From positions 7,597 to 71,596 of the forward strand of contig DAIDDL010000022.1 of the NCBI GenBank assembly GCA_027309085.1: a DNA stretch of 64,000 nucleotides, read 5' to 3'. Position numbers and translations under genes: made by a program. Origin of the DNA: Sulfobacillus sp. (GTDB taxonomy: Bacteria; Bacillota; Sulfobacillia; Sulfobacillales; Sulfobacillaceae). Below, piece by piece: positions 1 to 64,000 of the stretch. Under the pieces are notes generated by a model. That model had not been told where the DNA came from and made no database searches. It was given only the letters and a program-made list of their open reading frames with translations. Within the stretch, counting starts at the first letter, position 1, and each line of letters starts with the position of its first letter.

Positions 1-1356
1 GACCGCTACTTTCGCCGATTTTCTCGTCGCATGGTGGGCACGGCGGGCGAGCCGATTCCTGTCGATCAACAATATCGCCAATGCAAGACCGATCAGACAG
101 CCTTTCTCACCCAGGTGCCCTCGCAGATTTTACGCAATGGGGCCGTCAAATTCCGGCACGCCTACCAGCGGTTCTTTCAAAAACTGGGCGGACGTCCGAC
201 GTTCAAGAAAAAATCTGGTCGGCAGGCTGTATGGCTCACCCAGGAATTATTTGAGTTCCTCCCGCCAATCGATGATCAGACCGGTGACATCGGATCCTAT
301 CAGCTGACCGTAGGGACGAAGAAGTTTCCCGTGGGGATCATCCCGTATGTGGCGCACCGGTCGCATGCGGTGCCGGCTTCGATTCACCTCGCCGTGGCGG
401 GCGGCCATGGGTGGCTCTCGTTTGCGGCAGAAGATCCGGATGTGACGAGGCCTGGACGCGATGTTGACGCCGCTACGGAGCAGATCGCCGAGGATTTGCG
501 GCATTGGTCACCCGATCCACTCACGGAGCGCACGCTCGGTGGGGACCGGGGCGTCGCGAAGCCTTTAGTGACCTCGGATGGGCAAGTTTTTGATCTCCTG
601 CCGGGGCAGAAATCACGGATTCAGAAAACGCGCCGCCAACGCCAGCGCTGGCAGCGGCGGGCGGCGCGACGAACCCAAAGATCGCGGAATCAAAAGAAAG
701 CTTATCGCAAAGCCGCCCGCTATCAGCCGTATGAGGTTACTGTACGGCAAGAGTATGCGCACCAGACCAGTCACACCCTCGTGGTCAACGCGGAGTACGA
801 TCTGTATGTGTTTGAGGATTTGCCGATCAAGAATATGACTAAACGTCCGAAGGCGAAAAAAGACGCTGCTGGCCGTTTTCTGCCCAACGGAGCGAAAGCC
901 AAAGCAGGGCTCAATCGGGCCATTTTGTCGTCGGCATGGGGACAGGTGGTCTCGTTCACCCGCTATAAAGCCTTGCGCCAGGGCAAGTTGGTCATCACCG
1001 TCCCCTATGCGTATAGTGCGCAGGAATGTGCTGCCTGCACATTCACTTCCCCGGACAACCGGCTGACCCAAGCCGAGTTTGTCTGTCAACGCTGCGGACA
1101 TACGGATAATGCGGACCACAATGCAGCCGTGGTGATCGCAAAGCGAGGGATCAAAAAGCTTCTTTCCGGTGATTCGCTCACGAAACCTCACAAAACTACG
1201 CGGATTTTTCAGAAACTAGGGCCGGAACGGTCCGACGTCACGCCTGGGGAGAGCGATATAAGACATGCGAAGCCTACGGCTTCCACGCACAAGTCGCGGA
1301 ACCAGGAACCTCTCGGAGTGATCCGAGAAACCCCCACCTCAACCCGACAGGGTTAG
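1..1356 (+). CDS. tnpB: TnpB RNA-guided nuclease of an IS200/IS605-type element (5' end outside window)
   Basis: The frame is open from base 1, so the N-terminus lies upstream. Counting from the first ATG at 31, the RuvC-like triad is visible: Asp172 in GGDRGV, Glu262 in VFEDLP and Asp362 in NADHNAA, with a zinc finger Cys333/336...Cys352/355 between the last two. This is the TnpB (OrfB) architecture, an RNA-guided nuclease that helps IS200/IS605 and IS607 elements persist. All catalytic residues are kept, so the nuclease may be active. No Y1 transposase TnpA is seen nearby, though the upstream side cannot be inspected. The C-terminus runs into the right-end stem-loop, as is normal for tnpB. 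Confidence 0.93.
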   Translation, partial: DRYFRRFSRRMVGTAGEPIPVDQQYRQCKTDQTAFLTQVPSQILRNGAVKFRHAYQRFFQKLGGRPTFKKKSGRQAVWLTQELFEFLPPIDDQTGDIGSYQLTVGTKKFPVGIIPYVAHRSHAVPASIHLAVAGGHGWLSFAAEDPDVTRPGRDVDAATEQIAEDLRHWSPDPLTERTLGGDRGVAKPLVTSDGQVFDLLPGQKSRIQKTRRQRQRWQRRAARRTQRSRNQKKAYRKAARYQPYEVTVRQEYAHQTSHTLVVNAEYDLYVFEDLPIKNMTKRPKAKKDAAGRFLPNGAKAKAGLNRAILSSAWGQVVSFTRYKALRQGKLVITVPYAYSAQECAACTFTSPDNRLTQAEFVCQRCGHTDNADHNAAVVIAKRGIKKLLSGDSLTKPHKTTRIFQKLGPERSDVTPGESDIRHAKPTASTHKSRNQEPLGVIRETPTSTRQG

Positions 1357-1373
1357 GTGGCGGGAGAGTTCAT
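1180..1373 (+). ncRNA. Probable TnpB omega RNA and right end of the element
   Basis: In TnpB elements the guide RNA overlaps the 3' end of the gene and stops at the element right end. Here bases 1332-1362 form a strong stem-loop (CCACCTCAACCC, loop GACA, GGGTTAGGTGG, with a bulged C) followed by GGGAGAGTTCA, the usual look of such right ends. The guide would be the flank starting near 1373. The 5' limit of the RNA is a guess; only the terminal hairpin is directly seen. Confidence 0.5.
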
Positions 1374-1654
1374 ATGGTCTTTTTCGGTATAGCGATTAGT
1401 TTTCGTTCGGATGCTGCACCGACCCCATCTACCCGGGGGTACCGGACACCACGCCCGCATCCAACCCATTCTGATCGGGGTGATTGTGCTCACAGTCTGG
1501 AAGCGCTGGGATCCCGAAACAGTTTGGGCTTATAGAGAAAGGACCGTAGCATAAAGCCGATGCTTTCTGGAGATATTTTCATGGTGAAGATTTTTGGTTG
1601 AAATTGCCTCAGACTCCTACCGTAGACTGGGGATCCTTCACGCGGGAGGACTCA
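1374..1654. other. Intergenic stretch with element remnants
   Basis: No convincing gene. A 46-codon frame from 1410 to 1550 (start ATG CTG CAC) has no ribosome site and no recognised family; it could be a fragment of a transposase. Bases 1399-1415 match, with one mismatch, the right terminal repeat of the small element at 9710-9872. No clear sigma-A promoter for the following gene was found, although TATAGA at about 1534 is a possible -10. Confidence 0.4.
1399..1415 (+). repeat. Solo copy of the terminal repeat found at 9850-9866
   Basis: GTTTTCGTTCGGATGCT differs at one base from GTTTTCGTTCGAATGCT at 9850-9866. The two copies have the same orientation and bracket the glucan synthase gene. 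A 16/17 match is unlikely by chance at this distance but not impossible. Confidence 0.45.
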
Positions 1655-4600
1655 ATGAGACTGAACCACGACCAGCTGCAAGTCAGAGCTCGCGAATTTG
1701 CATTACTGAGTGAAGTGACGCATCGCCATCCACAGGCGCGAACATTTTGGCCCGCATTTAACCGTGACGTGTCGAGCCTCCATACGTTTGCCATGCATCT
1801 GTCTCATTTGCGCGTCCTGTGCTCTCAGCCAGCGGAGGATTGGCTACTCGACCACATCGCCTTTATTCAGACTCAAGCACAAGTGGTCCAGCGTCAGTTC
1901 CCGCGTCGTGTATTTCATCGACTGCCGCGTCTTTCCGGAACGGGTATGCCTCGTGTGTATGCTATCTGCCAAGACTATTTGAGCCATGCCGATGGGCATT
2001 ATGATCCTCGCGACTTTGAACAGTATGTTGAAGCCTACCAAGAAGTATCGGTGCTGACCACCTTAGAATGCTGGGTGTTACCGGAGGCGATCCGGGTGGC
2101 CATCATTCGCCAATTGGCCCAGACTATGGGTGAGGTTCGCCACCGGCACGAGGTCTGTGCTCAGGTCAGCAACGTGCTGGCTCCATTGAAGTCCGCTGCC
2201 CACTCCGATCAACAAATTCAATCCGCATTAAACCAAATGGCCGGTCGCCGCCGTTTGACTGCTGTCGAAGTCGTGCATTGGGTCCGCCATCTTAACGAAT
2301 GGGAACCGGAGATGGACAAGGTTCGGGACTGGCTCCGGGCCTATGTAGATAATAGCCAAGTCGACTTGGAGCAAATGACGTCTTTTGAACACCAATTCGA
2401 CGCACATCTTCAAGTCATCTGTGGAGATCTCGTCACGAGTCTTCACCGCCTAGAACGTCAACCGTGGCGCACCACGTTTATGAACATTTCTCACGTGGAC
2501 AAAATCCTATCATCAGACCCCCGTGGGGAATACCGCCTATTGGATTGTGCCAGTCAAGACCTATTACGCAACCGGGTAGAAAAAATCGCGGGGCAGTTAC
2601 ACCTCCCGGAGTCGTTAATTGCCCGCACTGCAATTCAAGTCGCCAAAAACACCCAAGGAGACCCCACATTACGGCAATCTCATTTTGCATACTATCTCTT
2701 GGATCCCGACGGCATCCTCCTACTCAGCCAGGCCCTATCGGACGTCAAGCGACCCCGCTGGCATCCTTCCTGGGCCATTCGCCGACACCCGTTGTCGGCA
2801 TATTGGCTGGGTTTGGCGATGCTGTTCGTTGGGTTGTTATGGGCATCAGGCGTCTGGGTTACCTACAAGTTGGCGACCGGGGGATGGTCATGGCTCATTA
2901 TTTTCGTCGCGCTATCACTGCCGGTGAGCGAGTGGATGGTTACCTTGGCTCAGATGGCTATTGTGCGCGGATATCCGGCCAGGATCTTGCTTCGCTATGA
3001 TTTTTCGGCAACGGTACCTGAAGATGCCCGCACTATGGTGGTAATCCCCATCATTTGGTCGGATCGTGACGAAGTCGACGACGTAGTGTCCCGCCTCGAA
3101 GTACACTATTTGGCGAATCGCCAGTCGAACATTTACTTCGCTATTTTAGCCGATTTTGAAGATGGGGCTACCGAGACCGTCCCCGGCGATCCCGAGCTTA
3201 TCACCTATGCCATCAATCACATTGACCGTCTCCGGGCGCAGTATGGTGCTGACCGTTTCTTTTTGTTTCATCGCACCCGTCGCTACAACTCTTCAGAACG
3301 CGTTTTCATGGGATGGGAACGCAAACGGGGTAAATTGGTCGAGTTTGTCGAGCTGTTGTCTGGCCGCCATGATACTAGTTTTACCACAGTGCATGGAAGC
3401 CTGGATATCCTTCATCAGATACGCTATGTCTTCACCGTAGACCACGACACCAAACTTCCCATCGGTGTGGTGGCCCGCATGGTGGGTACCATGCATTTCC
3501 CGTACAATCGTCCGCGGTTAAATTCCACTCAAACTCGGGTTGTCGAAGGATTCGGCGTCCTGCAGCCCCGGATTGCCATCAGCTATGACTCAGCACAAGG
3601 ATCACGGCTGGCCGCACTCTGGGCCGGCGAACCCGGCATTGACCCTTACGTGTTTGCCGTATCGCATCCTTATCAAAACTTGTTTGGCGAAGCAGCTTTT
3701 GTCGGCAAAGGTATTTTTGATGTCCAAGCGTTTCTCAAAACCGTTGTAGAGCGAATTCCTGACAACTTGGTGCTGAGCCATGATTTACTGGAAGGAGGAT
3801 TCCTGCGCACCGGGTTGACGCCAGACATTGAGGTCATAGAGGATCATCCCAGTTCCTTTTATGCCTACCAGCGACGCGCCGATCGATGGATCCGGGGCGA
3901 CTGGCAGTTGCTGCCGTGGCTTGGGGTCCAGTGGACAAATCGGCGCGGATTAGCCCAGCGCGTCGACCTTAGCCCCTTGGCCCGCTGGCAAATCATCGAC
4001 AATCTGCGCCGCAGTTTGGTGGCTCCCGCGCTCTTTGGGGTTGCCCTGCTAGGATTGTCGGTGCTTCCCGGGCACCGCGAGGTCTGGGCCGCAATTGTCT
4101 TATTAACAATATTCTTACCCTTGGTGCAGGCGATTCTCGGAGGCGTTTGGGGATGGGCTCGTTTAAAGCGGCTCGGGCTGGCATTCGGACAAAGCCTGGT
4201 GCAGTTGATGACCCTTCCCTTCACTGCCGTGGGAAACATCATCGCCATTGTGAGAACCCTATATCGATTGTTAGTAAGCCGACGCCATTTGTTGGAGTGG
4301 GTACCCGCTAAACAGACCAACCGCGACGGCACCCATACTTTTATGTATGAAAAGCAGGGTTATGCCGCCATCGCCCTATTTGCAACCTGGGCGTGGCTGG
4401 CGACATCCCCGGGCGACCATATCATCGGTACTGTGTTACCAGCGCTTTGGCTGCTGTCCGGACCGGTGATCGAACACATGAGCCGTCCGCTCCATACGTG
4501 GCAGACCCGTTGGACTGATGCGGCAACGCCCCAGTTGGAACTATGGGCACGCCAGATATGGGCTTTCTTCGACCACTATGTGACGGCTCAGGAGTCATGG

Positions 4601-7600
4601 CTGCCTCCCGATAATGTGCAGTTCCCTACAGGGGAGAAGATTGCCCACCGGACGTCGCCCACCAATATTGGCCTGTATCTGGCCTCGGTGGTCGCCGCCC
4701 ACGACCTCGCGCTGATCGATACCCAAACTATGATCGAGCGCATAGAGGCCACTTTGGCCACACTGGCGAGGATGGATAAATGGCATGGCCACCTCTTTAA
4801 TTGGTATGACACGAAGACCGCCGCGCCCTTGGAGCCGCGATACGTCTCGACCGTGGACTCAGGAAACTTCGTAGCGTATTTGATGCTCGTGCGTCGGGCT
4901 TTGGCAGGGTACCGGGCCCTCGAAAAAGCCTGGGCTGAGCGTCTACAGCCCCTGGAGGAATTAATTTGGCACCTCATCGTCAATACCGATTTCCTGCCGC
5001 TATTTAGTCCGGAAGAACAACTGTTTGCTATCGGCTTTAACGTCAGCGCCCACCAACGGGACACCTCCCTTTACGATTTATTGGCTTCGGAGTCCCGTCA
5101 AACCAGCCTTATGGCGATTGCCCTCGGCCAAATTCCTGCCTCTCACTGGTTTGCTTTAGGCCGTGCCATGACTCTTTCAAACCGGAAGAAAACCCTCTTA
5201 TCATGGTCCGGTTCCATGTTTGAATATTTATTGCCGAATATCATTTTGCGCACCTATCGCCAGTCCATATGGGACTCCACGTTCCAAGGAGTAATCGCCC
5301 GTCAACGCCACTACGCCACACAGTGTGGTGTGCCTTTTGGCATTTCAGAAAGTGGCTACTACCGATTTGACTACCAGTGGAACTACCAATATCGCGCTTT
5401 CGGAGTGCCGGGGCTAGGTATGAATAGCGGCCTCGACGAAAATTTGGTGGTAGCGCCCTATGCCACTATAATGGCGTTGCCCTATGCCGGGCCCGAAGCC
5501 CTCGAGTCATTGCAGCAATTGGAAAATTTGGGAGCCAAGGGTCCCTACGGATTTTATGAGGCGGTCGATTTTACCCGCCGTCACTTGCCCAAAGGGAGCG
5601 CCTATCAGGTGGTTCAAAGCTTTATGGCACACCATCAGGCTATGAGTTTGTTGACCTTGACCAATCTCCTTCGCCATGATGTGATGATCGATCGGATGCA
5701 AGCGGATCCTCATGTGAAAGCCGTCAATTTGTTGTTGCAAGAGCGGGTGCCCGACAGACCGGCTTTAATGACCCTGCCTCGGGGAATACCACCGTCCCTA
5801 CCCCAAATGGAAAGTGATCTCGGCGCCGGTGCCCGCCGGTTTACCGCAATGGAGCCGGTGCCCCAGATCAATGTGGCGTCTAACGGCAATTTTTCGAGCT
5901 GTAGCCGTGAGGACGGCAGCGGAGGACTGACATGGCGAGGATTGGCCATCACGCGCTGGAATCGGGACCCCGTGGTGAGCTCCACCGGGTACGCCATTTA
6001 TCTGCGTGACGTCAATTCGCAGGCGACATGGAGTGCCAGCCCCTTTCCTTGTCAGACCGAAACCACCATTGAGACTATATTTCGGGTGAATCACACCCGC
6101 TTTCAAGGTTGCTGCCAAGATATCCACTGGAGTCTCGACGTGACTGTCCATCCCGATGTGGATGCGGAAATCCGCCGCCTCGTCGTCACTAATCGGTCTG
6201 AGCGGGCGCGAACCCTGGAAGTCACCTCATTTTTGGAACTGTCGCTCGCCGACCCCGCCGCAGACCTCGCCCATCCGGCTTATAGTAAATTGTTTGTAGA
6301 GACCTCTCATGATCCCGTCGCTCGCTGCCTCTTGGCGCACCGGAGGCCGCGGCAAGAGGAGGAGGTGGAGATTTGGGCAGCCCATGCGATGTATTCAGAG
6401 GACGCCTTGTCGTACGAATTCGAGACCGACCGTGCGCAATTCGTTGGCCGCAATCATTCACTGGGGACCCCACAAGGGATAGGGCAACCGCTAACGGGTT
6501 CTTGGGGGTCAGTCACTGACCCTGCGTTTGCCATGCGGCAGATGCTTCACCTCACCCCGGGAGGGTCGGCCACCGTTTACCTGATCACCACCGCCGCAGT
6601 GTCCCGGGAAGCCGCCATCGGCCATTTGCAGCGGTTGCACGCGGCAGGGCAAGTGGAGCAAGGTTTTCATCTTGCTTGGGCGAGAAGCCAGATTGACTTG
6701 CATTTTATGGCGCTCACGACGGATCAAGCCTTAGCGTCGCAAAAATTGGCAGGCTCTCTGCTTTATTCTCCGCCTCTATCCAAACCCCGGCGCAACGCCA
6801 TCTTGGCAAACGTCTACGGTCAGTCGGCCCTGTGGCCGTATGGCATCAGTGGCGATCTTCCCATCGCCGTTATCCATATCACCAACCTTGCTGATTTGCC
6901 TTTTGTTGGCCTCGTCGCACGCCAGTTGCGCTATCTCGCCATGCTCGGCATCGTATCAGACCTCGTGATCCTGGTCGAAATGGCTGCGTCCTCCGAAGAG
7001 ATCTTACAGCAACTGGCAGCACACCTCCGCTCTCGGGGCATCTCCACCCTGCAACACACCGCCGCACTTCATGCTTCCCAGTTGTCTCCAAATGAGAAAA
7101 TCCTATTGCGGTCGGTAGCGCGGATTTGGTTGAGAGCCGGAGGGCCCAGTGTCAGCGCCCAGTTGCCAGAGAATCCCCGTCAGATTGTCCCCCGCGGGAC
7201 ACGCCGGCCCTTGATTCGGGACAGCTACCCCCTCCGTCCTCCCCAGTCGCCGCCAGAAGGCGAATTTTTCAATGGCTGGGGAGGATTTGTCGACCAAGGT
7301 CGAGCGTATCGGATGTCCGTGCGCCAGGGCGCCGTGCCCCCACGTCCCTGGAGCAATATATTAACCAACCCCGATTTTGGCTGTCTCATCACAGAACTGG
7401 GCACGGGCTACACATGGTGGAAGAATTCCCACGAATGCAAATTAACCCCGTGGTCCAATGACCCCGTCCTGGATCCGCCCGGCGAGTGCCTATATATCCA
7501 AGATCTTGAGAACCGGATGCTGTGGTCGGCTTCACCCGCTCCGGCGGGTGGGGACCGCACATTTACCGTTACCCATGGCTTTGGGTTTACCCGGATTGAC

Positions 7601-9694
7601 CAAACCCAAGGAGACATCACGCATCAGATGGAAACCCTCGTGCCTCTCCAATCCCCCCTGAAATTGGTGCGATTGACACTCTGCAATCACTCAGATCAGG
7701 CGAGACGGATCGCGGTCACATACTATGCCGAATGGGTCATTGGGGTAGATCGGGAACGCGAGTCTCCTTTTGTGGTAACCTGGTGGGATCCAGAATCTCA
7801 GACTTTGATGGCCAAGAATACGTATCAAGAGAACTTCCGGGAGGCCACCGCCTTTTTGCATATGAGCATGGCAAAATCCGGTCCGGCCGCCTACTCTTGG
7901 ACTGGGAACCGACGGGAATTCATCGGGCTTGGGGGGTCTCTGGAACATCCCGCCGCTCTCAGCCAGGAGCGGCTTACCTGCACCGTTGGCGCCTTCCAAA
8001 GTTCCTGCGGAGCCTTGCAAGGCGTGGCAGAAGTTCCGGCTCATGGGCAAGCTACGGTAATCATTCTTCTAGGGTGTGCACAGTCAACCGCCTCGGTGAA
8101 CGCACTAGTGGCGCGCTTTGGCAATGAACCCGCCTGCCGGGAAGCGTCCAGCCAAGTAGCCCAATACTGGCAGCGCATCACTGCCCAGGTGACGGTCAAA
8201 ACCCCGGACCGGGCGATGGACCTGATGCTGAACGGATGGCTCCTCTATCAGACCCTCAGTTGCCGGCTTTGGGCCCGTGCCGGTTTCTACCAAGCAGGAG
8301 GGGCCTTCGGATTTCGCGACCAGTTGCAAGATGTGCTGGCCCTTTTGCACACTGATGCCGCCATCGCGCGCAATCACATTTTGCTTAGCGCTGCCCACCA
8401 ATATCAGCAAGGCGACGTACAGCACTGGTGGCACGAGGACACCCATAAGGGAATTCGCACTCGGATCAGCGATGATTTGTTATGGCTGCCGTATGCCGTC
8501 TCGCGTTATTGGGAACATACCGGCGACACCAAATTACTGAGCATAAAAGTCCCTTACCTGGTCAGTGCCCCCTTGTCCGCTGAGGAAACCGAACGCTACG
8601 AAGAGACCCGCGTCTCGGACGAGCAGGACACCATTCTCGGTCACTGCCTACGAGCCATATCCCATGCGTCGCGTTTCGGTCGTCACGGCATCCCGCTCAT
8701 CGGTTCTGGTGACTGGAACGATGGAATGAACAAGCTCGGCCTTCAAGGACGAGGAGAAAGTGTCTGGCTAGGATGGTTTTTACTGGATGTGTTGAAGCGA
8801 TTTGTGCAGTTGAGTCGGAATGTGCCGGAAATTTTACCTCGCGACACCATAAGTCAATTTCAAGCCACGATTACCGCCCTCGAGGACAATCTGAATATCT
8901 ATGGCTGGGATGGGGAGTGGTTCCGACGTGCTTATACTGACCATGGCACATGGCTCGGAACGAGCCAGCAAGAGGAAGGGCGGATTGACGCCATTGCTCA
9001 ATCCTGGGCGGTAATCTCCCAAGGCACCTCTCATCGCCGGCAACGTCAAGCCATGCGCTCGTTCGACCACGCACTGGTAGACCGCACACTGCATCTTGTC
9101 AGACTACTCACGCCAGGTTATGACAAAATGACGCCAAGCTTAGGGTACATTCAAGCCTATCCCCCGGGAATTCGTGAAAATGGTGGCCAGTATACTCATG
9201 GAGTGATTTGGAGCGTTGTTGCCTGGGCGATGATGGGATGCGGTGACAAGGCTTTTGAGTTGTTTTCCCTACTCAATCCGGTATTGCGGACGGGATCTTT
9301 CGCTGGGGCACGTATTTACGGAAACGAACCCTACGTCATGTCAGCGGATATTTACACGGCACCCTATGTAGAGAACCGGGCAGGCTGGTCGTGGTACACC
9401 GGATCTGCAAGCTGGATGTACCAGGCAGGGTTGGAATCCGTATTAGGAATTACACGCCGGGGCAATCGGCTATACATTCAACCCTGTGTTCCTCCAAAAT
9501 GGGATGCCTTTGCCATCGACTATCGATTGGGGTCAACCACGTACCAAATCCACGTGGAGCTGCACCACGGCAACACAGCAGCTAGCCAATGGATTATAGA
9601 TGGCAAGCCCTACCCGGCCGCACCGTATCTGACGTTAGCCGGCGATGGGCAATCACACATCGTGATCTGCCAGGTTCCCATGGTTCACCCGTGA
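1655..9694 (+). CDS. ndvB: Cyclic beta-1,2-glucan synthase (NdvB/Cgs family)
   Basis: A giant polytopic membrane enzyme of about 2,680 residues that polymerises UDP-glucose into beta-1,2-glucan, trims and cyclises it. Order of domains: helical N-terminal part, membrane helices at about 400-440, the GT84 transferase region with VDHDTKLP at about 610, more helices at about 810-930, a glycoamylase-like domain at about 1050-1350, then two GH94-type beta-sandwich/catalytic blocks; the last holds GSGDWNDG near residue 2,350 and a C-terminal GSASWMYQAG. Length matches Brucella and Agrobacterium Cgs (about 2,800). An upstream in-frame TTG at 1598 exists, but ATG 1655 is preceded by GGGAGGA at 1644-1650 and is preferred. 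Bases look less GC-rich than in neighbouring genes and mobile-element ends lie on both sides, so transfer is possible. Confidence 0.9.
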   Translation: MRLNHDQLQVRAREFALLSEVTHRHPQARTFWPAFNRDVSSLHTFAMHLSHLRVLCSQPAEDWLLDHIAFIQTQAQVVQRQFPRRVFHRLPRLSGTGMPRVYAICQDYLSHADGHYDPRDFEQYVEAYQEVSVLTTLECWVLPEAIRVAIIRQLAQTMGEVRHRHEVCAQVSNVLAPLKSAAHSDQQIQSALNQMAGRRRLTAVEVVHWVRHLNEWEPEMDKVRDWLRAYVDNSQVDLEQMTSFEHQFDAHLQVICGDLVTSLHRLERQPWRTTFMNISHVDKILSSDPRGEYRLLDCASQDLLRNRVEKIAGQLHLPESLIARTAIQVAKNTQGDPTLRQSHFAYYLLDPDGILLLSQALSDVKRPRWHPSWAIRRHPLSAYWLGLAMLFVGLLWASGVWVTYKLATGGWSWLIIFVALSLPVSEWMVTLAQMAIVRGYPARILLRYDFSATVPEDARTMVVIPIIWSDRDEVDDVVSRLEVHYLANRQSNIYFAILADFEDGATETVPGDPELITYAINHIDRLRAQYGADRFFLFHRTRRYNSSERVFMGWERKRGKLVEFVELLSGRHDTSFTTVHGSLDILHQIRYVFTVDHDTKLPIGVVARMVGTMHFPYNRPRLNSTQTRVVEGFGVLQPRIAISYDSAQGSRLAALWAGEPGIDPYVFAVSHPYQNLFGEAAFVGKGIFDVQAFLKTVVERIPDNLVLSHDLLEGGFLRTGLTPDIEVIEDHPSSFYAYQRRADRWIRGDWQLLPWLGVQWTNRRGLAQRVDLSPLARWQIIDNLRRSLVAPALFGVALLGLSVLPGHREVWAAIVLLTIFLPLVQAILGGVWGWARLKRLGLAFGQSLVQLMTLPFTAVGNIIAIVRTLYRLLVSRRHLLEWVPAKQTNRDGTHTFMYEKQGYAAIALFATWAWLATSPGDHIIGTVLPALWLLSGPVIEHMSRPLHTWQTRWTDAATPQLELWARQIWAFFDHYVTAQESWLPPDNVQFPTGEKIAHRTSPTNIGLYLASVVAAHDLALIDTQTMIERIEATLATLARMDKWHGHLFNWYDTKTAAPLEPRYVSTVDSGNFVAYLMLVRRALAGYRALEKAWAERLQPLEELIWHLIVNTDFLPLFSPEEQLFAIGFNVSAHQRDTSLYDLLASESRQTSLMAIALGQIPASHWFALGRAMTLSNRKKTLLSWSGSMFEYLLPNIILRTYRQSIWDSTFQGVIARQRHYATQCGVPFGISESGYYRFDYQWNYQYRAFGVPGLGMNSGLDENLVVAPYATIMALPYAGPEALESLQQLENLGAKGPYGFYEAVDFTRRHLPKGSAYQVVQSFMAHHQAMSLLTLTNLLRHDVMIDRMQADPHVKAVNLLLQERVPDRPALMTLPRGIPPSLPQMESDLGAGARRFTAMEPVPQINVASNGNFSSCSREDGSGGLTWRGLAITRWNRDPVVSSTGYAIYLRDVNSQATWSASPFPCQTETTIETIFRVNHTRFQGCCQDIHWSLDVTVHPDVDAEIRRLVVTNRSERARTLEVTSFLELSLADPAADLAHPAYSKLFVETSHDPVARCLLAHRRPRQEEEVEIWAAHAMYSEDALSYEFETDRAQFVGRNHSLGTPQGIGQPLTGSWGSVTDPAFAMRQMLHLTPGGSATVYLITTAAVSREAAIGHLQRLHAAGQVEQGFHLAWARSQIDLHFMALTTDQALASQKLAGSLLYSPPLSKPRRNAILANVYGQSALWPYGISGDLPIAVIHITNLADLPFVGLVARQLRYLAMLGIVSDLVILVEMAASSEEILQQLAAHLRSRGISTLQHTAALHASQLSPNEKILLRSVARIWLRAGGPSVSAQLPENPRQIVPRGTRRPLIRDSYPLRPPQSPPEGEFFNGWGGFVDQGRAYRMSVRQGAVPPRPWSNILTNPDFGCLITELGTGYTWWKNSHECKLTPWSNDPVLDPPGECLYIQDLENRMLWSASPAPAGGDRTFTVTHGFGFTRIDQTQGDITHQMETLVPLQSPLKLVRLTLCNHSDQARRIAVTYYAEWVIGVDRERESPFVVTWWDPESQTLMAKNTYQENFREATAFLHMSMAKSGPAAYSWTGNRREFIGLGGSLEHPAALSQERLTCTVGAFQSSCGALQGVAEVPAHGQATVIILLGCAQSTASVNALVARFGNEPACREASSQVAQYWQRITAQVTVKTPDRAMDLMLNGWLLYQTLSCRLWARAGFYQAGGAFGFRDQLQDVLALLHTDAAIARNHILLSAAHQYQQGDVQHWWHEDTHKGIRTRISDDLLWLPYAVSRYWEHTGDTKLLSIKVPYLVSAPLSAEETERYEETRVSDEQDTILGHCLRAISHASRFGRHGIPLIGSGDWNDGMNKLGLQGRGESVWLGWFLLDVLKRFVQLSRNVPEILPRDTISQFQATITALEDNLNIYGWDGEWFRRAYTDHGTWLGTSQQEEGRIDAIAQSWAVISQGTSHRRQRQAMRSFDHALVDRTLHLVRLLTPGYDKMTPSLGYIQAYPPGIRENGGQYTHGVIWSVVAWAMMGCGDKAFELFSLLNPVLRTGSFAGARIYGNEPYVMSADIYTAPYVENRAGWSWYTGSASWMYQAGLESVLGITRRGNRLYIQPCVPPKWDAFAIDYRLGSTTYQIHVELHHGNTAASQWIIDGKPYPAAPYLTLAGDGQSHIVICQVPMVHP

Positions 9695-9709
9695 CGATTA
9701 CGTAGAGGT

Positions 9710-9872
9710 TTGTGGAGCATTCGAACGAAAACCGCAATACGTCTCTGTAACCCTTGCTCAGCAAGGGTTACAGAGACGACCCTAGAGCGGGTCCGGGGCA
9801 TCCTATCGCCAGTATCCCCTTTAAGGACCAATCGGGCGAGGCTATTGCCGTTTTCGTTCGAATGCTCCGCAA
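9710..9872. mobile_element. Small non-coding element with 30-bp terminal inverted repeats (MITE-like)
   Basis: Arms 9710-9739 and 9843-9872 are inverted repeats with two mismatches; the core shared sequence reads GGAGCATTCGAACGAAAA. Just inside the left arm, 9740-9778 is a perfect 19-bp palindrome around a single C. No reading frame fills the 163 bp and no target duplication is obvious. The pattern suggests a non-autonomous transposon or an element end; the family is not recognised. Confidence 0.6.
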
Positions 9873-9983
9873 TCGTGGGACTGACATACACAACGCACGT
9901 CCACCACCCAGACCGCCCAATGCCGTGGAGTATTCGGGCGGTAATGGCTATGCTAGGGATGACGGCGGACAATCTTAACTAAA

Positions 9984-10010
9984 ATAACTTGTAATTTTAT
10001 TGTAAGTTAT
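9984..10010. promoter_or_regulatory. Candidate operator (27-bp dyad) before the HTH gene
   Basis: ATAACTT-GT-AAT-TTT-ATT-GT-AAGTTAT is a symmetric dyad ending 2 bp before the -35 box of the next promoter. Its place suggests binding by a regulator, perhaps the HTH product itself. Confidence 0.5.
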
Positions 10011-10012
10011 TC

Positions 10013-10041
10013 TTGCAATAGCCGATTCCATGGGATATAAT
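10013..10041 (+). promoter_or_regulatory. Sigma-A type promoter
   Basis: TTGCAA (10013-10018), 17-bp spacer, TATAAT (10036-10041). The predicted transcript start is only about 10 bases before the ATG at 10059, giving a very short leader that begins at the ribosome site. Confidence 0.75.
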
Positions 10042-10058
10042 AACAACGAGGTGAGAAA

Positions 10059-10709
10059 ATGTTTGGCCATTATTTACGCGTGCAGGAAGCGGCTTTGCTG
10101 CTGGGAGTTTCTCCCGCCACCGTCCGCTGGTACTCAAAGCAATACGGTTTGCAGGCCTACCGAATTGGTCAGGGGCAGATTCAGCACCGGCGTTTTAAAT
10201 ACGGCGATGTGCAGCGTCTAGCTCTCAAATTAGGGAAAGCCTTGCCTCCTGAACCGTTATGGGATGCCACGGGACCTTTGTCTCCCGCCGATGCGGCCAA
10301 ATATTTAGGGCTGTCTCTAAAGTTTCTGGTAGATGGGCACTATCTCACCCCTGGACAAAAGCTGAGCCAAGACGAACTGCTGAGGGTGGAAAGAGCGGTC
10401 TACCGTCCCGATTCTGAGGAGACCACTCACACCACAAATACTGAGGGGGAACCTATGATGATGAACAACAACGCCGGATGCTGCCAAGGACATCACGGTA
10501 TGAACCAGGGGATGGGACAAGGAATGCGAATGCGCGGGGGCAAGATGCACCGGGGCGGGATGATGCAGAACCCGTTTTATGACCCTGAAGATTTGCTGAG
10601 CCTGAAAAGCATGAAACGCCATCTCGAAGCGCAGCAAGCCGATATCGCCGACCGGATCGGCGAGATTGACAAACTTATTGCCAGCCACCCGGATTCTGAC
10701 AAACAATAA
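10059..10709 (+). CDS. HTH DNA-binding protein with Met/His/Cys-rich DUF5320-like tail
   Basis: Residues 1-60 are a MerR/HTH_17-like helix-turn-helix (LRVQEAALLLGVSPATVRWY), and 70-110 look like a second HTH (SPADAAKYLGLSLKFL). From residue 133 the protein changes character: a short segment rich in Met, His, Gly and Cys (GCCQGHHGMNQGMGQGM) and then a C-terminal coiled coil starting at LKSMKRHL. This tail resembles DUF5320 proteins, small Met/Gly-rich proteins often near metal-cofactor genes. I infer a metal- or redox-responsive regulator. The ribosome site GAGGTGAG lies just before ATG 10059. An internal start at 10455 may give the tail separately. Confidence 0.75.
   Translation: MFGHYLRVQEAALLLGVSPATVRWYSKQYGLQAYRIGQGQIQHRRFKYGDVQRLALKLGKALPPEPLWDATGPLSPADAAKYLGLSLKFLVDGHYLTPGQKLSQDELLRVERAVYRPDSEETTHTTNTEGEPMMMNNNAGCCQGHHGMNQGMGQGMRMRGGKMHRGGMMQNPFYDPEDLLSLKSMKRHLEAQQADIADRIGEIDKLIASHPDSDKQ
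10455..10709 (+). CDS. Possible internal-start product: DUF5320-like tail alone (84 aa)
   Basis: The in-frame codons ATGATGATG at 10455 follow GAGGGGGA (10443-10450) with a 4-base gap, a strong ribosome site inside a gene. Translation from here would give only the Met/His/Cys-rich segment and coiled coil, which is the size and layout of stand-alone DUF5320 proteins. This is inferred from sequence only; the codons may simply encode part of the larger protein. Confidence 0.4.
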   Translation: MMMNNNAGCCQGHHGMNQGMGQGMRMRGGKMHRGGMMQNPFYDPEDLLSLKSMKRHLEAQQADIADRIGEIDKLIASHPDSDKQ

Positions 10710-10715
10710 CATTGC

Positions 10716-10742
10716 AGGGCTGAATACTTCAGCCCTTTTTTT
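10716..10742 (+). terminator. Rho-independent terminator of the HTH gene
   Basis: AGGGCTGAA, loop TAC, TTCAGCCCT followed by seven T. It begins seven bases after the stop codon. Confidence 0.9.
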
Positions 10743-11072
10743 CGCTTGTCCAGTTTTCCTGCCGTGATTCCCGCTCCCCGTCCACCACCCATTCCTGCGT
10801 CCCCAGATACGTCAGGTGCTTCTCACGATTTTCCGAAGAATTACCTCCTATTCGGAGCGCTGTCGCACCCAGTTTTACTCTATGTTCTCCAATGGAAGGG
10901 TCGTCCCTGACTTGTCTGGGGGATGGATGTACTCATTTATGATACAATGCGGGCATGAACCATAAAGAGCTTCTCACCATGGGGACCGGTGCCCATTATG
11001 CAGGGGGAGCCCTCAGGGCTGCCGTCAGAAATCGGCACAAGGATCTATCAAGCAAAAGAGGGGGCTGTTTTC
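10743..11072. other. Intergenic region and leader of the HAD gene
   Basis: No gene is supported. An extended -10 box, TGATACAAT, lies at 10940-10948, so a leader of about 115 bases would precede the HAD gene. Several small stems can be drawn (for example AGCCC/GGGCT near 11010 and GCCG/CGGC near 11022-11037), but I match it to no known riboswitch. A 53-codon frame from ATG 10955 has no ribosome site. Confidence 0.35.
10940..10948 (+). promoter_or_regulatory. Extended -10 promoter element
   Basis: TGATACAAT fits TGnTATAAT with one change. No good -35 hexamer at the right distance, as is common for extended -10 promoters. Confidence 0.45.
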
Positions 11073-11531
11073 ATGGCCATTACCGTCGACATTCCAGGAA
11101 TCGGCAGCGCAACCTATGAACACGTGGTGTTCGATCTGAACGGCACGCTCGCCACGGACGGACATATCAGCGAAACGCTGACCATTGCCCTGCAGGAACT
11201 GACACACTATATGGCTGTGCACATTCTTACGGCGGGCACCCATGGCGGCGTCGACATTATCGCGGGCATCACCGGCATCACCCCGGTCATCGTGAAGACC
11301 GGCGAGGACAAAGAGCGCTACGTCAGGCACCTGTCCAAGGTCATCGCTGTGGGCAACGGGGCCATTGATACCTATATGCTCAACGCCGCCGACCTGTCCA
11401 TTTGCGTGATTGGTGAAGAAGGCGCCTATACGAAGACCCTGATGTCTTCAGACATTGTGGTGCAGAGCGGGCAGGATGCCGTCAATTTGCTGCTCAAGCC
11501 CAAGCGCCTGACGGCCACCCTCCGGCTTTAG
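11073..11531 (+). CDS. Soluble P-type-ATPase-like HAD phosphatase
   Basis: Residues 20-30 hold HAD motif I as FDLNGTLATDG, followed by a threonine motif II (ILTAGTHGG), and a C-terminal AVGNGAIDTYML motif with the metal-binding Asp. This is the small HAD family that aligns with the P-domain of P-type ATPases but lacks membrane helices; substrates are unknown. About 152 residues is the family length. An upstream in-frame ATG at 10989 would add 28 unlike residues; ATG 11073 starts the conserved MAITVDIPGIG and follows GAGGGGG. The stop overlaps the convergent neighbour's stop by four bases. Confidence 0.8.
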   Translation: MAITVDIPGIGSATYEHVVFDLNGTLATDGHISETLTIALQELTHYMAVHILTAGTHGGVDIIAGITGITPVIVKTGEDKERYVRHLSKVIAVGNGAIDTYMLNAADLSICVIGEEGAYTKTLMSSDIVVQSGQDAVNLLLKPKRLTATLRL

Positions 11532-12025
11532 GCGCCGATCATCTGCGGCCAGTTGTGGCTCAAGTGCCGGGCGACCTCCTCCAGCAGGCGCTGGTCGCCG
11601 GCGCCAAAACGGTTGAACTCCGGGGCATCGGCATCGAGCACGGCGGCGACCCGGGTCCCGTCGAACACGGGCACCACGATCTCTGAGCGCGAGGCCTTGT
11701 CACAGGCAATATGTCCCGGGAATTTCTCCACATCCGGCACCACAATGGATCGTCTTCGCTCCGCGCAAGTCCCCACCACACCTTCCCCAACCCGGATCCG
11801 CGTGCATGCTACCCGTCCCTGGAAAGGCCCCAGAATGCCTTCATCGGCTCCGGGCGCGAAAAGGTAAAATCCCACCCAGTTGACCCGGGGCAGATACTGC
11901 GCCAAAAGCGCTGAAATATTGGCGAGAGTCGCAATCCGGTCTCGCTCGCCCTCTATGACCGCTCGGGCAAACGCCACGACTTCCCCGGGTTCCGCACTGT
12001 CCTCGACAACCTCTTCGAATTCCAT
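11528..12025 (-). CDS. msrC: Free methionine-(R)-sulfoxide reductase (GAF family)
   Basis: A single GAF domain of 165 residues with the fRMsr signature GPFQG...ACTRI...FPGHIACD..SRSEIVVP. The enzyme reduces free Met-R-sulfoxide in the cytoplasm using thioredoxin. Of the three family cysteines, those equal to E. coli Cys84 and Cys118 are present (Cys74, Cys108); the position of Cys94 (GVCG) is Val84, with a Cys three residues later (Cys87). I believe such GVVG variants occur in other Firmicutes, from memory. Whether activity is kept cannot be told from sequence. It stands alone, convergent with the HAD gene and divergent from the XPB operon. Confidence 0.8.
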   Translation of the reverse strand: MEFEEVVEDSAEPGEVVAFARAVIEGERDRIATLANISALLAQYLPRVNWVGFYLFAPGADEGILGPFQGRVACTRIRVGEGVVGTCAERRRSIVVPDVEKFPGHIACDKASRSEIVVPVFDGTRVAAVLDADAPEFNRFGAGDQRLLEEVARHLSHNWPQMIGA

Positions 12026-12188
12026 CTTGGCCTCTTCCCCCTTCGTCGCTGCGTGCCATCATTCTACCACAGGGCAGGTCCGGCACAGCCGCTCCAGCCT
12101 ATCCCCAAGACCGTTGCGAAAACATGGCCAAGCGGTGGGGAATTTTGTACAATAGACCTATATATTGTCTCACTTAGGGAGGCTTTCG

Positions 12189-13913
12189 GTGGAACGTCTA
12201 CCACTCATTGTTCAGTCTGACCGCACGTTGCTTCTGGAAGTGGACAATCCCTTGTTCGAAGAAGCGCGCGACAGTCTCGTCGGGTTTGCCGAACTCGTCA
12301 AGAGTCCCGAGCATGTCCATACCTACCGCATCAGCTCCCTGTCTTTATGGAACGCCGTCGCCTCAGGGATGACACCCGAACAGATGATTGCGCGCCTCAC
12401 CCGGTACTCCCAGTATCAGGTGCCGCAAGAGGTCATCACCTTTATCGAAGACCAGGGCCGGCGCTACGGCAAGCTGCGGCTGGAGAAGGCCCCCGACGGC
12501 CACGGCCTGTGGCTGACGGGCGAAGATCCCGTCCTGCTGACGCAGATAGCGCACCAGAAGCCGGTGCAGCCCTACCTCGGCGAAGCGCTGCACCCCGGCT
12601 TCCGGATCGATCCCGCCCACCGCGGCCTGTTGAAGCAAGCCCTGGCTAAAATCGGCTGGCCAGCCGATGACCGCGCTGGTTATACCCCGGGTCTGCCCCT
12701 GGCGCTGTCCATGCGCGAATACGAGCCGGACGGAAGCCCTTTCTTCCTGCGCGCCTACCAAAATGATGCCGTGCGCTCGTTCTGGGGCGACGGGGCGGTG
12801 GACCGGGGCAGCGGGGTGATTGTGCTGCCCTGTGGCGCGGGGAAAACCATGGTGGGAATCGGCGTGATTGACAAGGCCCAGGCCCACACCCTGATTCTCA
12901 CCACGTCCGTGGCGTCACTGCACCAGTGGCGCCACGAGCTGCTGCGCAAGACAACCCTGCGGCCAGAAGATATTGGCGAGTATACTGCCCGCGTCAAGTC
13001 GGTGAGGCCTGTGACGCTGACGACCTACCAGTTGCTCAGCCACCGCCAGAAAGGGGAATTCGTGCACTTCGGCGTGCTGGACAACCATGACTGGGGACTG
13101 ATTATCTACGACGAGGTGCACCTGCTGCCCGCTCCTGTGTTCCGCCTGACTGCCAGCCTGCAGGCGCGGCGGCGCCTGGGACTGACGGCCACCTTGATCC
13201 GCGAGGACGGCCGCGCCGACGACGTGTTTTCGCTAATCGGTCCCAAGCGCTTTGACATGCCCTGGAAAGAGCTCGAGGCCCAAGGATGGATCGCGGAAGC
13301 ATCCTGCCGGGAGATCCGGGTCCGCCTGCCAGAGACCTGGCGCGAGATTTACGCGACCGCGGAAGACCAGGACCGCGCCCGCATTGCGGCCTCCAATCCT
13401 GCCAAAGTGGGCACGCTCCACGCGCTGCTCGATGAACATCCTGACGACCACATTCTGATTATCGGGCAGTATCTCGACCAGCTTGAATACATCCGCCAGG
13501 AGATCGGGGCTCCTTTGATTACCGGGCAGACGCCCACGGCTGTGCGGGAAGATCTTTACCAGAAATTCCGCACAGGCGAGGTGCCTGTCCTCATCGTGTC
13601 CAAGGTCGCCAACTTTTCCATCGACTTGCCCGACGCCAATGTCGCTATCCAGGTCTCCGGGGCCTTTGGTTCCCGGCAGGAGGAAGCGCAGCGGCTGGGG
13701 CGGATATTGCGGCCCAAATCCGACGGGGGCCCCGCGACTTTTTACAGCTTGGTCTCGGAGGACACGAAGGAGCAGGACTTTGCCCAGAAGCGCCAGCTGT
13801 TCTTGTGTGAACAGGGCTACCGCTATGAAATCGCGCACGCGGACGATACGGGAGCGCCCTCGGAGTCATCACCGGCGCCCGTGATTCCCTTTCCGGGAGG
13901 CCATGGCGGATGA
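12189..13913 (+). CDS. XPB-type DNA helicase
   Basis: An SF2 helicase close to eukaryotic/archaeal XPB (Rad25) and mycobacterial XPB, about 574 residues. Visible motifs: Walker A CGAGKT at about residue 215, DEVH at about 308, TAT with the XPB RED-type stretch LIREDGRADD at about 335, and motif VI QRLGRILR at about 500. The N-terminal damage-recognition-like region precedes Walker A. A TTG at 12165 is in frame, but GTG 12189 sits six bases after AGGGAGG and is preferred. The ATGA overlap with the next gene shows translational coupling. Likely role: DNA unwinding in repair, inferred from the family. Confidence 0.88.
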   Translation: MERLPLIVQSDRTLLLEVDNPLFEEARDSLVGFAELVKSPEHVHTYRISSLSLWNAVASGMTPEQMIARLTRYSQYQVPQEVITFIEDQGRRYGKLRLEKAPDGHGLWLTGEDPVLLTQIAHQKPVQPYLGEALHPGFRIDPAHRGLLKQALAKIGWPADDRAGYTPGLPLALSMREYEPDGSPFFLRAYQNDAVRSFWGDGAVDRGSGVIVLPCGAGKTMVGIGVIDKAQAHTLILTTSVASLHQWRHELLRKTTLRPEDIGEYTARVKSVRPVTLTTYQLLSHRQKGEFVHFGVLDNHDWGLIIYDEVHLLPAPVFRLTASLQARRRLGLTATLIREDGRADDVFSLIGPKRFDMPWKELEAQGWIAEASCREIRVRLPETWREIYATAEDQDRARIAASNPAKVGTLHALLDEHPDDHILIIGQYLDQLEYIRQEIGAPLITGQTPTAVREDLYQKFRTGEVPVLIVSKVANFSIDLPDANVAIQVSGAFGSRQEEAQRLGRILRPKSDGGPATFYSLVSEDTKEQDFAQKRQLFLCEQGYRYEIAHADDTGAPSESSPAPVIPFPGGHGG

Positions 13914-15580
13914 GCACCTTCTCTCTGTCTTCGATTATTGACCGCCTCGACCCGCAGATTCTGCTCCAGCTTTCTGCGGGCGGGCAAAAGAGCCGCGGGG
14001 AGATTTACCAAAACCTTGTCGACCCGCCACGTGTTCAGCAGGCGGCTGATTCCCTCACCGCGCGCGAACGCCAGTCTCTGCTCCTGTTTCTCAAAGAAGA
14101 GCGGCCGGCCCGCCAGCAAATGAGCCGACTGCCACAAGGCGACACTCTCATGAAAAAACTTGGAGAAGCGTACATCGTGTTTACCCTGCGCGACGCCTTC
14201 AACCGCCAGATGATTCCTCTGGACTACTACCCTGCGCTGCTCGACCTGCTGGTCCACCCCCAGCCTCAGCTGGCCGGACCCGACAGGACGGAGCGGCGCC
14301 AGCCTTCCAATGGATTTGAAGCGATTTTGCCGCTCTATCACCTGCTCAGCGAGGCCCGCCGGGAGCCCTTGCCGCAAACCAATTCCGGACAAATTTACCG
14401 GCGCACCATCGGCAAACTGCGCAAGACGCTGCCGGCTTCCGTCTCAGCCGAAAAGATCGACAGCGCGGTGAATCTAGGCTACTATTACCGGCTGTTGGCG
14501 CTGTCCGCCGACGGCTCCCTGGTGACCACCATGGAAGCTGAGAGCTTTTTCTCCCATGCCATGCCAGAAATTCTCAGCCGCGTGCTGCAGTGGTCTCTCG
14601 AGCGCGCCCCCTTGTTCCTGGTCTTCATCGTCTCCCTGGCCGCCCTTCTGGAGCCCGGTGAATGGCTCGACACCGCGGCGGTTCTAAAATGGGGCAAAGA
14701 GCTGAAATTGCCGGGAGCCTACGATTCGTACACCTTATCCTATTCTCTGGAAGGGCTGAGCGCGGCTGGGATCTGGGAAACCCGCGGACAGTCCTCCGGG
14801 CGCCTCACTGACCCCTACTATTACGGGTGGACACGCCGCCAGCTCGTGCCGCAGTCCGCCCAGGCTGTGCTCATCGAGCCCACCGGTGATGTTCTGGCCC
14901 CGCCTCATACCCTGCTGTCCACATTGTGGGATCTGGACGCGATGGCGAAACTGGTCAAATATGACCAGATGACCGTGTATCATATTGACCGTTCCTCCAT
15001 TGCCCAAGCTGTTCTGGGCCAGTGGGACGCGGACACTTGCCTGGCTGCTTTGGACCAGATGTCGCGTGTTCCCGTTCCCAGCAATCTGCGCCAAAATATC
15101 GAGGACTGGTTTAAGCAGCTCACCCGCCACCGCATGCTGCGCGCCACCATCTTGCACAGCGCCGACGCCAGAGATTCGGCGGAGGCCGAGAAAATTCTGC
15201 ACGAGCACATCCGGGCCAGGCTCTCGCCCACAGACCTTATTGTGTCGCATGAGAACCCCAAGCAGCTGTTCAAAGTGATGGAGCACTACGGCGTTCCCGT
15301 TATCCCCCGGATTGAGGACTATGATGACGGCGAGTGGGACGGACCGTCTCAGAAATCGCCTTGGGACGAGGTCGCCCCACCCTTGCGGCGCGGTCTGGCC
15401 GGCGCTGTCAGCCTCGGGAGCCGGATTGCCGTCCGCACCCGCGCCCCCGGAGCCAAGACCGCCACCGTCCGCCTTCTGCCGCTGCGGCTCGACCAGGGCA
15501 CTCTCGATGGCGTGTCCGACCAAGGAGAAGCGGTCTCCCTGCCACTGCATGACATTCAGGACTTTGAGGTGGAGCGGTAA
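13910..15580 (+). CDS. XPB-partner protein with Helicase_C_3 (XPB/Ssl2 N-terminal-like) domain
   Basis: A 556-residue protein without Walker motifs. Residues around 315-420 (beginning VLIEPTGDVLAPP and including VPVPSNLRQNIEDW) match the pattern of the Helicase_C_3 family, known from the gene next to mycobacterial XPB (Rv0862c). The ATG overlaps the XPB stop as ATGA, so the two are co-translated. It may form a complex with XPB; its biochemical role is unknown to me. Confidence 0.7.
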   Translation: MSTFSLSSIIDRLDPQILLQLSAGGQKSRGEIYQNLVDPPRVQQAADSLTARERQSLLLFLKEERPARQQMSRLPQGDTLMKKLGEAYIVFTLRDAFNRQMIPLDYYPALLDLLVHPQPQLAGPDRTERRQPSNGFEAILPLYHLLSEARREPLPQTNSGQIYRRTIGKLRKTLPASVSAEKIDSAVNLGYYYRLLALSADGSLVTTMEAESFFSHAMPEILSRVLQWSLERAPLFLVFIVSLAALLEPGEWLDTAAVLKWGKELKLPGAYDSYTLSYSLEGLSAAGIWETRGQSSGRLTDPYYYGWTRRQLVPQSAQAVLIEPTGDVLAPPHTLLSTLWDLDAMAKLVKYDQMTVYHIDRSSIAQAVLGQWDADTCLAALDQMSRVPVPSNLRQNIEDWFKQLTRHRMLRATILHSADARDSAEAEKILHEHIRARLSPTDLIVSHENPKQLFKVMEHYGVPVIPRIEDYDDGEWDGPSQKSPWDEVAPPLRRGLAGAVSLGSRIAVRTRAPGAKTATVRLLPLRLDQGTLDGVSDQGEAVSLPLHDIQDFEVER

Positions 15581-16596
15581 TGGCGCTCGGGCGAAAGCGC
15601 CGGGTCCGTCCCCGATTCTTCCTTTTCGCCACCGTCGTGGCGGGTCTGGCTGTCTGGGCGCTCTGGCCGCGCCCTCATCCCCCCGCGGCCCCGTCCCCCA
15701 AGGCTATAGCCGCCCACCCCACCCTTAGCGTGCTGCAAACGACAAGCCGGGGCCGCACCATTTCTGTCCTCCCCGAGCCGATTTCAGGATTTTCCCAGGG
15801 CACCCAGGGCGCCGTTTTGGAAATAGCTGGCGGCACCAGCCGCCAGGGGCCGAGCGCGCTGTCCGCCGCCATTACCTCCCAAGGTCTGGTACAAGGGCCC
15901 TCGGGTCGGTTCCTGCCGGGAGGGGTGATTGTATTCGACCAGGGGCAGTGGATTTTTGCTGGGGGGATGAACCACAACCAGGCGGTGAATGCGAGCGTCA
16001 GTCTTAGCAGCGGACAGGCTGCGCCCCCTATTCTGCCTGAGCCACTGGCCTACGCCGGTGTGGCGGTCCTGCCTGCAACCGGGGCCACCTTCCTTGTCGG
16101 CGGCATGACTCCCCAGGGCGCATCGGACACCATCTGGCTTCTTCAGGACGGATCTTTCAGATCATGGGCGCACTTGCCGAAGCCGGTGGCGGGAGCTGCC
16201 AGCGCAGCGGGCGGGCAGCTGTTGGTGGTGGCGGGGGGCACCGTGAACAGCGGGCAGGCCAATCCGTCCATCTGGATCTTCCAGGCCCGCACCCACCGCC
16301 TGCTCGACACCCTCACCCTGCCTTTCGGCATTGAGGGCGCCAGCCTCCTCTATTGGCATGGAGTGTTCTGGCTGCTGGGCGGCCAGTCCGGGACCCGGGT
16401 GCTCAACACAATCTGGCAGATTCGCGGACACAGCCTGTACCGCGCATCCTCCACCCTGCCCGAGCCCCTGAGCCATTTCGGCGCCGCCGTCATGGGGCAC
16501 AGCGTGTGGATTGTGGGCGGCGAGGGTGTCCACGGCCCTACGGGCCGTGTCCAGGAACTGACGCTGGCAGATGCCCGCCGGTCCCTCCCTAAGTAA
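15580..16596 (+). CDS. Membrane-anchored kelch-like beta-propeller protein
   Basis: One N-terminal membrane helix (FFLFATVVAGLAVWALW, about 13-29) after a basic stretch, so the rest should lie outside the cell. The remainder, about 290 residues, shows five or six kelch-type repeats ending in GG, such as VAVLPATGATFLVGG and AAVMGHSVWIVGG. Such propellers bind partners; no catalytic residues are evident. The start overlaps the previous stop (TAATG), so it is co-expressed with the XPB pair, which is a surprising partner for an exported propeller. Confidence 0.75.
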   Translation: MALGRKRRVRPRFFLFATVVAGLAVWALWPRPHPPAAPSPKAIAAHPTLSVLQTTSRGRTISVLPEPISGFSQGTQGAVLEIAGGTSRQGPSALSAAITSQGLVQGPSGRFLPGGVIVFDQGQWIFAGGMNHNQAVNASVSLSSGQAAPPILPEPLAYAGVAVLPATGATFLVGGMTPQGASDTIWLLQDGSFRSWAHLPKPVAGAASAAGGQLLVVAGGTVNSGQANPSIWIFQARTHRLLDTLTLPFGIEGASLLYWHGVFWLLGGQSGTRVLNTIWQIRGHSLYRASSTLPEPLSHFGAAVMGHSVWIVGGEGVHGPTGRVQELTLADARRSLPK

Positions 16597-16630
16597 CCGC
16601 TGACGTGTGGGAGCCGTCTTGCGCTCTCGG

Positions 16631-17824
16631 TCAGACCGCTTCAATCACACACGCAATGCCCTGCCCGCCCCCAATGCACAAAGACGCCAGTCCAAACTGC
16701 TGGCGCCGGTGCCGGAGTTCCAGCGCCAGCGTCAGCAGCAAGCGCGCCCCTGATGCCCCCACGGGGTGGCCCAGAGCAATCGCGCCGCCATTCACGTTGG
16801 TCTTCTCCCGGTCCAGTTTCAGCTCCTGCTCGACCGCCAGGTACTGGGAGGCAAACGCCTCGTTGATTTCGACGAGGCCCAGATCATCAATGTCCAGCCC
16901 GGCGTTCTCCAGGGCAATCTGGGAGGCCGGGACCGGCCCAATGCCCATAATGCGGGGGTCAACCCCGGCAATGCCGTAGCTCACCATGCGGGCCAACGGT
17001 TTGAGCCCGTGGGCCTGCACAAAGTCGCCGGTTGCCAGCACAACCATCGCGCTGCCGTCGTTGATGCCCGAGGAATTTCCCGCTGTCACCGTGCCGGGGG
17101 TCCTAAACGCGGGACGCAGGTGTGCCAGAGACTGCACAGTCGTGCCGACCCGGATATGCTCATCTTGGGATACCTGCACCGTCTGGCCCCGGCTGGCAAC
17201 GGCCACCGCCACAATTTCTTCCTGAAAGCGTTCCGACTCGCGGGCTAGGGCGGCGCGGTTCTGGCTGAGCGCCGCGAACGCATCCTGCTGCTCGCGGCTG
17301 ATGTGGTACTGGTCCGCCAGATTCTCTGCGGTTGCTCCCATTCCCAGACCGCACCCCATATCGGTGAGCACCTCCAGCAGCCCGTCGGTCAGCTGCGGGG
17401 GACCCGATTTGACCCCAAACCGGCTGTTGCGCAAGTGAAAGGGCGCCTGACTCATATTTTCGGTGCCGCCCGCCAATGCCACGTGCCCTTCTCCCAGCAC
17501 TAGAGACTGGGCTGCGGAAATGGCGGCTTGCAGTCCTGACCCGCACAGGCGGTTGACAGTGAGCGCCGGGGCCGAGACCGGCATTCCGGCATCCAAGGCG
17601 ACGTGGCGGGCGGCATAGGCCGCATCTGGACTGGACGGCACCACATTGCCGACAACAGCCAGATCCATCAAATCCGCCTCCAGTCCCGCGCGCCGGATCG
17701 CTTCCCCTGCAGCCACGCGCCCAAGCTCATGGGCTCCGACATCTTTAAATGCCCCGCCATACGACCCAAAGGGAGTGCGTGCTCCCGCCAGCAGATATAT
17801 TTCGGTCGAACGTGATATGAACAT
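16631..17824 (-). CDS. Acetyl-CoA acetyltransferase (thiolase)
   Basis: A thiolase of 397 residues: nucleophilic Cys in NRLCGSGLQAA (about residue 88), GGAIALGHPVGASGAR with the catalytic His near 348, and the second Cys in LCIGGGQG near 378. The reaction is either condensation of two acetyl-CoA or thiolysis of acetoacetyl- or longer 3-ketoacyl-CoA; specificity is not visible. The frame stays open further upstream, but ATG 17824 follows GGAGGAGT and begins the conserved part. It is divergent from the flavin reductase gene. Confidence 0.92.
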   Translation of the reverse strand: MFISRSTEIYLLAGARTPFGSYGGAFKDVGAHELGRVAAGEAIRRAGLEADLMDLAVVGNVVPSSPDAAYAARHVALDAGMPVSAPALTVNRLCGSGLQAAISAAQSLVLGEGHVALAGGTENMSQAPFHLRNSRFGVKSGPPQLTDGLLEVLTDMGCGLGMGATAENLADQYHISREQQDAFAALSQNRAALARESERFQEEIVAVAVASRGQTVQVSQDEHIRVGTTVQSLAHLRPAFRTPGTVTAGNSSGINDGSAMVVLATGDFVQAHGLKPLARMVSYGIAGVDPRIMGIGPVPASQIALENAGLDIDDLGLVEINEAFASQYLAVEQELKLDREKTNVNGGAIALGHPVGASGARLLLTLALELRHRRQQFGLASLCIGGGQGIACVIEAV

Positions 17825-17919
17825 CCCCGCACTCCTCCCGCCAGGCGCTCGCCACGCCTGGTTTTCTTTTTTCTGAGCCCATGATACCATGGAGTCGTAA
17901 GCTAGAAAGGACAATTCCA

Positions 17920-18402
17920 TTGGACAGCCAACTTTTCCGGAAGACATTGGGGCACTTTGCCACCGGGGTCAGTGTGATTCTGGCCGAATTGCCACCGGTT
18001 CTGCACGCAATGACCGCCAATTCCCTGACATCGGTTTCCCTCGACCCGCCTCTGATTCTGGTCTGTGTCGATCTGAAGGCCCGGATGCACGCCGCCCTGA
18101 CGGTCAGCTCTCCCTTTACCGTCAGCTTTTTGAAAGAGTCCCAGCACTCGCTGAGCAATCTCTTCGCCAATCCGGCGCCCGGGCCCGGCCTCTTTGAGAA
18201 TCTGACCCTCACCCCGGCTGCGCACGGCATCCCCTACCTGGCGGATGCGCTGGCCTTTCTGGCATGCCGCGTTGACGCGGTCTACCCAGGCGGCGACCAT
18301 GATTTGGTGGTAGGGCGGGTGGAGGAACTGGAAGTGCTGTCAGAAGACGGACCCCTGCTCTTTTACCAAGGCCAATACCGCAAGATAGGCGGCACCCCCT
18401 GA
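17920..18402 (+). CDS. Flavin reductase-like FMN-binding protein
   Basis: A 160-residue split-barrel flavin reductase family protein: FRKTLGHFATGVSVI at the start, MTANSLTSVSLDPPLILVCVD and a C-terminal GRVEELEVL...PLLFYQG. Members reduce FMN/FAD with NAD(P)H for a partner monooxygenase or act as flavin-dependent oxidoreductases. The preferred start is TTG 17920, eight bases after AGAAAGGA; an in-frame ATG at 17881 overlaps the likely promoter area. No monooxygenase partner is adjacent. Confidence 0.85.
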   Translation: MDSQLFRKTLGHFATGVSVILAELPPVLHAMTANSLTSVSLDPPLILVCVDLKARMHAALTVSSPFTVSFLKESQHSLSNLFANPAPGPGLFENLTLTPAAHGIPYLADALAFLACRVDAVYPGGDHDLVVGRVEELEVLSEDGPLLFYQGQYRKIGGTP

Positions 18403-18442
18403 AGACGGTGCCGCCCGGCTGTTCTGATTTGGCTCCGCCGCC

Positions 18443-18712
18443 TCATGCTGTAGGGGCGGCGGGCAAATCTGCCAAGTCGTCGTCTTGCAGCACAATCCCG
18501 CCCAGAGGCAAGTGCCCCTCATGGCGCGCAATCTGGCGCGCGATGAGCGCATCAATCACCGGACGCAGCAATTTCGGGCGGAAGGCGGTATAGCCCAGCT
18601 TGGCGAGCGCGCTCTTGGGCATGGTGATCCGGCAGTGCAGCAGGTCAACTGACGTATTGGCAATGACCACATCGGGTTTGGAACGGTCCACACTGATTAA
18701 AACGATGTCCAT
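18443..18712 (-). CDS. Small protein of unknown function (89 aa)
   Basis: Not recognised. The sequence is soluble, with a beta-rich N-terminus (DIVLISVDRSKPDVVIANTS) and an acidic C-terminal tail. The ATG lies three bases after the glycosyltransferase stop, with AGGATGAG just upstream, so it is probably the last gene of the operon that starts at the HIT gene. Confidence 0.6.
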   Translation of the reverse strand: MDIVLISVDRSKPDVVIANTSVDLLHCRITMPKSALAKLGYTAFRPKLLRPVIDALIARQIARHEGHLPLGGIVLQDDDLADLPAAPTA

Positions 18713-18715
18713 GTC

Positions 18716-19756
18716 TCATCCTGCCTTTCGGATTATATCTTCGTACAAAGTCTGCATCTGCGCCAGGTTTTCAGCAAAATCATACTGGCTCGCGACCCAG
18801 CTCGGGCCATTCGCCCCCAGGCGCCTGATGCTCTGCGGGTCGCTGACCGCCTGTGTTAGCACCTCTCGCCAGGCGCGGACGGCGCCGGGCTCCACCAGGT
18901 AGCCCGTCTGCTTGTCCCTGATGACCTCGCTGAGTCCCCCCGTGCGGTGGGCAATGGCCGCCCGGCCCAGCGCCATCATCTCCAAGGGCGCCACGCCAAA
19001 AGACTCCCGCCTCGAAGCATACAGCCCCACATCCGCCCAAGCCAGTTCCCGGGGCAGCGCGTCCAGGGGCACCGCTCCCGGCCACTCAAGCCGCGAGTCG
19101 ATCTGGTAATCCCGCGCCATCTGCCGCAACCGGGCTTCCTGGCTGCCGCGGCCCAGAATCCGGCCCTGCCAGGGGCCCGGGACATCCTTCAGCGCCTCGA
19201 GAATGATGTCAATCCCGTACACCGGCTCCAGCGCCTTGTTGATGACGAACCGCAAGGGCCCGTCTCCCGCCGGCTGCGGCTGGAACCGGCCGAGGTCTAT
19301 CCCGAAGGGAATCACGGCAATAGGCTTGGACGTATAGCGCGCGGTGACCTCTTTCAGGTAATGGCTTGACGCCGTGATGGCGTCCGCCCGCTGCAAGATC
19401 CAGCTCACCACTTTCTGGGTCAAGATGCCGTGGCTTTTCGGAAAGCACTCAATGTCCGCGCCCCACACCGAGACCACCAGCGGGGCGACATTGGCCAAGG
19501 CCCCAAAGAGCCCGTAATGGGACAGATAGTGGGCGTGTACAATATCCGGACGAAATGCCCGCACCTGGCCGCGGATCTGCCAGACAGCCGCCGGCACGTC
19601 CATGCGCCACGACCGGGGGTCCGGCAGCATCCTGACCCGCCCCACAGGGCCCGGGCGCTGAGACCAGACCTCAACCGTGTGGCCAAGGCTCTCCAGTCCC
19701 CCGACCCAGCGCTGAGTATGGACACTGCCGGCATCGGCTAACAGGGCGATGCGCAT
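18716..19756 (-). CDS. Glycosyltransferase family 4 (GT-B)
   Basis: A 346-residue GT-B enzyme with N-terminal LADAGSVHTQRW, a middle stretch resembling the GT4 nucleotide-sugar fold, and ESFGVAPLEMMALG, the EX7E motif of GT4, near residue 255. It transfers a sugar from an NDP-sugar to a lipid, glycan or small molecule; donor and acceptor cannot be told. It starts immediately after the guanylate kinase stop, in the same operon. No signal peptide or membrane helix, so cytoplasmic or membrane-associated. Confidence 0.85.
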   Translation of the reverse strand: MRIALLADAGSVHTQRWVGGLESLGHTVEVWSQRPGPVGRVRMLPDPRSWRMDVPAAVWQIRGQVRAFRPDIVHAHYLSHYGLFGALANVAPLVVSVWGADIECFPKSHGILTQKVVSWILQRADAITASSHYLKEVTARYTSKPIAVIPFGIDLGRFQPQPAGDGPLRFVINKALEPVYGIDIILEALKDVPGPWQGRILGRGSQEARLRQMARDYQIDSRLEWPGAVPLDALPRELAWADVGLYASRRESFGVAPLEMMALGRAAIAHRTGGLSEVIRDKQTGYLVEPGAVRAWREVLTQAVSDPQSIRRLGANGPSWVASQYDFAENLAQMQTLYEDIIRKAG

Positions 19757-20368
19757 TCAGCGCTCATCCTGCAGTTGGTGGATCATCCGGTCGAGAGCAA
19801 TCTGGCCAGAGCGCCGCCAGCGCTCGACTGCGACAATCTCCTGCACCTTGGCAATGCACGCTCCCAAATCCGCATTTTGCACAATGTAGTCATAGCTCTT
19901 GGCATGCCGCAGCTGTTCGACCGCATTGTCCATGCGGGCTCCCAGGTTGGACACCTGGGAGCGGCTGACGATCCGGTTTTTCAGTTCCTCCAGACTGGGC
20001 GGCAACAGGAATATGGACACAACCCGGCGGTGGCGCTCCTGATACTTCAAGCGCCCTTTGTAATCCAGTTCGATAATGCCGTCATGGCCTTCCACAAACA
20101 GTTCCCGGGGCGACCCGTAGAAATGGTCCCGGTAGACATTTTCATACTCAAAGATCTGCCCCTGGTCAATAAGGTCATGGAATTCCGCCGCCGAGACAAA
20201 CCGGTAGTCAAAACCCTCCACCTCACCCGCGCGGGGTTCCCGGGTAGTATACGTCACCACCTTGCGCAATGTCTCGTCGCGCTCCAGCAGCGCCTGCATC
20301 ACGGACCCCTTGCCCGCACCCGACGGCCCAGTAAAGATAAACAATATCGGTTCCACCATATCCTCCAT
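19757..20368 (-). CDS. gmk: Guanylate kinase
   Basis: P-loop GPSGAGKGS close to the N-terminus, TYTTREPRAGEVEGFDY for GMP binding, and YGSPRE followed by ELDYKG, all guanylate kinase features; about 203 residues, the normal size. It phosphorylates GMP to GDP. Two starts are plausible: ATG 20368 after GGGAGAG, used here, or ATG 20395, which overlaps the MFS stop (ATGA) after GGAAGGG. The C-terminal tail after VEQLRHAK is typical. The nearby glycosyltransferase may be a chance neighbour. Confidence 0.85.
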   Translation of the reverse strand: MEDMVEPILFIFTGPSGAGKGSVMQALLERDETLRKVVTYTTREPRAGEVEGFDYRFVSAAEFHDLIDQGQIFEYENVYRDHFYGSPRELFVEGHDGIIELDYKGRLKYQERHRRVVSIFLLPPSLEELKNRIVSRSQVSNLGARMDNAVEQLRHAKSYDYIVQNADLGACIAKVQEIVAVERWRRSGQIALDRMIHQLQDER

Positions 20369-20391
20369 TCTGCGCTCTCCCTGTGCCCCGG

Positions 20392-21930
20392 TCATGACGA
20401 TGTCCCTTCCTCCCCGGGCCGGCTCACCTGTCTGGGCAGCCGCCACTCCAGCACAGCTGCCACCACACTCACCAGCAGCAGAGCCCAAAATATCTGCCGG
20501 ATGCCGCCATACAGCCCCTGGCGGACGTAAAGAACTACCGCGGCAGTCAATTTTCCCACCGGCCCGCCCGAGGTCAGGGCGGCCACATTCAGCCCCGCAG
20601 GCAGCTGGCGGGCTACAGCGGCGGGTGCGGAGTGCAGCCACCGCAACAGAAACGTATTGACCAACGTCCCAAACACTGCCACCCCCACCGTGGATCCCAG
20701 AGTGCGGGTGAACATATTGCTGCCCGTCACGACTCCCCTCTGATTCCACTCCACCATGGACTGCACACCGACGAGAAGGGAAGTGGAATTCAGCCCCAGC
20801 CCTGCCCCCATCAGCAAGGAGTCAATGGCCACCTGCCACGGGGCGGAATGCAGCGTCAGCAGCAGGAATCCGGCGCTGGCGGCGATCATGACGGCGGACC
20901 CGATGAGCGCCGTGCCCCGAAATCCAATCCGCAAGTAGAGTGTCCCGGAAAATCCTGAAGCCACCGGCCAGCCGATGGACATGGCAGCCAACGCGAATCC
21001 GGCGACCAAGGGGGTGCTCCCAAGCCCGCTCTGCACAAAGATAGGGAGATAGGAGCTGAGGCCCATCGACACCACTCCCACGACCAGGCTGCCCGCATTG
21101 GCCAGCGCGATAAAACGGTTGTGAAACACCCAGACGGGCAATATCGGCTCGGAGGTTTTGGCCTCGTAAAAGTAGAACACGATTAAAGAGACCGCACTCA
21201 AGGCGAAAATCCCTGCACTCGGCCAAGAAATCCAGTGCCACCCCACTCCGGCCTCCAGCAGTCCCAATACCAAGGCGCCTGTGCCCGCCAACAGGAGCGC
21301 TGCCCCGCCCGTGTCAATGTGGTGCGACCGCGGCGTGACCGTTTCGTGCAGGTATCGCCCGATCACCAGCAAAGCGGCTATGCCGATCGGCACGTTGATA
21401 TAGAAGATCCAGTGCCAGGACGCGTATTCCACCAGAAATCCGCCAATAGCCGGCCCAATCACCGCCGAGATGCCCCAGACACTGGACAGATATCCCTGCA
21501 TCTTGGCCCGCTCCTGAATTCCAAACAAATCGCCCACAATGGTCGTGGCAATGGGGATAATAGCCGCCGCGCCAATCCCCTGCACCCCCCGGAACACAAT
21601 CAGCTCCACCATGCTGCCGGACAGCCCGGACAGTGCCGAGCCCACGAGGAAAATCACACTGCCGGCCATGAGCATGGGCTTGCGCCCGAACAAGTCAGCC
21701 AATTTCCCGTAAATCGGCACCATCACCGCCTGCACCAGCAGATAGATGGAAAATACCCAGGGGAACAGCGAAAATCCTCCCAGGTCGTGCACGATGGTCG
21801 GGATAGCCGTCGCCACAATCGTCCCGTCCATGGCCGCCAGGGCCATGGCCAGCATCAGGCCGGTCATAATCAAACGGTTCGACAGCCGCTTTAGAGGTTG
21901 TGCGCCATGATCCGGCCCAAGTGATTCCAC
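20392..21930 (-). CDS. MFS drug exporter, 14-helix DHA2 type
   Basis: About 512 residues with 14 predicted helices. Motif A is GKLADLFGRKP after helix 2, and MDGTIVATAIPTI in helix 1 is the DHA2 (EmrB/QacA) motif D1. Proton-driven export of drugs or metabolites is expected; substrate unknown. The GTG at 21930 overlaps the preceding gene by 40 bases; a start nearer 21867 (MTGLMLAMALAAMDG) is possible. It overlaps the guanylate kinase region by four bases if that gene starts at 20395. Confidence 0.85.
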   Translation of the reverse strand: MESLGPDHGAQPLKRLSNRLIMTGLMLAMALAAMDGTIVATAIPTIVHDLGGFSLFPWVFSIYLLVQAVMVPIYGKLADLFGRKPMLMAGSVIFLVGSALSGLSGSMVELIVFRGVQGIGAAAIIPIATTIVGDLFGIQERAKMQGYLSSVWGISAVIGPAIGGFLVEYASWHWIFYINVPIGIAALLVIGRYLHETVTPRSHHIDTGGAALLLAGTGALVLGLLEAGVGWHWISWPSAGIFALSAVSLIVFYFYEAKTSEPILPVWVFHNRFIALANAGSLVVGVVSMGLSSYLPIFVQSGLGSTPLVAGFALAAMSIGWPVASGFSGTLYLRIGFRGTALIGSAVMIAASAGFLLLTLHSAPWQVAIDSLLMGAGLGLNSTSLLVGVQSMVEWNQRGVVTGSNMFTRTLGSTVGVAVFGTLVNTFLLRWLHSAPAAVARQLPAGLNVAALTSGGPVGKLTAAVVLYVRQGLYGGIRQIFWALLLVSVVAAVLEWRLPRQVSRPGEEGTSS

Positions 21931-22853
21931 GCTGCCTCCGCCTCCTGTTCCATGCGGTCCATGAGCTGTCTCACGGTCGGGACGTCCTCAATGAGCCCGC
22001 ACACCTGCCCTCCCCAGGCAAATCCCCTCTCCCAGTCGCCCAGGACAGCCGCCGTTTGGTTCCTGTCCCCGGCAATCCACGGGAACAGGTCTTGCGCATC
22101 GTGCACAGACTGTTCGGCCGCGAGGATGTCATCAACATAAGGGGAGGGAATCACGCGTCCGGGGAGGCCAATGGACCGCTCGATCACCTGCGTGTCATTT
22201 TCACGGGCTGCAATGAGGCGCTCTTTGTAGCTCGGGTGGGCACCGCATTCCACCGTAGCCACAAAGCGCGTGCCCATTTCAATCCCTTCCGCGCCCAAGG
22301 CCAGTGCGGCCAGGAGCCCCTGTCCATCCCCGATCCCTCCCGAGGCAACCACCGGCACCCGGACGGACTGCACCACGCGGCGGGTCAGCACGACCGTGCC
22401 CACATCGTCACGCCCCAGGTGGCCCCCGCCTTCGGCCCCCACGGCGATGATCACGTCGGCGCCCAGCCCTTCGGCTTTTTGAGCGGCGCGGACCCCGGCG
22501 GTCAGCACCAGCAGCAGCACCTTCTGGTCCGTGATCCGCCGCGCATACGGCGCGGGGTTCCCGCCTGTCAGGCTCACCGCCGGCACTCCCTCCTCCAGCG
22601 CCGCATCCAGCAAATCGTCAATCGGCCGGTGGCCGATGGCAAAATTCACCGCAAAAGGCCGCGACGTGGCGTCTCTCACGGCCCGAATCTCCCGGCGCAA
22701 AGCCTGGGCATCCTCCAGAGTGGTCGCGGTGATCTGTCCCAGCCCCCCCGCCTCTGACACCGCCGCCGCCAAGGGCGCGCGGGCCAGGTAGGCGAGACCG
22801 CCCTGAATCACGGGGCGCGAGATATGGCAAAGCTTCGTCAGGCGGGTTTCCAT
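21891..22853 (-). CDS. Nitronate monooxygenase / FabK-like flavin oxidoreductase
   Basis: An FMN-dependent TIM-barrel protein of 320 residues: PVIQGGLAYLARAPLAAAVSEAGG at the N-terminus, AEGGGHLGRDDVGT, and PVVASGGIGDGQG with ALGAEGIEMGTRF for phosphate binding. This family covers nitronate monooxygenase and enoyl-ACP reductase FabK; sequence alone does not separate them here. The ATG uses the A of the HIT stop codon (TGATG), so it is translationally coupled. Confidence 0.82.
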   Translation of the reverse strand: METRLTKLCHISRPVIQGGLAYLARAPLAAAVSEAGGLGQITATTLEDAQALRREIRAVRDATSRPFAVNFAIGHRPIDDLLDAALEEGVPAVSLTGGNPAPYARRITDQKVLLLVLTAGVRAAQKAEGLGADVIIAVGAEGGGHLGRDDVGTVVLTRRVVQSVRVPVVASGGIGDGQGLLAALALGAEGIEMGTRFVATVECGAHPSYKERLIAARENDTQVIERSIGLPGRVIPSPYVDDILAAEQSVHDAQDLFPWIAGDRNQTAAVLGDWERGFAWGGQVCGLIEDVPTVRQLMDRMEQEAEAAWNHLGRIMAHNL

Positions 22854-23242
22854 CAAAGCGCCTGCCGAATCTGGCTGGCGATAGCACGCAACTGCTCCGG
22901 GGTGCTGGCCTTGGCCTTGGAAAAATCCAAATCCGCCATGGTGAAGGCCGGAATCAGGTGGAGGTGGGCGTGGGGCACGTCGAACCCCGCCACCACTGCG
23001 GCGACCCGCTCGCAGCCCGTAACGCTCTTCAGCGCCCGGGTGACCGGTTTCGCAAAAATCAAGATGTCCGCCAGCAAGGCGTCATCCATGTCAAAAAAGT
23101 AATCCACCTCAACCTTGGGCACTATCAGCGTATGGCCGGGTGCAACGGGACGGATATCCAGAAAAGCCAAAAACTGCTCGTTCTCCCGGATTTTTACACT
23201 GGGAATATCTCCTGAGATAATTTGCGAGAAAATAGATGGCAA
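22853..23242 (-). CDS. HIT family nucleotide hydrolase/transferase
   Basis: A 129-residue histidine-triad protein with HAHLHLIP near the C-terminal third and the Hint-like opening PSIFSQIISGDIP. Such proteins hydrolyse AMP-lysine or similar phosphoramidates. The TTG start at 23242 follows GAGGGGGAG with eight bases between; the longer upstream frame has no family similarity. First gene of the minus-strand operon running to 18443. Confidence 0.88.
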   Translation of the reverse strand: MPSIFSQIISGDIPSVKIRENEQFLAFLDIRPVAPGHTLIVPKVEVDYFFDMDDALLADILIFAKPVTRALKSVTGCERVAAVVAGFDVPHAHLHLIPAFTMADLDFSKAKASTPEQLRAIASQIRQAL

Positions 23243-23299
23243 GGCGTTGTCTCCCCCTCTTGCGTCAGACTTGTAATCCGTTTGAGTGTTCGTCTCTCT

Positions 23300-23329
23300 A
23301 GTATACTGGTTTTTGCGCCATCTTTTCAC
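23300..23329 (-). promoter_or_regulatory. Promoter of the HIT-to-glycosyltransferase operon
   Basis: On the minus strand GTGAAA (23329-23324), 18-bp spacer, TATACT (23305-23300). The -35 overlaps the stop codon of the upstream MFS gene. Confidence 0.6.
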
Positions 23330-24424
23330 GAGGCGGCTCGTGGGCGGAATTCCGGAAGCTTGGGAATCGCCGCCAGGGAAACCACCGTCATCCCCACCAG
23401 GCACCAGACAGGGACTACCGGTCCGAAACGGCCCGCCAGCGCGGTCAGGGGCAGAACCAGCAGCGCCCCCACCCCATTGGCCAGCCCCAGCGCCACCCCC
23501 GACCCCATGGCTGGGTTGTCAGGGAAAATGTCCTGGCCCATGAGCATGGTCAGGGAAGACGTGCCAAACAGCGCGATGCCGAGGACCGCCAAAATAGGCC
23601 ACATGTACTCCGGCGGCAAGGCGATGTACAGGAGCAGGCAGAGAATGGCCGCCAGCGTCGTCACCCATACAATGGGCAGGCGGCCCGTGCGCTCGCTGAG
23701 ATATCCGCCGGACAGGTTGCCGGCAATCCCCACCCCGATAAATACGGTGACGAGAGACGCCGCCCCCACCAGGGAGCCCCCGCGCGCATGCCAGATGATC
23801 GGGGACAAGGTCACCAGTTCATAAATTGTCGCCGAGCGCACCGAGGAGAACACAATCAGCCAGGCCGCCCGCTTGCCGTGCCCGGCCCAGTGGAAAGGGA
23901 CCAACGAGCGTCCCCTGGCCGGGGCCCCCGCCGGAATGCGCCTGAGGAGCCAGGGAAAAGAGACAATCAGCGGCACCGCCATCAACCCCAGCGCTGCCAT
24001 TCCAAAATGTCCCACAAGAAAACCAGCCACCGCTGGCGACGCGGCCCGGCCCAGTTCCCCTCCCACCAGAAACACCGCCATCAGCAGTCCGGGATTGGCG
24101 GTCGCCAGCCGCCGCGACTGGGACAGCGCCTGGGGGTGAAACAGCGTATTGCCCAGTCCGGTAAGGATCAGGACCACAATAATCCATCCCGCCCCGTGCA
24201 CCGGCCCGAGGAGGATGGCCCCCGCCATCGTCAGGCCGACACCGCCCAAAATCAGGCGGCGGCCCCCCAGCTGGTCAGCCCACAAGCCCGACAGGGGCTG
24301 AAGGGTCTGAGCCAGAAGGAGAGCCGTCATGAACGAGCCGATCACCGCCAGCGGAATGTGCCGCTCTGTCGCTAAAAAAGGCAAAATGCCGGGCAGGTAG
24401 TTGGCTAGCCCGGCATTCATCCAG
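23326..24424 (-). pseudogene. MFS transporter, 3' part of a gene split by the IscB element
   Basis: The larger part of a 12-helix MFS protein of the fosmidomycin-resistance-like type. It opens at NAGLANYLPGILPFL, in the middle of helix 1, with no ribosome site before its first ATG (24420). The missing 22 codons lie at 26111-26175: joining base 26111 to 24424 gives ...HFVN-W-MNAGLANYL in one frame, 387 residues in all. As it stands the protein lacks its N-terminus and is probably not made. It follows nagB in the recycling operon, so it may have moved amino sugars, muropeptides or products across the membrane; this is inference. Confidence 0.85.
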
Positions 24425-25832
24425 TTGCGCGGGAAACCCCGGCGTTCAGGCCGGGGAGGGATAGCGCGGCGGCGTTAGCCGCCCCTATTCCCGCATCTCC
24501 TTGTGTATTGGCTATCTTGGTCCACACATACCCATAACCGTCTCCCCTCTGAATCAGAGTACAGAAACGGTGATGGATGCCTTGTACCAGCCCGTTTTCG
24601 GCCTGGATGTTGAAACTTCCACTGGCGCGAATGGCGACACGGCCCAGATAAGTACCCGCTTTTTTGCCAGTGATCACGATGGCTTTCACCAGGTCCCCGG
24701 TCTGGAACCCGAAGGCGCTTTTGCTGCGGGTCAGGTATCCACGCGGGAAGCCGTGTCTCGTCAGGCGCGTCCGCTGGTAGCTGCCGCGTCCAGTCGCCTT
24801 GGTGCTGAGTACGGGCTGTTGCCAATTCTCAAGGGCATCAACGTGCCCTACGCAGGCGGCGTCGAGACAATGCTTTTTCGGTACCTGCAACCGGTGACGG
24901 TTGTGCTTGGTCCGGCCACCGCTGGCGACTTCCACGTTCAGCCCTGTAGCCTTGAGTCGCTGAAACAACGCCCATCGGGTACTGTTCGCCGCCGCCGCGT
25001 CGCGCAATGGAGCCTTGGCCTGGGTCAGTATCTTCCGTGCGCGTTCCGGCCCCTTCGCCAGAAACTGTTCCAGCGACATATTGCCCTTGCGCTGGTTGCA
25101 GTCGTGACAGGCGATAGTGAGGTTGCTTACGCGGTCGCTGCCGCCTTTGGAGCGGGGGTGGATGTGGTCGATTTCGAGCGGCACGTTCCGGGCGCCGCAA
25201 TAGGCGCATTCCCGGCTCCACTTCTCCAGCAAATATTCCCGGACTTCGTAACCCTGGAGTTCCCCTTGTTGATATTCGATGCCTGAAATTTCAGCGTTCT
25301 GCATGGCCTGTATGTCGAAGCGCACCAGTTCCTGCGACAACGCCGTAACCGGCGCCATACGCATCAGCTTATTGACCCATGCCAGCGTCGTATCGACCCG
25401 GTGCCGCAGACTAGGAGCTAACCAGCCTTCGGGCTTCGTGCGGTTATTAAAACGCGCGAGACGGTACCTTAACCTTGATCGACGAAAACGACGATGCCCC
25501 CGGCGCTGGGTGAGTGCATCCCGGATAGCCTGGCCCCGGTGCTGCAACTCCAGCAGCATAAGCACCGCGGCCTTGCGGATGACCTCGCCGGTCGTGCCGT
25601 CCACCGTTTCCGACTCCCGCACCAGGGCCACGCCCGTGGTCTTGCTGCCGGGGTCCAGTTTCAGGCGCAGAGGCTGCAAAACGGAATCCTCCTGCAACCG
25701 ATCCACCAGCCGGATAGTGAACGGCACCATGCGATGCACCCGCGCCCGTCCACGTTCCAGCAGCAGCCGCGCCCGTTTCTCCGAGCACGGCATCAGCGGT
25801 TTCTTTCTTTTGTCCAAAACAAATACAGCCAT
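24417..25832 (-). CDS. iscB: IscB RNA-guided HNH/RuvC nuclease
   Basis: A 471-residue IscB, the group from which Cas9 arose. Order: PLMP domain (residues 1-45, PLMP at 12-15), RuvC-I with Asp60 in LDPGSKTTG, Arg-rich bridge helix at 110-130, RuvC-II with Glu168, HNH at about 209-250 (CAYCG, then EIDHIHPRSKGG with Asp222/His223, CHDCNQRKGN), and RuvC-III with KKHCLDAACVG (His321, Asp324). All nuclease residues are present. The C-terminal tail and stop codon read into the right end and the flanking host gene. The start follows GGGGAGG. No transposase is encoded in the element. Confidence 0.93.
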   Translation of the reverse strand: MAVFVLDKRKKPLMPCSEKRARLLLERGRARVHRMVPFTIRLVDRLQEDSVLQPLRLKLDPGSKTTGVALVRESETVDGTTGEVIRKAAVLMLLELQHRGQAIRDALTQRRGHRRFRRSRLRYRLARFNNRTKPEGWLAPSLRHRVDTTLAWVNKLMRMAPVTALSQELVRFDIQAMQNAEISGIEYQQGELQGYEVREYLLEKWSRECAYCGARNVPLEIDHIHPRSKGGSDRVSNLTIACHDCNQRKGNMSLEQFLAKGPERARKILTQAKAPLRDAAAANSTRWALFQRLKATGLNVEVASGGRTKHNRHRLQVPKKHCLDAACVGHVDALENWQQPVLSTKATGRGSYQRTRLTRHGFPRGYLTRSKSAFGFQTGDLVKAIVITGKKAGTYLGRVAIRASGSFNIQAENGLVQGIHHRFCTLIQRGDGYGYVWTKIANTQGDAGIGAANAAALSLPGLNAGVSRATG

Positions 25833-26110
25833 ACATCCTCCCCTGTCCTTACGGACGCTTGTGACTCAGGCTATCGCCTGTATCCCCTCGGGAATGTCTG
25901 CAACCGGCTCCTACCTGTGATGGCAGCGGCTGGAACCTTCGGCGCTTTGCCTTTCGCCAGCATGATTCCGGCCTTGCAGAGCGGCGAACTGAGGAAGCAT
26001 TCGCCGGTGCGTCTTGACGACCCATTGGAAACGTAGCGGACTGGTTACCGCTTTCCCTGGTCAACCTAGCCTGCGCTACCTTGCAAGCTCCGGCCTTCAG
26101 GCCGGGGTGA
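24425..26110 (-). mobile_element. IscB-type IS200/IS605-like element, 1,686 bp, inserted in an MFS gene
   Basis: The limits come from rejoining the host gene: left flank ends GTCAA (26115-26111), right flank begins CTGG (24424-24421). Because CAA is present both in the left flank and at the right end, the true edges may shift by up to three bases. A GC-rich hairpin is near each end: GGCCTGAAGGCC close to the left end and CCCCGGCCTGAACGCCGGGG close to the right end. There is no target duplication, as expected for this superfamily. The element carries only iscB and its guide RNA region, so movement would need TnpA in trans. Confidence 0.85.
25833..26110 (-). ncRNA. Probable IscB omega RNA region
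   Basis: IscB guide RNAs are encoded upstream of iscB, with the guide at their 5' end taken from the left flank. The 278 non-coding bases between the left end and the iscB ATG fit in size and place. A left-end hairpin (GGCCTGAAGGCC) and a hairpin GTCC-GTAA-GGAC just before the iscB ribosome site are visible. The guide would be host sequence at about 26111-26126. Confidence 0.6.
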
Positions 26111-26175
26111 TTGACAAAATGCGTCCAAGTCAGCGCCTCAAGTCCTGGCCGCGAGAACCTCTTGCCCACCGCCAC
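26111..26175 (-). pseudogene. MFS transporter, 5' part (first 21 codons) before the IscB insertion
   Basis: Begins at GTG 26175, five bases after AGGGGGTGA, 18 bases downstream of the nagB stop. It encodes a basic start and the beginning of helix 1 (LEALTWTHFVN), then is cut by the element within codon 22. The matching rest is at 23326-24424. Confidence 0.8.
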
Positions 26176-26193
26176 ATTGTCACCCCCTGCCCA

Positions 26194-26961
26194 TTATACG
26201 GGATAGGCACCCCGGCTGGGAGCCAAGAGGCGCGCGGCCGCCCGGTCGGCAATCACCACGACGCTAGGGTGGCTCCTCAGCACCGAAGCCGGAACCTCCG
26301 GGGTCAACGGTCCCCGGAACGCCTGCGCCAGAGCGTCGGCCTTGTCTTCCCCAAAAGCCGCCAGGACAATCGCCCGGGAGCGCATGATGGTCGCAAGCCC
26401 CATGGTCACCGCCTGCCGCGGCACCCGGTCCCAGTCATTGTCAAACCAAGGGGCATTGGCGCGTCTGGTTGAATCCGACAGCGCGGCAATATGCGTCTCA
26501 CTGTCAAAGGGCGTTCCCGGCTCATTGAACCCAATATGGCCATTGCGCCCTATTCCCAACAGTTGCCAGTCAATGCCCCCCCGCCCCTCAATCAGCCTGT
26601 CATAGGACGGCGCCCGAGTCTTGAGGTCCGGCCCCTGGTTTGGGGGCATAAATGTCTGCGCCGGGTTCAGGGCCAGCGGGCCGAACAGATGCTGGCGCAT
26701 GTAGAAGGCGAAGGAATGCGGGTCGTCCGGCCCGAGCCCCACATATTCATCCAAATTGAACGTGGTCACCTGCGCCAACGTGATTCTCCCTGCCCGCACG
26801 TGGCGCACAATCCCCTCGTAAATGGGAATCGGGGTGGAGCCAGTCGCCAGCCCCAATACCGAACGGGGGAAATTTTCCACCTGCTGCGCCGCCAGGTCAG
26901 CCACCCGGGCGCCCGCTTCTTCTGCCGTAGCAAATACTTCCAGATCCATCACTTCGCGCAT
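26194..26961 (-). CDS. nagB: Glucosamine-6-phosphate deaminase
   Basis: Converts GlcN-6-P to fructose-6-P and ammonia. The 255 residues show LGLATGSTP for phosphate binding, NLDEYVG with Asp71-Glu72, and LLGIGRNGHIGFNEPGTPF with catalytic His142 and Glu147, as in Gram-positive NagB. ATG 26961 follows AAAGGAG. It lies between nagZ and the split MFS gene and gives the operon its outlet into glycolysis. No nagA is present in the window; deacetylation may instead be done by the PIG-L protein of the same operon. Confidence 0.92.
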   Translation of the reverse strand: MREVMDLEVFATAEEAGARVADLAAQQVENFPRSVLGLATGSTPIPIYEGIVRHVRAGRITLAQVTTFNLDEYVGLGPDDPHSFAFYMRQHLFGPLALNPAQTFMPPNQGPDLKTRAPSYDRLIEGRGGIDWQLLGIGRNGHIGFNEPGTPFDSETHIAALSDSTRRANAPWFDNDWDRVPRQAVTMGLATIMRSRAIVLAAFGEDKADALAQAFRGPLTPEVPASVLRSHPSVVVIADRAAARLLAPSRGAYPV

Positions 26962-26983
26962 GTGGCGCTCCTTTCTTGACCCG

Positions 26984-28534
26984 TCACGCCCGGTATCCCC
27001 GCGGATATGGGCCGACCGCTACCGGCAGGCTCCCCAGACTTTGGCCCCTGCCCGTCAGGGCGGCAAGCGCCGCGCGAATCATCCACGGGGTATTCTCATA
27101 GAGGGCATAGACTCTTTGGGCCTGGGCATACTGCTCCATGCCGTAGGGGGTGTGCGTGAGCAGCACCGCCGCATGCGGGTGCCCGTTCACCAGATCGAGC
27201 ACCCGGGCGTCCGGCTGTCCCTGCCCTGCCGTCACCAGCACAAGCCAGTCCGCGCTCCGAATCCACGGCTCATCGAATGGCCCCGGCACAGAAAACAACC
27301 GGACCTGGCTGCCCGCCAGAAATTCCTGCACCGTCTGCCAGGTCCCGCCAGCTGCCGGCCCCGCCGCCACCATCCGGGGGCCTGGGCCGTCAACCACCAG
27401 CGCCACTGACTGCGGCTGGCTCCATGAAGCGCCCCGGTCGCTTAGCAGCGTCAGGGCTTCGCGGGATCCACGGATTTGGAGGGCCTGCGCTTCTTCCCGG
27501 GCGGACTCGAACAGTTCCGGCCCCTGATCCCCGGCAATGGCCCGCTTCAGCTGGGCAATGCGGGAAGCCGCCTCTTCGAGCCGAGGTAGGGGAAGCTCAC
27601 CCTTGTCCACAGCCTCCTCAATGGCCGCGATGGCCTCTTCCTGCAGATCCAGATGGTGGGAGACCATGACCATGTCCGCCCCCGCCAACAGCGCCAGCAC
27701 AGCGCCGCGGCCGACCCCCACGCCCTGCGCTATCGCATTCATCTCCAGACAGTCCGTGGTAATCATGCCCCGAAAACCCAAAGTCCCGCGCAAGAGACCG
27801 GTCAGCACCGCCGGAGACAGCGTTGCCGGAAAATGGGGGTCGAGCTGCTCAAACACAATGTGGGCCGTCATCAACGCCGGGACTCCCGCCTCAATCGCCG
27901 CCTTGAAGGGCACCAGTTCCACCTCCTGCATGCGTTTCAGGGTGTGGTTCAGCACGGGCAGGTCGAGATGGGAGTCGACCCGGGTGTCGCCGTGGCCCGG
28001 GAAATGCTTGGCGCACGCGATCACATGCCCTTCGCGCAGGCCCTGCAGCATGGCCGTCCCCATCACACTCACTTCCCGGGGGTCATCCCCGTAGGAGCGC
28101 ACCCCGATCACCGGATTTTGGGGGTTGTTATTGATATCCAGCACCGGGGCCAGGTCCATATTGATGCCGAGAGCGGCCAAGAGCCGCCCCGTCACCCGCC
28201 CGGTCTCGAGACTCAGCCCAGCGTCGTGGCTCGCCCCCACCGCCATATTGCCCGGCAGTCCGGGCACATCCTGGCTGAGCCTTCTGACCAGACCGTTTTC
28301 CTGGTCTGTGCAGATCAGCAGGGGAAGCGACTGCCCGCTCGACGCAGCCAGGCTCTGCAGGTCCCGGTTCAGTTTCTGCACCTGCGGAAAGGAGGTCACA
28401 TTGCGGGAAAAGAGGATAATATTGGCGACATGGTGTGTCTCAATCAGAGTTCTGGCCTGGTCACCGAGGCTGTCCCCCGGAAATCCGCACACCAGAACCT
28501 GCCCGATAAGGCTTTTCAGCTGCTCTCCTGTCAT
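26984..28534 (-). CDS. nagZ: Beta-N-acetylhexosaminidase, NagZ type (GH3)
   Basis: A 516-residue GH3 enzyme that removes GlcNAc from muropeptides. The NagZ signature KHFPGHGDTRVDSH is at residues 176-189 and includes the Asp-His dyad; the nucleophile is Asp261 in TTDCLEM. A C-terminal Rossmann-like domain of about 190 residues follows, as in Bacillus NagZ. There is no signal peptide, so it acts in the cytoplasm, unlike the secreted B. subtilis enzyme. The start is ATG 28534 after GAGGTG; a GTG at 28546 is also in frame. Confidence 0.92.
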   Translation of the reverse strand: MTGEQLKSLIGQVLVCGFPGDSLGDQARTLIETHHVANIILFSRNVTSFPQVQKLNRDLQSLAASSGQSLPLLICTDQENGLVRRLSQDVPGLPGNMAVGASHDAGLSLETGRVTGRLLAALGINMDLAPVLDINNNPQNPVIGVRSYGDDPREVSVMGTAMLQGLREGHVIACAKHFPGHGDTRVDSHLDLPVLNHTLKRMQEVELVPFKAAIEAGVPALMTAHIVFEQLDPHFPATLSPAVLTGLLRGTLGFRGMITTDCLEMNAIAQGVGVGRGAVLALLAGADMVMVSHHLDLQEEAIAAIEEAVDKGELPLPRLEEAASRIAQLKRAIAGDQGPELFESAREEAQALQIRGSREALTLLSDRGASWSQPQSVALVVDGPGPRMVAAGPAAGGTWQTVQEFLAGSQVRLFSVPGPFDEPWIRSADWLVLVTAGQGQPDARVLDLVNGHPHAAVLLTHTPYGMEQYAQAQRVYALYENTPWMIRAALAALTGRGQSLGSLPVAVGPYPRGYRA

Positions 28535-28564
28535 TTCGCACCTCACTTGTGGTCCGCACCCGGA

Positions 28565-29710
28565 CTAATATAGCAGGTCCGGTGCGGTCTCTTGCTGAAA
28601 CTGTTCAAGGTCTGGCGCCTCACCCTCGCAGAACCCGGGACCCCGCCCTTCCAGAATGCTGCGGCCGAGCTCCGCCGACCCCGCCAGCAAGTCAAAGAAG
28701 GGACGCCCATGCTCCGGCACCGTGAAGGCAAAGTCCGCAGGATAGAGGTCGTGCACCGTCTGCAGCACAGTGATGCCGGCCCGCCAGGACGACAGCCGGC
28801 GCCGGTCGGTCACATGCAGCTGCACTCCCTGGCACAGCTGGCCGGCGTATTCCGAGCGCCATGGCCGGAAGAACACGGGGCGGGCCCGAATCCCCTCCAG
28901 ACCTTGGCGGTTGAAGGCCTGGGCTAGCGCAAATCCGTCAATATACGGCGCCCCTATCAGTTCAAACGGCTTCGCCGTGCCCCGTCCCACAGAGACATTC
29001 ACCCCCTCGGCCAGGCACGTGCCCGGATACAGCGTCATCATATCCACCCCCGTGGTGTTGGGGGAGGACGGCACGAATGGCAGCCCCGTCTCATCCAGAT
29101 ACATCTCCCGCTCCCAACCGCTCAAGGGCACCACCGAGAGATCCAGACCGGGAAGGCGGGTGCGCCGGATCCAGCGCGCCATCTCCCCCATCGTCATTCC
29201 GTGGCGGGCGGGCACGGGCAGCTGGCCCACAAATGAGGTGAATCCATCCTGCACCAGGCGCCCCTCCCTCCGGCCCGAGATGGGATTGGGGCGGTCCAGC
29301 ACCAGGCAGGCCACCTGCGCCTGCTCACAGGCCCCCATCACAGCTGCCAGAGTGCTCAAATTGGTGTAGTAGCGGCTGCCGATGTCCTGCAGGTCAAAAA
29401 TCAGCACGTCCAGTCCCGCGAGCATCTCCGGCATGGGCGTCCTCACCTCCCCGTAGAGGCTGAACACCGGCAGTCCCGAGTGCTCATCGGTCCCCGACTC
29501 CACACTCTCGCCTTCTCTGGCGTCGCTGCGCACCCCGTGCTCAGGGCCAAAGAGGGCGGAAATCTCGGCGGGAAACGCATTTTGCAGCCGGTCAATGACC
29601 GGTGCGAGCTGGCCGTCGCACATGGTGTAGTTGGTGACGACAGCCGCCTTGCGCCCTGCCACCTGGTGCCTCTCGGCGTCAAGCAGACGCTCAATTCCCA
29701 GCTGGACCAA
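28565..29710 (-). CDS. namZ: Exo-beta-N-acetylmuramidase NamZ (DUF1343, GH171)
   Basis: Matches the DUF1343 pattern: ALFGPEHGVRSDAREGE, LPVFSLYGEVRTPMPEML and LIFDLQDIGSRYYTN in the first half, and PYIDGFALAQAFN later. NamZ of B. subtilis (YbbC) cleaves MurNAc from the non-reducing end of peptidoglycan fragments. Length of 381 residues is slightly short of secreted homologues because there is no signal peptide. The TTG at 29710 follows GAGAGGGGG. The canonical TNQTG stretch reads TNYTM here. Confidence 0.85.
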   Translation of the reverse strand: MVQLGIERLLDAERHQVAGRKAAVVTNYTMCDGQLAPVIDRLQNAFPAEISALFGPEHGVRSDAREGESVESGTDEHSGLPVFSLYGEVRTPMPEMLAGLDVLIFDLQDIGSRYYTNLSTLAAVMGACEQAQVACLVLDRPNPISGRREGRLVQDGFTSFVGQLPVPARHGMTMGEMARWIRRTRLPGLDLSVVPLSGWEREMYLDETGLPFVPSSPNTTGVDMMTLYPGTCLAEGVNVSVGRGTAKPFELIGAPYIDGFALAQAFNRQGLEGIRARPVFFRPWRSEYAGQLCQGVQLHVTDRRRLSSWRAGITVLQTVHDLYPADFAFTVPEHGRPFFDLLAGSAELGRSILEGRGPGFCEGEAPDLEQFQQETAPDLLY

Positions 29711-29728
29711 GCATTTTCCCCCTCTCCA

Positions 29729-30424
29729 TCATGACCCCAGAAGGCTGAGGCGTTTATGCAGGTCCCCTTCCGGCACCATGAAGGCCTGCGCCATGGGAAA
29801 TCCCCGGGGAGCGCCCCGCACAACCATCAGGGCATTGTAATAGGCGATAAAGGGAAAGCGTGTGGTCTCGCCGCGGGCGTAGGCATACCGGGAGACTCCT
29901 TGCAGCCAGCGCTCATAAGCATCGGGCTGGATTTCCACAAACACCTCGGGGTCGAACCCGGAACTGTCTTCCCAGTTGTCGGTGTAATACACATACGGCA
30001 CAAAATGCGAAGGCTGGGTGCGCTCATAGGTCTTGAGGCTGGCATAGAACAGCGCCTGTTCCGTGATCTGGTGGGCATTGGCGTGGTCGGGGTGAATGCT
30101 GTTCTTCCAGTGCGTGACCACAATGCTGGGCCGCAACTCGCGGATAATGTCGGCCACCTCGTCCACGACGCGGCCATTCACCGGCAATTCCGCGTCCCGG
30201 TAGTCTAAAAACCGGACCTGCGCCCCGATATCCCTGGCAAAGGCCTGGGCTTCCTCCCGTTTTTGCGCTGCATACTCTGCCACCGGCATGCTCGGGTGTC
30301 CCTTCTCTCCCGGCGTCAAGTGCACCAGCGCCACCTCATCATGGTTCAGCACATGCTGCGCCAGCACAGCCCCACAGGTCAGGTCCATATCGCCCGCATG
30401 GGCCCCGATCGCCAACACCATCAT
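29729..30424 (-). CDS. PIG-L / LmbE-type N-acetylglucosamine deacetylase
   Basis: A 231-residue zinc-dependent deacetylase: the usual AHPDD motif reads AHAGDMD, and the second motif HPDHANAH supplies the other metal ligands. Family members deacetylate GlcNAc units (MshB, BshB, PIG-L, chitobiose deacetylases). In this operon the likely substrate is GlcNAc, MurNAc or a muropeptide, giving a free amine before NagB; this is inference. The ATG at 30424 overlaps the preceding stop (ATGATG), with GGAGG upstream. Confidence 0.85.
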   Translation of the reverse strand: MMVLAIGAHAGDMDLTCGAVLAQHVLNHDEVALVHLTPGEKGHPSMPVAEYAAQKREEAQAFARDIGAQVRFLDYRDAELPVNGRVVDEVADIIRELRPSIVVTHWKNSIHPDHANAHQITEQALFYASLKTYERTQPSHFVPYVYYTDNWEDSSGFDPEVFVEIQPDAYERWLQGVSRYAYARGETTRFPFIAYYNALMVVRGAPRGFPMAQAFMVPEGDLHKRLSLLGS

Positions 30425-31386
30425 TGCCCCTGGCCTCCCTTCAAGTCCTTCACCATCACATGAAACCGCCGGGTGACAGCAAATCCGGCCCGCCGGTACA
30501 GATGCCCGGCGGGCTCCTGCTCTCCCGTCCATAAAAACCAGGCGGAATGCATCCCCGCCTGTGCCATGGCCTCCAGCGTTCGGTAGAGCAGCACCTTGCC
30601 CAGCCCCGTCCCCCTCAGTGCCCGGGCGACGCCAAAGGGGCCAAAGCGCTCCCCTATCCCGTCGTACCCCCCGTACATCGCGAATCCCGCCACGCTGGCG
30701 CCAGGGCCCCGCGCGACAAGAATCTGCCCATCGGGCACGCCCCCGGCCAGAGCCTCGCGAATCGCCCGCAGCCAGTCCGCATCGAATTCCCTGGCCACAA
30801 AGTCCAGCAGAGGCCAGATCGCAGAAGACGCCAGCGCTCCGATTTCGTACCCCTGGCGTGATAGGCGCTGGCTGACCTCCCGCACATCGTCCCCGGTGGT
30901 GAATCCCACCAGATTCTTGTCCATAGCCACCGGGGAGTACAGCACCCGAAATCCCTCGCGCTGAAGCAACTGGTATCCTGCCGGATAGACCTCCGCGTCA
31001 ATGCCGGGCAGGAAGTAGTGGGGAGCGTAAGAGGCAAAATACACGGTGTTCCGGCCTCTGTCCCGGAAAAAATCCCCAGCCCCATCAAACAACTGGGTGC
31101 CAATCCCCCGGCGCCGGCAGGCGGGATGAACCCCGAAAGCCGTAATCCAACCGGTCTCCTCCTCCAATTCCGTTCCCCGCATTGGCAACTGCCGGGTCAG
31201 GGCCAAAAGCCACCCCGCCAAATCGCCCTGCTCCTCCGCCACCAGCAGCCCCCGCGGGTCAAAATTCGCGTCCAGAAGAATCTTTTGCCGGAACCTCCAA
31301 GAGTTGATCCCGTCTTGGGGCGCCGCCATATTCCACAAATCCACAAGAGCCGCTTCATCGCCGGCCCGATACGGGCGGATCACCAT
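30421..31386 (-). CDS. Tandem GNAT acetyltransferase
   Basis: 321 residues with two GNAT-like halves. Acetyl-CoA-binding signatures are FGVHPACRRRGIGTQLF near residue 85 and FGVARALRGTGLGKVLLY near 265; Q/RxxGxG/A is clear in both. The target amine is unknown. Its place beside the deacetylase and muropeptide hydrolases suggests that sugars or peptides freed by the operon are modified. ATG 31386 follows AAGGTG; the upstream open frame is not family-like. Confidence 0.78.
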   Translation of the reverse strand: MVIRPYRAGDEAALVDLWNMAAPQDGINSWRFRQKILLDANFDPRGLLVAEEQGDLAGWLLALTRQLPMRGTELEEETGWITAFGVHPACRRRGIGTQLFDGAGDFFRDRGRNTVYFASYAPHYFLPGIDAEVYPAGYQLLQREGFRVLYSPVAMDKNLVGFTTGDDVREVSQRLSRQGYEIGALASSAIWPLLDFVAREFDADWLRAIREALAGGVPDGQILVARGPGASVAGFAMYGGYDGIGERFGPFGVARALRGTGLGKVLLYRTLEAMAQAGMHSAWFLWTGEQEPAGHLYRRAGFAVTRRFHVMVKDLKGGQGQ

Positions 31387-31424
31387 GACACACCTTCTTT
31401 TCTTCTGCTCCCGCAAGAATATTG

Positions 31425-32471
31425 TTAGATGTAGTTGAGATCGTCTGTCAGCATCAAGGGCAGCCCCCAGCCGCCGTCTTCTACCTTGGCAAACAAGGTT
31501 TTGGCAAGATTTTCGGAGCGGTCCGCTTCCCCCGCCAAACTCGCCCGCTCCCCAAGCCACGCCCCATAGGCTTGCCGGAGCACCTTCTCGCTCAGCACTT
31601 TGACCGTGCCCTGCAAGGGGCCGGAAGACACTCCCCAGCCCTTTTCATCAGCTAGCCGGCGCATGAATCCGTCCGCGCGGTGGACATGAAACTGCAAGTG
31701 CTGGATGTTCATATGTGTCATCACATAGGGAAAAGCCTGCACCAACGCCGCCCGGTCTCCCGCCCACTCCATCACCACCCCGCGGTCCGCCGCCCGCGCC
31801 CCCACGTAGACCACTAGGTACGCCACAGGCTGGTGCTGCGGGCCGATGGTGAATAGTTGCTGATTGTAGCCCGGACGCTGAAACCACAAGGCATTCAAGA
31901 GTCCCTGCATCTGCTCCACCGACCGCATAAACCGGTACGGCTCCTGCCAGTAAAGAGGGATGAGCCGGGCGGCCTCACTGCTTCTGAATTCCTGAGGCAC
32001 CTGGCGCAGCGGGTGAGACAGCCTCGGCATGGCCGGGCTCAAGTCCACCTCCACCGTATCCATAGCTCCCACCGGCACTGCTCCCTGACGCAAGTACAGG
32101 TCGCGGTCGCCGGAAATCAGACACAGCGCCCTCTCTTCTGCGGCCATCGCCCGGAACACCTCTTCCAATATCACGGAGGCCAGATGGCGGCCGCGGTATT
32201 CCGGCAGCGTCGCCACCGATCCCACAGACGCTAGGGGAATCGCTGCGCCCGGCACCAAGCCCGTCTGTTTGAGCACCCCCACCATGCTGACAGGAGCGCC
32301 GTGGTCCTCCACGTAGAAAAGATTGGCCGCATTGTCCGGATGAAACAAATGCGGAAACTCCCGCGGCATTCCCTCCCCCAAGGGTTTCTGGGGCCGGTAT
32401 ACCCGGTCGACCATCTGTCCCAGTGCCGCCACGTCGCCGGGCGTACCGCGTTTGACTGTCACTGACTCCAT
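31425..32471 (-). CDS. GNAT acetyltransferase with C-terminal extension
   Basis: 348 residues. The N-terminal half is a GNAT domain with VGSVATLPEYRGRHLASVIL (residues about 84-103) as acetyl-CoA site. The second half resembles a degenerate second GNAT unit (Eis-like arrangement) with MEWAGDRAALVQAF. No substrate can be named. It lies between the tandem GNAT and the AmiE-like gene with short gaps, in the same operon. Confidence 0.75.
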   Translation of the reverse strand: MESVTVKRGTPGDVAALGQMVDRVYRPQKPLGEGMPREFPHLFHPDNAANLFYVEDHGAPVSMVGVLKQTGLVPGAAIPLASVGSVATLPEYRGRHLASVILEEVFRAMAAEERALCLISGDRDLYLRQGAVPVGAMDTVEVDLSPAMPRLSHPLRQVPQEFRSSEAARLIPLYWQEPYRFMRSVEQMQGLLNALWFQRPGYNQQLFTIGPQHQPVAYLVVYVGARAADRGVVMEWAGDRAALVQAFPYVMTHMNIQHLQFHVHRADGFMRRLADEKGWGVSSGPLQGTVKVLSEKVLRQAYGAWLGERASLAGEADRSENLAKTLFAKVEDGGWGLPLMLTDDLNYI

Positions 32472-32498
32472 GGAAATCCCGTCCTTTCCGCACCGCTC

Positions 32499-33542
32499 TC
32501 AGTGAAACAGCGCCCAAGCCGCCGCATTGTGAAATCTCCTGCGAAAATCGCCGATATTCGTCTGCCGTCCCAAATGCACGCGGTTGGTCAGCAAGATGGC
32601 CCAGTTGCCTGTAGGCCGGTCAAACACAAGAGACGTTCCCGTAAACCCGGTATGGCTGACCCCAGTCTTAGGCCACAGGTCGCCCGCCACCGACTGGGGA
32701 TCTCCTGGCAGCACCCATCCCCATCCCCGCCGTCCGCCAAGAGACCCGGTCTGCAGTTCGACGGCCTTCTCGCGCGCTGTCCGGCTCAGGGGACCACTGT
32801 CATCGCTCGCCCACATGCCGAGGTACTTGGCAAGGTCCTTGGCAGGGGCGAACAGTCCGGCGTGCCCCGCAATCCCGCCCATGGCCTCTGCGTTCTCGTC
32901 ATGCACCACCCCGGTCTTGGCCGTGCCGTTGACCACTTCGGTGGACGCAATGTCTTCCTCAGCGGACACGTCCGGAGTATAGCCGGTGTGGTTCATCCCC
33001 AGCGGTTTGAATATCTCGTCATGCACGAAGACCGACAGTTCTGTCCCGGTGATTTTTTCAACCAGCGCTCCCAAAATGATGAATCCCAAATCGCTGTAGA
33101 CCACCTGCGCCCCCGGCTCGTAGGCCAGAGGCTCGGCCAGCACGAGGTTCAATACGTCCTGGCGCGTGTGCGCCGTCTCGTAGAACGGCTGGTGCGACAC
33201 CAGCCCAGCGGTGTGCGTCAAGAGCTGGGACACCCGCACCTGCGCCTTGGATCCTTCCCCGAACGCGTCAAAAAATTTGGATACTGGCGCCTGCAGATTC
33301 AAGTCTCCCTGCTGCGCCAAAATCAGCACAGCGGGCAGGGTCGCCACCACTTTTGTCAGAGACGCCAAGTCGAACACCGTATCTCGGTGCATCAGCCGGC
33401 TTGTTCCGTAAATCTGGGCTTGGCCCGCCGTATAGCGGAACAGGACATCGGATTCCCGGCCGGCAAAAGCCACCGCACCAGGCACCAGGCCACTGTCCAC
33501 GGCCTGTTTGACCACACTTTGCGCCGCACTAAAGTCCCCCAT
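32499..33542 (-). CDS. amiE: Serine beta-lactamase-fold hydrolase, AmiE-like
   Basis: 347 residues with SxxK (Ser61-Leu-Thr-Lys64), the Tyr motif YSD at 149-151 and HTG near residue 300. The same fold includes class C beta-lactamases and B. subtilis AmiE (YbbE), which splits MurNAc from the L-Ala of the stem peptide. The presence of nagZ and namZ makes an AmiE role likely. No signal peptide, so it would act on imported fragments. Its start overlaps the end of the third GNAT gene by 14 bases. A DD-peptidase or esterase function cannot be excluded. Confidence 0.8.
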   Translation of the reverse strand: MGDFSAAQSVVKQAVDSGLVPGAVAFAGRESDVLFRYTAGQAQIYGTSRLMHRDTVFDLASLTKVVATLPAVLILAQQGDLNLQAPVSKFFDAFGEGSKAQVRVSQLLTHTAGLVSHQPFYETAHTRQDVLNLVLAEPLAYEPGAQVVYSDLGFIILGALVEKITGTELSVFVHDEIFKPLGMNHTGYTPDVSAEEDIASTEVVNGTAKTGVVHDENAEAMGGIAGHAGLFAPAKDLAKYLGMWASDDSGPLSRTAREKAVELQTGSLGGRRGWGWVLPGDPQSVAGDLWPKTGVSHTGFTGTSLVFDRPTGNWAILLTNRVHLGRQTNIGDFRRRFHNAAAWALFH

Positions 33543-34008
33543 CGCTGGCTCTCCCCTTTTCTATGCGTTTTGTGAAAATCAGCTCGTCGATATCCGGACG
33601 GATCCATTGCGCCAACCGCCCCACCTGCGCATAGCCGTGATGGCGGTAAAAGTCCTGCGCCCGGATGTTGAAGTCGGAACAGAGGAGAAAAAGCGCGGGG
33701 ACTCCTTTGTCGGCGCAGGCCCCTTCCACCTCCGCCAGCAAGCGCCCGCCCCATCCCTGACCCGGCCAAGCAGCCAGAATCCGCAGGTAGCCAAAATCGC
33801 CAAACGTCTGCCAGCTGTGCACCGCCAGTCCCTGAATCCCTTCCTCTCCTGACGCTACCAGCCCCTGCTCGCCCCGGGCCAGGAGGTCCGCCAGATAGCG
33901 GGCCGCTTTGGCCTGACTGATCTGGTAGCGCTGCCACAAAGGCTGCTCTGCCATCAGCGCAGCCGAACCGTCCACGTCGGCGAGCGTCATGGCGCGGACC
34001 GTGGTCAC
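33529..34008 (-). CDS. GNAT acetyltransferase
   Basis: A single-domain GNAT of 159 residues with ILAAWPGQGWGGRLLAEVE as acetyl-CoA signature and FNIRAQDFYRHHGY near the C-terminus. The substrate is unknown. The start is uncertain: GTG 34008 overlaps the preceding stop (GTGA) but abuts the AAGGAG site, and ATG 33990 is the alternative. Third GNAT gene in this operon. Confidence 0.78.
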   Translation of the reverse strand: MTTVRAMTLADVDGSAALMAEQPLWQRYQISQAKAARYLADLLARGEQGLVASGEEGIQGLAVHSWQTFGDFGYLRILAAWPGQGWGGRLLAEVEGACADKGVPALFLLCSDFNIRAQDFYRHHGYAQVGRLAQWIRPDIDELIFTKRIEKGRASDGGL

Positions 34009-35009
34009 TCCTTCAAGGCCACCGCCACCACGTGGCGCTCTTGGGGGTAGTGGCAGGCATACTGGTGGCCCGAGGCACCCTGCAGCGCCGGCCGCTCGGT
34101 CTCACACAGGGGCTGGGCGAAAGGGCAGCGGGGAGCGAACAGGCAGGCATTCTCCGGACTTTGCCCGTGATCCAGTTCCTTGAGAGGAATGTAGCGGTCG
34201 GATCCCGGAGACTCCAGCCCCTTGAGCACGGGCACGGCGCTTAGCAGCGCCTGCGTGTAGGGGTGCTGGGGGTGCAAAATCACATCATCCGTAGGCCCCT
34301 GCTCGGCAATCATCCCCTTGTAAATCACAAACATCTGCCCATCCTCGCCCACATAGCGCGCGGAGGCCACATCGTGGGTAATGAAGATCAGGGAAATGTG
34401 GAATTTCTCCCGCAGGTCGCGCAAAAGCTTCAGTACGCCCAACCGCAAGGAGACATCAATCATGGAGACTGCCTCGTCCGCCACCAGCACGGAGGGCTCG
34501 ACCGTCAGGGCGCGCGCAATGACGATGCGCTGGCGCTGTCCCCCGGAGAGCATATGCGGGTATTTATGCACCACCGCTTCCGGCTCCAGTCCTACCAGTC
34601 CCAACACTTCCTCCATGCGCTGGAGAATCCAGGCAGTGTCTGCTCCCCGCGCTTTGGCCATCACCTTCAGGGGATCGGACAGGGCCTGCTCAATGGTGCG
34701 GGCGGGATTCAGCGCCTGGTAGGGGTCTTGCTGGATCAATTGCACCCGGCGCAGCACCGCCTCCCGCTGGCGCCGGTCGACCGTGGCCAGGTTCTGGCCA
34801 TCGACCAGCACCTCGCCGGCCGTGTAATTTTCCAGTCCGGCGAGAATGCGGCCAATGGTGGTTTTGCCGCACCCCGACTCGCCAATAAAGGACACGGCGC
34901 CGCCATCCGGAATGCGGAAGGAAACATCTTGCACTGCCTTGACGGCGTCATGGCCCAGCAGGCCATGTTTTCCCGGAAAAGTTTTCTCAAGGCGCCTCAC
35001 TTCAATCAT
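34005..35009 (-). CDS. oppF: Oligopeptide-type ABC transporter ATPase (OppF/DppF)
   Basis: 334 residues: Walker A GESGCGKTT, signature LSGGQRQRI, Walker B VLVADEAVSMIDVSL, and the C-terminal Opp-type Cys stretch ACLFAPRCPFAQPLCE that can bind an Fe-S cluster. The VSMIDVSL variant is, to my knowledge, common in Opp-family importers that carry oligosaccharides. It pairs with the next ATPase to energise the two permeases. Overlaps the OppD frame by eight bases. Confidence 0.9.
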   Translation of the reverse strand: MIEVRRLEKTFPGKHGLLGHDAVKAVQDVSFRIPDGGAVSFIGESGCGKTTIGRILAGLENYTAGEVLVDGQNLATVDRRQREAVLRRVQLIQQDPYQALNPARTIEQALSDPLKVMAKARGADTAWILQRMEEVLGLVGLEPEAVVHKYPHMLSGGQRQRIVIARALTVEPSVLVADEAVSMIDVSLRLGVLKLLRDLREKFHISLIFITHDVASARYVGEDGQMFVIYKGMIAEQGPTDDVILHPQHPYTQALLSAVPVLKGLESPGSDRYIPLKELDHGQSPENACLFAPRCPFAQPLCETERPALQGASGHQYACHYPQERHVVAVALKE

Positions 35010-36009
35010 GCGGCATCACCCGGAAACAGGCGACTTTGCGCTCGGGCCCTGCGGATTCGTAAGGCGGCCTCTTCACCTGGCATTCCGCCACCCGCTCCGG
35101 GCAGCGGTCATAAAACAGGCAGCCGCTCTGCATGAATGTTTTCAGGTCGGGCGGGGACCCAGACAGCGCCACAGCCTGGCTGAGATCTCCTGAAATCCTG
35201 GGAATCGCCTGGATGAGGCCCTTCGTGTACGGGTGGGCGGGGTGCGCCAGCACCTCCGCCGTCTCCCCTTCTTCCGCCAGTTCCCCGCCGTACATCACGA
35301 CCACCCGGTCGGCCAGGTCGGCCACCACCCCCATATCATGTGTGATCAAGATGGTGGTGATGTCCCGCTCCTCATGGATGCTGCGCACGATTTCCAGCAC
35401 CGAGGCCTGGGACAGCATGTCCAGAGCGGTCGTCGGCTCATCCAAAATCACCACCTGGGCGTCCAGCACCAGCGCAAACATGATCCCCACGCGTTGGCGC
35501 ATGCCCCCCGACAGTTCGTGCTGGTAGGCGGTCAGCACCCGGTCCGCATCCATGCCCATCCGGTGCAAGAGTTCCTTGGCGCGCCGCAAGAGACCGCGCA
35601 GGTCCTTGACATTGTGCGAGCGTCCCAGGTCCAGCACTTGATGTCCCACGCGGGTCAGGGGATTCAAAGAATTCTGGGCGGCCTGAAAGACAAACCCCAG
35701 ATTCCGGCCCCGGGCCCGGCGCTGGCTTTCCTTGTCGAGGGTCAGCATATTCCCCACCCCGTCCACCACCACTGAGCCCTTGACAATCCGTCCGGGATGG
35801 GGCACAGCATTCATGATAGCCATCGCCAAGGTGGATTTGCCGGATCCGGACTCCCCAATGATCCCGGTGATTTGACCTCCGGCAATATCCAGGTCAACCC
35901 CGTTGACCGCAGGGACCTGCCCTTGGCCGGTAGAGTAAACCACTTCCAAATCCCTAATTGTAATTCCCACAGCCTTTGTGTTCGCTTTCAATGGCCATTC
36001 GGCACTCAT
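35002..36009 (-). CDS. oppD: Oligopeptide-type ABC transporter ATPase (OppD/DppD)
   Basis: 335 residues: Walker A GESGSGKST, Q-loop VFQAAQNSLNP, signature LSGGMRQRV, Walker B VVILDEPTTALD, His switch LITHD, and a C-terminal Cys stretch (GCLFYDRCPERVAEC). Partner of the preceding OppF-type ATPase, located on the inner face of the membrane. It starts three bases downstream of the DppC stop. Confidence 0.92.
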   Translation of the reverse strand: MSAEWPLKANTKAVGITIRDLEVVYSTGQGQVPAVNGVDLDIAGGQITGIIGESGSGKSTLAMAIMNAVPHPGRIVKGSVVVDGVGNMLTLDKESQRRARGRNLGFVFQAAQNSLNPLTRVGHQVLDLGRSHNVKDLRGLLRRAKELLHRMGMDADRVLTAYQHELSGGMRQRVGIMFALVLDAQVVILDEPTTALDMLSQASVLEIVRSIHEERDITTILITHDMGVVADLADRVVVMYGGELAEEGETAEVLAHPAHPYTKGLIQAIPRISGDLSQAVALSGSPPDLKTFMQSGCLFYDRCPERVAECQVKRPPYESAGPERKVACFRVMPHD

Positions 36010-36012
36010 GGA

Positions 36013-36927
36013 TCAAGCCTCCTTCAGCCGGGGGTTGAACATTTCGTCGACCGCATCCAGAAACAGCACGACGCCCAAGGTCAGGATCAGCAGCGCCAGC
36101 AGGGGGGAGAGAAGATACGGCAGCGCCTGCGTGCTCGACATCGCCCCCGCCGAAAACACCGCCAAGTTCAGCATGACGCCCCAGTTGTTCACCTGGAACG
36201 GCACCACCCCTAAAAAGAACAGCCCAACTTCCGCATAAATGCTGCCCGTCACCGCCAGCAGCAGGTTCATAGCAATATAGGACCCGACATTCGGCAGGAT
36301 CTCTTTGAACAGAATGTGGAAAGGGGACAGCCCCAGCGTCCGCGCCGCCTCAATGAATCCCCGCTCCCGCAAGGAAAGGGTCTGGGACCGCACCGCCCGC
36401 GCCAGCCCTCCCCACCCGGTAATCCCCAGCACAAATCCCATGGCCATCGGCTGGCCAAAGTTCCAGATGGTGGAGAGCACCACCAGCAGGGGAAACCCCG
36501 GAATCGTCAGGATAAAGTCCGTGACCCGCATAATCACTGAGTCGGGCCACCCCAGGTAATAGCCGGAAATCAGGCCCAGGGCCGTCCCGAACACGACCGT
36601 GAACACCGCCGCCATCGCGGCGGCGAACAGGACATAACGGGCTCCCGTGACAATCAGAGCCAAATTGCTGGTGCCTTCAAAGTCCGTCCCCAAAGGGTAG
36701 TGCCAGCTGATCGGGGCATAGATGGCATTGGGATTGATCGGCAGCTGCCGGGGATACAGGTACGGTCCGAAAATCGCCATCAAGGTGAACAGCACGATAA
36801 TCGCCAGGCCCAAAAGTCGGCCGGGTTTCTTGGCGATAACACGCCAGGCGTTCTTGAGAAACGACGGGTGTCCCGCCGGCCCCGGAGAATTCTTCGAGGG
36901 GGCTTCAGTGGTCGCTGCTAAAGACAT
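36013..36927 (-). CDS. dppC: ABC transporter permease (DppC/OppC)
   Basis: 304 residues with a cytoplasmic N-terminus, an OppC_N segment at about 25-60 and five further helices. The EAA loop appears as EAARTLGLSPFHILFKEILPN near residue 205. It forms the pore with the DppB-type permease. Seven bases separate it from the preceding gene. Confidence 0.92.
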   Translation of the reverse strand: MSLAATTEAPSKNSPGPAGHPSFLKNAWRVIAKKPGRLLGLAIIVLFTLMAIFGPYLYPRQLPINPNAIYAPISWHYPLGTDFEGTSNLALIVTGARYVLFAAAMAAVFTVVFGTALGLISGYYLGWPDSVIMRVTDFILTIPGFPLLVVLSTIWNFGQPMAMGFVLGITGWGGLARAVRSQTLSLRERGFIEAARTLGLSPFHILFKEILPNVGSYIAMNLLLAVTGSIYAEVGLFFLGVVPFQVNNWGVMLNLAVFSAGAMSSTQALPYLLSPLLALLILTLGVVLFLDAVDEMFNPRLKEA

Positions 36928-36933
36928 CAGTAC

Positions 36934-37926
36934 TCACCTCCGGATCCTGGGATCGACGACGGAATAGAGAAAGTCGGCAAAGATATTGGCCACAATGACG
37001 GCGACCGTAATCAACAGGAAAGCCCCGCTCATCAGAGGGTAATCGCGCGCGTCAATCGCATGCAGCAGCAAATTTCCCAATCCCGGATAATCAAAAATAT
37101 CCTCAATAAACAGCGAGCCTCCGAACATGAATCCGATGGACAGAGCAAAAATGGTGAACAGCGGCAAAATTGCGTTGTGCGCAATATAGCGCACACGGGT
37201 TTTGGCCTTGATCCCGCGCACCTCTGAAGCCAGAATGAAGTCATCTCCCAGCACCGTAATCACGCTCGACTTCATGGTGAGCAGCCAGCCTCCATAGCTG
37301 GACAGCGCATAGGTGGCCACCGGTAAGATAGCATGGCGGACCAGAGACGAGATGAACGGGCCATTGAAGCCAGGGGTCAGCGCCGCATTGTAAGGCGCGC
37401 CAAAAGGCAGGATCGCCCACAGCGTGGTAAACACGTAGGCGAGGAACAATCCCATGACGAACTGGGGAATCCCATGCATAATGGACCCCGAAAGGGTGAT
37501 GGCATTCCCGGTCGGGGACGAGCGCTTGACCGCCGCAATCACCCCGGCCAGCACGCCGACAATAAAGCTGGCAATAAGCCCCGTCGTCACCAGAATAATG
37601 GTCCACGGCGCCGCATCCAGGATAATGTGGAGAACGGGCACCCCTTCATAGGAAATCGACGTGCCCAAATTGAGGTGCAATATTTGCACGAGGTAGTGCA
37701 GGTACTGCTGCCATAACGGCTGGTGGGGAATAAATCCGTACATCACGCGCACCTCGTCCATCGCCTGTACCGGGGTCATGCCGCGCATAATCAGTTCGTT
37801 GTATTTTGCTGACACCGGATTGCCGGGCATCATGCGGACGAGAAAGAAGGTAAACGACGCCATGACTAGCACCATGATGATTCCCGCGAAAATCCTTTTG
37901 GCCAGCCGGACCAGGATGTTCTTCAC
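36934..37926 (-). CDS. dppB: ABC transporter permease (DppB/OppB)
   Basis: 330 residues with the typical DppB start (VRMMPGNPVSAKY after helix 1), six helices, and a conserved loop region EVRGIKAKTRVRYIAHNAILP. Pairs with DppC. A strong stem-loop separates it from the binding-protein gene upstream and may lower its expression relative to that protein. Confidence 0.92.
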   Translation of the reverse strand: MKNILVRLAKRIFAGIIMVLVMASFTFFLVRMMPGNPVSAKYNELIMRGMTPVQAMDEVRVMYGFIPHQPLWQQYLHYLVQILHLNLGTSISYEGVPVLHIILDAAPWTIILVTTGLIASFIVGVLAGVIAAVKRSSPTGNAITLSGSIMHGIPQFVMGLFLAYVFTTLWAILPFGAPYNAALTPGFNGPFISSLVRHAILPVATYALSSYGGWLLTMKSSVITVLGDDFILASEVRGIKAKTRVRYIAHNAILPLFTIFALSIGFMFGGSLFIEDIFDYPGLGNLLLHAIDARDYPLMSGAFLLITVAVIVANIFADFLYSVVDPRIRR

Positions 37927-37957
37927 ACTGTTCCCTCCCGCTTAAGCAATCAAAAGC

Positions 37958-37990
37958 GGGACGGGCGCCCAAGGCTGCGGCGGCCGTCCC
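37958..37990 (-). terminator. Attenuating stem-loop between binding-protein and permease genes
   Basis: GGGACGG pairs with CCGTCCC, followed on the minus strand by GCTTTTG, a weak T run. Partial termination here would give more binding protein than permease, a common arrangement. Confidence 0.5.
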
Positions 37991-37998
37991 GGCAGATA

Positions 37999-39804
37999 TT
38001 ATTTCGGCTGCACGTACCCGCTCATAATCCATACGCCCGGAGGGTTGTCCAGCATGCCGTTGCTGTGAACCGGGAAGTCGGTGAACCGGTCCGTGTTGAT
38101 GAACTGCACGTTGATGTAGTTCCACAGCGTGATCATGGGGAGGCTGGCGTTGGTCGCCAGCGCCAGCTTCTGCACAATGGGACGCTGCTGGGCGGCTGTC
38201 AGGCTGTTGAGGTCATAGGTGAGACGGCCGGGGTCAATCATCTGTCCGTTGGGCATGGGAATCTGGCGGGGGGAGTCCACCCAGTTGCCTTCCGTGGTGT
38301 TGCTGTACGGATAGTAGACAGACTGGCCGCCCACGACGTTATACCCGTCGTTGGGGCCGTAAATCCGCTGGAAGGTGGGATAGGCTTCCGGTCCCAAAGC
38401 ATTAAGCCAGAAGGCCAGGGCGTATTTGTCCAAAGCAATGTCCTTCAGATACTGGGAGTAGCTGCTGACGATGTCGGGAGAGGTGGGGATGCCGAACTGG
38501 GTCATTTCCGTGGACATGACTTTCGCCGCTTCAATCCAGTCGCTGAATCCGTTCACCGTGTAAATCGTCGCGGTCCATGGCTTGCCGTTGGGCATCATCC
38601 ACCGGCCGCCGACTTTCTTGAACCCGGCTTTTTCCAGTTCGTGCGCGGCCTCGCTCAAGTTGTAGCTGTAAGGGTTCATTTCTTTGATTTGGGCCGGTGT
38701 CAGCCACTCTTTGGTGGCCGAGTCGACCATGCCGTCCGAGTACTGCGATACGGTGCCCACGACGGGCTCGGCTACTTTCTGCACGGCCGCCCGGTCAATC
38801 ACATGCGCCAGCGCGTGCCGCACGGCCGGCATGCCGTAGGGGTAAATGCCCTGGTTGAACGCCAGAGCCGCTCCCACATAAGACGGGGAGACCACTTTCT
38901 GGTTGCCCTTGACTTGCAGAATGCGGTCGAGAATGTTGGTAGGCATCGCGGTGAATGGCGCCATGTCGAGCTGGCCGGCAATCATGTAGTTCCAAATCTG
39001 CTGGTTGCCCGTGTAGTTGCGGAAAACCACCTGGTTAACCTTGATTTTGCTGGCGGCATAGAAGTCAGGGTTCTTGACCAGAAGCGCCTCGCCGGGATTG
39101 AGGTTCTTGATCAGGAAAGGTCCCGCGGAGATGTCCGTTTTCGGGGAGTAATCGACAACGGTCTTGCCGATATTGGTGAGTTCCGTCTCTGCTTTAGTGG
39201 CCAGAGCCTTCTGGGCCGCGTTGCTGCCGGTGTACAGCGACTCGTCGATAATCTGCCAGATATTGCTGCCCATAACCGGGTCGTATTCAAACGCGGGGAT
39301 AATCGGCTGCTGCATCAGGGCGTTGAAAAACAAATTGTAGTTCTGTCCCGGCACCTGGCTGAACTGCACCTCCGTGGGAGAAATCACCTTCACGCTGCCC
39401 AGATAAAAGGCTTGGGAATTCCCCTGCGTAAATCCGGCTGCCATCGACGCTTTGACATCACTGGCCGTCACCGGCTGGCCATTGGACCATTTGGCATTGG
39501 GCTGGAGCCATACCGTGACCGTGCGCCCGCCGTTGGAAATCTGCCACTTCTGGGCCAGCCCCGGATAAAAGTCATTGGGATTGGTGGCTGAGTTGGTAAA
39601 CCAGCCCAACTGCATGACGTCGAAGCTGATAAAACTGTTGCCGTTAGTATTGAACGGGTTCATGGGAGCCCCGTCGGTGATGCCGTGAGCCTCATCAATG
39701 GTGGTGAATGTCTTGGAGGTGGCGCTGTGGGCCTGGGACGCTCCGCAGCCTGCCGCTAAAACTCCAAGGCTGGCGACTAAGGCCAGAGGGATAGCTTTCT
39801 TCAT
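37999..39804 (-). CDS. Oligopeptide/oligosaccharide-type substrate-binding lipoprotein (SBP_bac_5)
   Basis: 601 residues. The signal peptide ends in a lipobox (LGVLAAGCG), so Cys20 should be lipid-modified and the protein tethered outside the membrane. The body is the cluster C binding-protein fold, with NPFNTNGNSFISFDVMQLGW and a long C-terminal lobe. First gene of the operon; the downstream hydrolases suggest muropeptides as ligand rather than plain peptides (inference). The ribosome site AAGGAG lies eight bases before ATG. Confidence 0.9.
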   Translation of the reverse strand: MKKAIPLALVASLGVLAAGCGASQAHSATSKTFTTIDEAHGITDGAPMNPFNTNGNSFISFDVMQLGWFTNSATNPNDFYPGLAQKWQISNGGRTVTVWLQPNAKWSNGQPVTASDVKASMAAGFTQGNSQAFYLGSVKVISPTEVQFSQVPGQNYNLFFNALMQQPIIPAFEYDPVMGSNIWQIIDESLYTGSNAAQKALATKAETELTNIGKTVVDYSPKTDISAGPFLIKNLNPGEALLVKNPDFYAASKIKVNQVVFRNYTGNQQIWNYMIAGQLDMAPFTAMPTNILDRILQVKGNQKVVSPSYVGAALAFNQGIYPYGMPAVRHALAHVIDRAAVQKVAEPVVGTVSQYSDGMVDSATKEWLTPAQIKEMNPYSYNLSEAAHELEKAGFKKVGGRWMMPNGKPWTATIYTVNGFSDWIEAAKVMSTEMTQFGIPTSPDIVSSYSQYLKDIALDKYALAFWLNALGPEAYPTFQRIYGPNDGYNVVGGQSVYYPYSNTTEGNWVDSPRQIPMPNGQMIDPGRLTYDLNSLTAAQQRPIVQKLALATNASLPMITLWNYINVQFINTDRFTDFPVHSNGMLDNPPGVWIMSGYVQPK

Positions 39805-39875
39805 GGTGTCGCTCCTTATAGGGTTGTCTCAATATCTTTTGGTCAATAGCGCAATTTTCCGACATAAATAAGGCG

Positions 39876-39888
39876 TTTTACCGTAAAA
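39876..39888. promoter_or_regulatory. Candidate operator palindrome in the divergent promoter region
   Basis: TTTTACCGTAAAA is a perfect 6+1+6 palindrome upstream of the binding-protein gene, in an AT-rich 230-bp region shared with the RpiR-type regulator. Possible site for that regulator. Confidence 0.45.
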
Positions 39889-39912
39889 TTTCAGGGAATT
39901 TGCAAAAAGCTG

Positions 39913-39947
39913 TATTGAAATCTGGGGCTTATGTTATCATATTTCAA
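39913..39947 (+). promoter_or_regulatory. Promoter and inverted repeat for the RpiR-type regulator
   Basis: An extended -10 box TGTTATCAT lies at 39932-39940, with TATTGA/TTGAAA upstream as -35. It is flanked by the inverted repeat TTGAAAT (39915-39921) and ATTTCAA (39941-39947), a possible autoregulatory operator. Confidence 0.45.
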
Positions 39948-40034
39948 AAGTAGAACCAATACACTGAAAAAATAATTCATCTGGTGTCACAAATCTTTTC
40001 CTACCTGTTGTTTCAAGAAAGAGAGGAAACACCC

Positions 40035-40919
40035 ATGGCCATCTCTGGGGTACTCGACCGTCTCAGCAGCACCTTGCCAAGCCTGGCCAACTCTGAGGCC
40101 CGCATCGCGCGGTGGATTTTGGAGAACCCTCACCAGCTGGTGGATTTAACCGTGAAAGATCTGGCCCTGCTCACCGGCAGCAGCCAGGCTGCGGTCATCC
40201 GCCTGTGCAAGTCTATGCAGGTGCAGGGGTATCAGGGGCTGAAAGTCGCCATTGTCGCTGACATTGCCCGCGAAGACCAACCGGCAGGCAACCGCTTCGT
40301 GGAAATTGACCCGGCCGCCTCCCTGTCGCGGTCCATTCAATCCCTCAGGCGCAATGCGGTCATGGCGATCAACCGCACCCTGAATGATGTGCGTGAGCAT
40401 GATATTGAAGAACTGGTCAGCCGGATCCAGCAGGCCCGCTGGATTGTTCCTTACGGCATTGGCGCATCGGCCGTGGTGGTCAAGGATTTTCAGCAAAAGC
40501 TGTGGCGGTTGGGGCTGCCCATTTTTTTCTCCGAAGACTTTCATGTGATGGCGACCATTGTCGGCCAGTTGTCGGCACACGACGTGTTCTTCGCCGTCTC
40601 CTATTCCGGAGAGACGGCGGAAGTTCTAGAGCTGGCGCAAATGGCGCGCTCCAAAGGCGCCAGTGTAGCGGCCCTGACCCGCTTCGACCGCAAAAACCCG
40701 CTGGCGCGTCTGGCCGACCTGCCCTTTTACGTTTATGCCTATGAGCCGTCACCGCGCATCGGCGCGGGATCATCTCTCATTGCATCCCTGGTGGCTCTGA
40801 ACGTGCTGCTCCTGGCCCTGGCCAATGCGTTTGCCGATGACGCCCAGGCCAAGCTGTCCGACAGCCTTCAGGCTGTCCTGACCCACCGCCGGCCGTCCCT
40901 GCCGACTGGAGAAAACTAG
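40035..40919 (+). CDS. MurR/RpiR-family transcriptional regulator
   Basis: 294 residues. N-terminal HTH_6 domain (SEARIARWILENP, then LTGSSQAAVIRLCKSMQVQGYQGLK) and a C-terminal SIS sugar-phosphate-binding domain (VSYSGETAEVLELAQMARSKG at about 190-210). The family controls MurNAc and amino sugar genes and binds phosphorylated sugars. It is divergent from the recycling operon and is its most likely regulator. ATG 40035 follows GAGAGGAA; an earlier in-frame start at 39984 has no such site. Confidence 0.88.
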   Translation: MAISGVLDRLSSTLPSLANSEARIARWILENPHQLVDLTVKDLALLTGSSQAAVIRLCKSMQVQGYQGLKVAIVADIAREDQPAGNRFVEIDPAASLSRSIQSLRRNAVMAINRTLNDVREHDIEELVSRIQQARWIVPYGIGASAVVVKDFQQKLWRLGLPIFFSEDFHVMATIVGQLSAHDVFFAVSYSGETAEVLELAQMARSKGASVAALTRFDRKNPLARLADLPFYVYAYEPSPRIGAGSSLIASLVALNVLLLALANAFADDAQAKLSDSLQAVLTHRRPSLPTGEN

Positions 40920-40921
40920 CT

Positions 40922-40950
40922 TTGCCAAACGCGCCAAATGCGCATATTAT
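40922..40950 (+). promoter_or_regulatory. Promoter of the 29-residue membrane peptide
   Basis: TTGCCA (40922-40927), 17-bp spacer, TATTAT (40945-40950), starting right after the regulator stop. Confidence 0.65.
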
Positions 40951-40980
40951 GAGAACCAACTTGTTTGGGAGGTTGTCCAT

Positions 40981-41070
40981 ATGCTCTGGATTCTCGGAGG
41001 GATTGCCATGGTCATTGCCTTGCTGATTGGCATCCGCTTTATGAAGGACCATCAAGAAGAAGAGCAGTAA
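40981..41070 (+). CDS. 29-residue single-pass membrane peptide
   Basis: A very short gene with its own promoter and ribosome site (GGGAGG, nine bases before ATG). The product opens MLWILGGIAMVIALLIGIRF, one hydrophobic helix, and ends in a charged tail (MKDHQEEEQ). No family recognised. Its position just after the regulator and its separate promoter suggest a real small protein, perhaps acting on a membrane partner. Confidence 0.65.
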   Translation: MLWILGGIAMVIALLIGIRFMKDHQEEEQ

Positions 41071-41075
41071 CGTCA

Positions 41076-41110
41076 AGATTGTGGCAGGGCCCTATTCAGG
41101 AGCCCCGCCA
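41076..41110. other. Stem-loop after the membrane peptide gene
   Basis: GTGGCAGGG and CCCCGCCAC can pair with one mismatch. No T run follows, so it is only a possible terminator. From here to 41240 no gene is seen. Confidence 0.3.
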
Positions 41111-41240
41111 CATCCCCAATGCTGTCAGGTTAAAATAATGGGCTCGAAATGGTTCATAAATCCATTGTAAAATTTGCCACGTTTTTCCCCTATTCCTCTG
41201 GATTACTTCATGTCCTTCTGGTATGGTTCTAGGGGGGCGG

Positions 41241-41950
41241 ATGCTGGTGAAGGACAAGACACGCAATTTATGGGCCATCGTAACTCGCCTGCTGCAGCAG
41301 GCGAGTTACCGTGATCAAGTCAAACAGCGTCCGCCGGACTTCACTCGGGACCGCAAAGTCGGGTTCCTCTTATATGGTGCGTCGCACCACGCAAATCGAA
41401 TTGGATGAGTTTCGCGAAAGATTTATGCCTGAGGAGGCGGCCCACAATCGTTTGCCGAAGCGCGACAAAAACTCAAGCCTGAAGCTTTTACGCTCCTCAA
41501 TGATTCCTTTATTGCCCAATTCTATGCCGATGATGACATCCAGACCTTTCACGGGTTTCGGGTGTTGGCCATTGACGGCAGCACCATGGAAATCCCGGAT
41601 GCTCCCGAACTACGCCGGGCTTATGGCGTGGCGAAAGGATCCGGCGAGTTTACCACAGCGCGGGCCCGCGCCTCCCACATCATCGATGTGGAAAACCATT
41701 TAGTGATTCACGCGGTCTTGGGACGCTATGATACGGGTGAACGGGCATTGGCGGCGAAGAATCTCGCGGCGCTCCTCCGCTTGCTCCCGCATCCCGAGCT
41801 CAACCTCGTTTTGTTTGACCGCGGGTATCCTTCGTTGGCATTTCTCCGGGATTTGGCCGTGCAGCGGCTCTACTATGTCATGCGGGTCTCTTCCACGTTT
41901 TATCGCGAAGTGTTGAACACCACTACTGACGACGAGACGGTGACGATCTT
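41241..41950 (+). pseudogene. IS4-family transposase remnant with two frameshifts, 3' end lost
   Basis: Reading across frames recovers an IS4-type DDE transposase: DKTRNLWAIVTRLLQQ and FTRDRKVGFLLY, then a frameshift near 41370 into MVRRTTQIELDEFRERF, and another near 41440 into FAEARQKLKPEAF, then RVLAIDGSTMEIPD (first Asp) and NLVLFDRGYPSLAFL (second Asp). The part with the catalytic Glu is missing because the sequence switches to an IS607-type resolvase near 41950. Not functional. Confidence 0.8.
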
Positions 41951-42350
41951 GGTGGGCAATAATCACGGTGCCCACCGTCCCCGCTTCAATGGCGTCCATT
42001 AAGGCCAAGAATTTCTTGCGGTGAAAATTCATCCCCCCGCCGATTTCTTCCACGTACTCGACGGGGGCGAGTCCCCAGCCCAGACAAAATTCTTCCAGTA
42101 CCCGCCGCTGATTTTTGAGGTCAGGGCGCTGGCTTTGGCTACTCACCCGGCAATAGACGACCGTTTGCCGGGGTCCGTGGTGCGCCATTTCTTGCCGAAA
42201 CTCCCGAATCTGCTCTTCGGTATAGTACCTCCGGTCCGTCACGGTACGCCCCGCCGCTTTCCAACGTCCTTCTCGGTCTCACCGCTGGACTGTCTTGACT
42301 TTGACGCCCAGCAACCGGGCGACTTCGGTAATGGTGTATGTCTTACCCAT
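41951..42350 (-). pseudogene. IS607-type TnpA (serine recombinase) remnant with internal stop
   Basis: From ATG 42350 the product starts with a MerR-like HTH (YTITEVARLLGVKVKTVQR), then an in-frame TGA at 42279-42281 where family members have Trp, then DREGRWKAAGRTV and the resolvase core TVVYCRVSSQSQRPDLKNQ with the nucleophile Ser. The protein is cut after VIIAHQDR, at the junction with the IS4 remnant, and lacks the rest of the catalytic domain. No tnpB follows. Confidence 0.8.
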
Positions 42351-42560
42351 ACCACCATTATGCATCATGGAGCAAGCTATATAGTAACTCCGCCTCCCGA
42401 TTTGCTCATACCGCGTTGAACACAGTATACCTTGACGGTGGCACGGTGGCAAAGCAGTTCCGGCTGCGACTCAGCCCGCGTCTTTGCTTCCTTCTTCTGC
42501 GGATCGGTAGGCACCTTGCAGCGACCGCAAGGTGCTGTCCCAATGGCCCCACCACCCTAA
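42351..42560. other. Non-coding gap with one stem-loop
   Basis: Probably includes the outer end of the IS607 remnant. At 42511-42535 GCACCTTGC and GCAAGGTGC form a perfect 9-bp stem with a 7-base loop, 26 bases after the MFS stop on the minus strand; it could end that transcript though no T run follows. Confidence 0.4.
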
Positions 42561-43787
42561 CTAAGAATGCCGCGACTTATTGGCCGCGCTCACAGGTGAC
42601 GGCACTCCCATCATCAGAAAACCCCCGGTTAACGCCGCCGCCGCCATCGCCACAAATCCCCAAGCCGGATAGCCGAGTGTCCAGAGTCCGCCAAGCAGCA
42701 AAGTGCCTGCAAACTGGCTGAGTCCGCGCAATCCTGCGATTTGCCCAAGCGCCTTGCCGCGAAGCGGGTCTGGAGCAATTTGGGCTGTCATTGCCTTCTG
42801 CCCGGTTTCAATGAGTCCCGTAGAAAATCCAGACAGAACAAAGAGCACGACCCACACCCATGGACCTACCTGGGGGAGTAAGGCAAATCCCGCCAGGGCG
42901 GCCGCCCACAACAAGTATCCGCTCACCGCCGTCCCTTTCATTTGGCCGCGGTCCGACAAAATCCCGGCCGGGAAAGATGATCCAGCATAAAAGATGTTAT
43001 GAACCGCATACAGTCCAAATCCCAGGGCGGCTGTCTTTAGGGACAAGATATGGACGTGTGTCTGCAGTACCCGCAGAATGAAAAACGTCGGCGGCGCAGC
43101 ACCGATGCTGAAAATCACCGCGGCGCGCCGAAATCGACGGAAGGCGCGGGGCCAAACCGCCCTAGTCTCATTGGCTGCCGGGGCAGGCAGCGCCTGGGAC
43201 TGGGTCCGGTCACGGAAAAAGACGACAACGACCGCAATAGTTAGCACGGCCGGGATAGCGCTCAGCGCGATTAGGGTGCGGGCAGGCACCGTGCTTATCA
43301 GCACCGCGGCTGCGAGCGGCCCCGCTATCGCCCCCAGCGTGTCAAATGTTTCCCGGAACCCGTAGGCCTTCCCGCGGTTACGGTCTGTGACCTCCTCAGC
43401 GATCACCGTGTCGCGAATAGGTCCCCGCTCCCCCCGCCCGACCCAAGCGGCCGTCCGGATGAGCACAATCCAGGGCCAGTAAAAAACCAGGGCAATCAGG
43501 GCCTTGAGCCCCGTCAGCACGTACCCCGCAACAACCAGCCACTTCCGCTTGGGCGTCCATCTGGCGTGATTGCCTCCCCACAAAGCCGCCACGGACTGAC
43601 TGAGATTTGATACTCCCTCGATCACTCCCAAAGCAATCACGGGAGCGGCAATGGTCAGCAAAAAGGCCGGAAGGACCGCTGTAACCAGTTCGTGGCCCAT
43701 GTCCGAAAACAGCGAAGCCAGAGAAAATCCCCAGACGTTGCGGGTACGCCAACCTTCTTTGGATGAATCCTGGTTTTGCGGTGTCAA
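42561..43787 (-). CDS. MFS transporter (12 helices)
   Basis: 408 residues from a TTG start at 43787, preceded by GAGGAAC. Helix 1 region reads WGFSLASLFSDMGHELVTAVLPAFL; RDTVIAEEV and GKAYGFRETFDTLGAIAGPL in the first half are typical of a YbfB/RhtB-unlike MFS group seen in many Firmicutes and archaea; the substrate is unknown. A GTG/ATG further upstream (43889) would add a non-conserved tail. Single gene without clear partners. Confidence 0.8.
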   Translation of the reverse strand: MTPQNQDSSKEGWRTRNVWGFSLASLFSDMGHELVTAVLPAFLLTIAAPVIALGVIEGVSNLSQSVAALWGGNHARWTPKRKWLVVAGYVLTGLKALIALVFYWPWIVLIRTAAWVGRGERGPIRDTVIAEEVTDRNRGKAYGFRETFDTLGAIAGPLAAAVLISTVPARTLIALSAIPAVLTIAVVVVFFRDRTQSQALPAPAANETRAVWPRAFRRFRRAAVIFSIGAAPPTFFILRVLQTHVHILSLKTAALGFGLYAVHNIFYAGSSFPAGILSDRGQMKGTAVSGYLLWAAALAGFALLPQVGPWVWVVLFVLSGFSTGLIETGQKAMTAQIAPDPLRGKALGQIAGLRGLSQFAGTLLLGGLWTLGYPAWGFVAMAAAALTGGFLMMGVPSPVSAANKSRHS

Positions 43788-44587
43788 TTCTGTTCCTCCT
43801 CGGTTGATAGGCCTTGTCCGGGACAATCCCGCCCTCATCACGGCTCCCTGCCGCCGGGCTGCGGTGGGGTCTGGATCACTTCCTCCCACCCGCGCGCAAA
43901 AAAAAAAAAAAAAATACCCCCAGTATTCCGGTAGGTGTCATCAGCTTGCCGCGCAAGCGATTGAATGCCTGGATGGAGCCAACACCATGGCTCTGCATGT
44001 GCTTTCACACCATCATGCCATGGATGTGCGCATGCTGGCAAGAGGCATGGCGCCGCTTCCGAGCTGACCCACAGCACGGGCTATTGGAGCAGCGCAACTG
44101 GATCACGGCACGGCCCGGGTCTACTCACCTCTTTGACCGAACGGCCACCTCAATAAAGATGGCTCTTCCCCAGGCCACTGGGACCGCGCACTCTGCGCGG
44201 TCCGCGGCCCTGTGCCGGAACATTCCCTATTAATAATCGACGATTCGCTCAATTTTGTGGATCAGATCCTTGAGCTCTCTTATACTAAAAGAAAGGCAAT
44301 GGAGAACTGCCAGCAGGCGAAGTCTGAACATCGCTTTGCCGCAAACCGCCATAGAGGCTGATGACTCCTACCCCGTCATGTTTTTCCCGTATTCCCTGCG
44401 GGACGGACAACGCACCATGAGAGGTAGGCAGGACAAGACCTATGCCGCTGAATGTGATCGGTGACCGTTGGATTCTTTCTTCACTGCACCTTGCGAGCAT
44501 TGCCGGATGCGCTGGGACCGTCTTTCCCCGATTGACAGTGCACGGGAATATCGCGCCGGCTCCCCCGACGGCCGTGGATGCGGCCCC
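43788..44587. other. Long non-coding or degenerate region
   Basis: No supported gene in 800 bases. Notable items: a run of 17 A at 43898-43914, and a perfect 9-bp stem GGACCGCGC/GCGCGGTCC at 44181-44203. Between 43920 and 44066 one frame (LAAQAIECLDGANTMALHVLSHH) looks coding-like and may be a decayed gene fragment, but I cannot assign it. Confidence 0.4.
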
Positions 44588-44890
44588 ATGGCCGGCGAGC
44601 CCATGAAGAGGCGAGCAGTCGATTTCGCGAAAGACCGGATCCTGTGGATTATGCTGGCTCTTCCCCTGGGAGCCAATCTAACGATGGGGATACTGATTTC
44701 TCGGCACCTCCAGTCCCACCGCCCCGGTCATGATCTGCTGTGGCTGGCAGCGTTTCTCTTCTTTGGGATCGGCCCCCTGTTGGCCATTTTCTTCCGCAAG
44801 AAGCGCAAGCCCGGCAGCGAGCCGGAAGGACGGTCCTTGCGGGTCATCCGCCCCGATGGGTCTTCCAGACCTTGGCGCCGCCCCCGCTGA
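44588..44890 (+). CDS. Small membrane protein, two helices, unknown function
   Basis: About 100 residues with two hydrophobic segments (ILWIMLALPLGANLTMGILI and LLWLAAFLFFGIGPLLAIFF) and a basic, Arg-rich C-terminus. Start uncertain: ATG 44588 or ATG 44603, neither with a strong ribosome site. A perfect 14-bp stem begins directly after the TGA, which supports a transcribed gene ending here. Family not recognised. Confidence 0.5.
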   Translation: MAGEPMKRRAVDFAKDRILWIMLALPLGANLTMGILISRHLQSHRPGHDLLWLAAFLFFGIGPLLAIFFRKKRKPGSEPEGRSLRVIRPDGSSRPWRRPR

Positions 44891-44924
44891 AGACAAGACG
44901 CCGCTGCAGCGCGGCGTCTTGTCT
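44891..44924 (+). terminator. Strong hairpin right after the small membrane protein gene
   Basis: AGACAAGACGCCGC pairs perfectly with GCGGCGTCTTGTCT around a 6-base loop. There is no long T run, so termination is likely but not certain. Confidence 0.55.
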
Positions 44925-45354
44925 CCGCCCAACCCCTATGCGGCACTTATGCCGCCCCCTTTACACCAGATGTCCTACGCACCCCTCCTCCCTGCACGGT
45001 GCCTAGCCCTAAGACTGCTCCATTTGCCGTCACTGACCTGACATGCTATGGTAAAAACAGAGAACATATCGAAAAACTTTGCTGGACACCCGACAGCCGG
45101 AATTTCAAAATGTGTGCGCCACCAGCGAACTTCCCGGGGAAATTCTTGGGTTCAAACCCGTGCGGCCCTCCGGTGCCGTGACGGCTCCCGCCAGCCCACC
45201 ATATGAAATACCCAGCGATGTGGTACCATGACTCCCAGCGGCCGCACCGGGCTTTGGCGAGCTAACATGCGCTGTTTGGGGAGCGGATGGAGAACGAGAA
45301 GCCCCCGGCTTTGGCCGTGGGGAGTCGTCACTGTTCATTGAAGGAGGGTTTCGC
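44925..45354. other. Upstream region of the O-antigen-ligase-like gene
   Basis: No gene is supported. The region is rich in short inverted repeats and contains GGTTCAAACCC near 45150, which resembles a tRNA T-arm but lacks the rest of a tRNA. No known riboswitch recognised. Confidence 0.35.
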
Positions 45355-46689
45355 CTGACTGCCAAGAATTGGCTGCAGCCCGTGTGGCTCGCCCTTATTG
45401 CCCTGTACGTCATCAGCGCGCCCTTTGAAGGCTACATCGTCGTGCCAGGGTTCGCTGGACACTCTGTGGTGTCCCTCTTGCAGCGCATTCTGGTTGTGCC
45501 TTTGCCGCTTTATGCAGCCTACCGGGTTTTCAAAGGGGATGGGCTCAATACCAGATGGCTCTTGGCTGTCCTCACCGGGTGGCTGGTCTGGGCCCTGGCC
45601 ACATTTGCGGCCTTCAGCCCCCACACCTACTATTATATCTATTACACCTGGGAACAAATCGCGGGATTCCTCTTAGTCCTGGGGTTGTGGTCTCTGGCGA
45701 GCCGGCCGCGCTGGGCAAAGTGGACAGCGCTGTCAACCCTCATACTTTACTATCTGGCCACTTTAGCCGTCAGCGAGTGGGAAATCCGCACAGCGCACCA
45801 CCTCGGGCATTCCAGCGAGGGCGGCGCCCACCCCCAGCACATTCCCACCGCGTTCTTCTACGGGCCCAACCATCTAGGCGCTGCTCTGGCGCTGCTGCTG
45901 CCGTTTATTTTTCTCATGGCTTACCTCGCCCGGTCCCGCGCAGCCTTTCTGGCCACGGGCCTGCTAACCCTAGCCGGAATGTATATCCTCTATAAGACCG
46001 GCAGCCGCGGAGGCGAGCTGGCATTGTTTCTGGAGGCGGCCGCCCTGCCCTTGGTGCTGCCCCGGCCCTACAAGCGCTATGCCGTGATTGCCATCGGCCT
46101 GGCTGCGGCACTGTTTTTAGGACTGCTTTTCTATGTACAGAGCCTGCCCCAAACGGCCGCCCTGCCTTTCGCCCTGACCAAGCTGAGGCACATTGCTGAC
46201 TTATTCCAATACCGGCCGCACAAGGTGACCCCCACGCACGGCCCCGGTTCCCTCACTATCAGGCTCGCCCTTTTGCAGAGCGGGATCCACGCGCTGCTCC
46301 AGCATCCGTGGGGGCTGGGACCGCGGGGTGCGGAGCGCTATTACCTGTATTACGTGCACCACAAAACGCCTTATAACACTTACGGCGTAATCGACGCCCA
46401 CAATATGTGGCTTGAGATTGCCATCGACTTCGGCTGGCTCGGAATCGGTCTCTTTGTGCTCTTTTACGCCGGGTTGCTCACCGGCCTCTACCGCCTGCGG
46501 GCGGCGGCAGACCCCTTCCAGCGGTACCTCGCATGGAGCGGATTTTCCGCCTTGACAGGCTTCATCATAGGCTCTGTGTCCCCGTCTAGCGTCATGATTG
46601 GATTCAATGTCATGTGGATCGTGTATGGCTTGGCGGTGATGGCGCTGGCGTGGCCCCCAAAGACAGCGCGGTGGCATCTGCTGCCCTAG
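45355..46689 (+). CDS. O-antigen ligase/polymerase-like membrane protein (Wzy_C family)
   Basis: About 444 residues and 11-12 predicted helices. Two family motifs: KTGSRGGELALFLEA near residue 215 and the large-loop region ending IDAHNMWLEIAIDFGWLGIG near 355. Such proteins join or polymerise glycans outside the membrane. Start: CTG 45355 lies six bases after AAGGAGGG, while the nearest GTG (45382) has no ribosome site, so a rare CTG start is proposed. It has no glycan gene cluster around it. Confidence 0.78.
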   Translation: MTAKNWLQPVWLALIALYVISAPFEGYIVVPGFAGHSVVSLLQRILVVPLPLYAAYRVFKGDGLNTRWLLAVLTGWLVWALATFAAFSPHTYYYIYYTWEQIAGFLLVLGLWSLASRPRWAKWTALSTLILYYLATLAVSEWEIRTAHHLGHSSEGGAHPQHIPTAFFYGPNHLGAALALLLPFIFLMAYLARSRAAFLATGLLTLAGMYILYKTGSRGGELALFLEAAALPLVLPRPYKRYAVIAIGLAAALFLGLLFYVQSLPQTAALPFALTKLRHIADLFQYRPHKVTPTHGPGSLTIRLALLQSGIHALLQHPWGLGPRGAERYYLYYVHHKTPYNTYGVIDAHNMWLEIAIDFGWLGIGLFVLFYAGLLTGLYRLRAAADPFQRYLAWSGFSALTGFIIGSVSPSSVMIGFNVMWIVYGLAVMALAWPPKTARWHLLP

Positions 46690-46942
46690 GCTCGATCATG
46701 GAACTCTGACTGAGAGGGAAAAGAGCCCGGAGCGCAAGGGCCAAGGAGACACCGTCCAAAACCGTCCCTGCGCTGCCCAGCCTTTTAGACTGGGCGGCCC
46801 CGTCCCAGTGCGTGCCGCGGTACGCCGCCTGATATCCATCCTCGGCAAAAACTGCCCAAAACTTGGGCGCCAATCATGCGCTGCTTCAGCTAATTGGCAA
46901 TCTGCCGGATGGTCCTCCCTGCCTCAGCACCCAAGAATGCGT
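46690..46942. other. Non-coding gap between convergent genes
   Basis: A stem GCCCAG...CTGGGC lies near 46776-46795 and could end transcripts. No gene is supported. Confidence 0.4.
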
Positions 46943-47278
46943 TTACGGACCCACAAACTGCACGCACAGGCCGCCCGGGGCCACAATCATGTCCCCATCC
47001 ATCAGGTAGCCCCGGGCCGCCAAGACGGCGCGCACGGCCTCCACGTCCTCAACTCTCAGCGCGATGTGGTCGGGCAGTTTCTCCGTTTCCACGGATCCCA
47101 GCCCACCGCCTGGCGTCCCCGACGCAAACACGGCCAGCGTCACCCCTCCGGGCAGTGGGAACAGACGGCGGGCATTGCTGCCCTGGCGCGAGAGACCCAG
47201 CACATCCGTCAAGAAACCCGTAAGGGCATCTGCGTCCGTGGTGCGCACCGCAATATGGTCCACCGGCCCGGCAATCAT
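46943..47278 (-). CDS. VOC family protein (glyoxalase/bleomycin-resistance fold)
   Basis: 111 residues with the paired beta-alpha-beta-beta-beta units: VDHIAVRTTDADALTGFLTDVLGL at the start and LPDHIALRVEDVEAVRAVL in the second half. Metal ligands would be His8 and a His near residue 70 with a late Glu/Gln (CVQFVG). Members act as dioxygenases, isomerases or resistance proteins; none can be chosen. Overlaps the hydrolase gene by four bases. Confidence 0.8.
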   Translation of the reverse strand: MIAGPVDHIAVRTTDADALTGFLTDVLGLSRQGSNARRLFPLPGGVTLAVFASGTPGGGLGSVETEKLPDHIALRVEDVEAVRAVLAARGYLMDGDMIVAPGGLCVQFVGP

Positions 47279-47886
47279 GGCGCCACCTTCGGCAGGGCCT
47301 CCAGAAATGCGGACACTTCGCCCTCAATCAGGCTACGGTCAGGACCCTGCCAGATCTTTTGGGCGTGGCGCCCTCCAGGTATTTGCCTGAGAATCTTGGG
47401 ATCAGGGGCTGCCCGAAAGACGGCCAGAGTCTGTTCGTGCATCATTTCACTCTCGCTGACGATAAAGAGTTTAGGAATCCCCCCCAGCTTGGCTGCTGTG
47501 GAATCGGGGACAGCAACGGTCGACCACGTCACGATCGCCAGAAAGTGCGCGGGATTCAATGCCGCCGCTCTCAGCACGGCCCCCCCGCCCCGGGATGCGC
47601 CCAGCGCTACCGCCTGGTATCCCTTTTGATTGAGTTCTTTGGCGACCGCCAGAACATCCAGCTCTATCGCGTCGTCCCCTTCGGATCCCGTGGTTGACTT
47701 GCCGTATCCCCGGAAATTGGGAATCGCGACCGTGTAACCCGACTGGTTCAAAGTCTCCCCGTACTCCACAAAGCTGTCGCGGTCGAAGGCTTTGCCGTGG
47801 CATAAAATGACGCCAACCGGCCCCCCTGCCTTAAAGTACGCTTCGACCGCCCCGCCGTCTTCGGTGCGGACAATCCATTCATCCAT
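47275..47886 (-). CDS. Alpha/beta hydrolase
   Basis: 203 residues: oxyanion region LCHGKAFDRDSF, nucleophile elbow GASRGG (Ser97 region), acid and a late His in GGRHAQ. A dienelactone-hydrolase or peptidase-like fold; substrate unknown. It is first of a two-gene unit with the VOC protein (ATGA overlap), which may point to degradation of a small molecule. Confidence 0.82.
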   Translation of the reverse strand: MDEWIVRTEDGGAVEAYFKAGGPVGVILCHGKAFDRDSFVEYGETLNQSGYTVAIPNFRGYGKSTTGSEGDDAIELDVLAVAKELNQKGYQAVALGASRGGGAVLRAAALNPAHFLAIVTWSTVAVPDSTAAKLGGIPKLFIVSESEMMHEQTLAVFRAAPDPKILRQIPGGRHAQKIWQGPDRSLIEGEVSAFLEALPKVAP

Positions 47887-47953
47887 CCTCTATCACCTCT
47901 TTGCAAATATTACCATACTGGGCGTGGCGGAGCATGCTGGCGCTCCACAGGAC

Positions 47954-47993
47954 AAAAAAGAAAGCAGCTCCGTGGTGGCGGGAAGCTGCTTTC
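47954..47993 (-). terminator. Rho-independent terminator of the 27-residue peptide gene
   Basis: On the minus strand GAAAGCAGCT and AGCTGCTTTC form a perfect 10-bp stem, followed by a run of T (complement of 47954-47959). Confidence 0.85.
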
Positions 47994-48017
47994 AAGGATT
48001 AAAATTTTTGTCATCAG

Positions 48018-48101
48018 TTACTCGGCGACATCAAACCATTCCCTCATAACATCAAACCATTCTTCGAATTTCTCGTCGAGTTCGCGCGTTTCCTTTTCCA
48101 T
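48018..48101 (-). CDS. 27-residue acidic peptide with a repeated EWFDV motif
   Basis: ATG 48101 follows CAGGAGGTG with six bases between, a strong site, and a good terminator lies 25 bases after the stop. The product begins MEKETRELDEKFEEWFDV and repeats EWFDV five residues later in REWFDVAE. Highly acidic, amphipathic, no family recognised. The ribosome site and terminator together make this a likely real small gene. Confidence 0.65.
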   Translation of the reverse strand: MEKETRELDEKFEEWFDVMREWFDVAE

Positions 48102-48238
48102 CTCGTGCACCTCCTGGTAGAAGTTCCGCCGCTTGATGATGTCATTGTGCGCCCGCAGCCCGAAACGGGCTAGACGTTTGCCGCGAACGGCACATAAGAC
48201 GGCGTGAACGCCACTACCCGGGTGCTGAGGTGCACCGC

Positions 48239-48787
48239 TCACAAGGATAGCGGTGCTGGCCGGAACGCGCGGCGGACATGGGCCATCACCCGGTCTGCCC
48301 ACCATAATTCCTGGCCCCACCCCATGAGCAGCAACCGCAGGGCCATCTGGGCCGGGGATTTCCCGCCCGCCCCCGTGATCTCGGCCGCCAAATCTCCTGA
48401 CACAATAGCGGCCAGCAGAGTCTGGGCTTTGCCTTGGTGCATATCCACTCCGTACGCCCATCCCATTTGCGCCCCCCAGTCCAACAAAATCAGGGCCAAA
48501 AGAGGAACGCCGACAGCCGGTGACAGTGGACCCGCCAATTGTCCGGTGGCCATCTCGCCGATAATGCATGCCCGGTAATGGGCGCGCAGCAAGCTGACTT
48601 TGTGTTCACGGACCGCATAGGGCACCGCGGCAACATCTTCCAGAGTATGGACGGCGTATCCCTGAGCGCGGTAGAAGCTCCAAACCCGGGCGGTATCCGC
48701 GCGCATAGCCATGAAGCGCGCAGCACGTTCAAGAAGTGGCCGGCTGTCTGTAAAAATCCTGTGGCGCATGGCAGGCTGCTGGATCAT
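48239..48787 (-). CDS. EcsC-like helical protein, uncertain
   Basis: 182 residues, mostly helical, with a hydrophobic stretch LSPAVGVPLLALILLDWGAQMGWAYGVD in the middle. The pattern 'HYRA...TGQLAGPLSP...YGVD' recalls the EcsC family, but the match is by eye and weak. ATG 48787 follows GGGGGAAAGGG; the upstream frame runs antisense to the next gene. About 140 bases upstream of the 27-residue peptide gene, on the same strand. Confidence 0.5.
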   Translation of the reverse strand: MIQQPAMRHRIFTDSRPLLERAARFMAMRADTARVWSFYRAQGYAVHTLEDVAAVPYAVREHKVSLLRAHYRACIIGEMATGQLAGPLSPAVGVPLLALILLDWGAQMGWAYGVDMHQGKAQTLLAAIVSGDLAAEITGAGGKSPAQMALRLLLMGWGQELWWADRVMAHVRRAFRPAPLSL

Positions 48788-48882
48788 GCCCTTTCCCCCT
48801 CTTTGTGGTAGCATACGGCACAGGGGTTCAGACCGTTCCCATTGGAACCCTGCTCGAAGCACCGAGGAAAGGAGGCAGATTT

Positions 48883-49242
48883 ATGGGTTTTGGACCCCAC
48901 ACCAGCGATCCCGAAAAAGGCGTCAAGGCTGTGCTGGATCTGGTCGAGCTGCTCTATCCGGAGCACAGCACGGCCGCCTGCCAGCAGTGGCTGGCGAACG
49001 TCAGCTACGCCCTGCTGAGCGCACACGCCCCCCTGTCCTTTGAGACGATTTCACGCTTTCTTGCCAATCCTGACTTTCGCACCTTCATTTTGGGCCATGC
49101 GGATGTGCCAGACGCCATACGAAGCCCGTGGGCTAGCTATTCCGGTCCTATCGATCCCAATGTTTTGGACCCCGACCTAGGCTGGCTGATTGCTGACCGC
49201 CTGGCGATTTTGCAAGATCCTGGACCCGAGGAGCCGACCTAG
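48883..49242 (+). CDS. Unknown protein (119 aa), resembles a helical piece of conjugative ATPases
   Basis: ATG 48883 follows AAAGGAGG. The segment VKAVLDLVELLYPE...LANVSYALLSAHAPLSFETISRFLANPDFRTFIL resembles the helical stretch that follows Walker A in TraG/HerA-like DNA-transfer ATPases, but there is no P-loop or Walker B here. Either a decayed relic or a separate small family; not firmly recognised. Confidence 0.5.
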   Translation: MGFGPHTSDPEKGVKAVLDLVELLYPEHSTAACQQWLANVSYALLSAHAPLSFETISRFLANPDFRTFILGHADVPDAIRSPWASYSGPIDPNVLDPDLGWLIADRLAILQDPGPEEPT

Positions 49243-49268
49243 GCTCCCGGGGGGAGAATCTGTGCGTG

Positions 49269-50426
49269 TCAGCTGAGGCTCTTCAGAGCCGCGGCCAGGG
49301 CGTGGACATCTTCCGGCGTATTGAAAATCGCGAAGGAGACGCGGACGCCGCCATACTGATTAACCGGCTTGACCACAATATTGCGCTCCCAAAGCCGTTC
49401 AGCCAGGCCAGCCCCGTAACGCCGGGAATGCACGGTCAACAGGGCTGTCGGCCGGTATTCAGGTCTGGGGCACAAGACCACCTCAAATCCCGGAATATGG
49501 GCGATAGCATGGGCCGCCTGCATTGCCAAGCCCACTTGGTAGATGGCATGAGCCGCGAACCCCTCTTCCTCGAAATAATCCCAGGTGACAGACCACCCCA
49601 CGACTCTGAGCCAGTCCCGGCTGCCGTATTCCAGCCCCTGACCCGTGCTGGCATCAAGCGGCCAGACGGGGGACTGAGCAGATTCCAAATCATGCGGCTC
49701 ATAGTCGCCGTCCGCCGGCCACAGGGTAGCCAGTTCCTGCAGTCTGGTGTTCCGGACCCACAGCCCTGCCCAACCGGCAGGGGCCATCATCCATTTATGG
49801 CCGCAGAACACATAGTAGTCCGCGCCCGTTCCCAGGGGATCCACCGTAATGTTGCCGAGAGCCTGCGCCCCATCCACGAGAATGCGGGCATCAGGCGCCT
49901 GCCGCATCACCTTGGCCATCGCCTCCACGGGCAATCGCCACCCCGTGAGATAGGAGACATGACTCACCGCCAGAAGGCGGGTGCGGGTGCTGAGCGCCTC
50001 CTCCAGCTGATCGGCCAGCCGGGCCGAGGCGTCCACCCGCAATACCTTCACCCTGACCCCAAACTGGCGGATCAGGGTGGCGAGCGCAAAGAGCAAAGCC
50101 GGATGCTCATGGTCCGTCGTAACAATTTCATCGCCTTGGTGCCACGGCAGCCCCCACAAAACCCGTCCAATCGCCTCGGTGTTATTGTGCAGGAGACTGA
50201 CGGTGCCCTTGGGCATCGCCTGTTCAATCCGCAGCGCAAACTGGCGGGACTTGTCACGCGCCTGAATATAATAGGGGACGTGTCCCGGACCCAATTCGTT
50301 CCACTCCAGCTCGGCGGCGCAGGCAGCGGCCGCGGCCGGAGTCGGGGTCGGTCCCAGCGTTCCGGTATTCAGGTACGTCTGTCGAATGGCGGCTGGCACC
50401 AGCAGCCGAAGATCTTCCCCAAACAC
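49269..50426 (-). CDS. PLP-dependent aminotransferase class V
   Basis: 385 residues of the cysteine desulfurase / isopenicillin epimerase fold. The PLP Lys is in FCGHKWMMAPAG (about residue 219), preceded by ILVDGAQALGNI with the PLP-binding Asp. There is no active-site Cys loop typical of sulfur-mobilising IscS, so an aminotransferase, lyase or epimerase role is more likely. GTG 50426 follows GGAGGGG. Next to the M14 peptidase gene on the same strand. Confidence 0.82.
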   Translation of the reverse strand: MFGEDLRLLVPAAIRQTYLNTGTLGPTPTPAAAAACAAELEWNELGPGHVPYYIQARDKSRQFALRIEQAMPKGTVSLLHNNTEAIGRVLWGLPWHQGDEIVTTDHEHPALLFALATLIRQFGVRVKVLRVDASARLADQLEEALSTRTRLLAVSHVSYLTGWRLPVEAMAKVMRQAPDARILVDGAQALGNITVDPLGTGADYYVFCGHKWMMAPAGWAGLWVRNTRLQELATLWPADGDYEPHDLESAQSPVWPLDASTGQGLEYGSRDWLRVVGWSVTWDYFEEEGFAAHAIYQVGLAMQAAHAIAHIPGFEVVLCPRPEYRPTALLTVHSRRYGAGLAERLWERNIVVKPVNQYGGVRVSFAIFNTPEDVHALAAALKSLS

Positions 50427-50468
50427 ACCTACCCCTCCATTCCTCTTCTCCCTGCCGCTTTGACGGGG

Positions 50469-52151
50469 CTATAAGTCAATCTGCACGCGGGCCGTGCCCG
50501 CCCGCGGAGCGGAAAACACGACAGAGAGACTCGAGCCCTGCGGCGCGCGCACCACCCACTCGGCCGTGCGGCGGTTGTCCCCTGGCGGTGCCGACGCTTC
50601 CAGGCTCCCGTACCCGCTGAGGTGCCCCAGACGGCTGGGAGATTCCCCGGAAATCATCTCGTAGTCTCCCTCCAGAAGGGCCTGGACGCCTGACACCCGC
50701 TTCATGCCCCACCCGCGCCCAGTGCCTGATGTGGGCAGAAATCCCTGGTTCCTGACCATGGCGGTGATACGGTAAACATTATCCCCAATTTTTTCACTCC
50801 GCACCGGGCCGGCTGTCAGACTGGCCGTGCTCAGCCCGAGAGTGGTTAGAAAACGCCCCACCCTTTCACATTCTTCTTCAAGAAAGCATAGCGGCGGATT
50901 CTGCACCACAAATTTGGGATCCAGCCCGCCAATTTGTACGGGGCCGAGGTCTGGGTGCTCGAAATCTGTCCACGGAAAAAAACCCTGCGTGGGCACTTTT
51001 TCCTCGACAAAATTCACGATCTTGCGCAAGTCCTCCTGGCGCTCCTCGTCCGAGAGTTTCATCAAGCCCTTGACCCCATGTTCCGCATATCCCCTGGCCC
51101 CGGCATGGCGCGGCAAATCCCAGATTTCCACCGTGAACCCCAGCACGCCCTGGTGGTCGTACATCCAGTCGTCAGCCGCTCCCGGCATCAGCACCGCATC
51201 ATAGCCGTTGTGAAATGTTTCAAAGTTCGAGCGGGCGAAATACCCGCTGACTCTTGCCCCTTCCTCAGCCATCCTTCTGAACAGCCCCGCGTCCGTCGCC
51301 GGGATCTGGCTGTCGTCCCCTGTCGAGGGCTGGCGCAGAATGACCCCGCCTGACGTGTGCAGCGCCACATACGCGGCAATATTGGGGTGAGATGCCACAA
51401 ATCCCGCGAGCGCATGAATTTCCGGCTCAGACAGCGGAAAAGGCCCCGCACCCTTTTGAGAATCTTCGGTGGCCCAGCGCACAGGAAAATTGCGGTTGAA
51501 ATCCATCCCCTGGGGCACGCTCAGGTCGAGCCGGCTTGCAAGCAGCGCCGCTCCCTGGCGCTTTGGCGCCTGAACCTTGCCTTCGACAAAAACATGGTAG
51601 TACTGCTCTCCGAATTCTCCCGGGCGCCTGCGCCGCATTAGCCGGGGATCGGTTTCATCCACCGCGTAGGCGCCGTCGGCGCCTGGCATGCGCATCGTCA
51701 AAATATGGCCGTTGCCATCCACGTCCCCCGCTACCCACCCCGGAAGGGGATCATCCAGAGGATACCAGTGCGGGCTCGAGCGCAGGCGGTTGGGTGAAGT
51801 CAGATATTCCTCGGCCCCATCCACCGCAATGCGGGGGACAACATAAACCGCCCGTGTCTGCAGAAGTTCCTGAATAGCCGGAGCCTTGTGGTACCCCTCC
51901 AGCAGCGTGCCAATCCAGTGCATAGCCACCGCGTTTCCAGCGACCTCGCCAGCGTGGATATTGGCATCCACCAGCAGCGCTGGGTAATCCGCCGCATGGC
52001 GCACATCACTGCATATGGTGGCCGCCCACAAGTCTCGCCCGCTCCGGCTCTTCCCCATAGCCTCCACTTGAAAAAGATCCGGGTAAGCGGTTTGCCACCC
52101 GTTCAGGGTGGCCGTCATCTCCTGGTAAGTCCAATACCTTGCTTCTGTCAC
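50469..52151 (-). CDS. M14 family zinc carboxypeptidase
   Basis: About 560 residues. Zinc ligands: NIHAGEVAG gives His and Glu near residue 65-68, and AALHTSGG-like YVALHTSGG gives the second His near 265; catalytic Glu in GFTVEIWDLP near 345. A C-terminal beta domain of about 150 residues follows. No signal peptide is evident, so it is probably cytoplasmic. GTG 52151 follows AGGAGG at nine bases; an ATG-equivalent at 52172 is also open. Confidence 0.85.
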   Translation of the reverse strand: MTEARYWTYQEMTATLNGWQTAYPDLFQVEAMGKSRSGRDLWAATICSDVRHAADYPALLVDANIHAGEVAGNAVAMHWIGTLLEGYHKAPAIQELLQTRAVYVVPRIAVDGAEEYLTSPNRLRSSPHWYPLDDPLPGWVAGDVDGNGHILTMRMPGADGAYAVDETDPRLMRRRRPGEFGEQYYHVFVEGKVQAPKRQGAALLASRLDLSVPQGMDFNRNFPVRWATEDSQKGAGPFPLSEPEIHALAGFVASHPNIAAYVALHTSGGVILRQPSTGDDSQIPATDAGLFRRMAEEGARVSGYFARSNFETFHNGYDAVLMPGAADDWMYDHQGVLGFTVEIWDLPRHAGARGYAEHGVKGLMKLSDEERQEDLRKIVNFVEEKVPTQGFFPWTDFEHPDLGPVQIGGLDPKFVVQNPPLCFLEEECERVGRFLTTLGLSTASLTAGPVRSEKIGDNVYRITAMVRNQGFLPTSGTGRGWGMKRVSGVQALLEGDYEMISGESPSRLGHLSGYGSLEASAPPGDNRRTAEWVVRAPQGSSLSVVFSAPRAGTARVQIDL

Positions 52152-52258
52152 GGTTTTGAGCCTCCTTCGCATGCGGATACACTATTCTCCCCTGCGCTAT
52201 ATCTGTTCTCGTTCCGCCGCAGGAATTCCTCTAAATTTCCGGACCGTTTCGCCCCGGC

Positions 52259-52287
52259 TTGACGTCTTTTTCACATTTCGTCATGAT
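52259..52287 (+). promoter_or_regulatory. Promoter of the nfo operon
   Basis: TTGACG (52259-52264), 17-bp spacer, CATGAT (52282-52287); about 32 bases before the start codon. Confidence 0.55.
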
Positions 52288-52319
52288 TGATGCTATTGAG
52301 GGAATGAGGCGGGAGATAG

Positions 52320-53174
52320 ATGACACGGATTGGGTGCCACTTAAGTGTGGCCAAGGGCTTTGCCAAAGCGGTGGAAACCGCTCCCAAGCTGGGAGCGACC
52401 TGCTTCCAGTATTTTACCAAGAATCCCCGCGGCTTCCGCGGGGCCAAACCTCTGAATGTGCCCGATGCCGAGCGGGGACGGGCCCTTACGGCCGAACTGG
52501 ATTTGGTCTCTATCGGCCATACTCCCTACCTGATCAATCTCGCCAGCGTGGATGATGAGCTGCTGCAGCTTTCCATTGACGCGCTGATCCAGGATATGGT
52601 CATCGGGGAGGCGCGCGGCAGCTACGGCGTGGTTGTGCACTGCGGCAAACCTAAAGACAAAGGGCTGGACTTCGGCATTGAGCGCATGCATTCCGCACTG
52701 GCTCAGGTCCTGGACCGCAATACCACGGAGCACACCATGATCCTTTTGGAAAACACTGCGGGCCAAGGCTCAGAAATTGGCACGACAGTGCAGCAGCTGT
52801 TGGACATTGCCGCGCCTTTCCCGGAAGACAAAGTCGGCTTCTGCCTCGATACCCAGCACGCGTTTTCCGCAGGAATTTTGGAACCGGGGAACTTGGAGGG
52901 ATTTTCAGGGTTTTCCTCGGCCAAGTTTATGAACAGGTTGAAAGCCATACACCTCAATGACAGCAAGATTCCCTTTGGGGGCCATAAAGACCGCCACGAA
53001 CTGGTCGGTCAAGGATTTTTGGGAATGGACATGATGAGGACCCTGCTCAAGGACCCGCATTTTCGCGATATTCCCTTTTATCTGGAAACTCCTGTGGAGT
53101 CCGAAGCCGAATACGCTGACGAAATTCGCCAGTGCCGCGCCCTGTTGGATCCCAAGCAGGAACTTTCCCCGTGA
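52320..53174 (+). CDS. nfo: Endonuclease IV (AP endonuclease)
   Basis: 284 residues, TIM barrel with three zinc ions. Signatures: GCHLSVAKGFAKAV at the start, LLENTAGQGSEIG, FCLDTQHAFSAG and HLNDSKIPFGGHKDRHE near the C-terminus. It incises DNA at abasic sites. ATG 52320 follows GGCGGGAG. First gene of a unit with the lipid-kinase-like and glycosidase genes. Confidence 0.95.
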   Translation: MTRIGCHLSVAKGFAKAVETAPKLGATCFQYFTKNPRGFRGAKPLNVPDAERGRALTAELDLVSIGHTPYLINLASVDDELLQLSIDALIQDMVIGEARGSYGVVVHCGKPKDKGLDFGIERMHSALAQVLDRNTTEHTMILLENTAGQGSEIGTTVQQLLDIAAPFPEDKVGFCLDTQHAFSAGILEPGNLEGFSGFSSAKFMNRLKAIHLNDSKIPFGGHKDRHELVGQGFLGMDMMRTLLKDPHFRDIPFYLETPVESEAEYADEIRQCRALLDPKQELSP

Positions 53175-53224
53175 TGTCGAATTTAAGCAACGTACTTTGG
53201 TTAATTGGGGGAATCCCGTAATTT

Positions 53225-54097
53225 ATGGCAGCGCGGATCATATTTAATCCTACGGCCGGCAATGGCAAGGCCGTAAAGATTTTTGAAACCGTCAGACCGT
53301 TTCTGGACGGGCCTGATATTGACATCGTCACGACGGAAGGACCCGGTCATGCTACATTGCTAGCCCGGGAAGTGGCCGACCAAGACGGGCTGACAGTGGT
53401 CTCGCTCGGCGGCGACGGTACCCACCATGAGGTCATCAATGGGTTGATGCCTTCTGGAAAAACAATTTTTGGGGTCATTCCGGCCGGAACCGGGAATGAC
53501 TTCGTGCGGGTTCTGGGTTATCCCCAGCAGCCTGAACAAATTGTTGAGATAGCTCTTCACGGGACGGAGCGGTGGTTTGACCTGGGCGAGATCGGCGACC
53601 AGTATTTCCTGACCGTAGCGGGCGCCGGATTTGACGCAGAGGTGGCAGGATGGGTCAACAAGCGCAAAAAACAGGGCAACGGCACCTGGGTCTTCATCCG
53701 GGGCATCTTCTACAATGCCCTGGGGTACCGGCCCCAGCCCATGACGGTCACGGTGCAGGGACAGAGCACCACCCAAAATACTTTTATGATTGCCATGGGC
53801 AATACGAAGTATATTGCGGGGGGAATGAAAATCTGCCCCGAGGCGGACCCCCATGACGGGGAGTTCCAAGTGGTCTGGATTGAAGGCATCAAGCCCTGGC
53901 AGATTTTGCCTCTGCTAGCCCGTGTGTTCCGGGGCACGCACGTCACCCGCCCCGTAGTGAAGGCGTTTGCGGCAGCCGAACTGACTGTCGAAGGTCCACC
54001 CGGTTTGTGGGTTCATGCCGACGGCGAGCTTATCGGGCACCTACCGGTTCACGTCACAACGATTCCCAAGGCGATTCGCGTGCATATGGGGAACTGA
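53225..54097 (+). CDS. Diacylglycerol kinase catalytic domain protein (DagK/YegS-like)
   Basis: 290 residues: IIFNPTAGNGKAVK, SLGGDGTHHEVINGL and IPAGTGNDFVRVLG are the three conserved stretches of this family, and GFDAEVAGWVN starts the beta-sandwich half. It phosphorylates diacylglycerol or a related lipid at the membrane. Fifty bases after nfo; the ribosome site (GGGGGAA) is a little far from the ATG. Confidence 0.9.
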   Translation: MAARIIFNPTAGNGKAVKIFETVRPFLDGPDIDIVTTEGPGHATLLAREVADQDGLTVVSLGGDGTHHEVINGLMPSGKTIFGVIPAGTGNDFVRVLGYPQQPEQIVEIALHGTERWFDLGEIGDQYFLTVAGAGFDAEVAGWVNKRKKQGNGTWVFIRGIFYNALGYRPQPMTVTVQGQSTTQNTFMIAMGNTKYIAGGMKICPEADPHDGEFQVVWIEGIKPWQILPLLARVFRGTHVTRPVVKAFAAAELTVEGPPGLWVHADGELIGHLPVHVTTIPKAIRVHMGN

Positions 54098-54146
54098 CCC
54101 CACCCAGGGGCTGTTCCCCAGCCCGCTGCAAGGAGGGAGAGACAGA

Positions 54147-55385
54147 ATGCGCCAGTGGCCCGCTGATCTTCCCCCGTTTCTCTGGGGTGCGGCAACATCC
54201 AGCCACCAAGTCGAGGGCGGCAATCACAATGACTGGACCCAGTGGGAAGAGGCGGGCCGCCTTCAGGGCCGGGTCCCGTCCGGAGAGGCCTGCGACCATT
54301 ACCACCGCTTTGAGAAAGATTTCCAGCTCTTCCGCCAGATTGGCATCAACGCCTACCGCCTATCTGTGGAATGGAGCCGGATTGAGCCTGCGCCGGGGCA
54401 GTTTAGCGCCCCGGCCCTAGCCCATTATCAGAGGGTCATCGAATCCTGCCGCGCACAGGGGATGGAACCGGTTCTCACCCTGCACCACTTCACGCTGCCC
54501 ATATGGTTCGCCAGTCGCGGGGGCTTTCTCAATCCTGATGCCCCGGCGCTCTTTGAGCGTTTTGTGCGCCGTGTCGTTGAAGCGCTAGGCGATGAGGTCC
54601 GGTTTTACGTGACAATCAACGAACCTATGATCTATGCGGTGATGAGCTACGGTCTGGGGACGTGGCCGCCGGGACACAAACGCCTCACCGAAGTCTGGAA
54701 ACTCCTCCCGCGGCTTCTGGCCAGCCACCAGCGCGCCTACCGGGCCATCAAGGAGTCGCAGCCTGGCGCCTGGGTCGGTCTGGCTCACCACATGGTGGCG
54801 TTTGAGCCTTATGACCCGCGCTCGCGGCTTGACCAAGCCGACAGCAAGGTGCTGCACTACCTGTTCAACCGCCGATTTATCCAGCAGACGGACAGCACCC
54901 AGGACTTCATCGGCCTCAACTATTACAGCCGGCAGTATACCCGCCACCCCCACTTTCTGACCCCGGTGCCGGCCAAGCCGGGCGCTCAGGTCACCGACAT
55001 GGGATGGGAAGTGTACCCCGAAGGCATGGAAATGCTATTGCGAGACCTAAAGGGCTTTGCCAAGCCCATCCTGGTGACGGAAAACGGGATTGCCGCGGAC
55101 GACACCCGGCGCGTGCAGTTCATCGCCGACCATGTGCGGGCCGTCAGCCGGGCCCAAGCCGAGGGCGCTATCGTCCGGGGATATTTTTACTGGTCGGCTC
55201 TGGACAATTTTGAGTGGGCAGAGGGCTACCGGCCCCGGTTCGGTCTGATTGCCGTGGATTACCGCACCCAAGAGCGCACATTGCGTCCCAGTGCTGACTT
55301 CTACCGCCGCATCATCGCTGCCAACCGCAATCTCTGGCCGGTCAGCGCACTACCAGCACCGGTACCACCGGCTTCTGGTCTTTAA
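54147..55385 (+). CDS. GH1 beta-glycosidase
   Basis: 412 residues, TIM barrel. Acid/base Glu159 in TINEP and nucleophile Glu312 in VTENG; N-terminal FLWGAATSSHQVEGG and WSRIEP are typical of family 1. Hydrolyses aryl/alkyl or oligosaccharide beta-glucosides or galactosides in the cytoplasm. ATG 54147 follows AAGGAGGGAGAG. The last 44 bases overlap the convergent coiled-coil gene. Confidence 0.94.
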   Translation: MRQWPADLPPFLWGAATSSHQVEGGNHNDWTQWEEAGRLQGRVPSGEACDHYHRFEKDFQLFRQIGINAYRLSVEWSRIEPAPGQFSAPALAHYQRVIESCRAQGMEPVLTLHHFTLPIWFASRGGFLNPDAPALFERFVRRVVEALGDEVRFYVTINEPMIYAVMSYGLGTWPPGHKRLTEVWKLLPRLLASHQRAYRAIKESQPGAWVGLAHHMVAFEPYDPRSRLDQADSKVLHYLFNRRFIQQTDSTQDFIGLNYYSRQYTRHPHFLTPVPAKPGAQVTDMGWEVYPEGMEMLLRDLKGFAKPILVTENGIAADDTRRVQFIADHVRAVSRAQAEGAIVRGYFYWSALDNFEWAEGYRPRFGLIAVDYRTQERTLRPSADFYRRIIAANRNLWPVSALPAPVPPASGL

Positions 55386-55848
55386 AACAGCGCGCATAGG
55401 CCTCTGTGTCCAGAGCCTCAGTCCCGCACAGGGACTCCAGCCACTCCGCCGCAATCACCGGGCGCCAGGCGATAGCCTGCCGGCAGTGCCCTTCCAGCAC
55501 GATTTGGGTTAAAGGCGGCATTGGCAGTTCGGCGATCCCCTGGCGCAAGGCCAGGCACGCCTGCTGGTCGGACACGGCTGCCTCCTCTGGGGCGCTCTGC
55601 AGCAGATTCTGGGCGTTTAGAACCCCCACCGCCGCCTCGTAGTCCACCCGTCCCTTGCGGCGTGTCAACCGCACCTCACAGGTTCCCACACTTAACGGAA
55701 AGGCGCTGCCAGGCCATGGCATCAGTTGGACTGTCACCTCCTGGCGCAGCCTCTGCTCTTCCGTCTCCAACTGCCTTATCTCCCGCCGCAACGCGGCCAG
55801 GCGCATAATCGCCCGGGCCGTCTCGGGACTCAAGCTTGGGGATTCCAT
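55342..55848 (-). CDS. Coiled-coil protein of unknown function
   Basis: 168 residues from ATG 55848, well placed after GAGGAGG. The N-terminal third is a coiled coil (RLAALRREIRQLETEEQRL), followed by CEVRLTRRKGRVDYEAAV, a pattern seen in some phage-type proteins with a basic beta strand, but I do not recognise the family. The end overlaps the 3' end of the GH1 gene on the other strand. Confidence 0.6.
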   Translation of the reverse strand: MESPSLSPETARAIMRLAALRREIRQLETEEQRLRQEVTVQLMPWPGSAFPLSVGTCEVRLTRRKGRVDYEAAVGVLNAQNLLQSAPEEAAVSDQQACLALRQGIAELPMPPLTQIVLEGHCRQAIAWRPVIAAEWLESLCGTEALDTEAYARCFKDQKPVVPVLVVR

Positions 55849-55922
55849 AGCGACCTCCTCCGGTTTTCTCTTCCTGATTCTATTCATAGAAGGAAAGCGG
55901 AGGATTTAGACCAGCCAGCGGG

Positions 55923-56903
55923 TCAAACTATAGCGGGTTCGGCAAGAATTCTGCGCGGCTCGAGAACAAACGGGCCGTCGCGCTCCACGCGCAGGTAAAC
56001 CGGCTCGCCAGGGCGCAGCACCACCGTGCGTTCGCCGTCAAGCGCCACCGAGCCCCCTTCCGCGCGCGACCACGGCACTTGGGCGCCCAGAGCCACCCGC
56101 TCCGAAGAATCCACGTAAAAGGGCACAATCAGCCCGGGAGCCATCACCGCCAGCACGGGCTGGCGCCCAGCTCCCTCGCCGGCCAGCGCCAGGCGCAGGG
56201 CCGCGTCGTCATCCGCATAGACGGGTTGGAAAAATCCCCCCACGTTGGACAGGCCCGGGCGCACGGGGTCGGCGATGCTCAACAAGAGCTGCTCCACATC
56301 CTCAGCCCGCCATACGGCCAGGGCTCCAGTATAAGCCTGGCGGACTAGGGCAGCGTCAATCAGCGCGACCTCCTCGTGGCCGCTCTCGAGCTGCACATGG
56401 ATCATTTTAGCCTGGCGTCCCACGACCAGGGGGTCGTCTCCGCGAGCAGCGTACAGTGCAGCCGCGTAGCCCGCCGCTGTTTGGTCCCCGGTCCAGCAGG
56501 CCACATTGTTGGTCCCTCCGGCCACCGGCAAGACGGGCACGGCCAGACTGGCCTGCGCAACATTGCGCTGGGTGCCGTCCCCTCCCACGGACACAATGAC
56601 CCGGGCTCCCGCGTCCTCGAGGCGCCTGGCCCAGTTTGTGGTCGAGGCGCCATTGCTGGGCTCCCGGTCGGCCTCCACCAGGCGCACCGGCAGCAGGTCG
56701 CCCAGTTCATGCAGGGCGTAGCGCCCGAACCCTTCGTAGTCATTGACCATAACCACCTCAGTTCCGGCCACGGCGGCCATTCCCGCCATGAGCCGCCTTG
56801 CCGTCAGCATCTTCTCCGGGGCGGATTGCAAAGAGGCGGCCGCCACCAGCCGCCTGATGTCGCGCCCTGCCATGGGATTGATAATCAAACCAATTGTCGT
56901 CAC
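55923..56903 (-). CDS. ATP-NAD kinase-like protein (AcoX family)
   Basis: 326 residues: GLIINPMAGRDIRRLVA at the start, VSVGGDGTQRNVAQA (GGDGT motif) and PVAGGTNNVACW. This is the AcoX/ATP-NAD kinase-like family of the NAD kinase-DAG kinase fold. Substrate unknown; AcoX is known next to acetoin genes, which are not present here. It follows the MarR gene by seven bases and is probably co-transcribed. Confidence 0.82.
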   Translation of the reverse strand: MTTIGLIINPMAGRDIRRLVAAASLQSAPEKMLTARRLMAGMAAVAGTEVVMVNDYEGFGRYALHELGDLLPVRLVEADREPSNGASTTNWARRLEDAGARVIVSVGGDGTQRNVAQASLAVPVLPVAGGTNNVACWTGDQTAAGYAAALYAARGDDPLVVGRQAKMIHVQLESGHEEVALIDAALVRQAYTGALAVWRAEDVEQLLLSIADPVRPGLSNVGGFFQPVYADDDAALRLALAGEGAGRQPVLAVMAPGLIVPFYVDSSERVALGAQVPWSRAEGGSVALDGERTVVLRPGEPVYLRVERDGPFVLEPRRILAEPAIV

Positions 56904-56910
56904 GGTTGCA

Positions 56911-57354
56911 TCACCTATTCTTCGTCGTGGGTTCAGGGGGAATGAGTTTGTTCAACAGCCCGATAAGCTGGTCCTGTTCATCCGCAGTCAGCCGTTCATC
57001 GGCCCTCAGAGCCAGATATTCCACATGTTCGCGGCGTTCCCGCGTCAAGAGCGCTTCCCCGGTCTCGGACAGTCTCAGCCACACCATGCGCCGGTCCTGG
57101 GGGTCCCGGTCTTTAGAGAGCAGGCCCTTTTGCGCCAGCGCATCCACCGCGCGGGTGGCGGTGGGGGCAGACACCTGCAGGTGCTTGGCCATGTCCATCA
57201 GGGTCAGCGTGCCTTGATCGCGAATCATGTACAGGGCATGGTACTGAGTCGGGGTAATATGCCACGGCGCCCGGTCATGGGAAAACTGCCGCCCCATCAT
57301 GCGCAATACGCGAAAAGCCCCATCAAACAAAGATTCTGCCTTTTCCTGGTCCAC
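56911..57354 (-). CDS. MarR family transcriptional regulator
   Basis: 147 residues with the MarR winged helix: HITPTQYHALYMIRDQGTLTLMDMAKHL, recognition helix SAPTATRAVDALAQKGLL and wing DPQDRRMVWLRLSETG. GTG 57354 follows GAGAGGAG. The palindrome 20 bases upstream could be its own operator. It may control the AcoX-like gene and possibly the ABC operon upstream. Confidence 0.88.
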   Translation of the reverse strand: MDQEKAESLFDGAFRVLRMMGRQFSHDRAPWHITPTQYHALYMIRDQGTLTLMDMAKHLQVSAPTATRAVDALAQKGLLSKDRDPQDRRMVWLRLSETGEALLTRERREHVEYLALRADERLTADEQDQLIGLLNKLIPPEPTTKNR

Positions 57355-57374
57355 TGCCGTCTCCTCTCAATCCT

Positions 57375-57387
57375 TATGCTAAGCATA
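57375..57387. promoter_or_regulatory. Candidate MarR operator
   Basis: TATGCTAAGCATA is a perfect 6+1+6 palindrome 21 bases before the MarR start codon. Confidence 0.5.
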
Positions 57388-57446
57388 CCATCCATCCTGG
57401 AAGAGCGGTAGATTCCACGACAGCTTGTTCCATCCCGAAAAAAAAA

Positions 57447-57482
57447 GAAAAAAAGGGGGACCTCAGGCTCCCTTTTTTTCTT
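57447..57482 (-). terminator. Terminator of the Tau-type ABC operon
   Basis: A-run, GGGA...TCCC stem and T-run on the minus strand, 18 bases after the ATPase stop; the symmetric A and T runs make it active in both directions. Confidence 0.75.
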
Positions 57483-57499
57483 GTTCTCTTTTTCTCTCC

Positions 57500-58282
57500 C
57501 TACCCTGCGTTCTGCGAAGCATCGCGCGGCGGGCGCAAGATGGTGAGCACCTCTTTTTTGTATCGCAGAAATTCCGGCGAGAGAATCATGTCCCAATTGC
57601 GCGGCCGTCCCAGTCCGATATCAATGGTCTCGGCAATGCGTCCCGGCCGCGGTGTCATCACAATCACGCGGTCGGCCAGCACGATGGACTCTTCCACGTC
57701 GTGGGTGATGAAGAGGACCGTGGGCCGCAAGCGCTCCCAGACAGCCAGAAGAAATTTCTGCATGTCCGCGCGCGTTTGAGCATCCAGGGCCCCAAAAGGC
57801 TCATCCATCAGCAAGATCTCCGGTTCCGTAATGAGAGCGCGGGCAATAGCCGCCCGCTGCTGCATGCCGCCCGACAGCTGGTAAGGAAAGTGGCCTTCGA
57901 ATCCTCCCAATCCCATCGTCTCAATCATCTGAGCCACTTTGTCACGCTGGCGGGTCTTGCGCCCCTCCTGCAGGGTCAGTCCGAATCCGATATTGTCGAA
58001 TACCGTCATCCAAGGCAGCAGGGACGGCTGCTGGAAGACCACCGCCCGCTCTGGCCCCGGCTTGCTGACAAGCTTTCCGCCGACCAGGATTTCCCCCTGC
58101 GAGACGGATTCAAATCCCGCCACCATATTCAGCACGGTGGTTTTACCGCAGCCGGACGGTCCCACAATGCAGACAAATTCCCCCTCCTCAATTTCGGCGC
58201 TGACATGGTCCACGGCCAACACCGGTTTCGCCCCGCGGGCGGTGGGGGGGTAAAATTTGCTGACCTCCTTCAGTGCAATCAT
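57500..58282 (-). CDS. ABC transporter ATPase, nitrate/sulfonate/taurine type
   Basis: 260 residues: Walker A GPSGCGKTT, Q-loop VFQQPSLLPWMTV, signature LSGGMQQRAA, Walker B ILLMDEPFGALD, His switch FITHD. The LPWMTV stretch is typical of TauB/SsuB/NrtD. Start ATG 58282 follows AAGGGG and lies 13 bases after the binding-protein stop. Works with the binding protein and permease upstream. Confidence 0.92.
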   Translation of the reverse strand: MIALKEVSKFYPPTARGAKPVLAVDHVSAEIEEGEFVCIVGPSGCGKTTVLNMVAGFESVSQGEILVGGKLVSKPGPERAVVFQQPSLLPWMTVFDNIGFGLTLQEGRKTRQRDKVAQMIETMGLGGFEGHFPYQLSGGMQQRAAIARALITEPEILLMDEPFGALDAQTRADMQKFLLAVWERLRPTVLFITHDVEESIVLADRVIVMTPRPGRIAETIDIGLGRPRNWDMILSPEFLRYKKEVLTILRPPRDASQNAG

Positions 58283-58295
58283 GCTGCCAACCCCT

Positions 58296-59345
58296 TTACC
58301 CATGACTTTGACTGTGGTAAACCGTCTCGCAGAAGCTGGGATCCACATACTGGCTCAGGTTTTTCGGCACACTGGGGATTTGTCCAGTCTGCTGGAGCCA
58401 CTGGGCCGCCGACGTCAGAGACCGGGTGACGAGGGAGCTTTTCACCGTGCTGGCGGTGCCGAGGCGCCTTGGAGTCAACTCTTGCGCCAAAGTGGTGAAG
58501 CTGAGTCCCGCGGCCTGGCTTTTGGCTTCTGCGGCAGAGATGCCGTTGAGCTTGGCGATGTCCTGAAAAGAGGTCGATGGGTGCTTGTAAAAGAATTGCA
58601 CTCCCTTCTCTTCCGCTTCCACAAACTGGTCCACTATTTTGGGATTCTTGGCCGCAAAGTGCGAATTCACGACGGCCAAATTGAAGATAGGCGCTTTCGC
58701 CACCTGGTTCTCGTCATAAATCAGCACGCGCCCGTTATCCTGCTGCATTTCATTGAGAAAAGGCGCCCAGACATAGGCCGCGTCAATCCGGCCCGTCTTC
58801 CATGCCGCTACCATGTCCGGCGGGGACATGTCATTGAAATGGACGGAAGACAGCGGCAGGTGGCGCATCTGCAGCGCAGTGTCCAGCTCAAACGGCGAGG
58901 TGGAGCCTGTCACCAGCGCCACCGTCTTCCCTTCCAGGCCTTTCACGGAATGGAGGTGGCTGCCTTTCTTGACCACCAGACCCTCCGCGGTCGTGTAGCG
59001 CTCCATGGCCCACACGACTTTCAGCGGCACCCCGCGGGCAATCGCCGCCGCGGTCGGCGGGTTGCCTAAAGTCGTCATAAAGTCCAAAGAGCCCGACGCC
59101 AGCGATGTCAAAGCATCGGGGCCGGATGAGAAGTACTTGAGCACCACATGCGCATGCATGGTTTTCTGAAAAAATCCCTGCTCAATCGCGACCGACTCCG
59201 GGTCCGGGGCATTTTCATACCCAATCGTCACCGTGGGTTCTGAGGCAGCCTGGGATGTGCCGCACCCCGCCACCACGGCCATTAGCGGCAGCACCATCAG
59301 CGCCGCCATTAACGGTCCCGCCATCTTTCTTTTGCGCACGCGCAT
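58296..59345 (-). CDS. ABC substrate-binding lipoprotein, TauA/SsuA type
   Basis: 349 residues. Signal peptide with lipobox VVAGCG (Cys about 28). The mature part shows VTIGYENAPDPESVAIEQGFF, PDALTSLASGSLDF and AAWKTGRIDAAYVWAPFL, the NMT1/SsuA-like fold that binds taurine, sulfonates, nitrate or thiamine precursors. Ligand unknown. ATG 59345 is very close to GGAGG; GTG 59339 is better spaced. Confidence 0.88.
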   Translation of the reverse strand: MRVRKRKMAGPLMAALMVLPLMAVVAGCGTSQAASEPTVTIGYENAPDPESVAIEQGFFQKTMHAHVVLKYFSSGPDALTSLASGSLDFMTTLGNPPTAAAIARGVPLKVVWAMERYTTAEGLVVKKGSHLHSVKGLEGKTVALVTGSTSPFELDTALQMRHLPLSSVHFNDMSPPDMVAAWKTGRIDAAYVWAPFLNEMQQDNGRVLIYDENQVAKAPIFNLAVVNSHFAAKNPKIVDQFVEAEEKGVQFFYKHPSTSFQDIAKLNGISAAEAKSQAAGLSFTTLAQELTPRRLGTASTVKSSLVTRSLTSAAQWLQQTGQIPSVPKNLSQYVDPSFCETVYHSQSHG

Positions 59346-59406
59346 CTCCTCCTTGATATTTGGTGTGGATTGTCTGGAAAAACCGGTAAATTGGCCCCGG
59401 GATTTC

Positions 59407-60258
59407 TTATGCTTTCCCCTTCCAAGGGGTGACGCGGTGCTCCACCGAGCGGATAATCAGTTCCATGCCGTAGCCCAGAAGACCAATCATAACGATGCCG
59501 ACAAACACCACGCCAATCTGCAGCTCATTGCCGGCTGACTCAATCATCCATCCGAGCCCTTTGGAGGCGGCAATCATTTCCGCGGCGACCAAGCAGGTCC
59601 ATGCAATTCCTATCCCCACCCGCATTCCGGTGAAAATTTCCGGGAGGGCGGAGGGGAAAATCACGTAGCGAAAAAGCTGGCGCTTGTTGGCCCCCAGGCA
59701 CTGGGCCACCCGCACGCGCGTTTCCTGCACGCTTTTCACGCCCGACATGGCGCTGATGATGATAATCGGGATGGTGCAGAAGAAAATCAGAACCACCTTG
59801 GACGTCTCGCCGATGCCAAACCACACAATCATCACCGGGATGTACGCCAAGGGCGGAATCGGCCGCAGAAATTGCAGCAGCGGATCAATCGCCAGAAAAA
59901 CCCATTCCGTGGACGCCATCCAGAATCCGATAGGCACTCCCACAGCCACTGCTGCTATAAATCCGGTCGCAATCCTCCCTAAACTGTAGAGCGTGCTGGT
60001 CAGGAGAGGCTCCCCACTGTACCCCACAGTGGCCACCACAATAAAGTCGTGGACCACAGATCCCGGAGACGGGAGGGAAGTCGGGGGAAAGAGGTGCAGT
60101 GCGGTCACGCCCCACCACAGTCCGATCATCACCGCAGCCACCAGCCACGGCACATATCCCCGGTAAGCTTTCTTGTCGGCCTTCCACACGTTTTGCTCCA
60201 AAGCGCTCTCGGCGCTCTCTGCTTCAATTTCGTCAGACGCCATATAGCTGTAGCCCAT
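59407..60258 (-). CDS. ABC permease, TauC/SsuC type
   Basis: 283 residues with six helices after a 30-residue acidic cytoplasmic start (DEIEAESAESALEQN). LPEIFTGMRVGIGIAWTCLVAAEMI is the conserved EAA-like loop of this family. First gene of the operon; ATG 60258 follows AAGGAGG. The transcript begins with the predicted c-di-AMP riboswitch, so the importer is probably tied to osmotic or potassium control. Confidence 0.9.
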   Translation of the reverse strand: MGYSYMASDEIEAESAESALEQNVWKADKKAYRGYVPWLVAAVMIGLWWGVTALHLFPPTSLPSPGSVVHDFIVVATVGYSGEPLLTSTLYSLGRIATGFIAAVAVGVPIGFWMASTEWVFLAIDPLLQFLRPIPPLAYIPVMIVWFGIGETSKVVLIFFCTIPIIIISAMSGVKSVQETRVRVAQCLGANKRQLFRYVIFPSALPEIFTGMRVGIGIAWTCLVAAEMIAASKGLGWMIESAGNELQIGVVFVGIVMIGLLGYGMELIIRSVEHRVTPWKGKA

Positions 60259-60327
60259 ATCTGTTCCTCCTTGAGCGCTTCTGTCCGCTTCTCATCTCCT
60301 ATCCAACTGAAAAGACGCCCTATCAAT

Positions 60328-60349
60328 AGAAAATCCGGGCTAAGCCCGG
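60328..60349 (-). terminator. Leader terminator downstream of the riboswitch
   Basis: CCGGGC-TTA-GCCCGG followed by ATTTTCT on the minus strand. It lies between the aptamer and the permease gene, in the place of a regulatory terminator. Confidence 0.6.
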
Positions 60350-60359
60350 GCATAGTCCA

Positions 60360-60465
60360 AGCCTCCAAGCCGACGAGGTAAGCTGACGGGCTAGGGCGGA
60401 TGGCTGCCCTCTTGCGTTCGCCCCGAAAATTGGGTCCCCCGTTCGTGTGGTGACACGATTTGGCG
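60360..60465 (-). ncRNA. c-di-AMP riboswitch (ydaO/yuaA type)
   Basis: On the minus strand the leader contains GGGGGACCCAATTTTCGGGG with GCGAA after it, then AGGGCAGCC...and AGCCCGTCAGCTTACCTCGT, matching by eye the two most conserved blocks of the ydaO/yuaA class (GGGGAACCCA...TGGGGTGAA and CCCGTCAGCTAACCCCGT). CCAA/TTGG pairing closes the aptamer. A terminator hairpin follows, then the Tau-type ABC operon. Exact edges are approximate; a covariance search was not possible. Confidence 0.8.
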
Positions 60466-60667
60466 ATCGATTCAATTGGTGACTCCGCTCCCTAGCTAGA
60501 ATATGCGCCAGGGATGGCCTTTGTGCTCTTTAAGGGTAGCATGGAACCCAATGGATTGGCAATTTCGACCTATACTGACAAATTGCCGGCCCAGCAATTT
60601 ATGCTCCCCAATCTTCCCCAAATTGGGTAAGATAAAGAGCATACCTGATTTCCCAGGAGGTTCTGTG

Positions 60668-61288
60668 TTGCCCTCATTTGCTGATATACTATTGGTCCGG
60701 CACGGCGAGAGCGAAGCGAATGCCACGGGGCGCTTTGCTTGCCGTACGTGGGACCCGGCCTTGACCGAAACCGGCCGCTCCCAGGCGCTGGAACTCGCCC
60801 GCTACTGGCATAACGCTCCCGTCCGCTATCTGGTTACAAGCCCCCTGCTAAGGGCCCAGCAGACTCTCGCGCCCTTGGCCCAGGATCATGCGCTCACGCC
60901 CGTAATCCTGCCAGACCTCGCGGAAGTCAACCTCGGACAGTGGGACGGGCAGCGGCTGATTGACTTGGAAGCCGCCGAATCGGCCCCATTTCTTGCCTGG
61001 CGGCAGGATCCCGACCGCAATCCTCCTCCCGGCGGGGAGAGCATTAGAGCCGTGGGGCACCGGGTGCTGAACACTCTGGCGGCATTTGCGCGCCCCCGGG
61101 AGCGCAATACGCTGACCGTCGCGGCGACGCACGCCGACTGCATCAAGGGGGCGGTCATGGTCATCATGAATGCAGAAGGTCCGGTCGCCAGGCGCCTGAT
61201 CGTCCCTAATGCAGGCCATGTGCTCCTGCGCTGGTTCGATACAGACGTGTGGACCGTCATGCTGTCCTCTCCAGAACATGAGCTGTGA
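60668..61288 (+). CDS. Histidine phosphatase family protein (phosphoglycerate mutase-like)
   Basis: 206 residues starting PSFADILLVRHGESEAN: RHGE motif at residue about 11, second catalytic His in VAATHADCIKG, with SPLLRAQQT and LAEVNLGQWDG typical of the cofactor-dependent mutase/phosphatase family (CobC, PhoE). Substrate unknown. Start is TTG 60668 or GTG 60665, both behind AGGAGG. Confidence 0.88.
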   Translation: MPSFADILLVRHGESEANATGRFACRTWDPALTETGRSQALELARYWHNAPVRYLVTSPLLRAQQTLAPLAQDHALTPVILPDLAEVNLGQWDGQRLIDLEAAESAPFLAWRQDPDRNPPPGGESIRAVGHRVLNTLAAFARPRERNTLTVAATHADCIKGAVMVIMNAEGPVARRLIVPNAGHVLLRWFDTDVWTVMLSSPEHEL

Positions 61289-61623
61289 TCTGCAAACTGC
61301 CCGGGGCGCGCCCGGGCGCAGGCGCTGGGCATCCCTCGCCCCCGTTCTGCTTTTGCCCGCAAGATACAGGAAATTAGATTTTACCGGACCCAGCCCTGCT
61401 AGACACCGGCTGTACGCGGCTATACCGCTCTCACTTTTTTCCTGTTTTTTCCTGTTTTTCTCTCGTGAAGCATCCTCCCGGGAGTCTTTACAGGCCCCGG
61501 CCTGTCGCCGCCGCGTCGTGGGCGAGTGGCACAATGGGAATCGCCTGAAAGTCGACTCCCCCCTTCAAAGGAGTGTGTCAGCCCCTTGGCGGGAGGCTTG
61601 CGGGGGGGTCGTCTCTCCTCCGC
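61289..61623. other. Non-coding gap between convergent genes
   Basis: A hairpin GCCCGGG/CCCGGGC lies at about 61297-61315, soon after the phosphatase stop. Bases 61435-61465 hold three pyrimidine-rich repeats of TTTTTTCCTG type. No gene is seen. Confidence 0.4.
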
Positions 61624-62784
61624 TTACACCTTCTCAGCCGCCATCTGAATCCAGGGGAGGCTGCCGCTGGAAGACTCCCAGAAATACTCCACAGCCCCCC
61701 ACACCCGCTGGCGGACGGGATCGTAAATGGGCATCGATACAATGGTGGCATGACGCCTCTCGCCACTCGCCGTTTTCAGTGTCACAGTGTCGCGGCTCCC
61801 GCTGCGGTGAACCATCGCCCACACGAGGGGGCAGGCTCCTAGACAGAGCGGCTGGCCTGCGGCGCTTTCATGCGCGAGATGCCCGTCAAAGCACCGGCTT
61901 TGTTCCATAATTTCCTGACTCCATCCCGTAAACTCTGCGGCCGCGGCATTCCACGCCACAATTTTTCGGCTTCTGGTGACCAGATAGGCGGGGAAAGCCG
62001 TGTCATAGACCATCTGCGCATACCAACGCGCCAGGGAATATGGGAGGGTAGAGACCAAGGGGGCAAGGCGGGGAAATCCCTGAATCGCCAGGGGGCCGGA
62101 AACAGGAAGATTCTGAGGGCGGCCCAAAAGAAAACCCTGGCCCATGTCTATGCCCATCTGCTGGAGCACCTGCAGCTCCTCCGGAGTTTCAATGCCTTCG
62201 GCGATAATTTGGATGCCCAAATCCAAAGTATAGTCCCGGATTGTGGAGACGATGGACTGCTGGTCGGTGCGGCGGTCAATATCCGCCACCAGCCGCCGGT
62301 CCAATTTGATAATCTGGGGGTGAATCGCCAGCACCGTCGCAGCCGCGGCATACCCGGTGCCGTAGTCATCGATGACCAGGAGGTGGCCCTGGGTGCGCCA
62401 CTCCTGCAGCTGATTCAACAGGGCCGTGTTGTCGAGAATGTCATACTGCTCGGAAATTTCGAGGGCGACTCTCTGGGGCACACACTCTATCTCCGAAGGA
62501 TTGATCGGCATCGCGGCGTAGGCGCCATTGATATTGACAAATAGCGTTTGGCCATCCACCAAGTGATCCCGTCCCCATGCCAGCGCCAAATCCCGGCAGA
62601 TGCGCTCCAGACGCTCAGTCTGGCCGTGGGCATCTGCCCATGGAAACAGGGTGGCCGGATAGGCCCAAGGTGAGTCAGGAGCTCCCCGGATCAGAGCTTC
62701 ATAGCCCATAACGGCTCCCGTTGACAGCGTCACCACCGGCTGCGCGGCAATCCACAGACCGTCTAAAAAGACAGGCTGCATCAT
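61624..62784 (-). CDS. EAL-PAS c-di-GMP phosphodiesterase
   Basis: 386 residues from ATG 62784 (after AGGGGGG). N-terminal EAL domain with GYEAL (Glu29), VNIN, EIS (Glu109), DDYGTGY (Asp139-Asp140), IIKLD (Lys160), AEGIET (Glu196) and Gln216, so all residues for metal binding and c-di-GMP hydrolysis are present. The PAS domain at about 260-386 (FPAYLVTRSRKIVAWNAAA) comes after EAL, and holds the Cys pattern C...H...GQPLCLGACPL. The input signal is unknown. Confidence 0.88.
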   Translation of the reverse strand: MMQPVFLDGLWIAAQPVVTLSTGAVMGYEALIRGAPDSPWAYPATLFPWADAHGQTERLERICRDLALAWGRDHLVDGQTLFVNINGAYAAMPINPSEIECVPQRVALEISEQYDILDNTALLNQLQEWRTQGHLLVIDDYGTGYAAAATVLAIHPQIIKLDRRLVADIDRRTDQQSIVSTIRDYTLDLGIQIIAEGIETPEELQVLQQMGIDMGQGFLLGRPQNLPVSGPLAIQGFPRLAPLVSTLPYSLARWYAQMVYDTAFPAYLVTRSRKIVAWNAAAAEFTGWSQEIMEQSRCFDGHLAHESAAGQPLCLGACPLVWAMVHRSGSRDTVTLKTASGERRHATIVSMPIYDPVRQRVWGAVEYFWESSSGSLPWIQMAAEKV

Positions 62785-63205
62785 GAAAGGGCCCCCCTGT
62801 TCGTTTTCAGTCCGCCGAATATGGCCACAGGAGCGTCCTGCCTCCCACTGGGAAGGAGTCCCCCCATCCGCGGGCACGATCACACAAGGGAAAGCTCTGC
62901 CTGTTTGCTTGCACCGACCTGTGGCCCCGAACCATATAGCTCTTACTATATCGGCAAAAGTAGCCAAAATACAGTCTCACAAAATCTATCAATGTCAAAA
63001 TCCCTCTGATTGTGACAAAAATTAGCTGCCTGTGTCCCATGGCGCAGCCTCAAGCGCACCAGAAGAGCCCAGGGATCCGCCCCGTGACTGTCAGCAATTC
63101 AGCAATAAGGAGGGACCTGGTCGGCGCTCCTTCGCCGCCGGGTCCCTCCTGCCCTGGTTCAATTCCTAGTTGATGCGCCACTCTTTGGACAAAGGCGTGC
63201 CTGTT
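62785..63205. other. Gap with a strong hairpin
   Basis: Bases 63109-63149 form a stem GGAGGGACC/GGTCCCTCC with an inner GGCG/CGCC stem and 8-base loop; no T run. A TTGACA lies on the minus strand near 63000 without a good -10. No gene is supported. Confidence 0.45.
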
Positions 63206-63499
63206 TTAGATAATTGCTGAATCCAGAGGCAGGTCCCAAGCCAGCCGCCGGATCATGTCCGCTGTTTTGAGCATGCCTTCGGTGCACGGTCCCGACCACC
63301 GGTACAAAGCAGGCTGGCCGGCAACCTGGTATCTGTGCACCCAGCGCCGGCGGCTCAGTTCCGCCAGGATGGCCAGCACTGTCTCGGGCTCAAGCCGCGC
63401 CTGTGCGGACAGGGTGCCAATGCCTGCAGCGCGCCTCTGACCCCACAAGGCCGCCAGAACTCGCGGCATCAGCCGCTCACACTCACTATCCTCCAGCAC
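63206..63499 (-). CDS. Small winged-helix-like protein
   Basis: 97 residues from GTG 63499, behind GGAGGAGGGG. The helices of VLAALWGQRRAAGIGTLSAQARLEPETVLAILAELSRRRWV and the following RYQVAGQPALYRW look like a winged helix. Family not recognised. It is divergent from the binding-protein gene at 63667 and could regulate it. Confidence 0.55.
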   Translation of the reverse strand: MLEDSECERLMPRVLAALWGQRRAAGIGTLSAQARLEPETVLAILAELSRRRWVHRYQVAGQPALYRWSGPCTEGMLKTADMIRRLAWDLPLDSAII

Positions 63500-63626
63500 C
63501 CCGCCCCTCCTCCCGCGTTTCCCGCTGTCCTCTTTGGTATTCTGTATATGGGCTTCCCCGCCCCCGCGTTCGTCCGGACTTTCTTGTATTTGCAGGGTGT
63601 TCAGCATACACTGCCATTATGACAAA

Positions 63627-63636
63627 GAAACGTTTC
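63627..63636. promoter_or_regulatory. Candidate operator palindrome
   Basis: GAAACGTTTC, a perfect 10-bp palindrome 30 bases before the binding-protein start, in the divergent promoter region; an extended -10-like TGCTATAAG follows at 63647-63655. Confidence 0.35.
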
Positions 63637-63666
63637 GTCAAATTCGTGCTATAAGGAGAAAGATCC

Positions 63667-64000
63667 GTGACTCGCTTTTCTAATGCTCTGCGTCTGGCCG
63701 CGTTTGGCTTGGGCGCCGCTCTGATTTCCGGCTGCGGAGCCACAAGCGCTGCGGCTCCTGCCCACTCTTCCCACACCATTACCATTGTGGATGATTCCGG
63801 GCAAACCGTGACCCTGCCCGGGCCTGCCACCCGCATTGTCACCATTGATCCCAGCAACACGGAAATTGCCCTGGATCTGGGGCTGAAGTCTGAAATCGTC
63901 GGGGCTGACGCCCCCACCTTCCAGTACGCTCCCGCGCCGTGGTCCAGCGAATTGAAAGGGCTGCACGACATCGGCCCCTCCTATCCCGGCATCAGTGTCG
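63667..64000 (+). CDS. Iron-siderophore/cobalamin-type ABC binding lipoprotein (3' end outside window)
   Basis: GTG 63667 follows AAGGAGAA. A signal peptide with LISGCG lipobox (Cys 24 region) is followed by HTITIVDDSGQTVTLPGPAT and IVTIDPSNTEIALDLGL, the opening of the class III (BtuF/FecB) periplasmic-binding fold. Ligand, by family, is a metal chelate or vitamin B12. 111 codons are visible. Confidence 0.85.
   Translation, partial: MTRFSNALRLAAFGLGAALISGCGATSAAAPAHSSHTITIVDDSGQTVTLPGPATRIVTIDPSNTEIALDLGLKSEIVGADAPTFQYAPAPWSSELKGLHDIGPSYPGISV

What the first reader, a model, noticed from the sequence alone, without database searches (positions are those of the whole stretch)
24425..26110. 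IscB element cuts an MFS gene at codon 22 and would restore it exactly if removed
The 65 bases from GTG 26175 to 26111 and the frame from 24424 to 23326 join into one 387-residue MFS protein with an uninterrupted first helix (HFVN-W-MNAG). The element between them holds a catalytically complete IscB and no transposase. It sits in the last gene of a peptidoglycan recycling operon. This is a clear donor-site case: if excised, the restored site would itself match the IscB guide, fitting the proposed role of these nucleases in element retention.
Basis: partly seen in the sequence, partly recalled or inferred. Interest (0 to 1): 0.85.

Follow-up and report, generated by a model that had tools for sequence, protein, structure and literature searches.

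The report
IscB transposon splitting an MFS gene

Summary
The interruption is real, but the boundaries and predicted junction are wrong. The element is window 26115-24421, minus strand, 1695 bp, not 26110-24425. All 12 HEARO/omega-RNA copies in this genome begin with GTCA, and well-preserved copies of this subfamily end ...GCAACTGG (or close to it) immediately before ATGA. A 74%-identical orthologue in the same genus reads CATTTT|ATGAATG, and no aligned homologue has 'VNW'. The element is an ordinary non-autonomous IS200/IS605-like ISC/HEARO unit: complete IscB, omega RNA, subterminal hairpins, no transposase; Y1 TnpA genes lie elsewhere. Target and proposed TAM coincide (ATGA; IsrB relatives use NTGA), so guide target plus TAM meet only in the empty site, fitting the known retention model. 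Activity was not tested. Two features deserve follow-up. In this IscB clade the target's own TGA closes the IscB frame while the same ATGA gives the downstream frame an ATG. And HEARO elements are enriched 7-12-fold directly before start codons (p about 1e-7), including one before the only accA found in its draft genome.

The parts
24421..26115 (-). complete ISC/HEARO (IS200/IS605-like, transposase-less) element, 1695 bp, GTCAATCACCCC...CGCGCAACTGG
   Evidence: ends shared with other HEARO copies of the genome, end-to-end blastn, empty site in the G004 orthologue
25876..26115 (-). HEARO / omega RNA scaffold
   Evidence: Rfam RF02033, 106.6 bits against gathering 83, model 1-211
26116..26131 (-). 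host flank that would be the 16-nt guide of the omega RNA (GACTTGGACGCATTTT)
   Evidence: position relative to the scaffold start; guide length from general knowledge of IscB; inference
24417..25832 (-). IscB, 471 aa, RuvC and HNH motifs present; its TGA stop (24417-24419) lies in host DNA
   Evidence: NF040563 460 bits against cut-off 175; RRXRR and HNH; alignments with solved IscB chains; motif positions
24417..24420 (-). ATGA: insertion target and proposed TAM; supplies IscB's stop (TGA) and the ATG of the MFS remnant
   Evidence: sequence; same motif right of other copies
26090..26105 (-). left subterminal hairpin CCGGCCTGAAGGCCGG
   Evidence: sequence
24437..24456 (-). right subterminal hairpin CCCCGGCCTGAACGCCGGGG
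   Evidence: sequence
26116..26175 (-). 5' piece of the interrupted MFS gene, codons 1-20
   Evidence: G004 orthologue and homologue alignment
23326..24420 (-). 3' piece of the MFS gene, codons 21-384, still open (364 codons and stop)
26194..26961 (-). nagB-like glucosamine-6-phosphate deaminase, directly upstream
26984..28546 (-). GH3 beta-N-acetylhexosaminidase (NagZ-like)
28565..29710 (-). NamZ exo-beta-N-acetylmuramidase

Best explanation
A non-autonomous IS200/IS605-type IscB element (ISC/HEARO) inserted immediately 5' of an ATGA inside the MFS gene, with no duplication and no loss of host bases, splitting it between codons 20 and 21 (shown). It is presumably moved by a Y1 TnpA acting in trans (inferred). 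Transcription from the upstream operon would carry the last host bases as guide into the omega RNA and on into IscB (inferred). In the occupied locus the guide match is followed by GTCA, so there is no TAM; after excision it is followed by ATGA, so IscB can cut the empty allele and recombination with a sister copy puts the element back (inferred from the known TnpB/IscB retention model). The MFS transporter is probably inactive while the element is in place, because its first helix loses the N-terminal part.
For: Rfam and NCBIfam identity of the two parts. Shared ends of paralogous copies. Empty site in an orthologue at the same gene position, and an independent empty site for another copy: etfB in G004 reads AAGGGAGAGATAGCG|ATGAAAATTTTAG against own AAAGGGAGAGAATGCC|element|ATGAAAATTTTGG. 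TAM of an IsrB relative is NTGA. Five Y1 TnpA genes in the genome. No second, empty copy of the site in the assembly.
Against: No activity was measured. None of the TnpA genes of this genome has ends clearly matching this element, so mobilisation in trans is unproven; one of the five TnpA frames holds an internal TGA. OrufIscB and OgeuIscB use other TAMs (NTAAA; NWRGNA-type), so ATGA as the TAM of this IscB is inferred from the insertion site and from IsrB. Full-length copies in this genome are only about 75% alike, so there is no sign of a recent burst.
Confidence: 0.8

Rival explanations
1. One reading: element 26110-24425, restored protein of 387 residues with HFVN-W-MNAG.
For: It is an open frame of 387 codons, and CAA is present at both proposed ends. 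Pfam scores the 384- and 387-residue versions alike (87.4 and 86.8 bits), so the domain model alone does not decide.
Against: VNW is absent from the orthologue and all other aligned homologues. GTCA and AACTGG-like ends recur in paralogous copies in unrelated flanks.
Confidence: 0.02
2. A stranded relic: the element arrived long ago, has no working transposase partner, and IscB is simply not yet decayed; retention is irrelevant today.
For: No transposase inside; no TnpA with clearly matching ends found; copies in the genome are about 75% alike and several are truncated or frameshifted.
Against: IscB and omega RNA of this copy are complete, and both MFS pieces are still open with no frameshift or stop, which argues against great age. 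Five Y1 TnpA genes are present.
Confidence: 0.25
3. Stop-start bridge: the ATGA target gives IscB its stop and the downstream frame its start, so that IscB translation is coupled to the gene piece behind it; the element tolerates or exploits this to keep interrupted genes expressed.
For: IscB is closed by the target TGA in 13 of 64 elements with mapped ends, including most intact ones of this clade. Insertions lie before start codons 7-12 times more often than control sites. One such element stands directly before the only accA found in its genome.
Against: Most clades have an internal IscB stop and yet also sit before start codons, so coupling cannot be the general reason. In this window the target is an internal codon and the remnant lacks 20 N-terminal residues. 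No Shine-Dalgarno is seen at the element's right end. The accA genome is a draft and a second copy could be missing from it.
Confidence: 0.2

Closest known systems
IscB / ISC elements with HEARO (omega) RNA, IS200/IS605-like
   Same: IscB with RuvC and HNH, HEARO RNA upstream, subterminal hairpins, no target duplication, insertion next to NTGA
   Different: nothing that defines the kind; the IscB frame runs through the right end to a stop supplied by the target, which in this sample is a clade trait
IsrB (DtIsrB and relatives, PMC9581776)
   Same: related omega-RNA-guided protein with NTGA TAM, equal to the insertion motif seen here
   Different: IsrB lacks HNH and nicks; this protein has HNH
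IS200/IS605 TnpB retention system (PMC11870625 and work cited there)
   Same: TAM equals transposase target, and guide target plus TAM meet only on excision
   Different: there TnpB with the guide at the right end; here IscB with the guide at the left end and no tnpA in the element

Membership tests
IscB (NF040563) | full-length match above the curated cut-off | tested here: met
   460 bits against 175, residues 3-329, profile 1-314
IscB (NF040563) | intact RuvC and HNH catalytic motifs | tested here: met
   LDPGSKTTG at 59, QELVRFD at 167, DHIHPRSKGG at 222, KHCLDAA at 320, aligned with solved IscB chains; motif level only
IscB (NF040563) | RNA-guided DNA cleavage | not testable with these tools
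   needs biochemistry
HEARO / omega RNA (RF02033) | covariance-model score above gathering threshold | tested here: met
   106.6 bits against 83, model 1-211, start exactly at the element end
IS200/IS605-type element | no terminal inverted repeats, no target duplication, subterminal hairpins, fixed target motif beside one end | tested here: met
   empty-site comparison, ends and hairpins
IS200/IS605-type element | Y1 transposase TnpA in the element | tested here: not met
   only RRXRR and HNH found in the element's long frame; it is filed only as a non-autonomous member; five TnpA genes elsewhere
IS200/IS605-type element | mobilised in trans by a TnpA of the same cell | tested here: inconclusive
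   TnpA flanks inspected; the end behind the L002 tnpA resembles the HEARO right end but does not match clearly

The most novel reading that the evidence does not exclude
HEARO/IscB elements preferentially persist exactly between the ribosome-binding site and the start codon of host genes because their TAM/target NTGA is a start codon plus A. In one clade the nuclease frame is closed by that same TGA, giving a stop-start overlap that keeps the downstream gene translated, so the element acts as an upstream cistron rather than a gene-breaker, and its guide RNA is fed by the host promoter. The MFS case would be the rarer internal version.
Probability: 0.3. Interest if true: 0.65.

Novelty: new member of a known kind. 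Interest (0 to 1): 0.45.

Why it matters
It is a clean, sequence-verified donor site for an IscB element in a chromosomal gene, with target and proposed TAM equal to ATGA, so the retention model can be tested for an IscB that has no transposase of its own. The wider pattern, insertion directly before start codons with the target closing the IscB frame in one clade, would explain how such elements can sit in front of important genes and obtain transcription of their guide. The papers I could read do not mention it, but the two most relevant ones (the 2009 HEARO description and the ISC description) are not held here, so novelty of the pattern is not established.

Tried and rejected
Pfam scoring of both joined proteins: does not discriminate. 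Search for an empty allele in the same assembly: none, only the occupied site and an unrelated 3-mismatch hit. Matching TnpA: surroundings of L001-L005 examined, no clear partner; L003 and L005 are a related IS200-like pair preceded by TCAT, and L002 has a downstream hairpin similar to the HEARO right end. First alignment of homologues was wrong because loci of minus-strand matches were not reoriented; redone. Coupling as the general reason for start-codon insertions: rejected, since most clades stop IscB before the end. Papers on HEARO and ISC target sites and on IscB retention: not held.

Full report
What is there. On the minus strand the sequence reads GTG at 26175, 20 codons to TTT at 26116, then GTCAATCACCCCGGCCTGAAGGCCGG..., and ends ...CCCCGGCCTGAACGCCGGGGTTTCCCGCGCAACTGG at 24421, followed by ATGAATGCC. 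Rfam's HEARO model matches 26115-25876 with 106.6 bits (gathering 83) and begins exactly at GTCA. The 471-residue frame at 25832-24417 is IscB (NF040563, 460 bits, cut-off 175) with RRXRR and HNH domains and the catalytic motif regions present when aligned with solved IscB chains. No transposase lies in the element.

Where the element ends. Three tests place them at 26115 and 24421. First, all 12 HEARO copies of this genome start with GTCA, and well-preserved copies of this subfamily end ...GCAACTGG, GCAATTGG or similar immediately before ATGA. Second, blastn of the 1695-bp unit against five elements in unrelated flanks aligns end to end. The bases flanking the insertion make the position unambiguous. 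The intact gene has 384 codons, and the cut lies between codons 20 and 21.

'An empty site in relatives that does not equal the predicted junction' is met for his junction. Homologues do have the N-terminal residues, so the gene-interruption claim stands. A second copy in the same genome gives an independent empty site: etfB is preceded by AAAGGGAGAGAATGCC|element|ATGAAAATT here and by AAGGGAGAGATAGCG|ATGAAAATT in G004, with the same spacing from GGGAG to ATG.

How it would work. IscB's guide is the host sequence left of the omega RNA (here GACTTGGACGCATTTT), and the TAM lies right of the target. In the occupied locus that place holds GTCA; in the restored locus it holds ATGA. IsrB relatives need NTGA or NTG, one NTGG (PMC9581776), whereas OrufIscB uses NTAAA and OgeuIscB NWRGNA-type TAMs (PMC13180657), so ATGA is an inference for this protein. 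The element has no tnpA; the genome has five Y1 TnpA genes, none seen next to a HEARO copy of this genome and none with clearly matching ends. Retention by cutting the empty allele is the published model for TnpB (PMC11870625) and is not shown here. No empty allele of this site exists in the assembly.

The target closes the IscB frame. In this element the IscB frame runs through the right hairpin and ends on the TGA of the host's ATGA, so the stop overlaps the ATG that begins the 364-codon MFS remnant. Among 64 elements with mapped ends the same holds for 13: L038, L039, L040, L061, L065, L067, L072, L074, L193 and L204, which share a right end in GG|NTGA, and L092, L099 and L217; in 48 the stop is internal and in 3 it overlaps the junction otherwise.

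Insertion before start codons. Reading the other copies showed many directly before the start of a full gene: a universal stress protein, etfB, accA, a cyclophilin, a short-chain dehydrogenase, an epimerase, smpB, a Cys/Met enzyme and others, with Pfam domains beginning near the first residue in most. Tested mechanically on 58 elements against 3304 other RTGA sites of the same flanks: frame of at least 80 codons plus an in-frame stop within 20 codons upstream, 16 of 58 against 163 of 3304 (odds ratio 7.3, p = 2.4e-8); with a Shine-Dalgarno motif as well, 10 of 58 against 57 of 3304 (odds ratio 11.9, p = 1.2e-7). Left flanks alone are enriched in Shine-Dalgarno motifs in three samples (7 of 12 own against 17.6% of controls, p = 0.0025; 19 of 54 family against 13.8%, p = 1e-4; 15 of 50 named genomes against 13.9%, p = 0.003). 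Caveats: elements were collected by homology, several from one genome; the end finder favoured well-preserved copies and some ends were set by eye; the criteria were chosen after examples had been seen. The p-values are therefore indicative. The accA case (L065, Acidiferrobacter MAG) is notable because only one accA is found in that genome, but it is a 2.1-Mb draft. The enrichment may reflect survival of insertions that do not cut a protein, a preference of the transposase, or both; read-through of IscB is not required, since clades with an internal stop show it too.

What is known. IscB, HEARO RNA, their place in IS200/IS605-like elements and the retention idea are known. From memory, not verified here, the 2009 description of HEARO already inferred ATGA/GTGA as insertion motif. 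The window's element is therefore a new, well-resolved member of a known kind. The closest IscB relatives in the genome collection (72-81% identity) lie largely in acidophiles of other phyla such as Acidithiobacillus and Acidiferrobacter, which suggests exchange across phyla.

Noticed in passing
L065 4398-5354: IscB element of the same clade ends directly before the ATG of accA, the only accA found in that draft genome, with the IscB stop overlapping the ATG.
   Followed up: partly
window 24417-24420 and 13 of 64 mapped elements: The IscB reading frame is closed by the TGA of the host target, while the same four bases give a start codon to the frame behind.
   Followed up: partly
L036-L047, L163-L222, L061-L122: HEARO/IscB elements sit directly before start codons far more often than control sites (16 of 58 against 163 of 3304).
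   Followed up: partly
L045 (G000:C139) and L227-L233: A 731-bp HEARO remnant without intact IscB separates etfB from its Shine-Dalgarno; relatives show the exact empty site.
   Followed up: yes
L036, L043, L046: A second HEARO subfamily in the same genome starts GTCATAG and sits before GTGA rather than ATGA.
   Followed up: partly
L187, L196, L214: Some family members appear to sit before GTGG or ATGG, matching the NTGG TAM reported for BbIsrB.
   Followed up: no
L002 332-780: A Y1 TnpA gene is followed by a hairpin resembling the HEARO right end; possible partner transposase.
   Followed up: partly
L061-L068, L072, L074: Closest IscB relatives lie largely in bacteria of acid habitats from several phyla, suggesting horizontal spread.
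   Followed up: no
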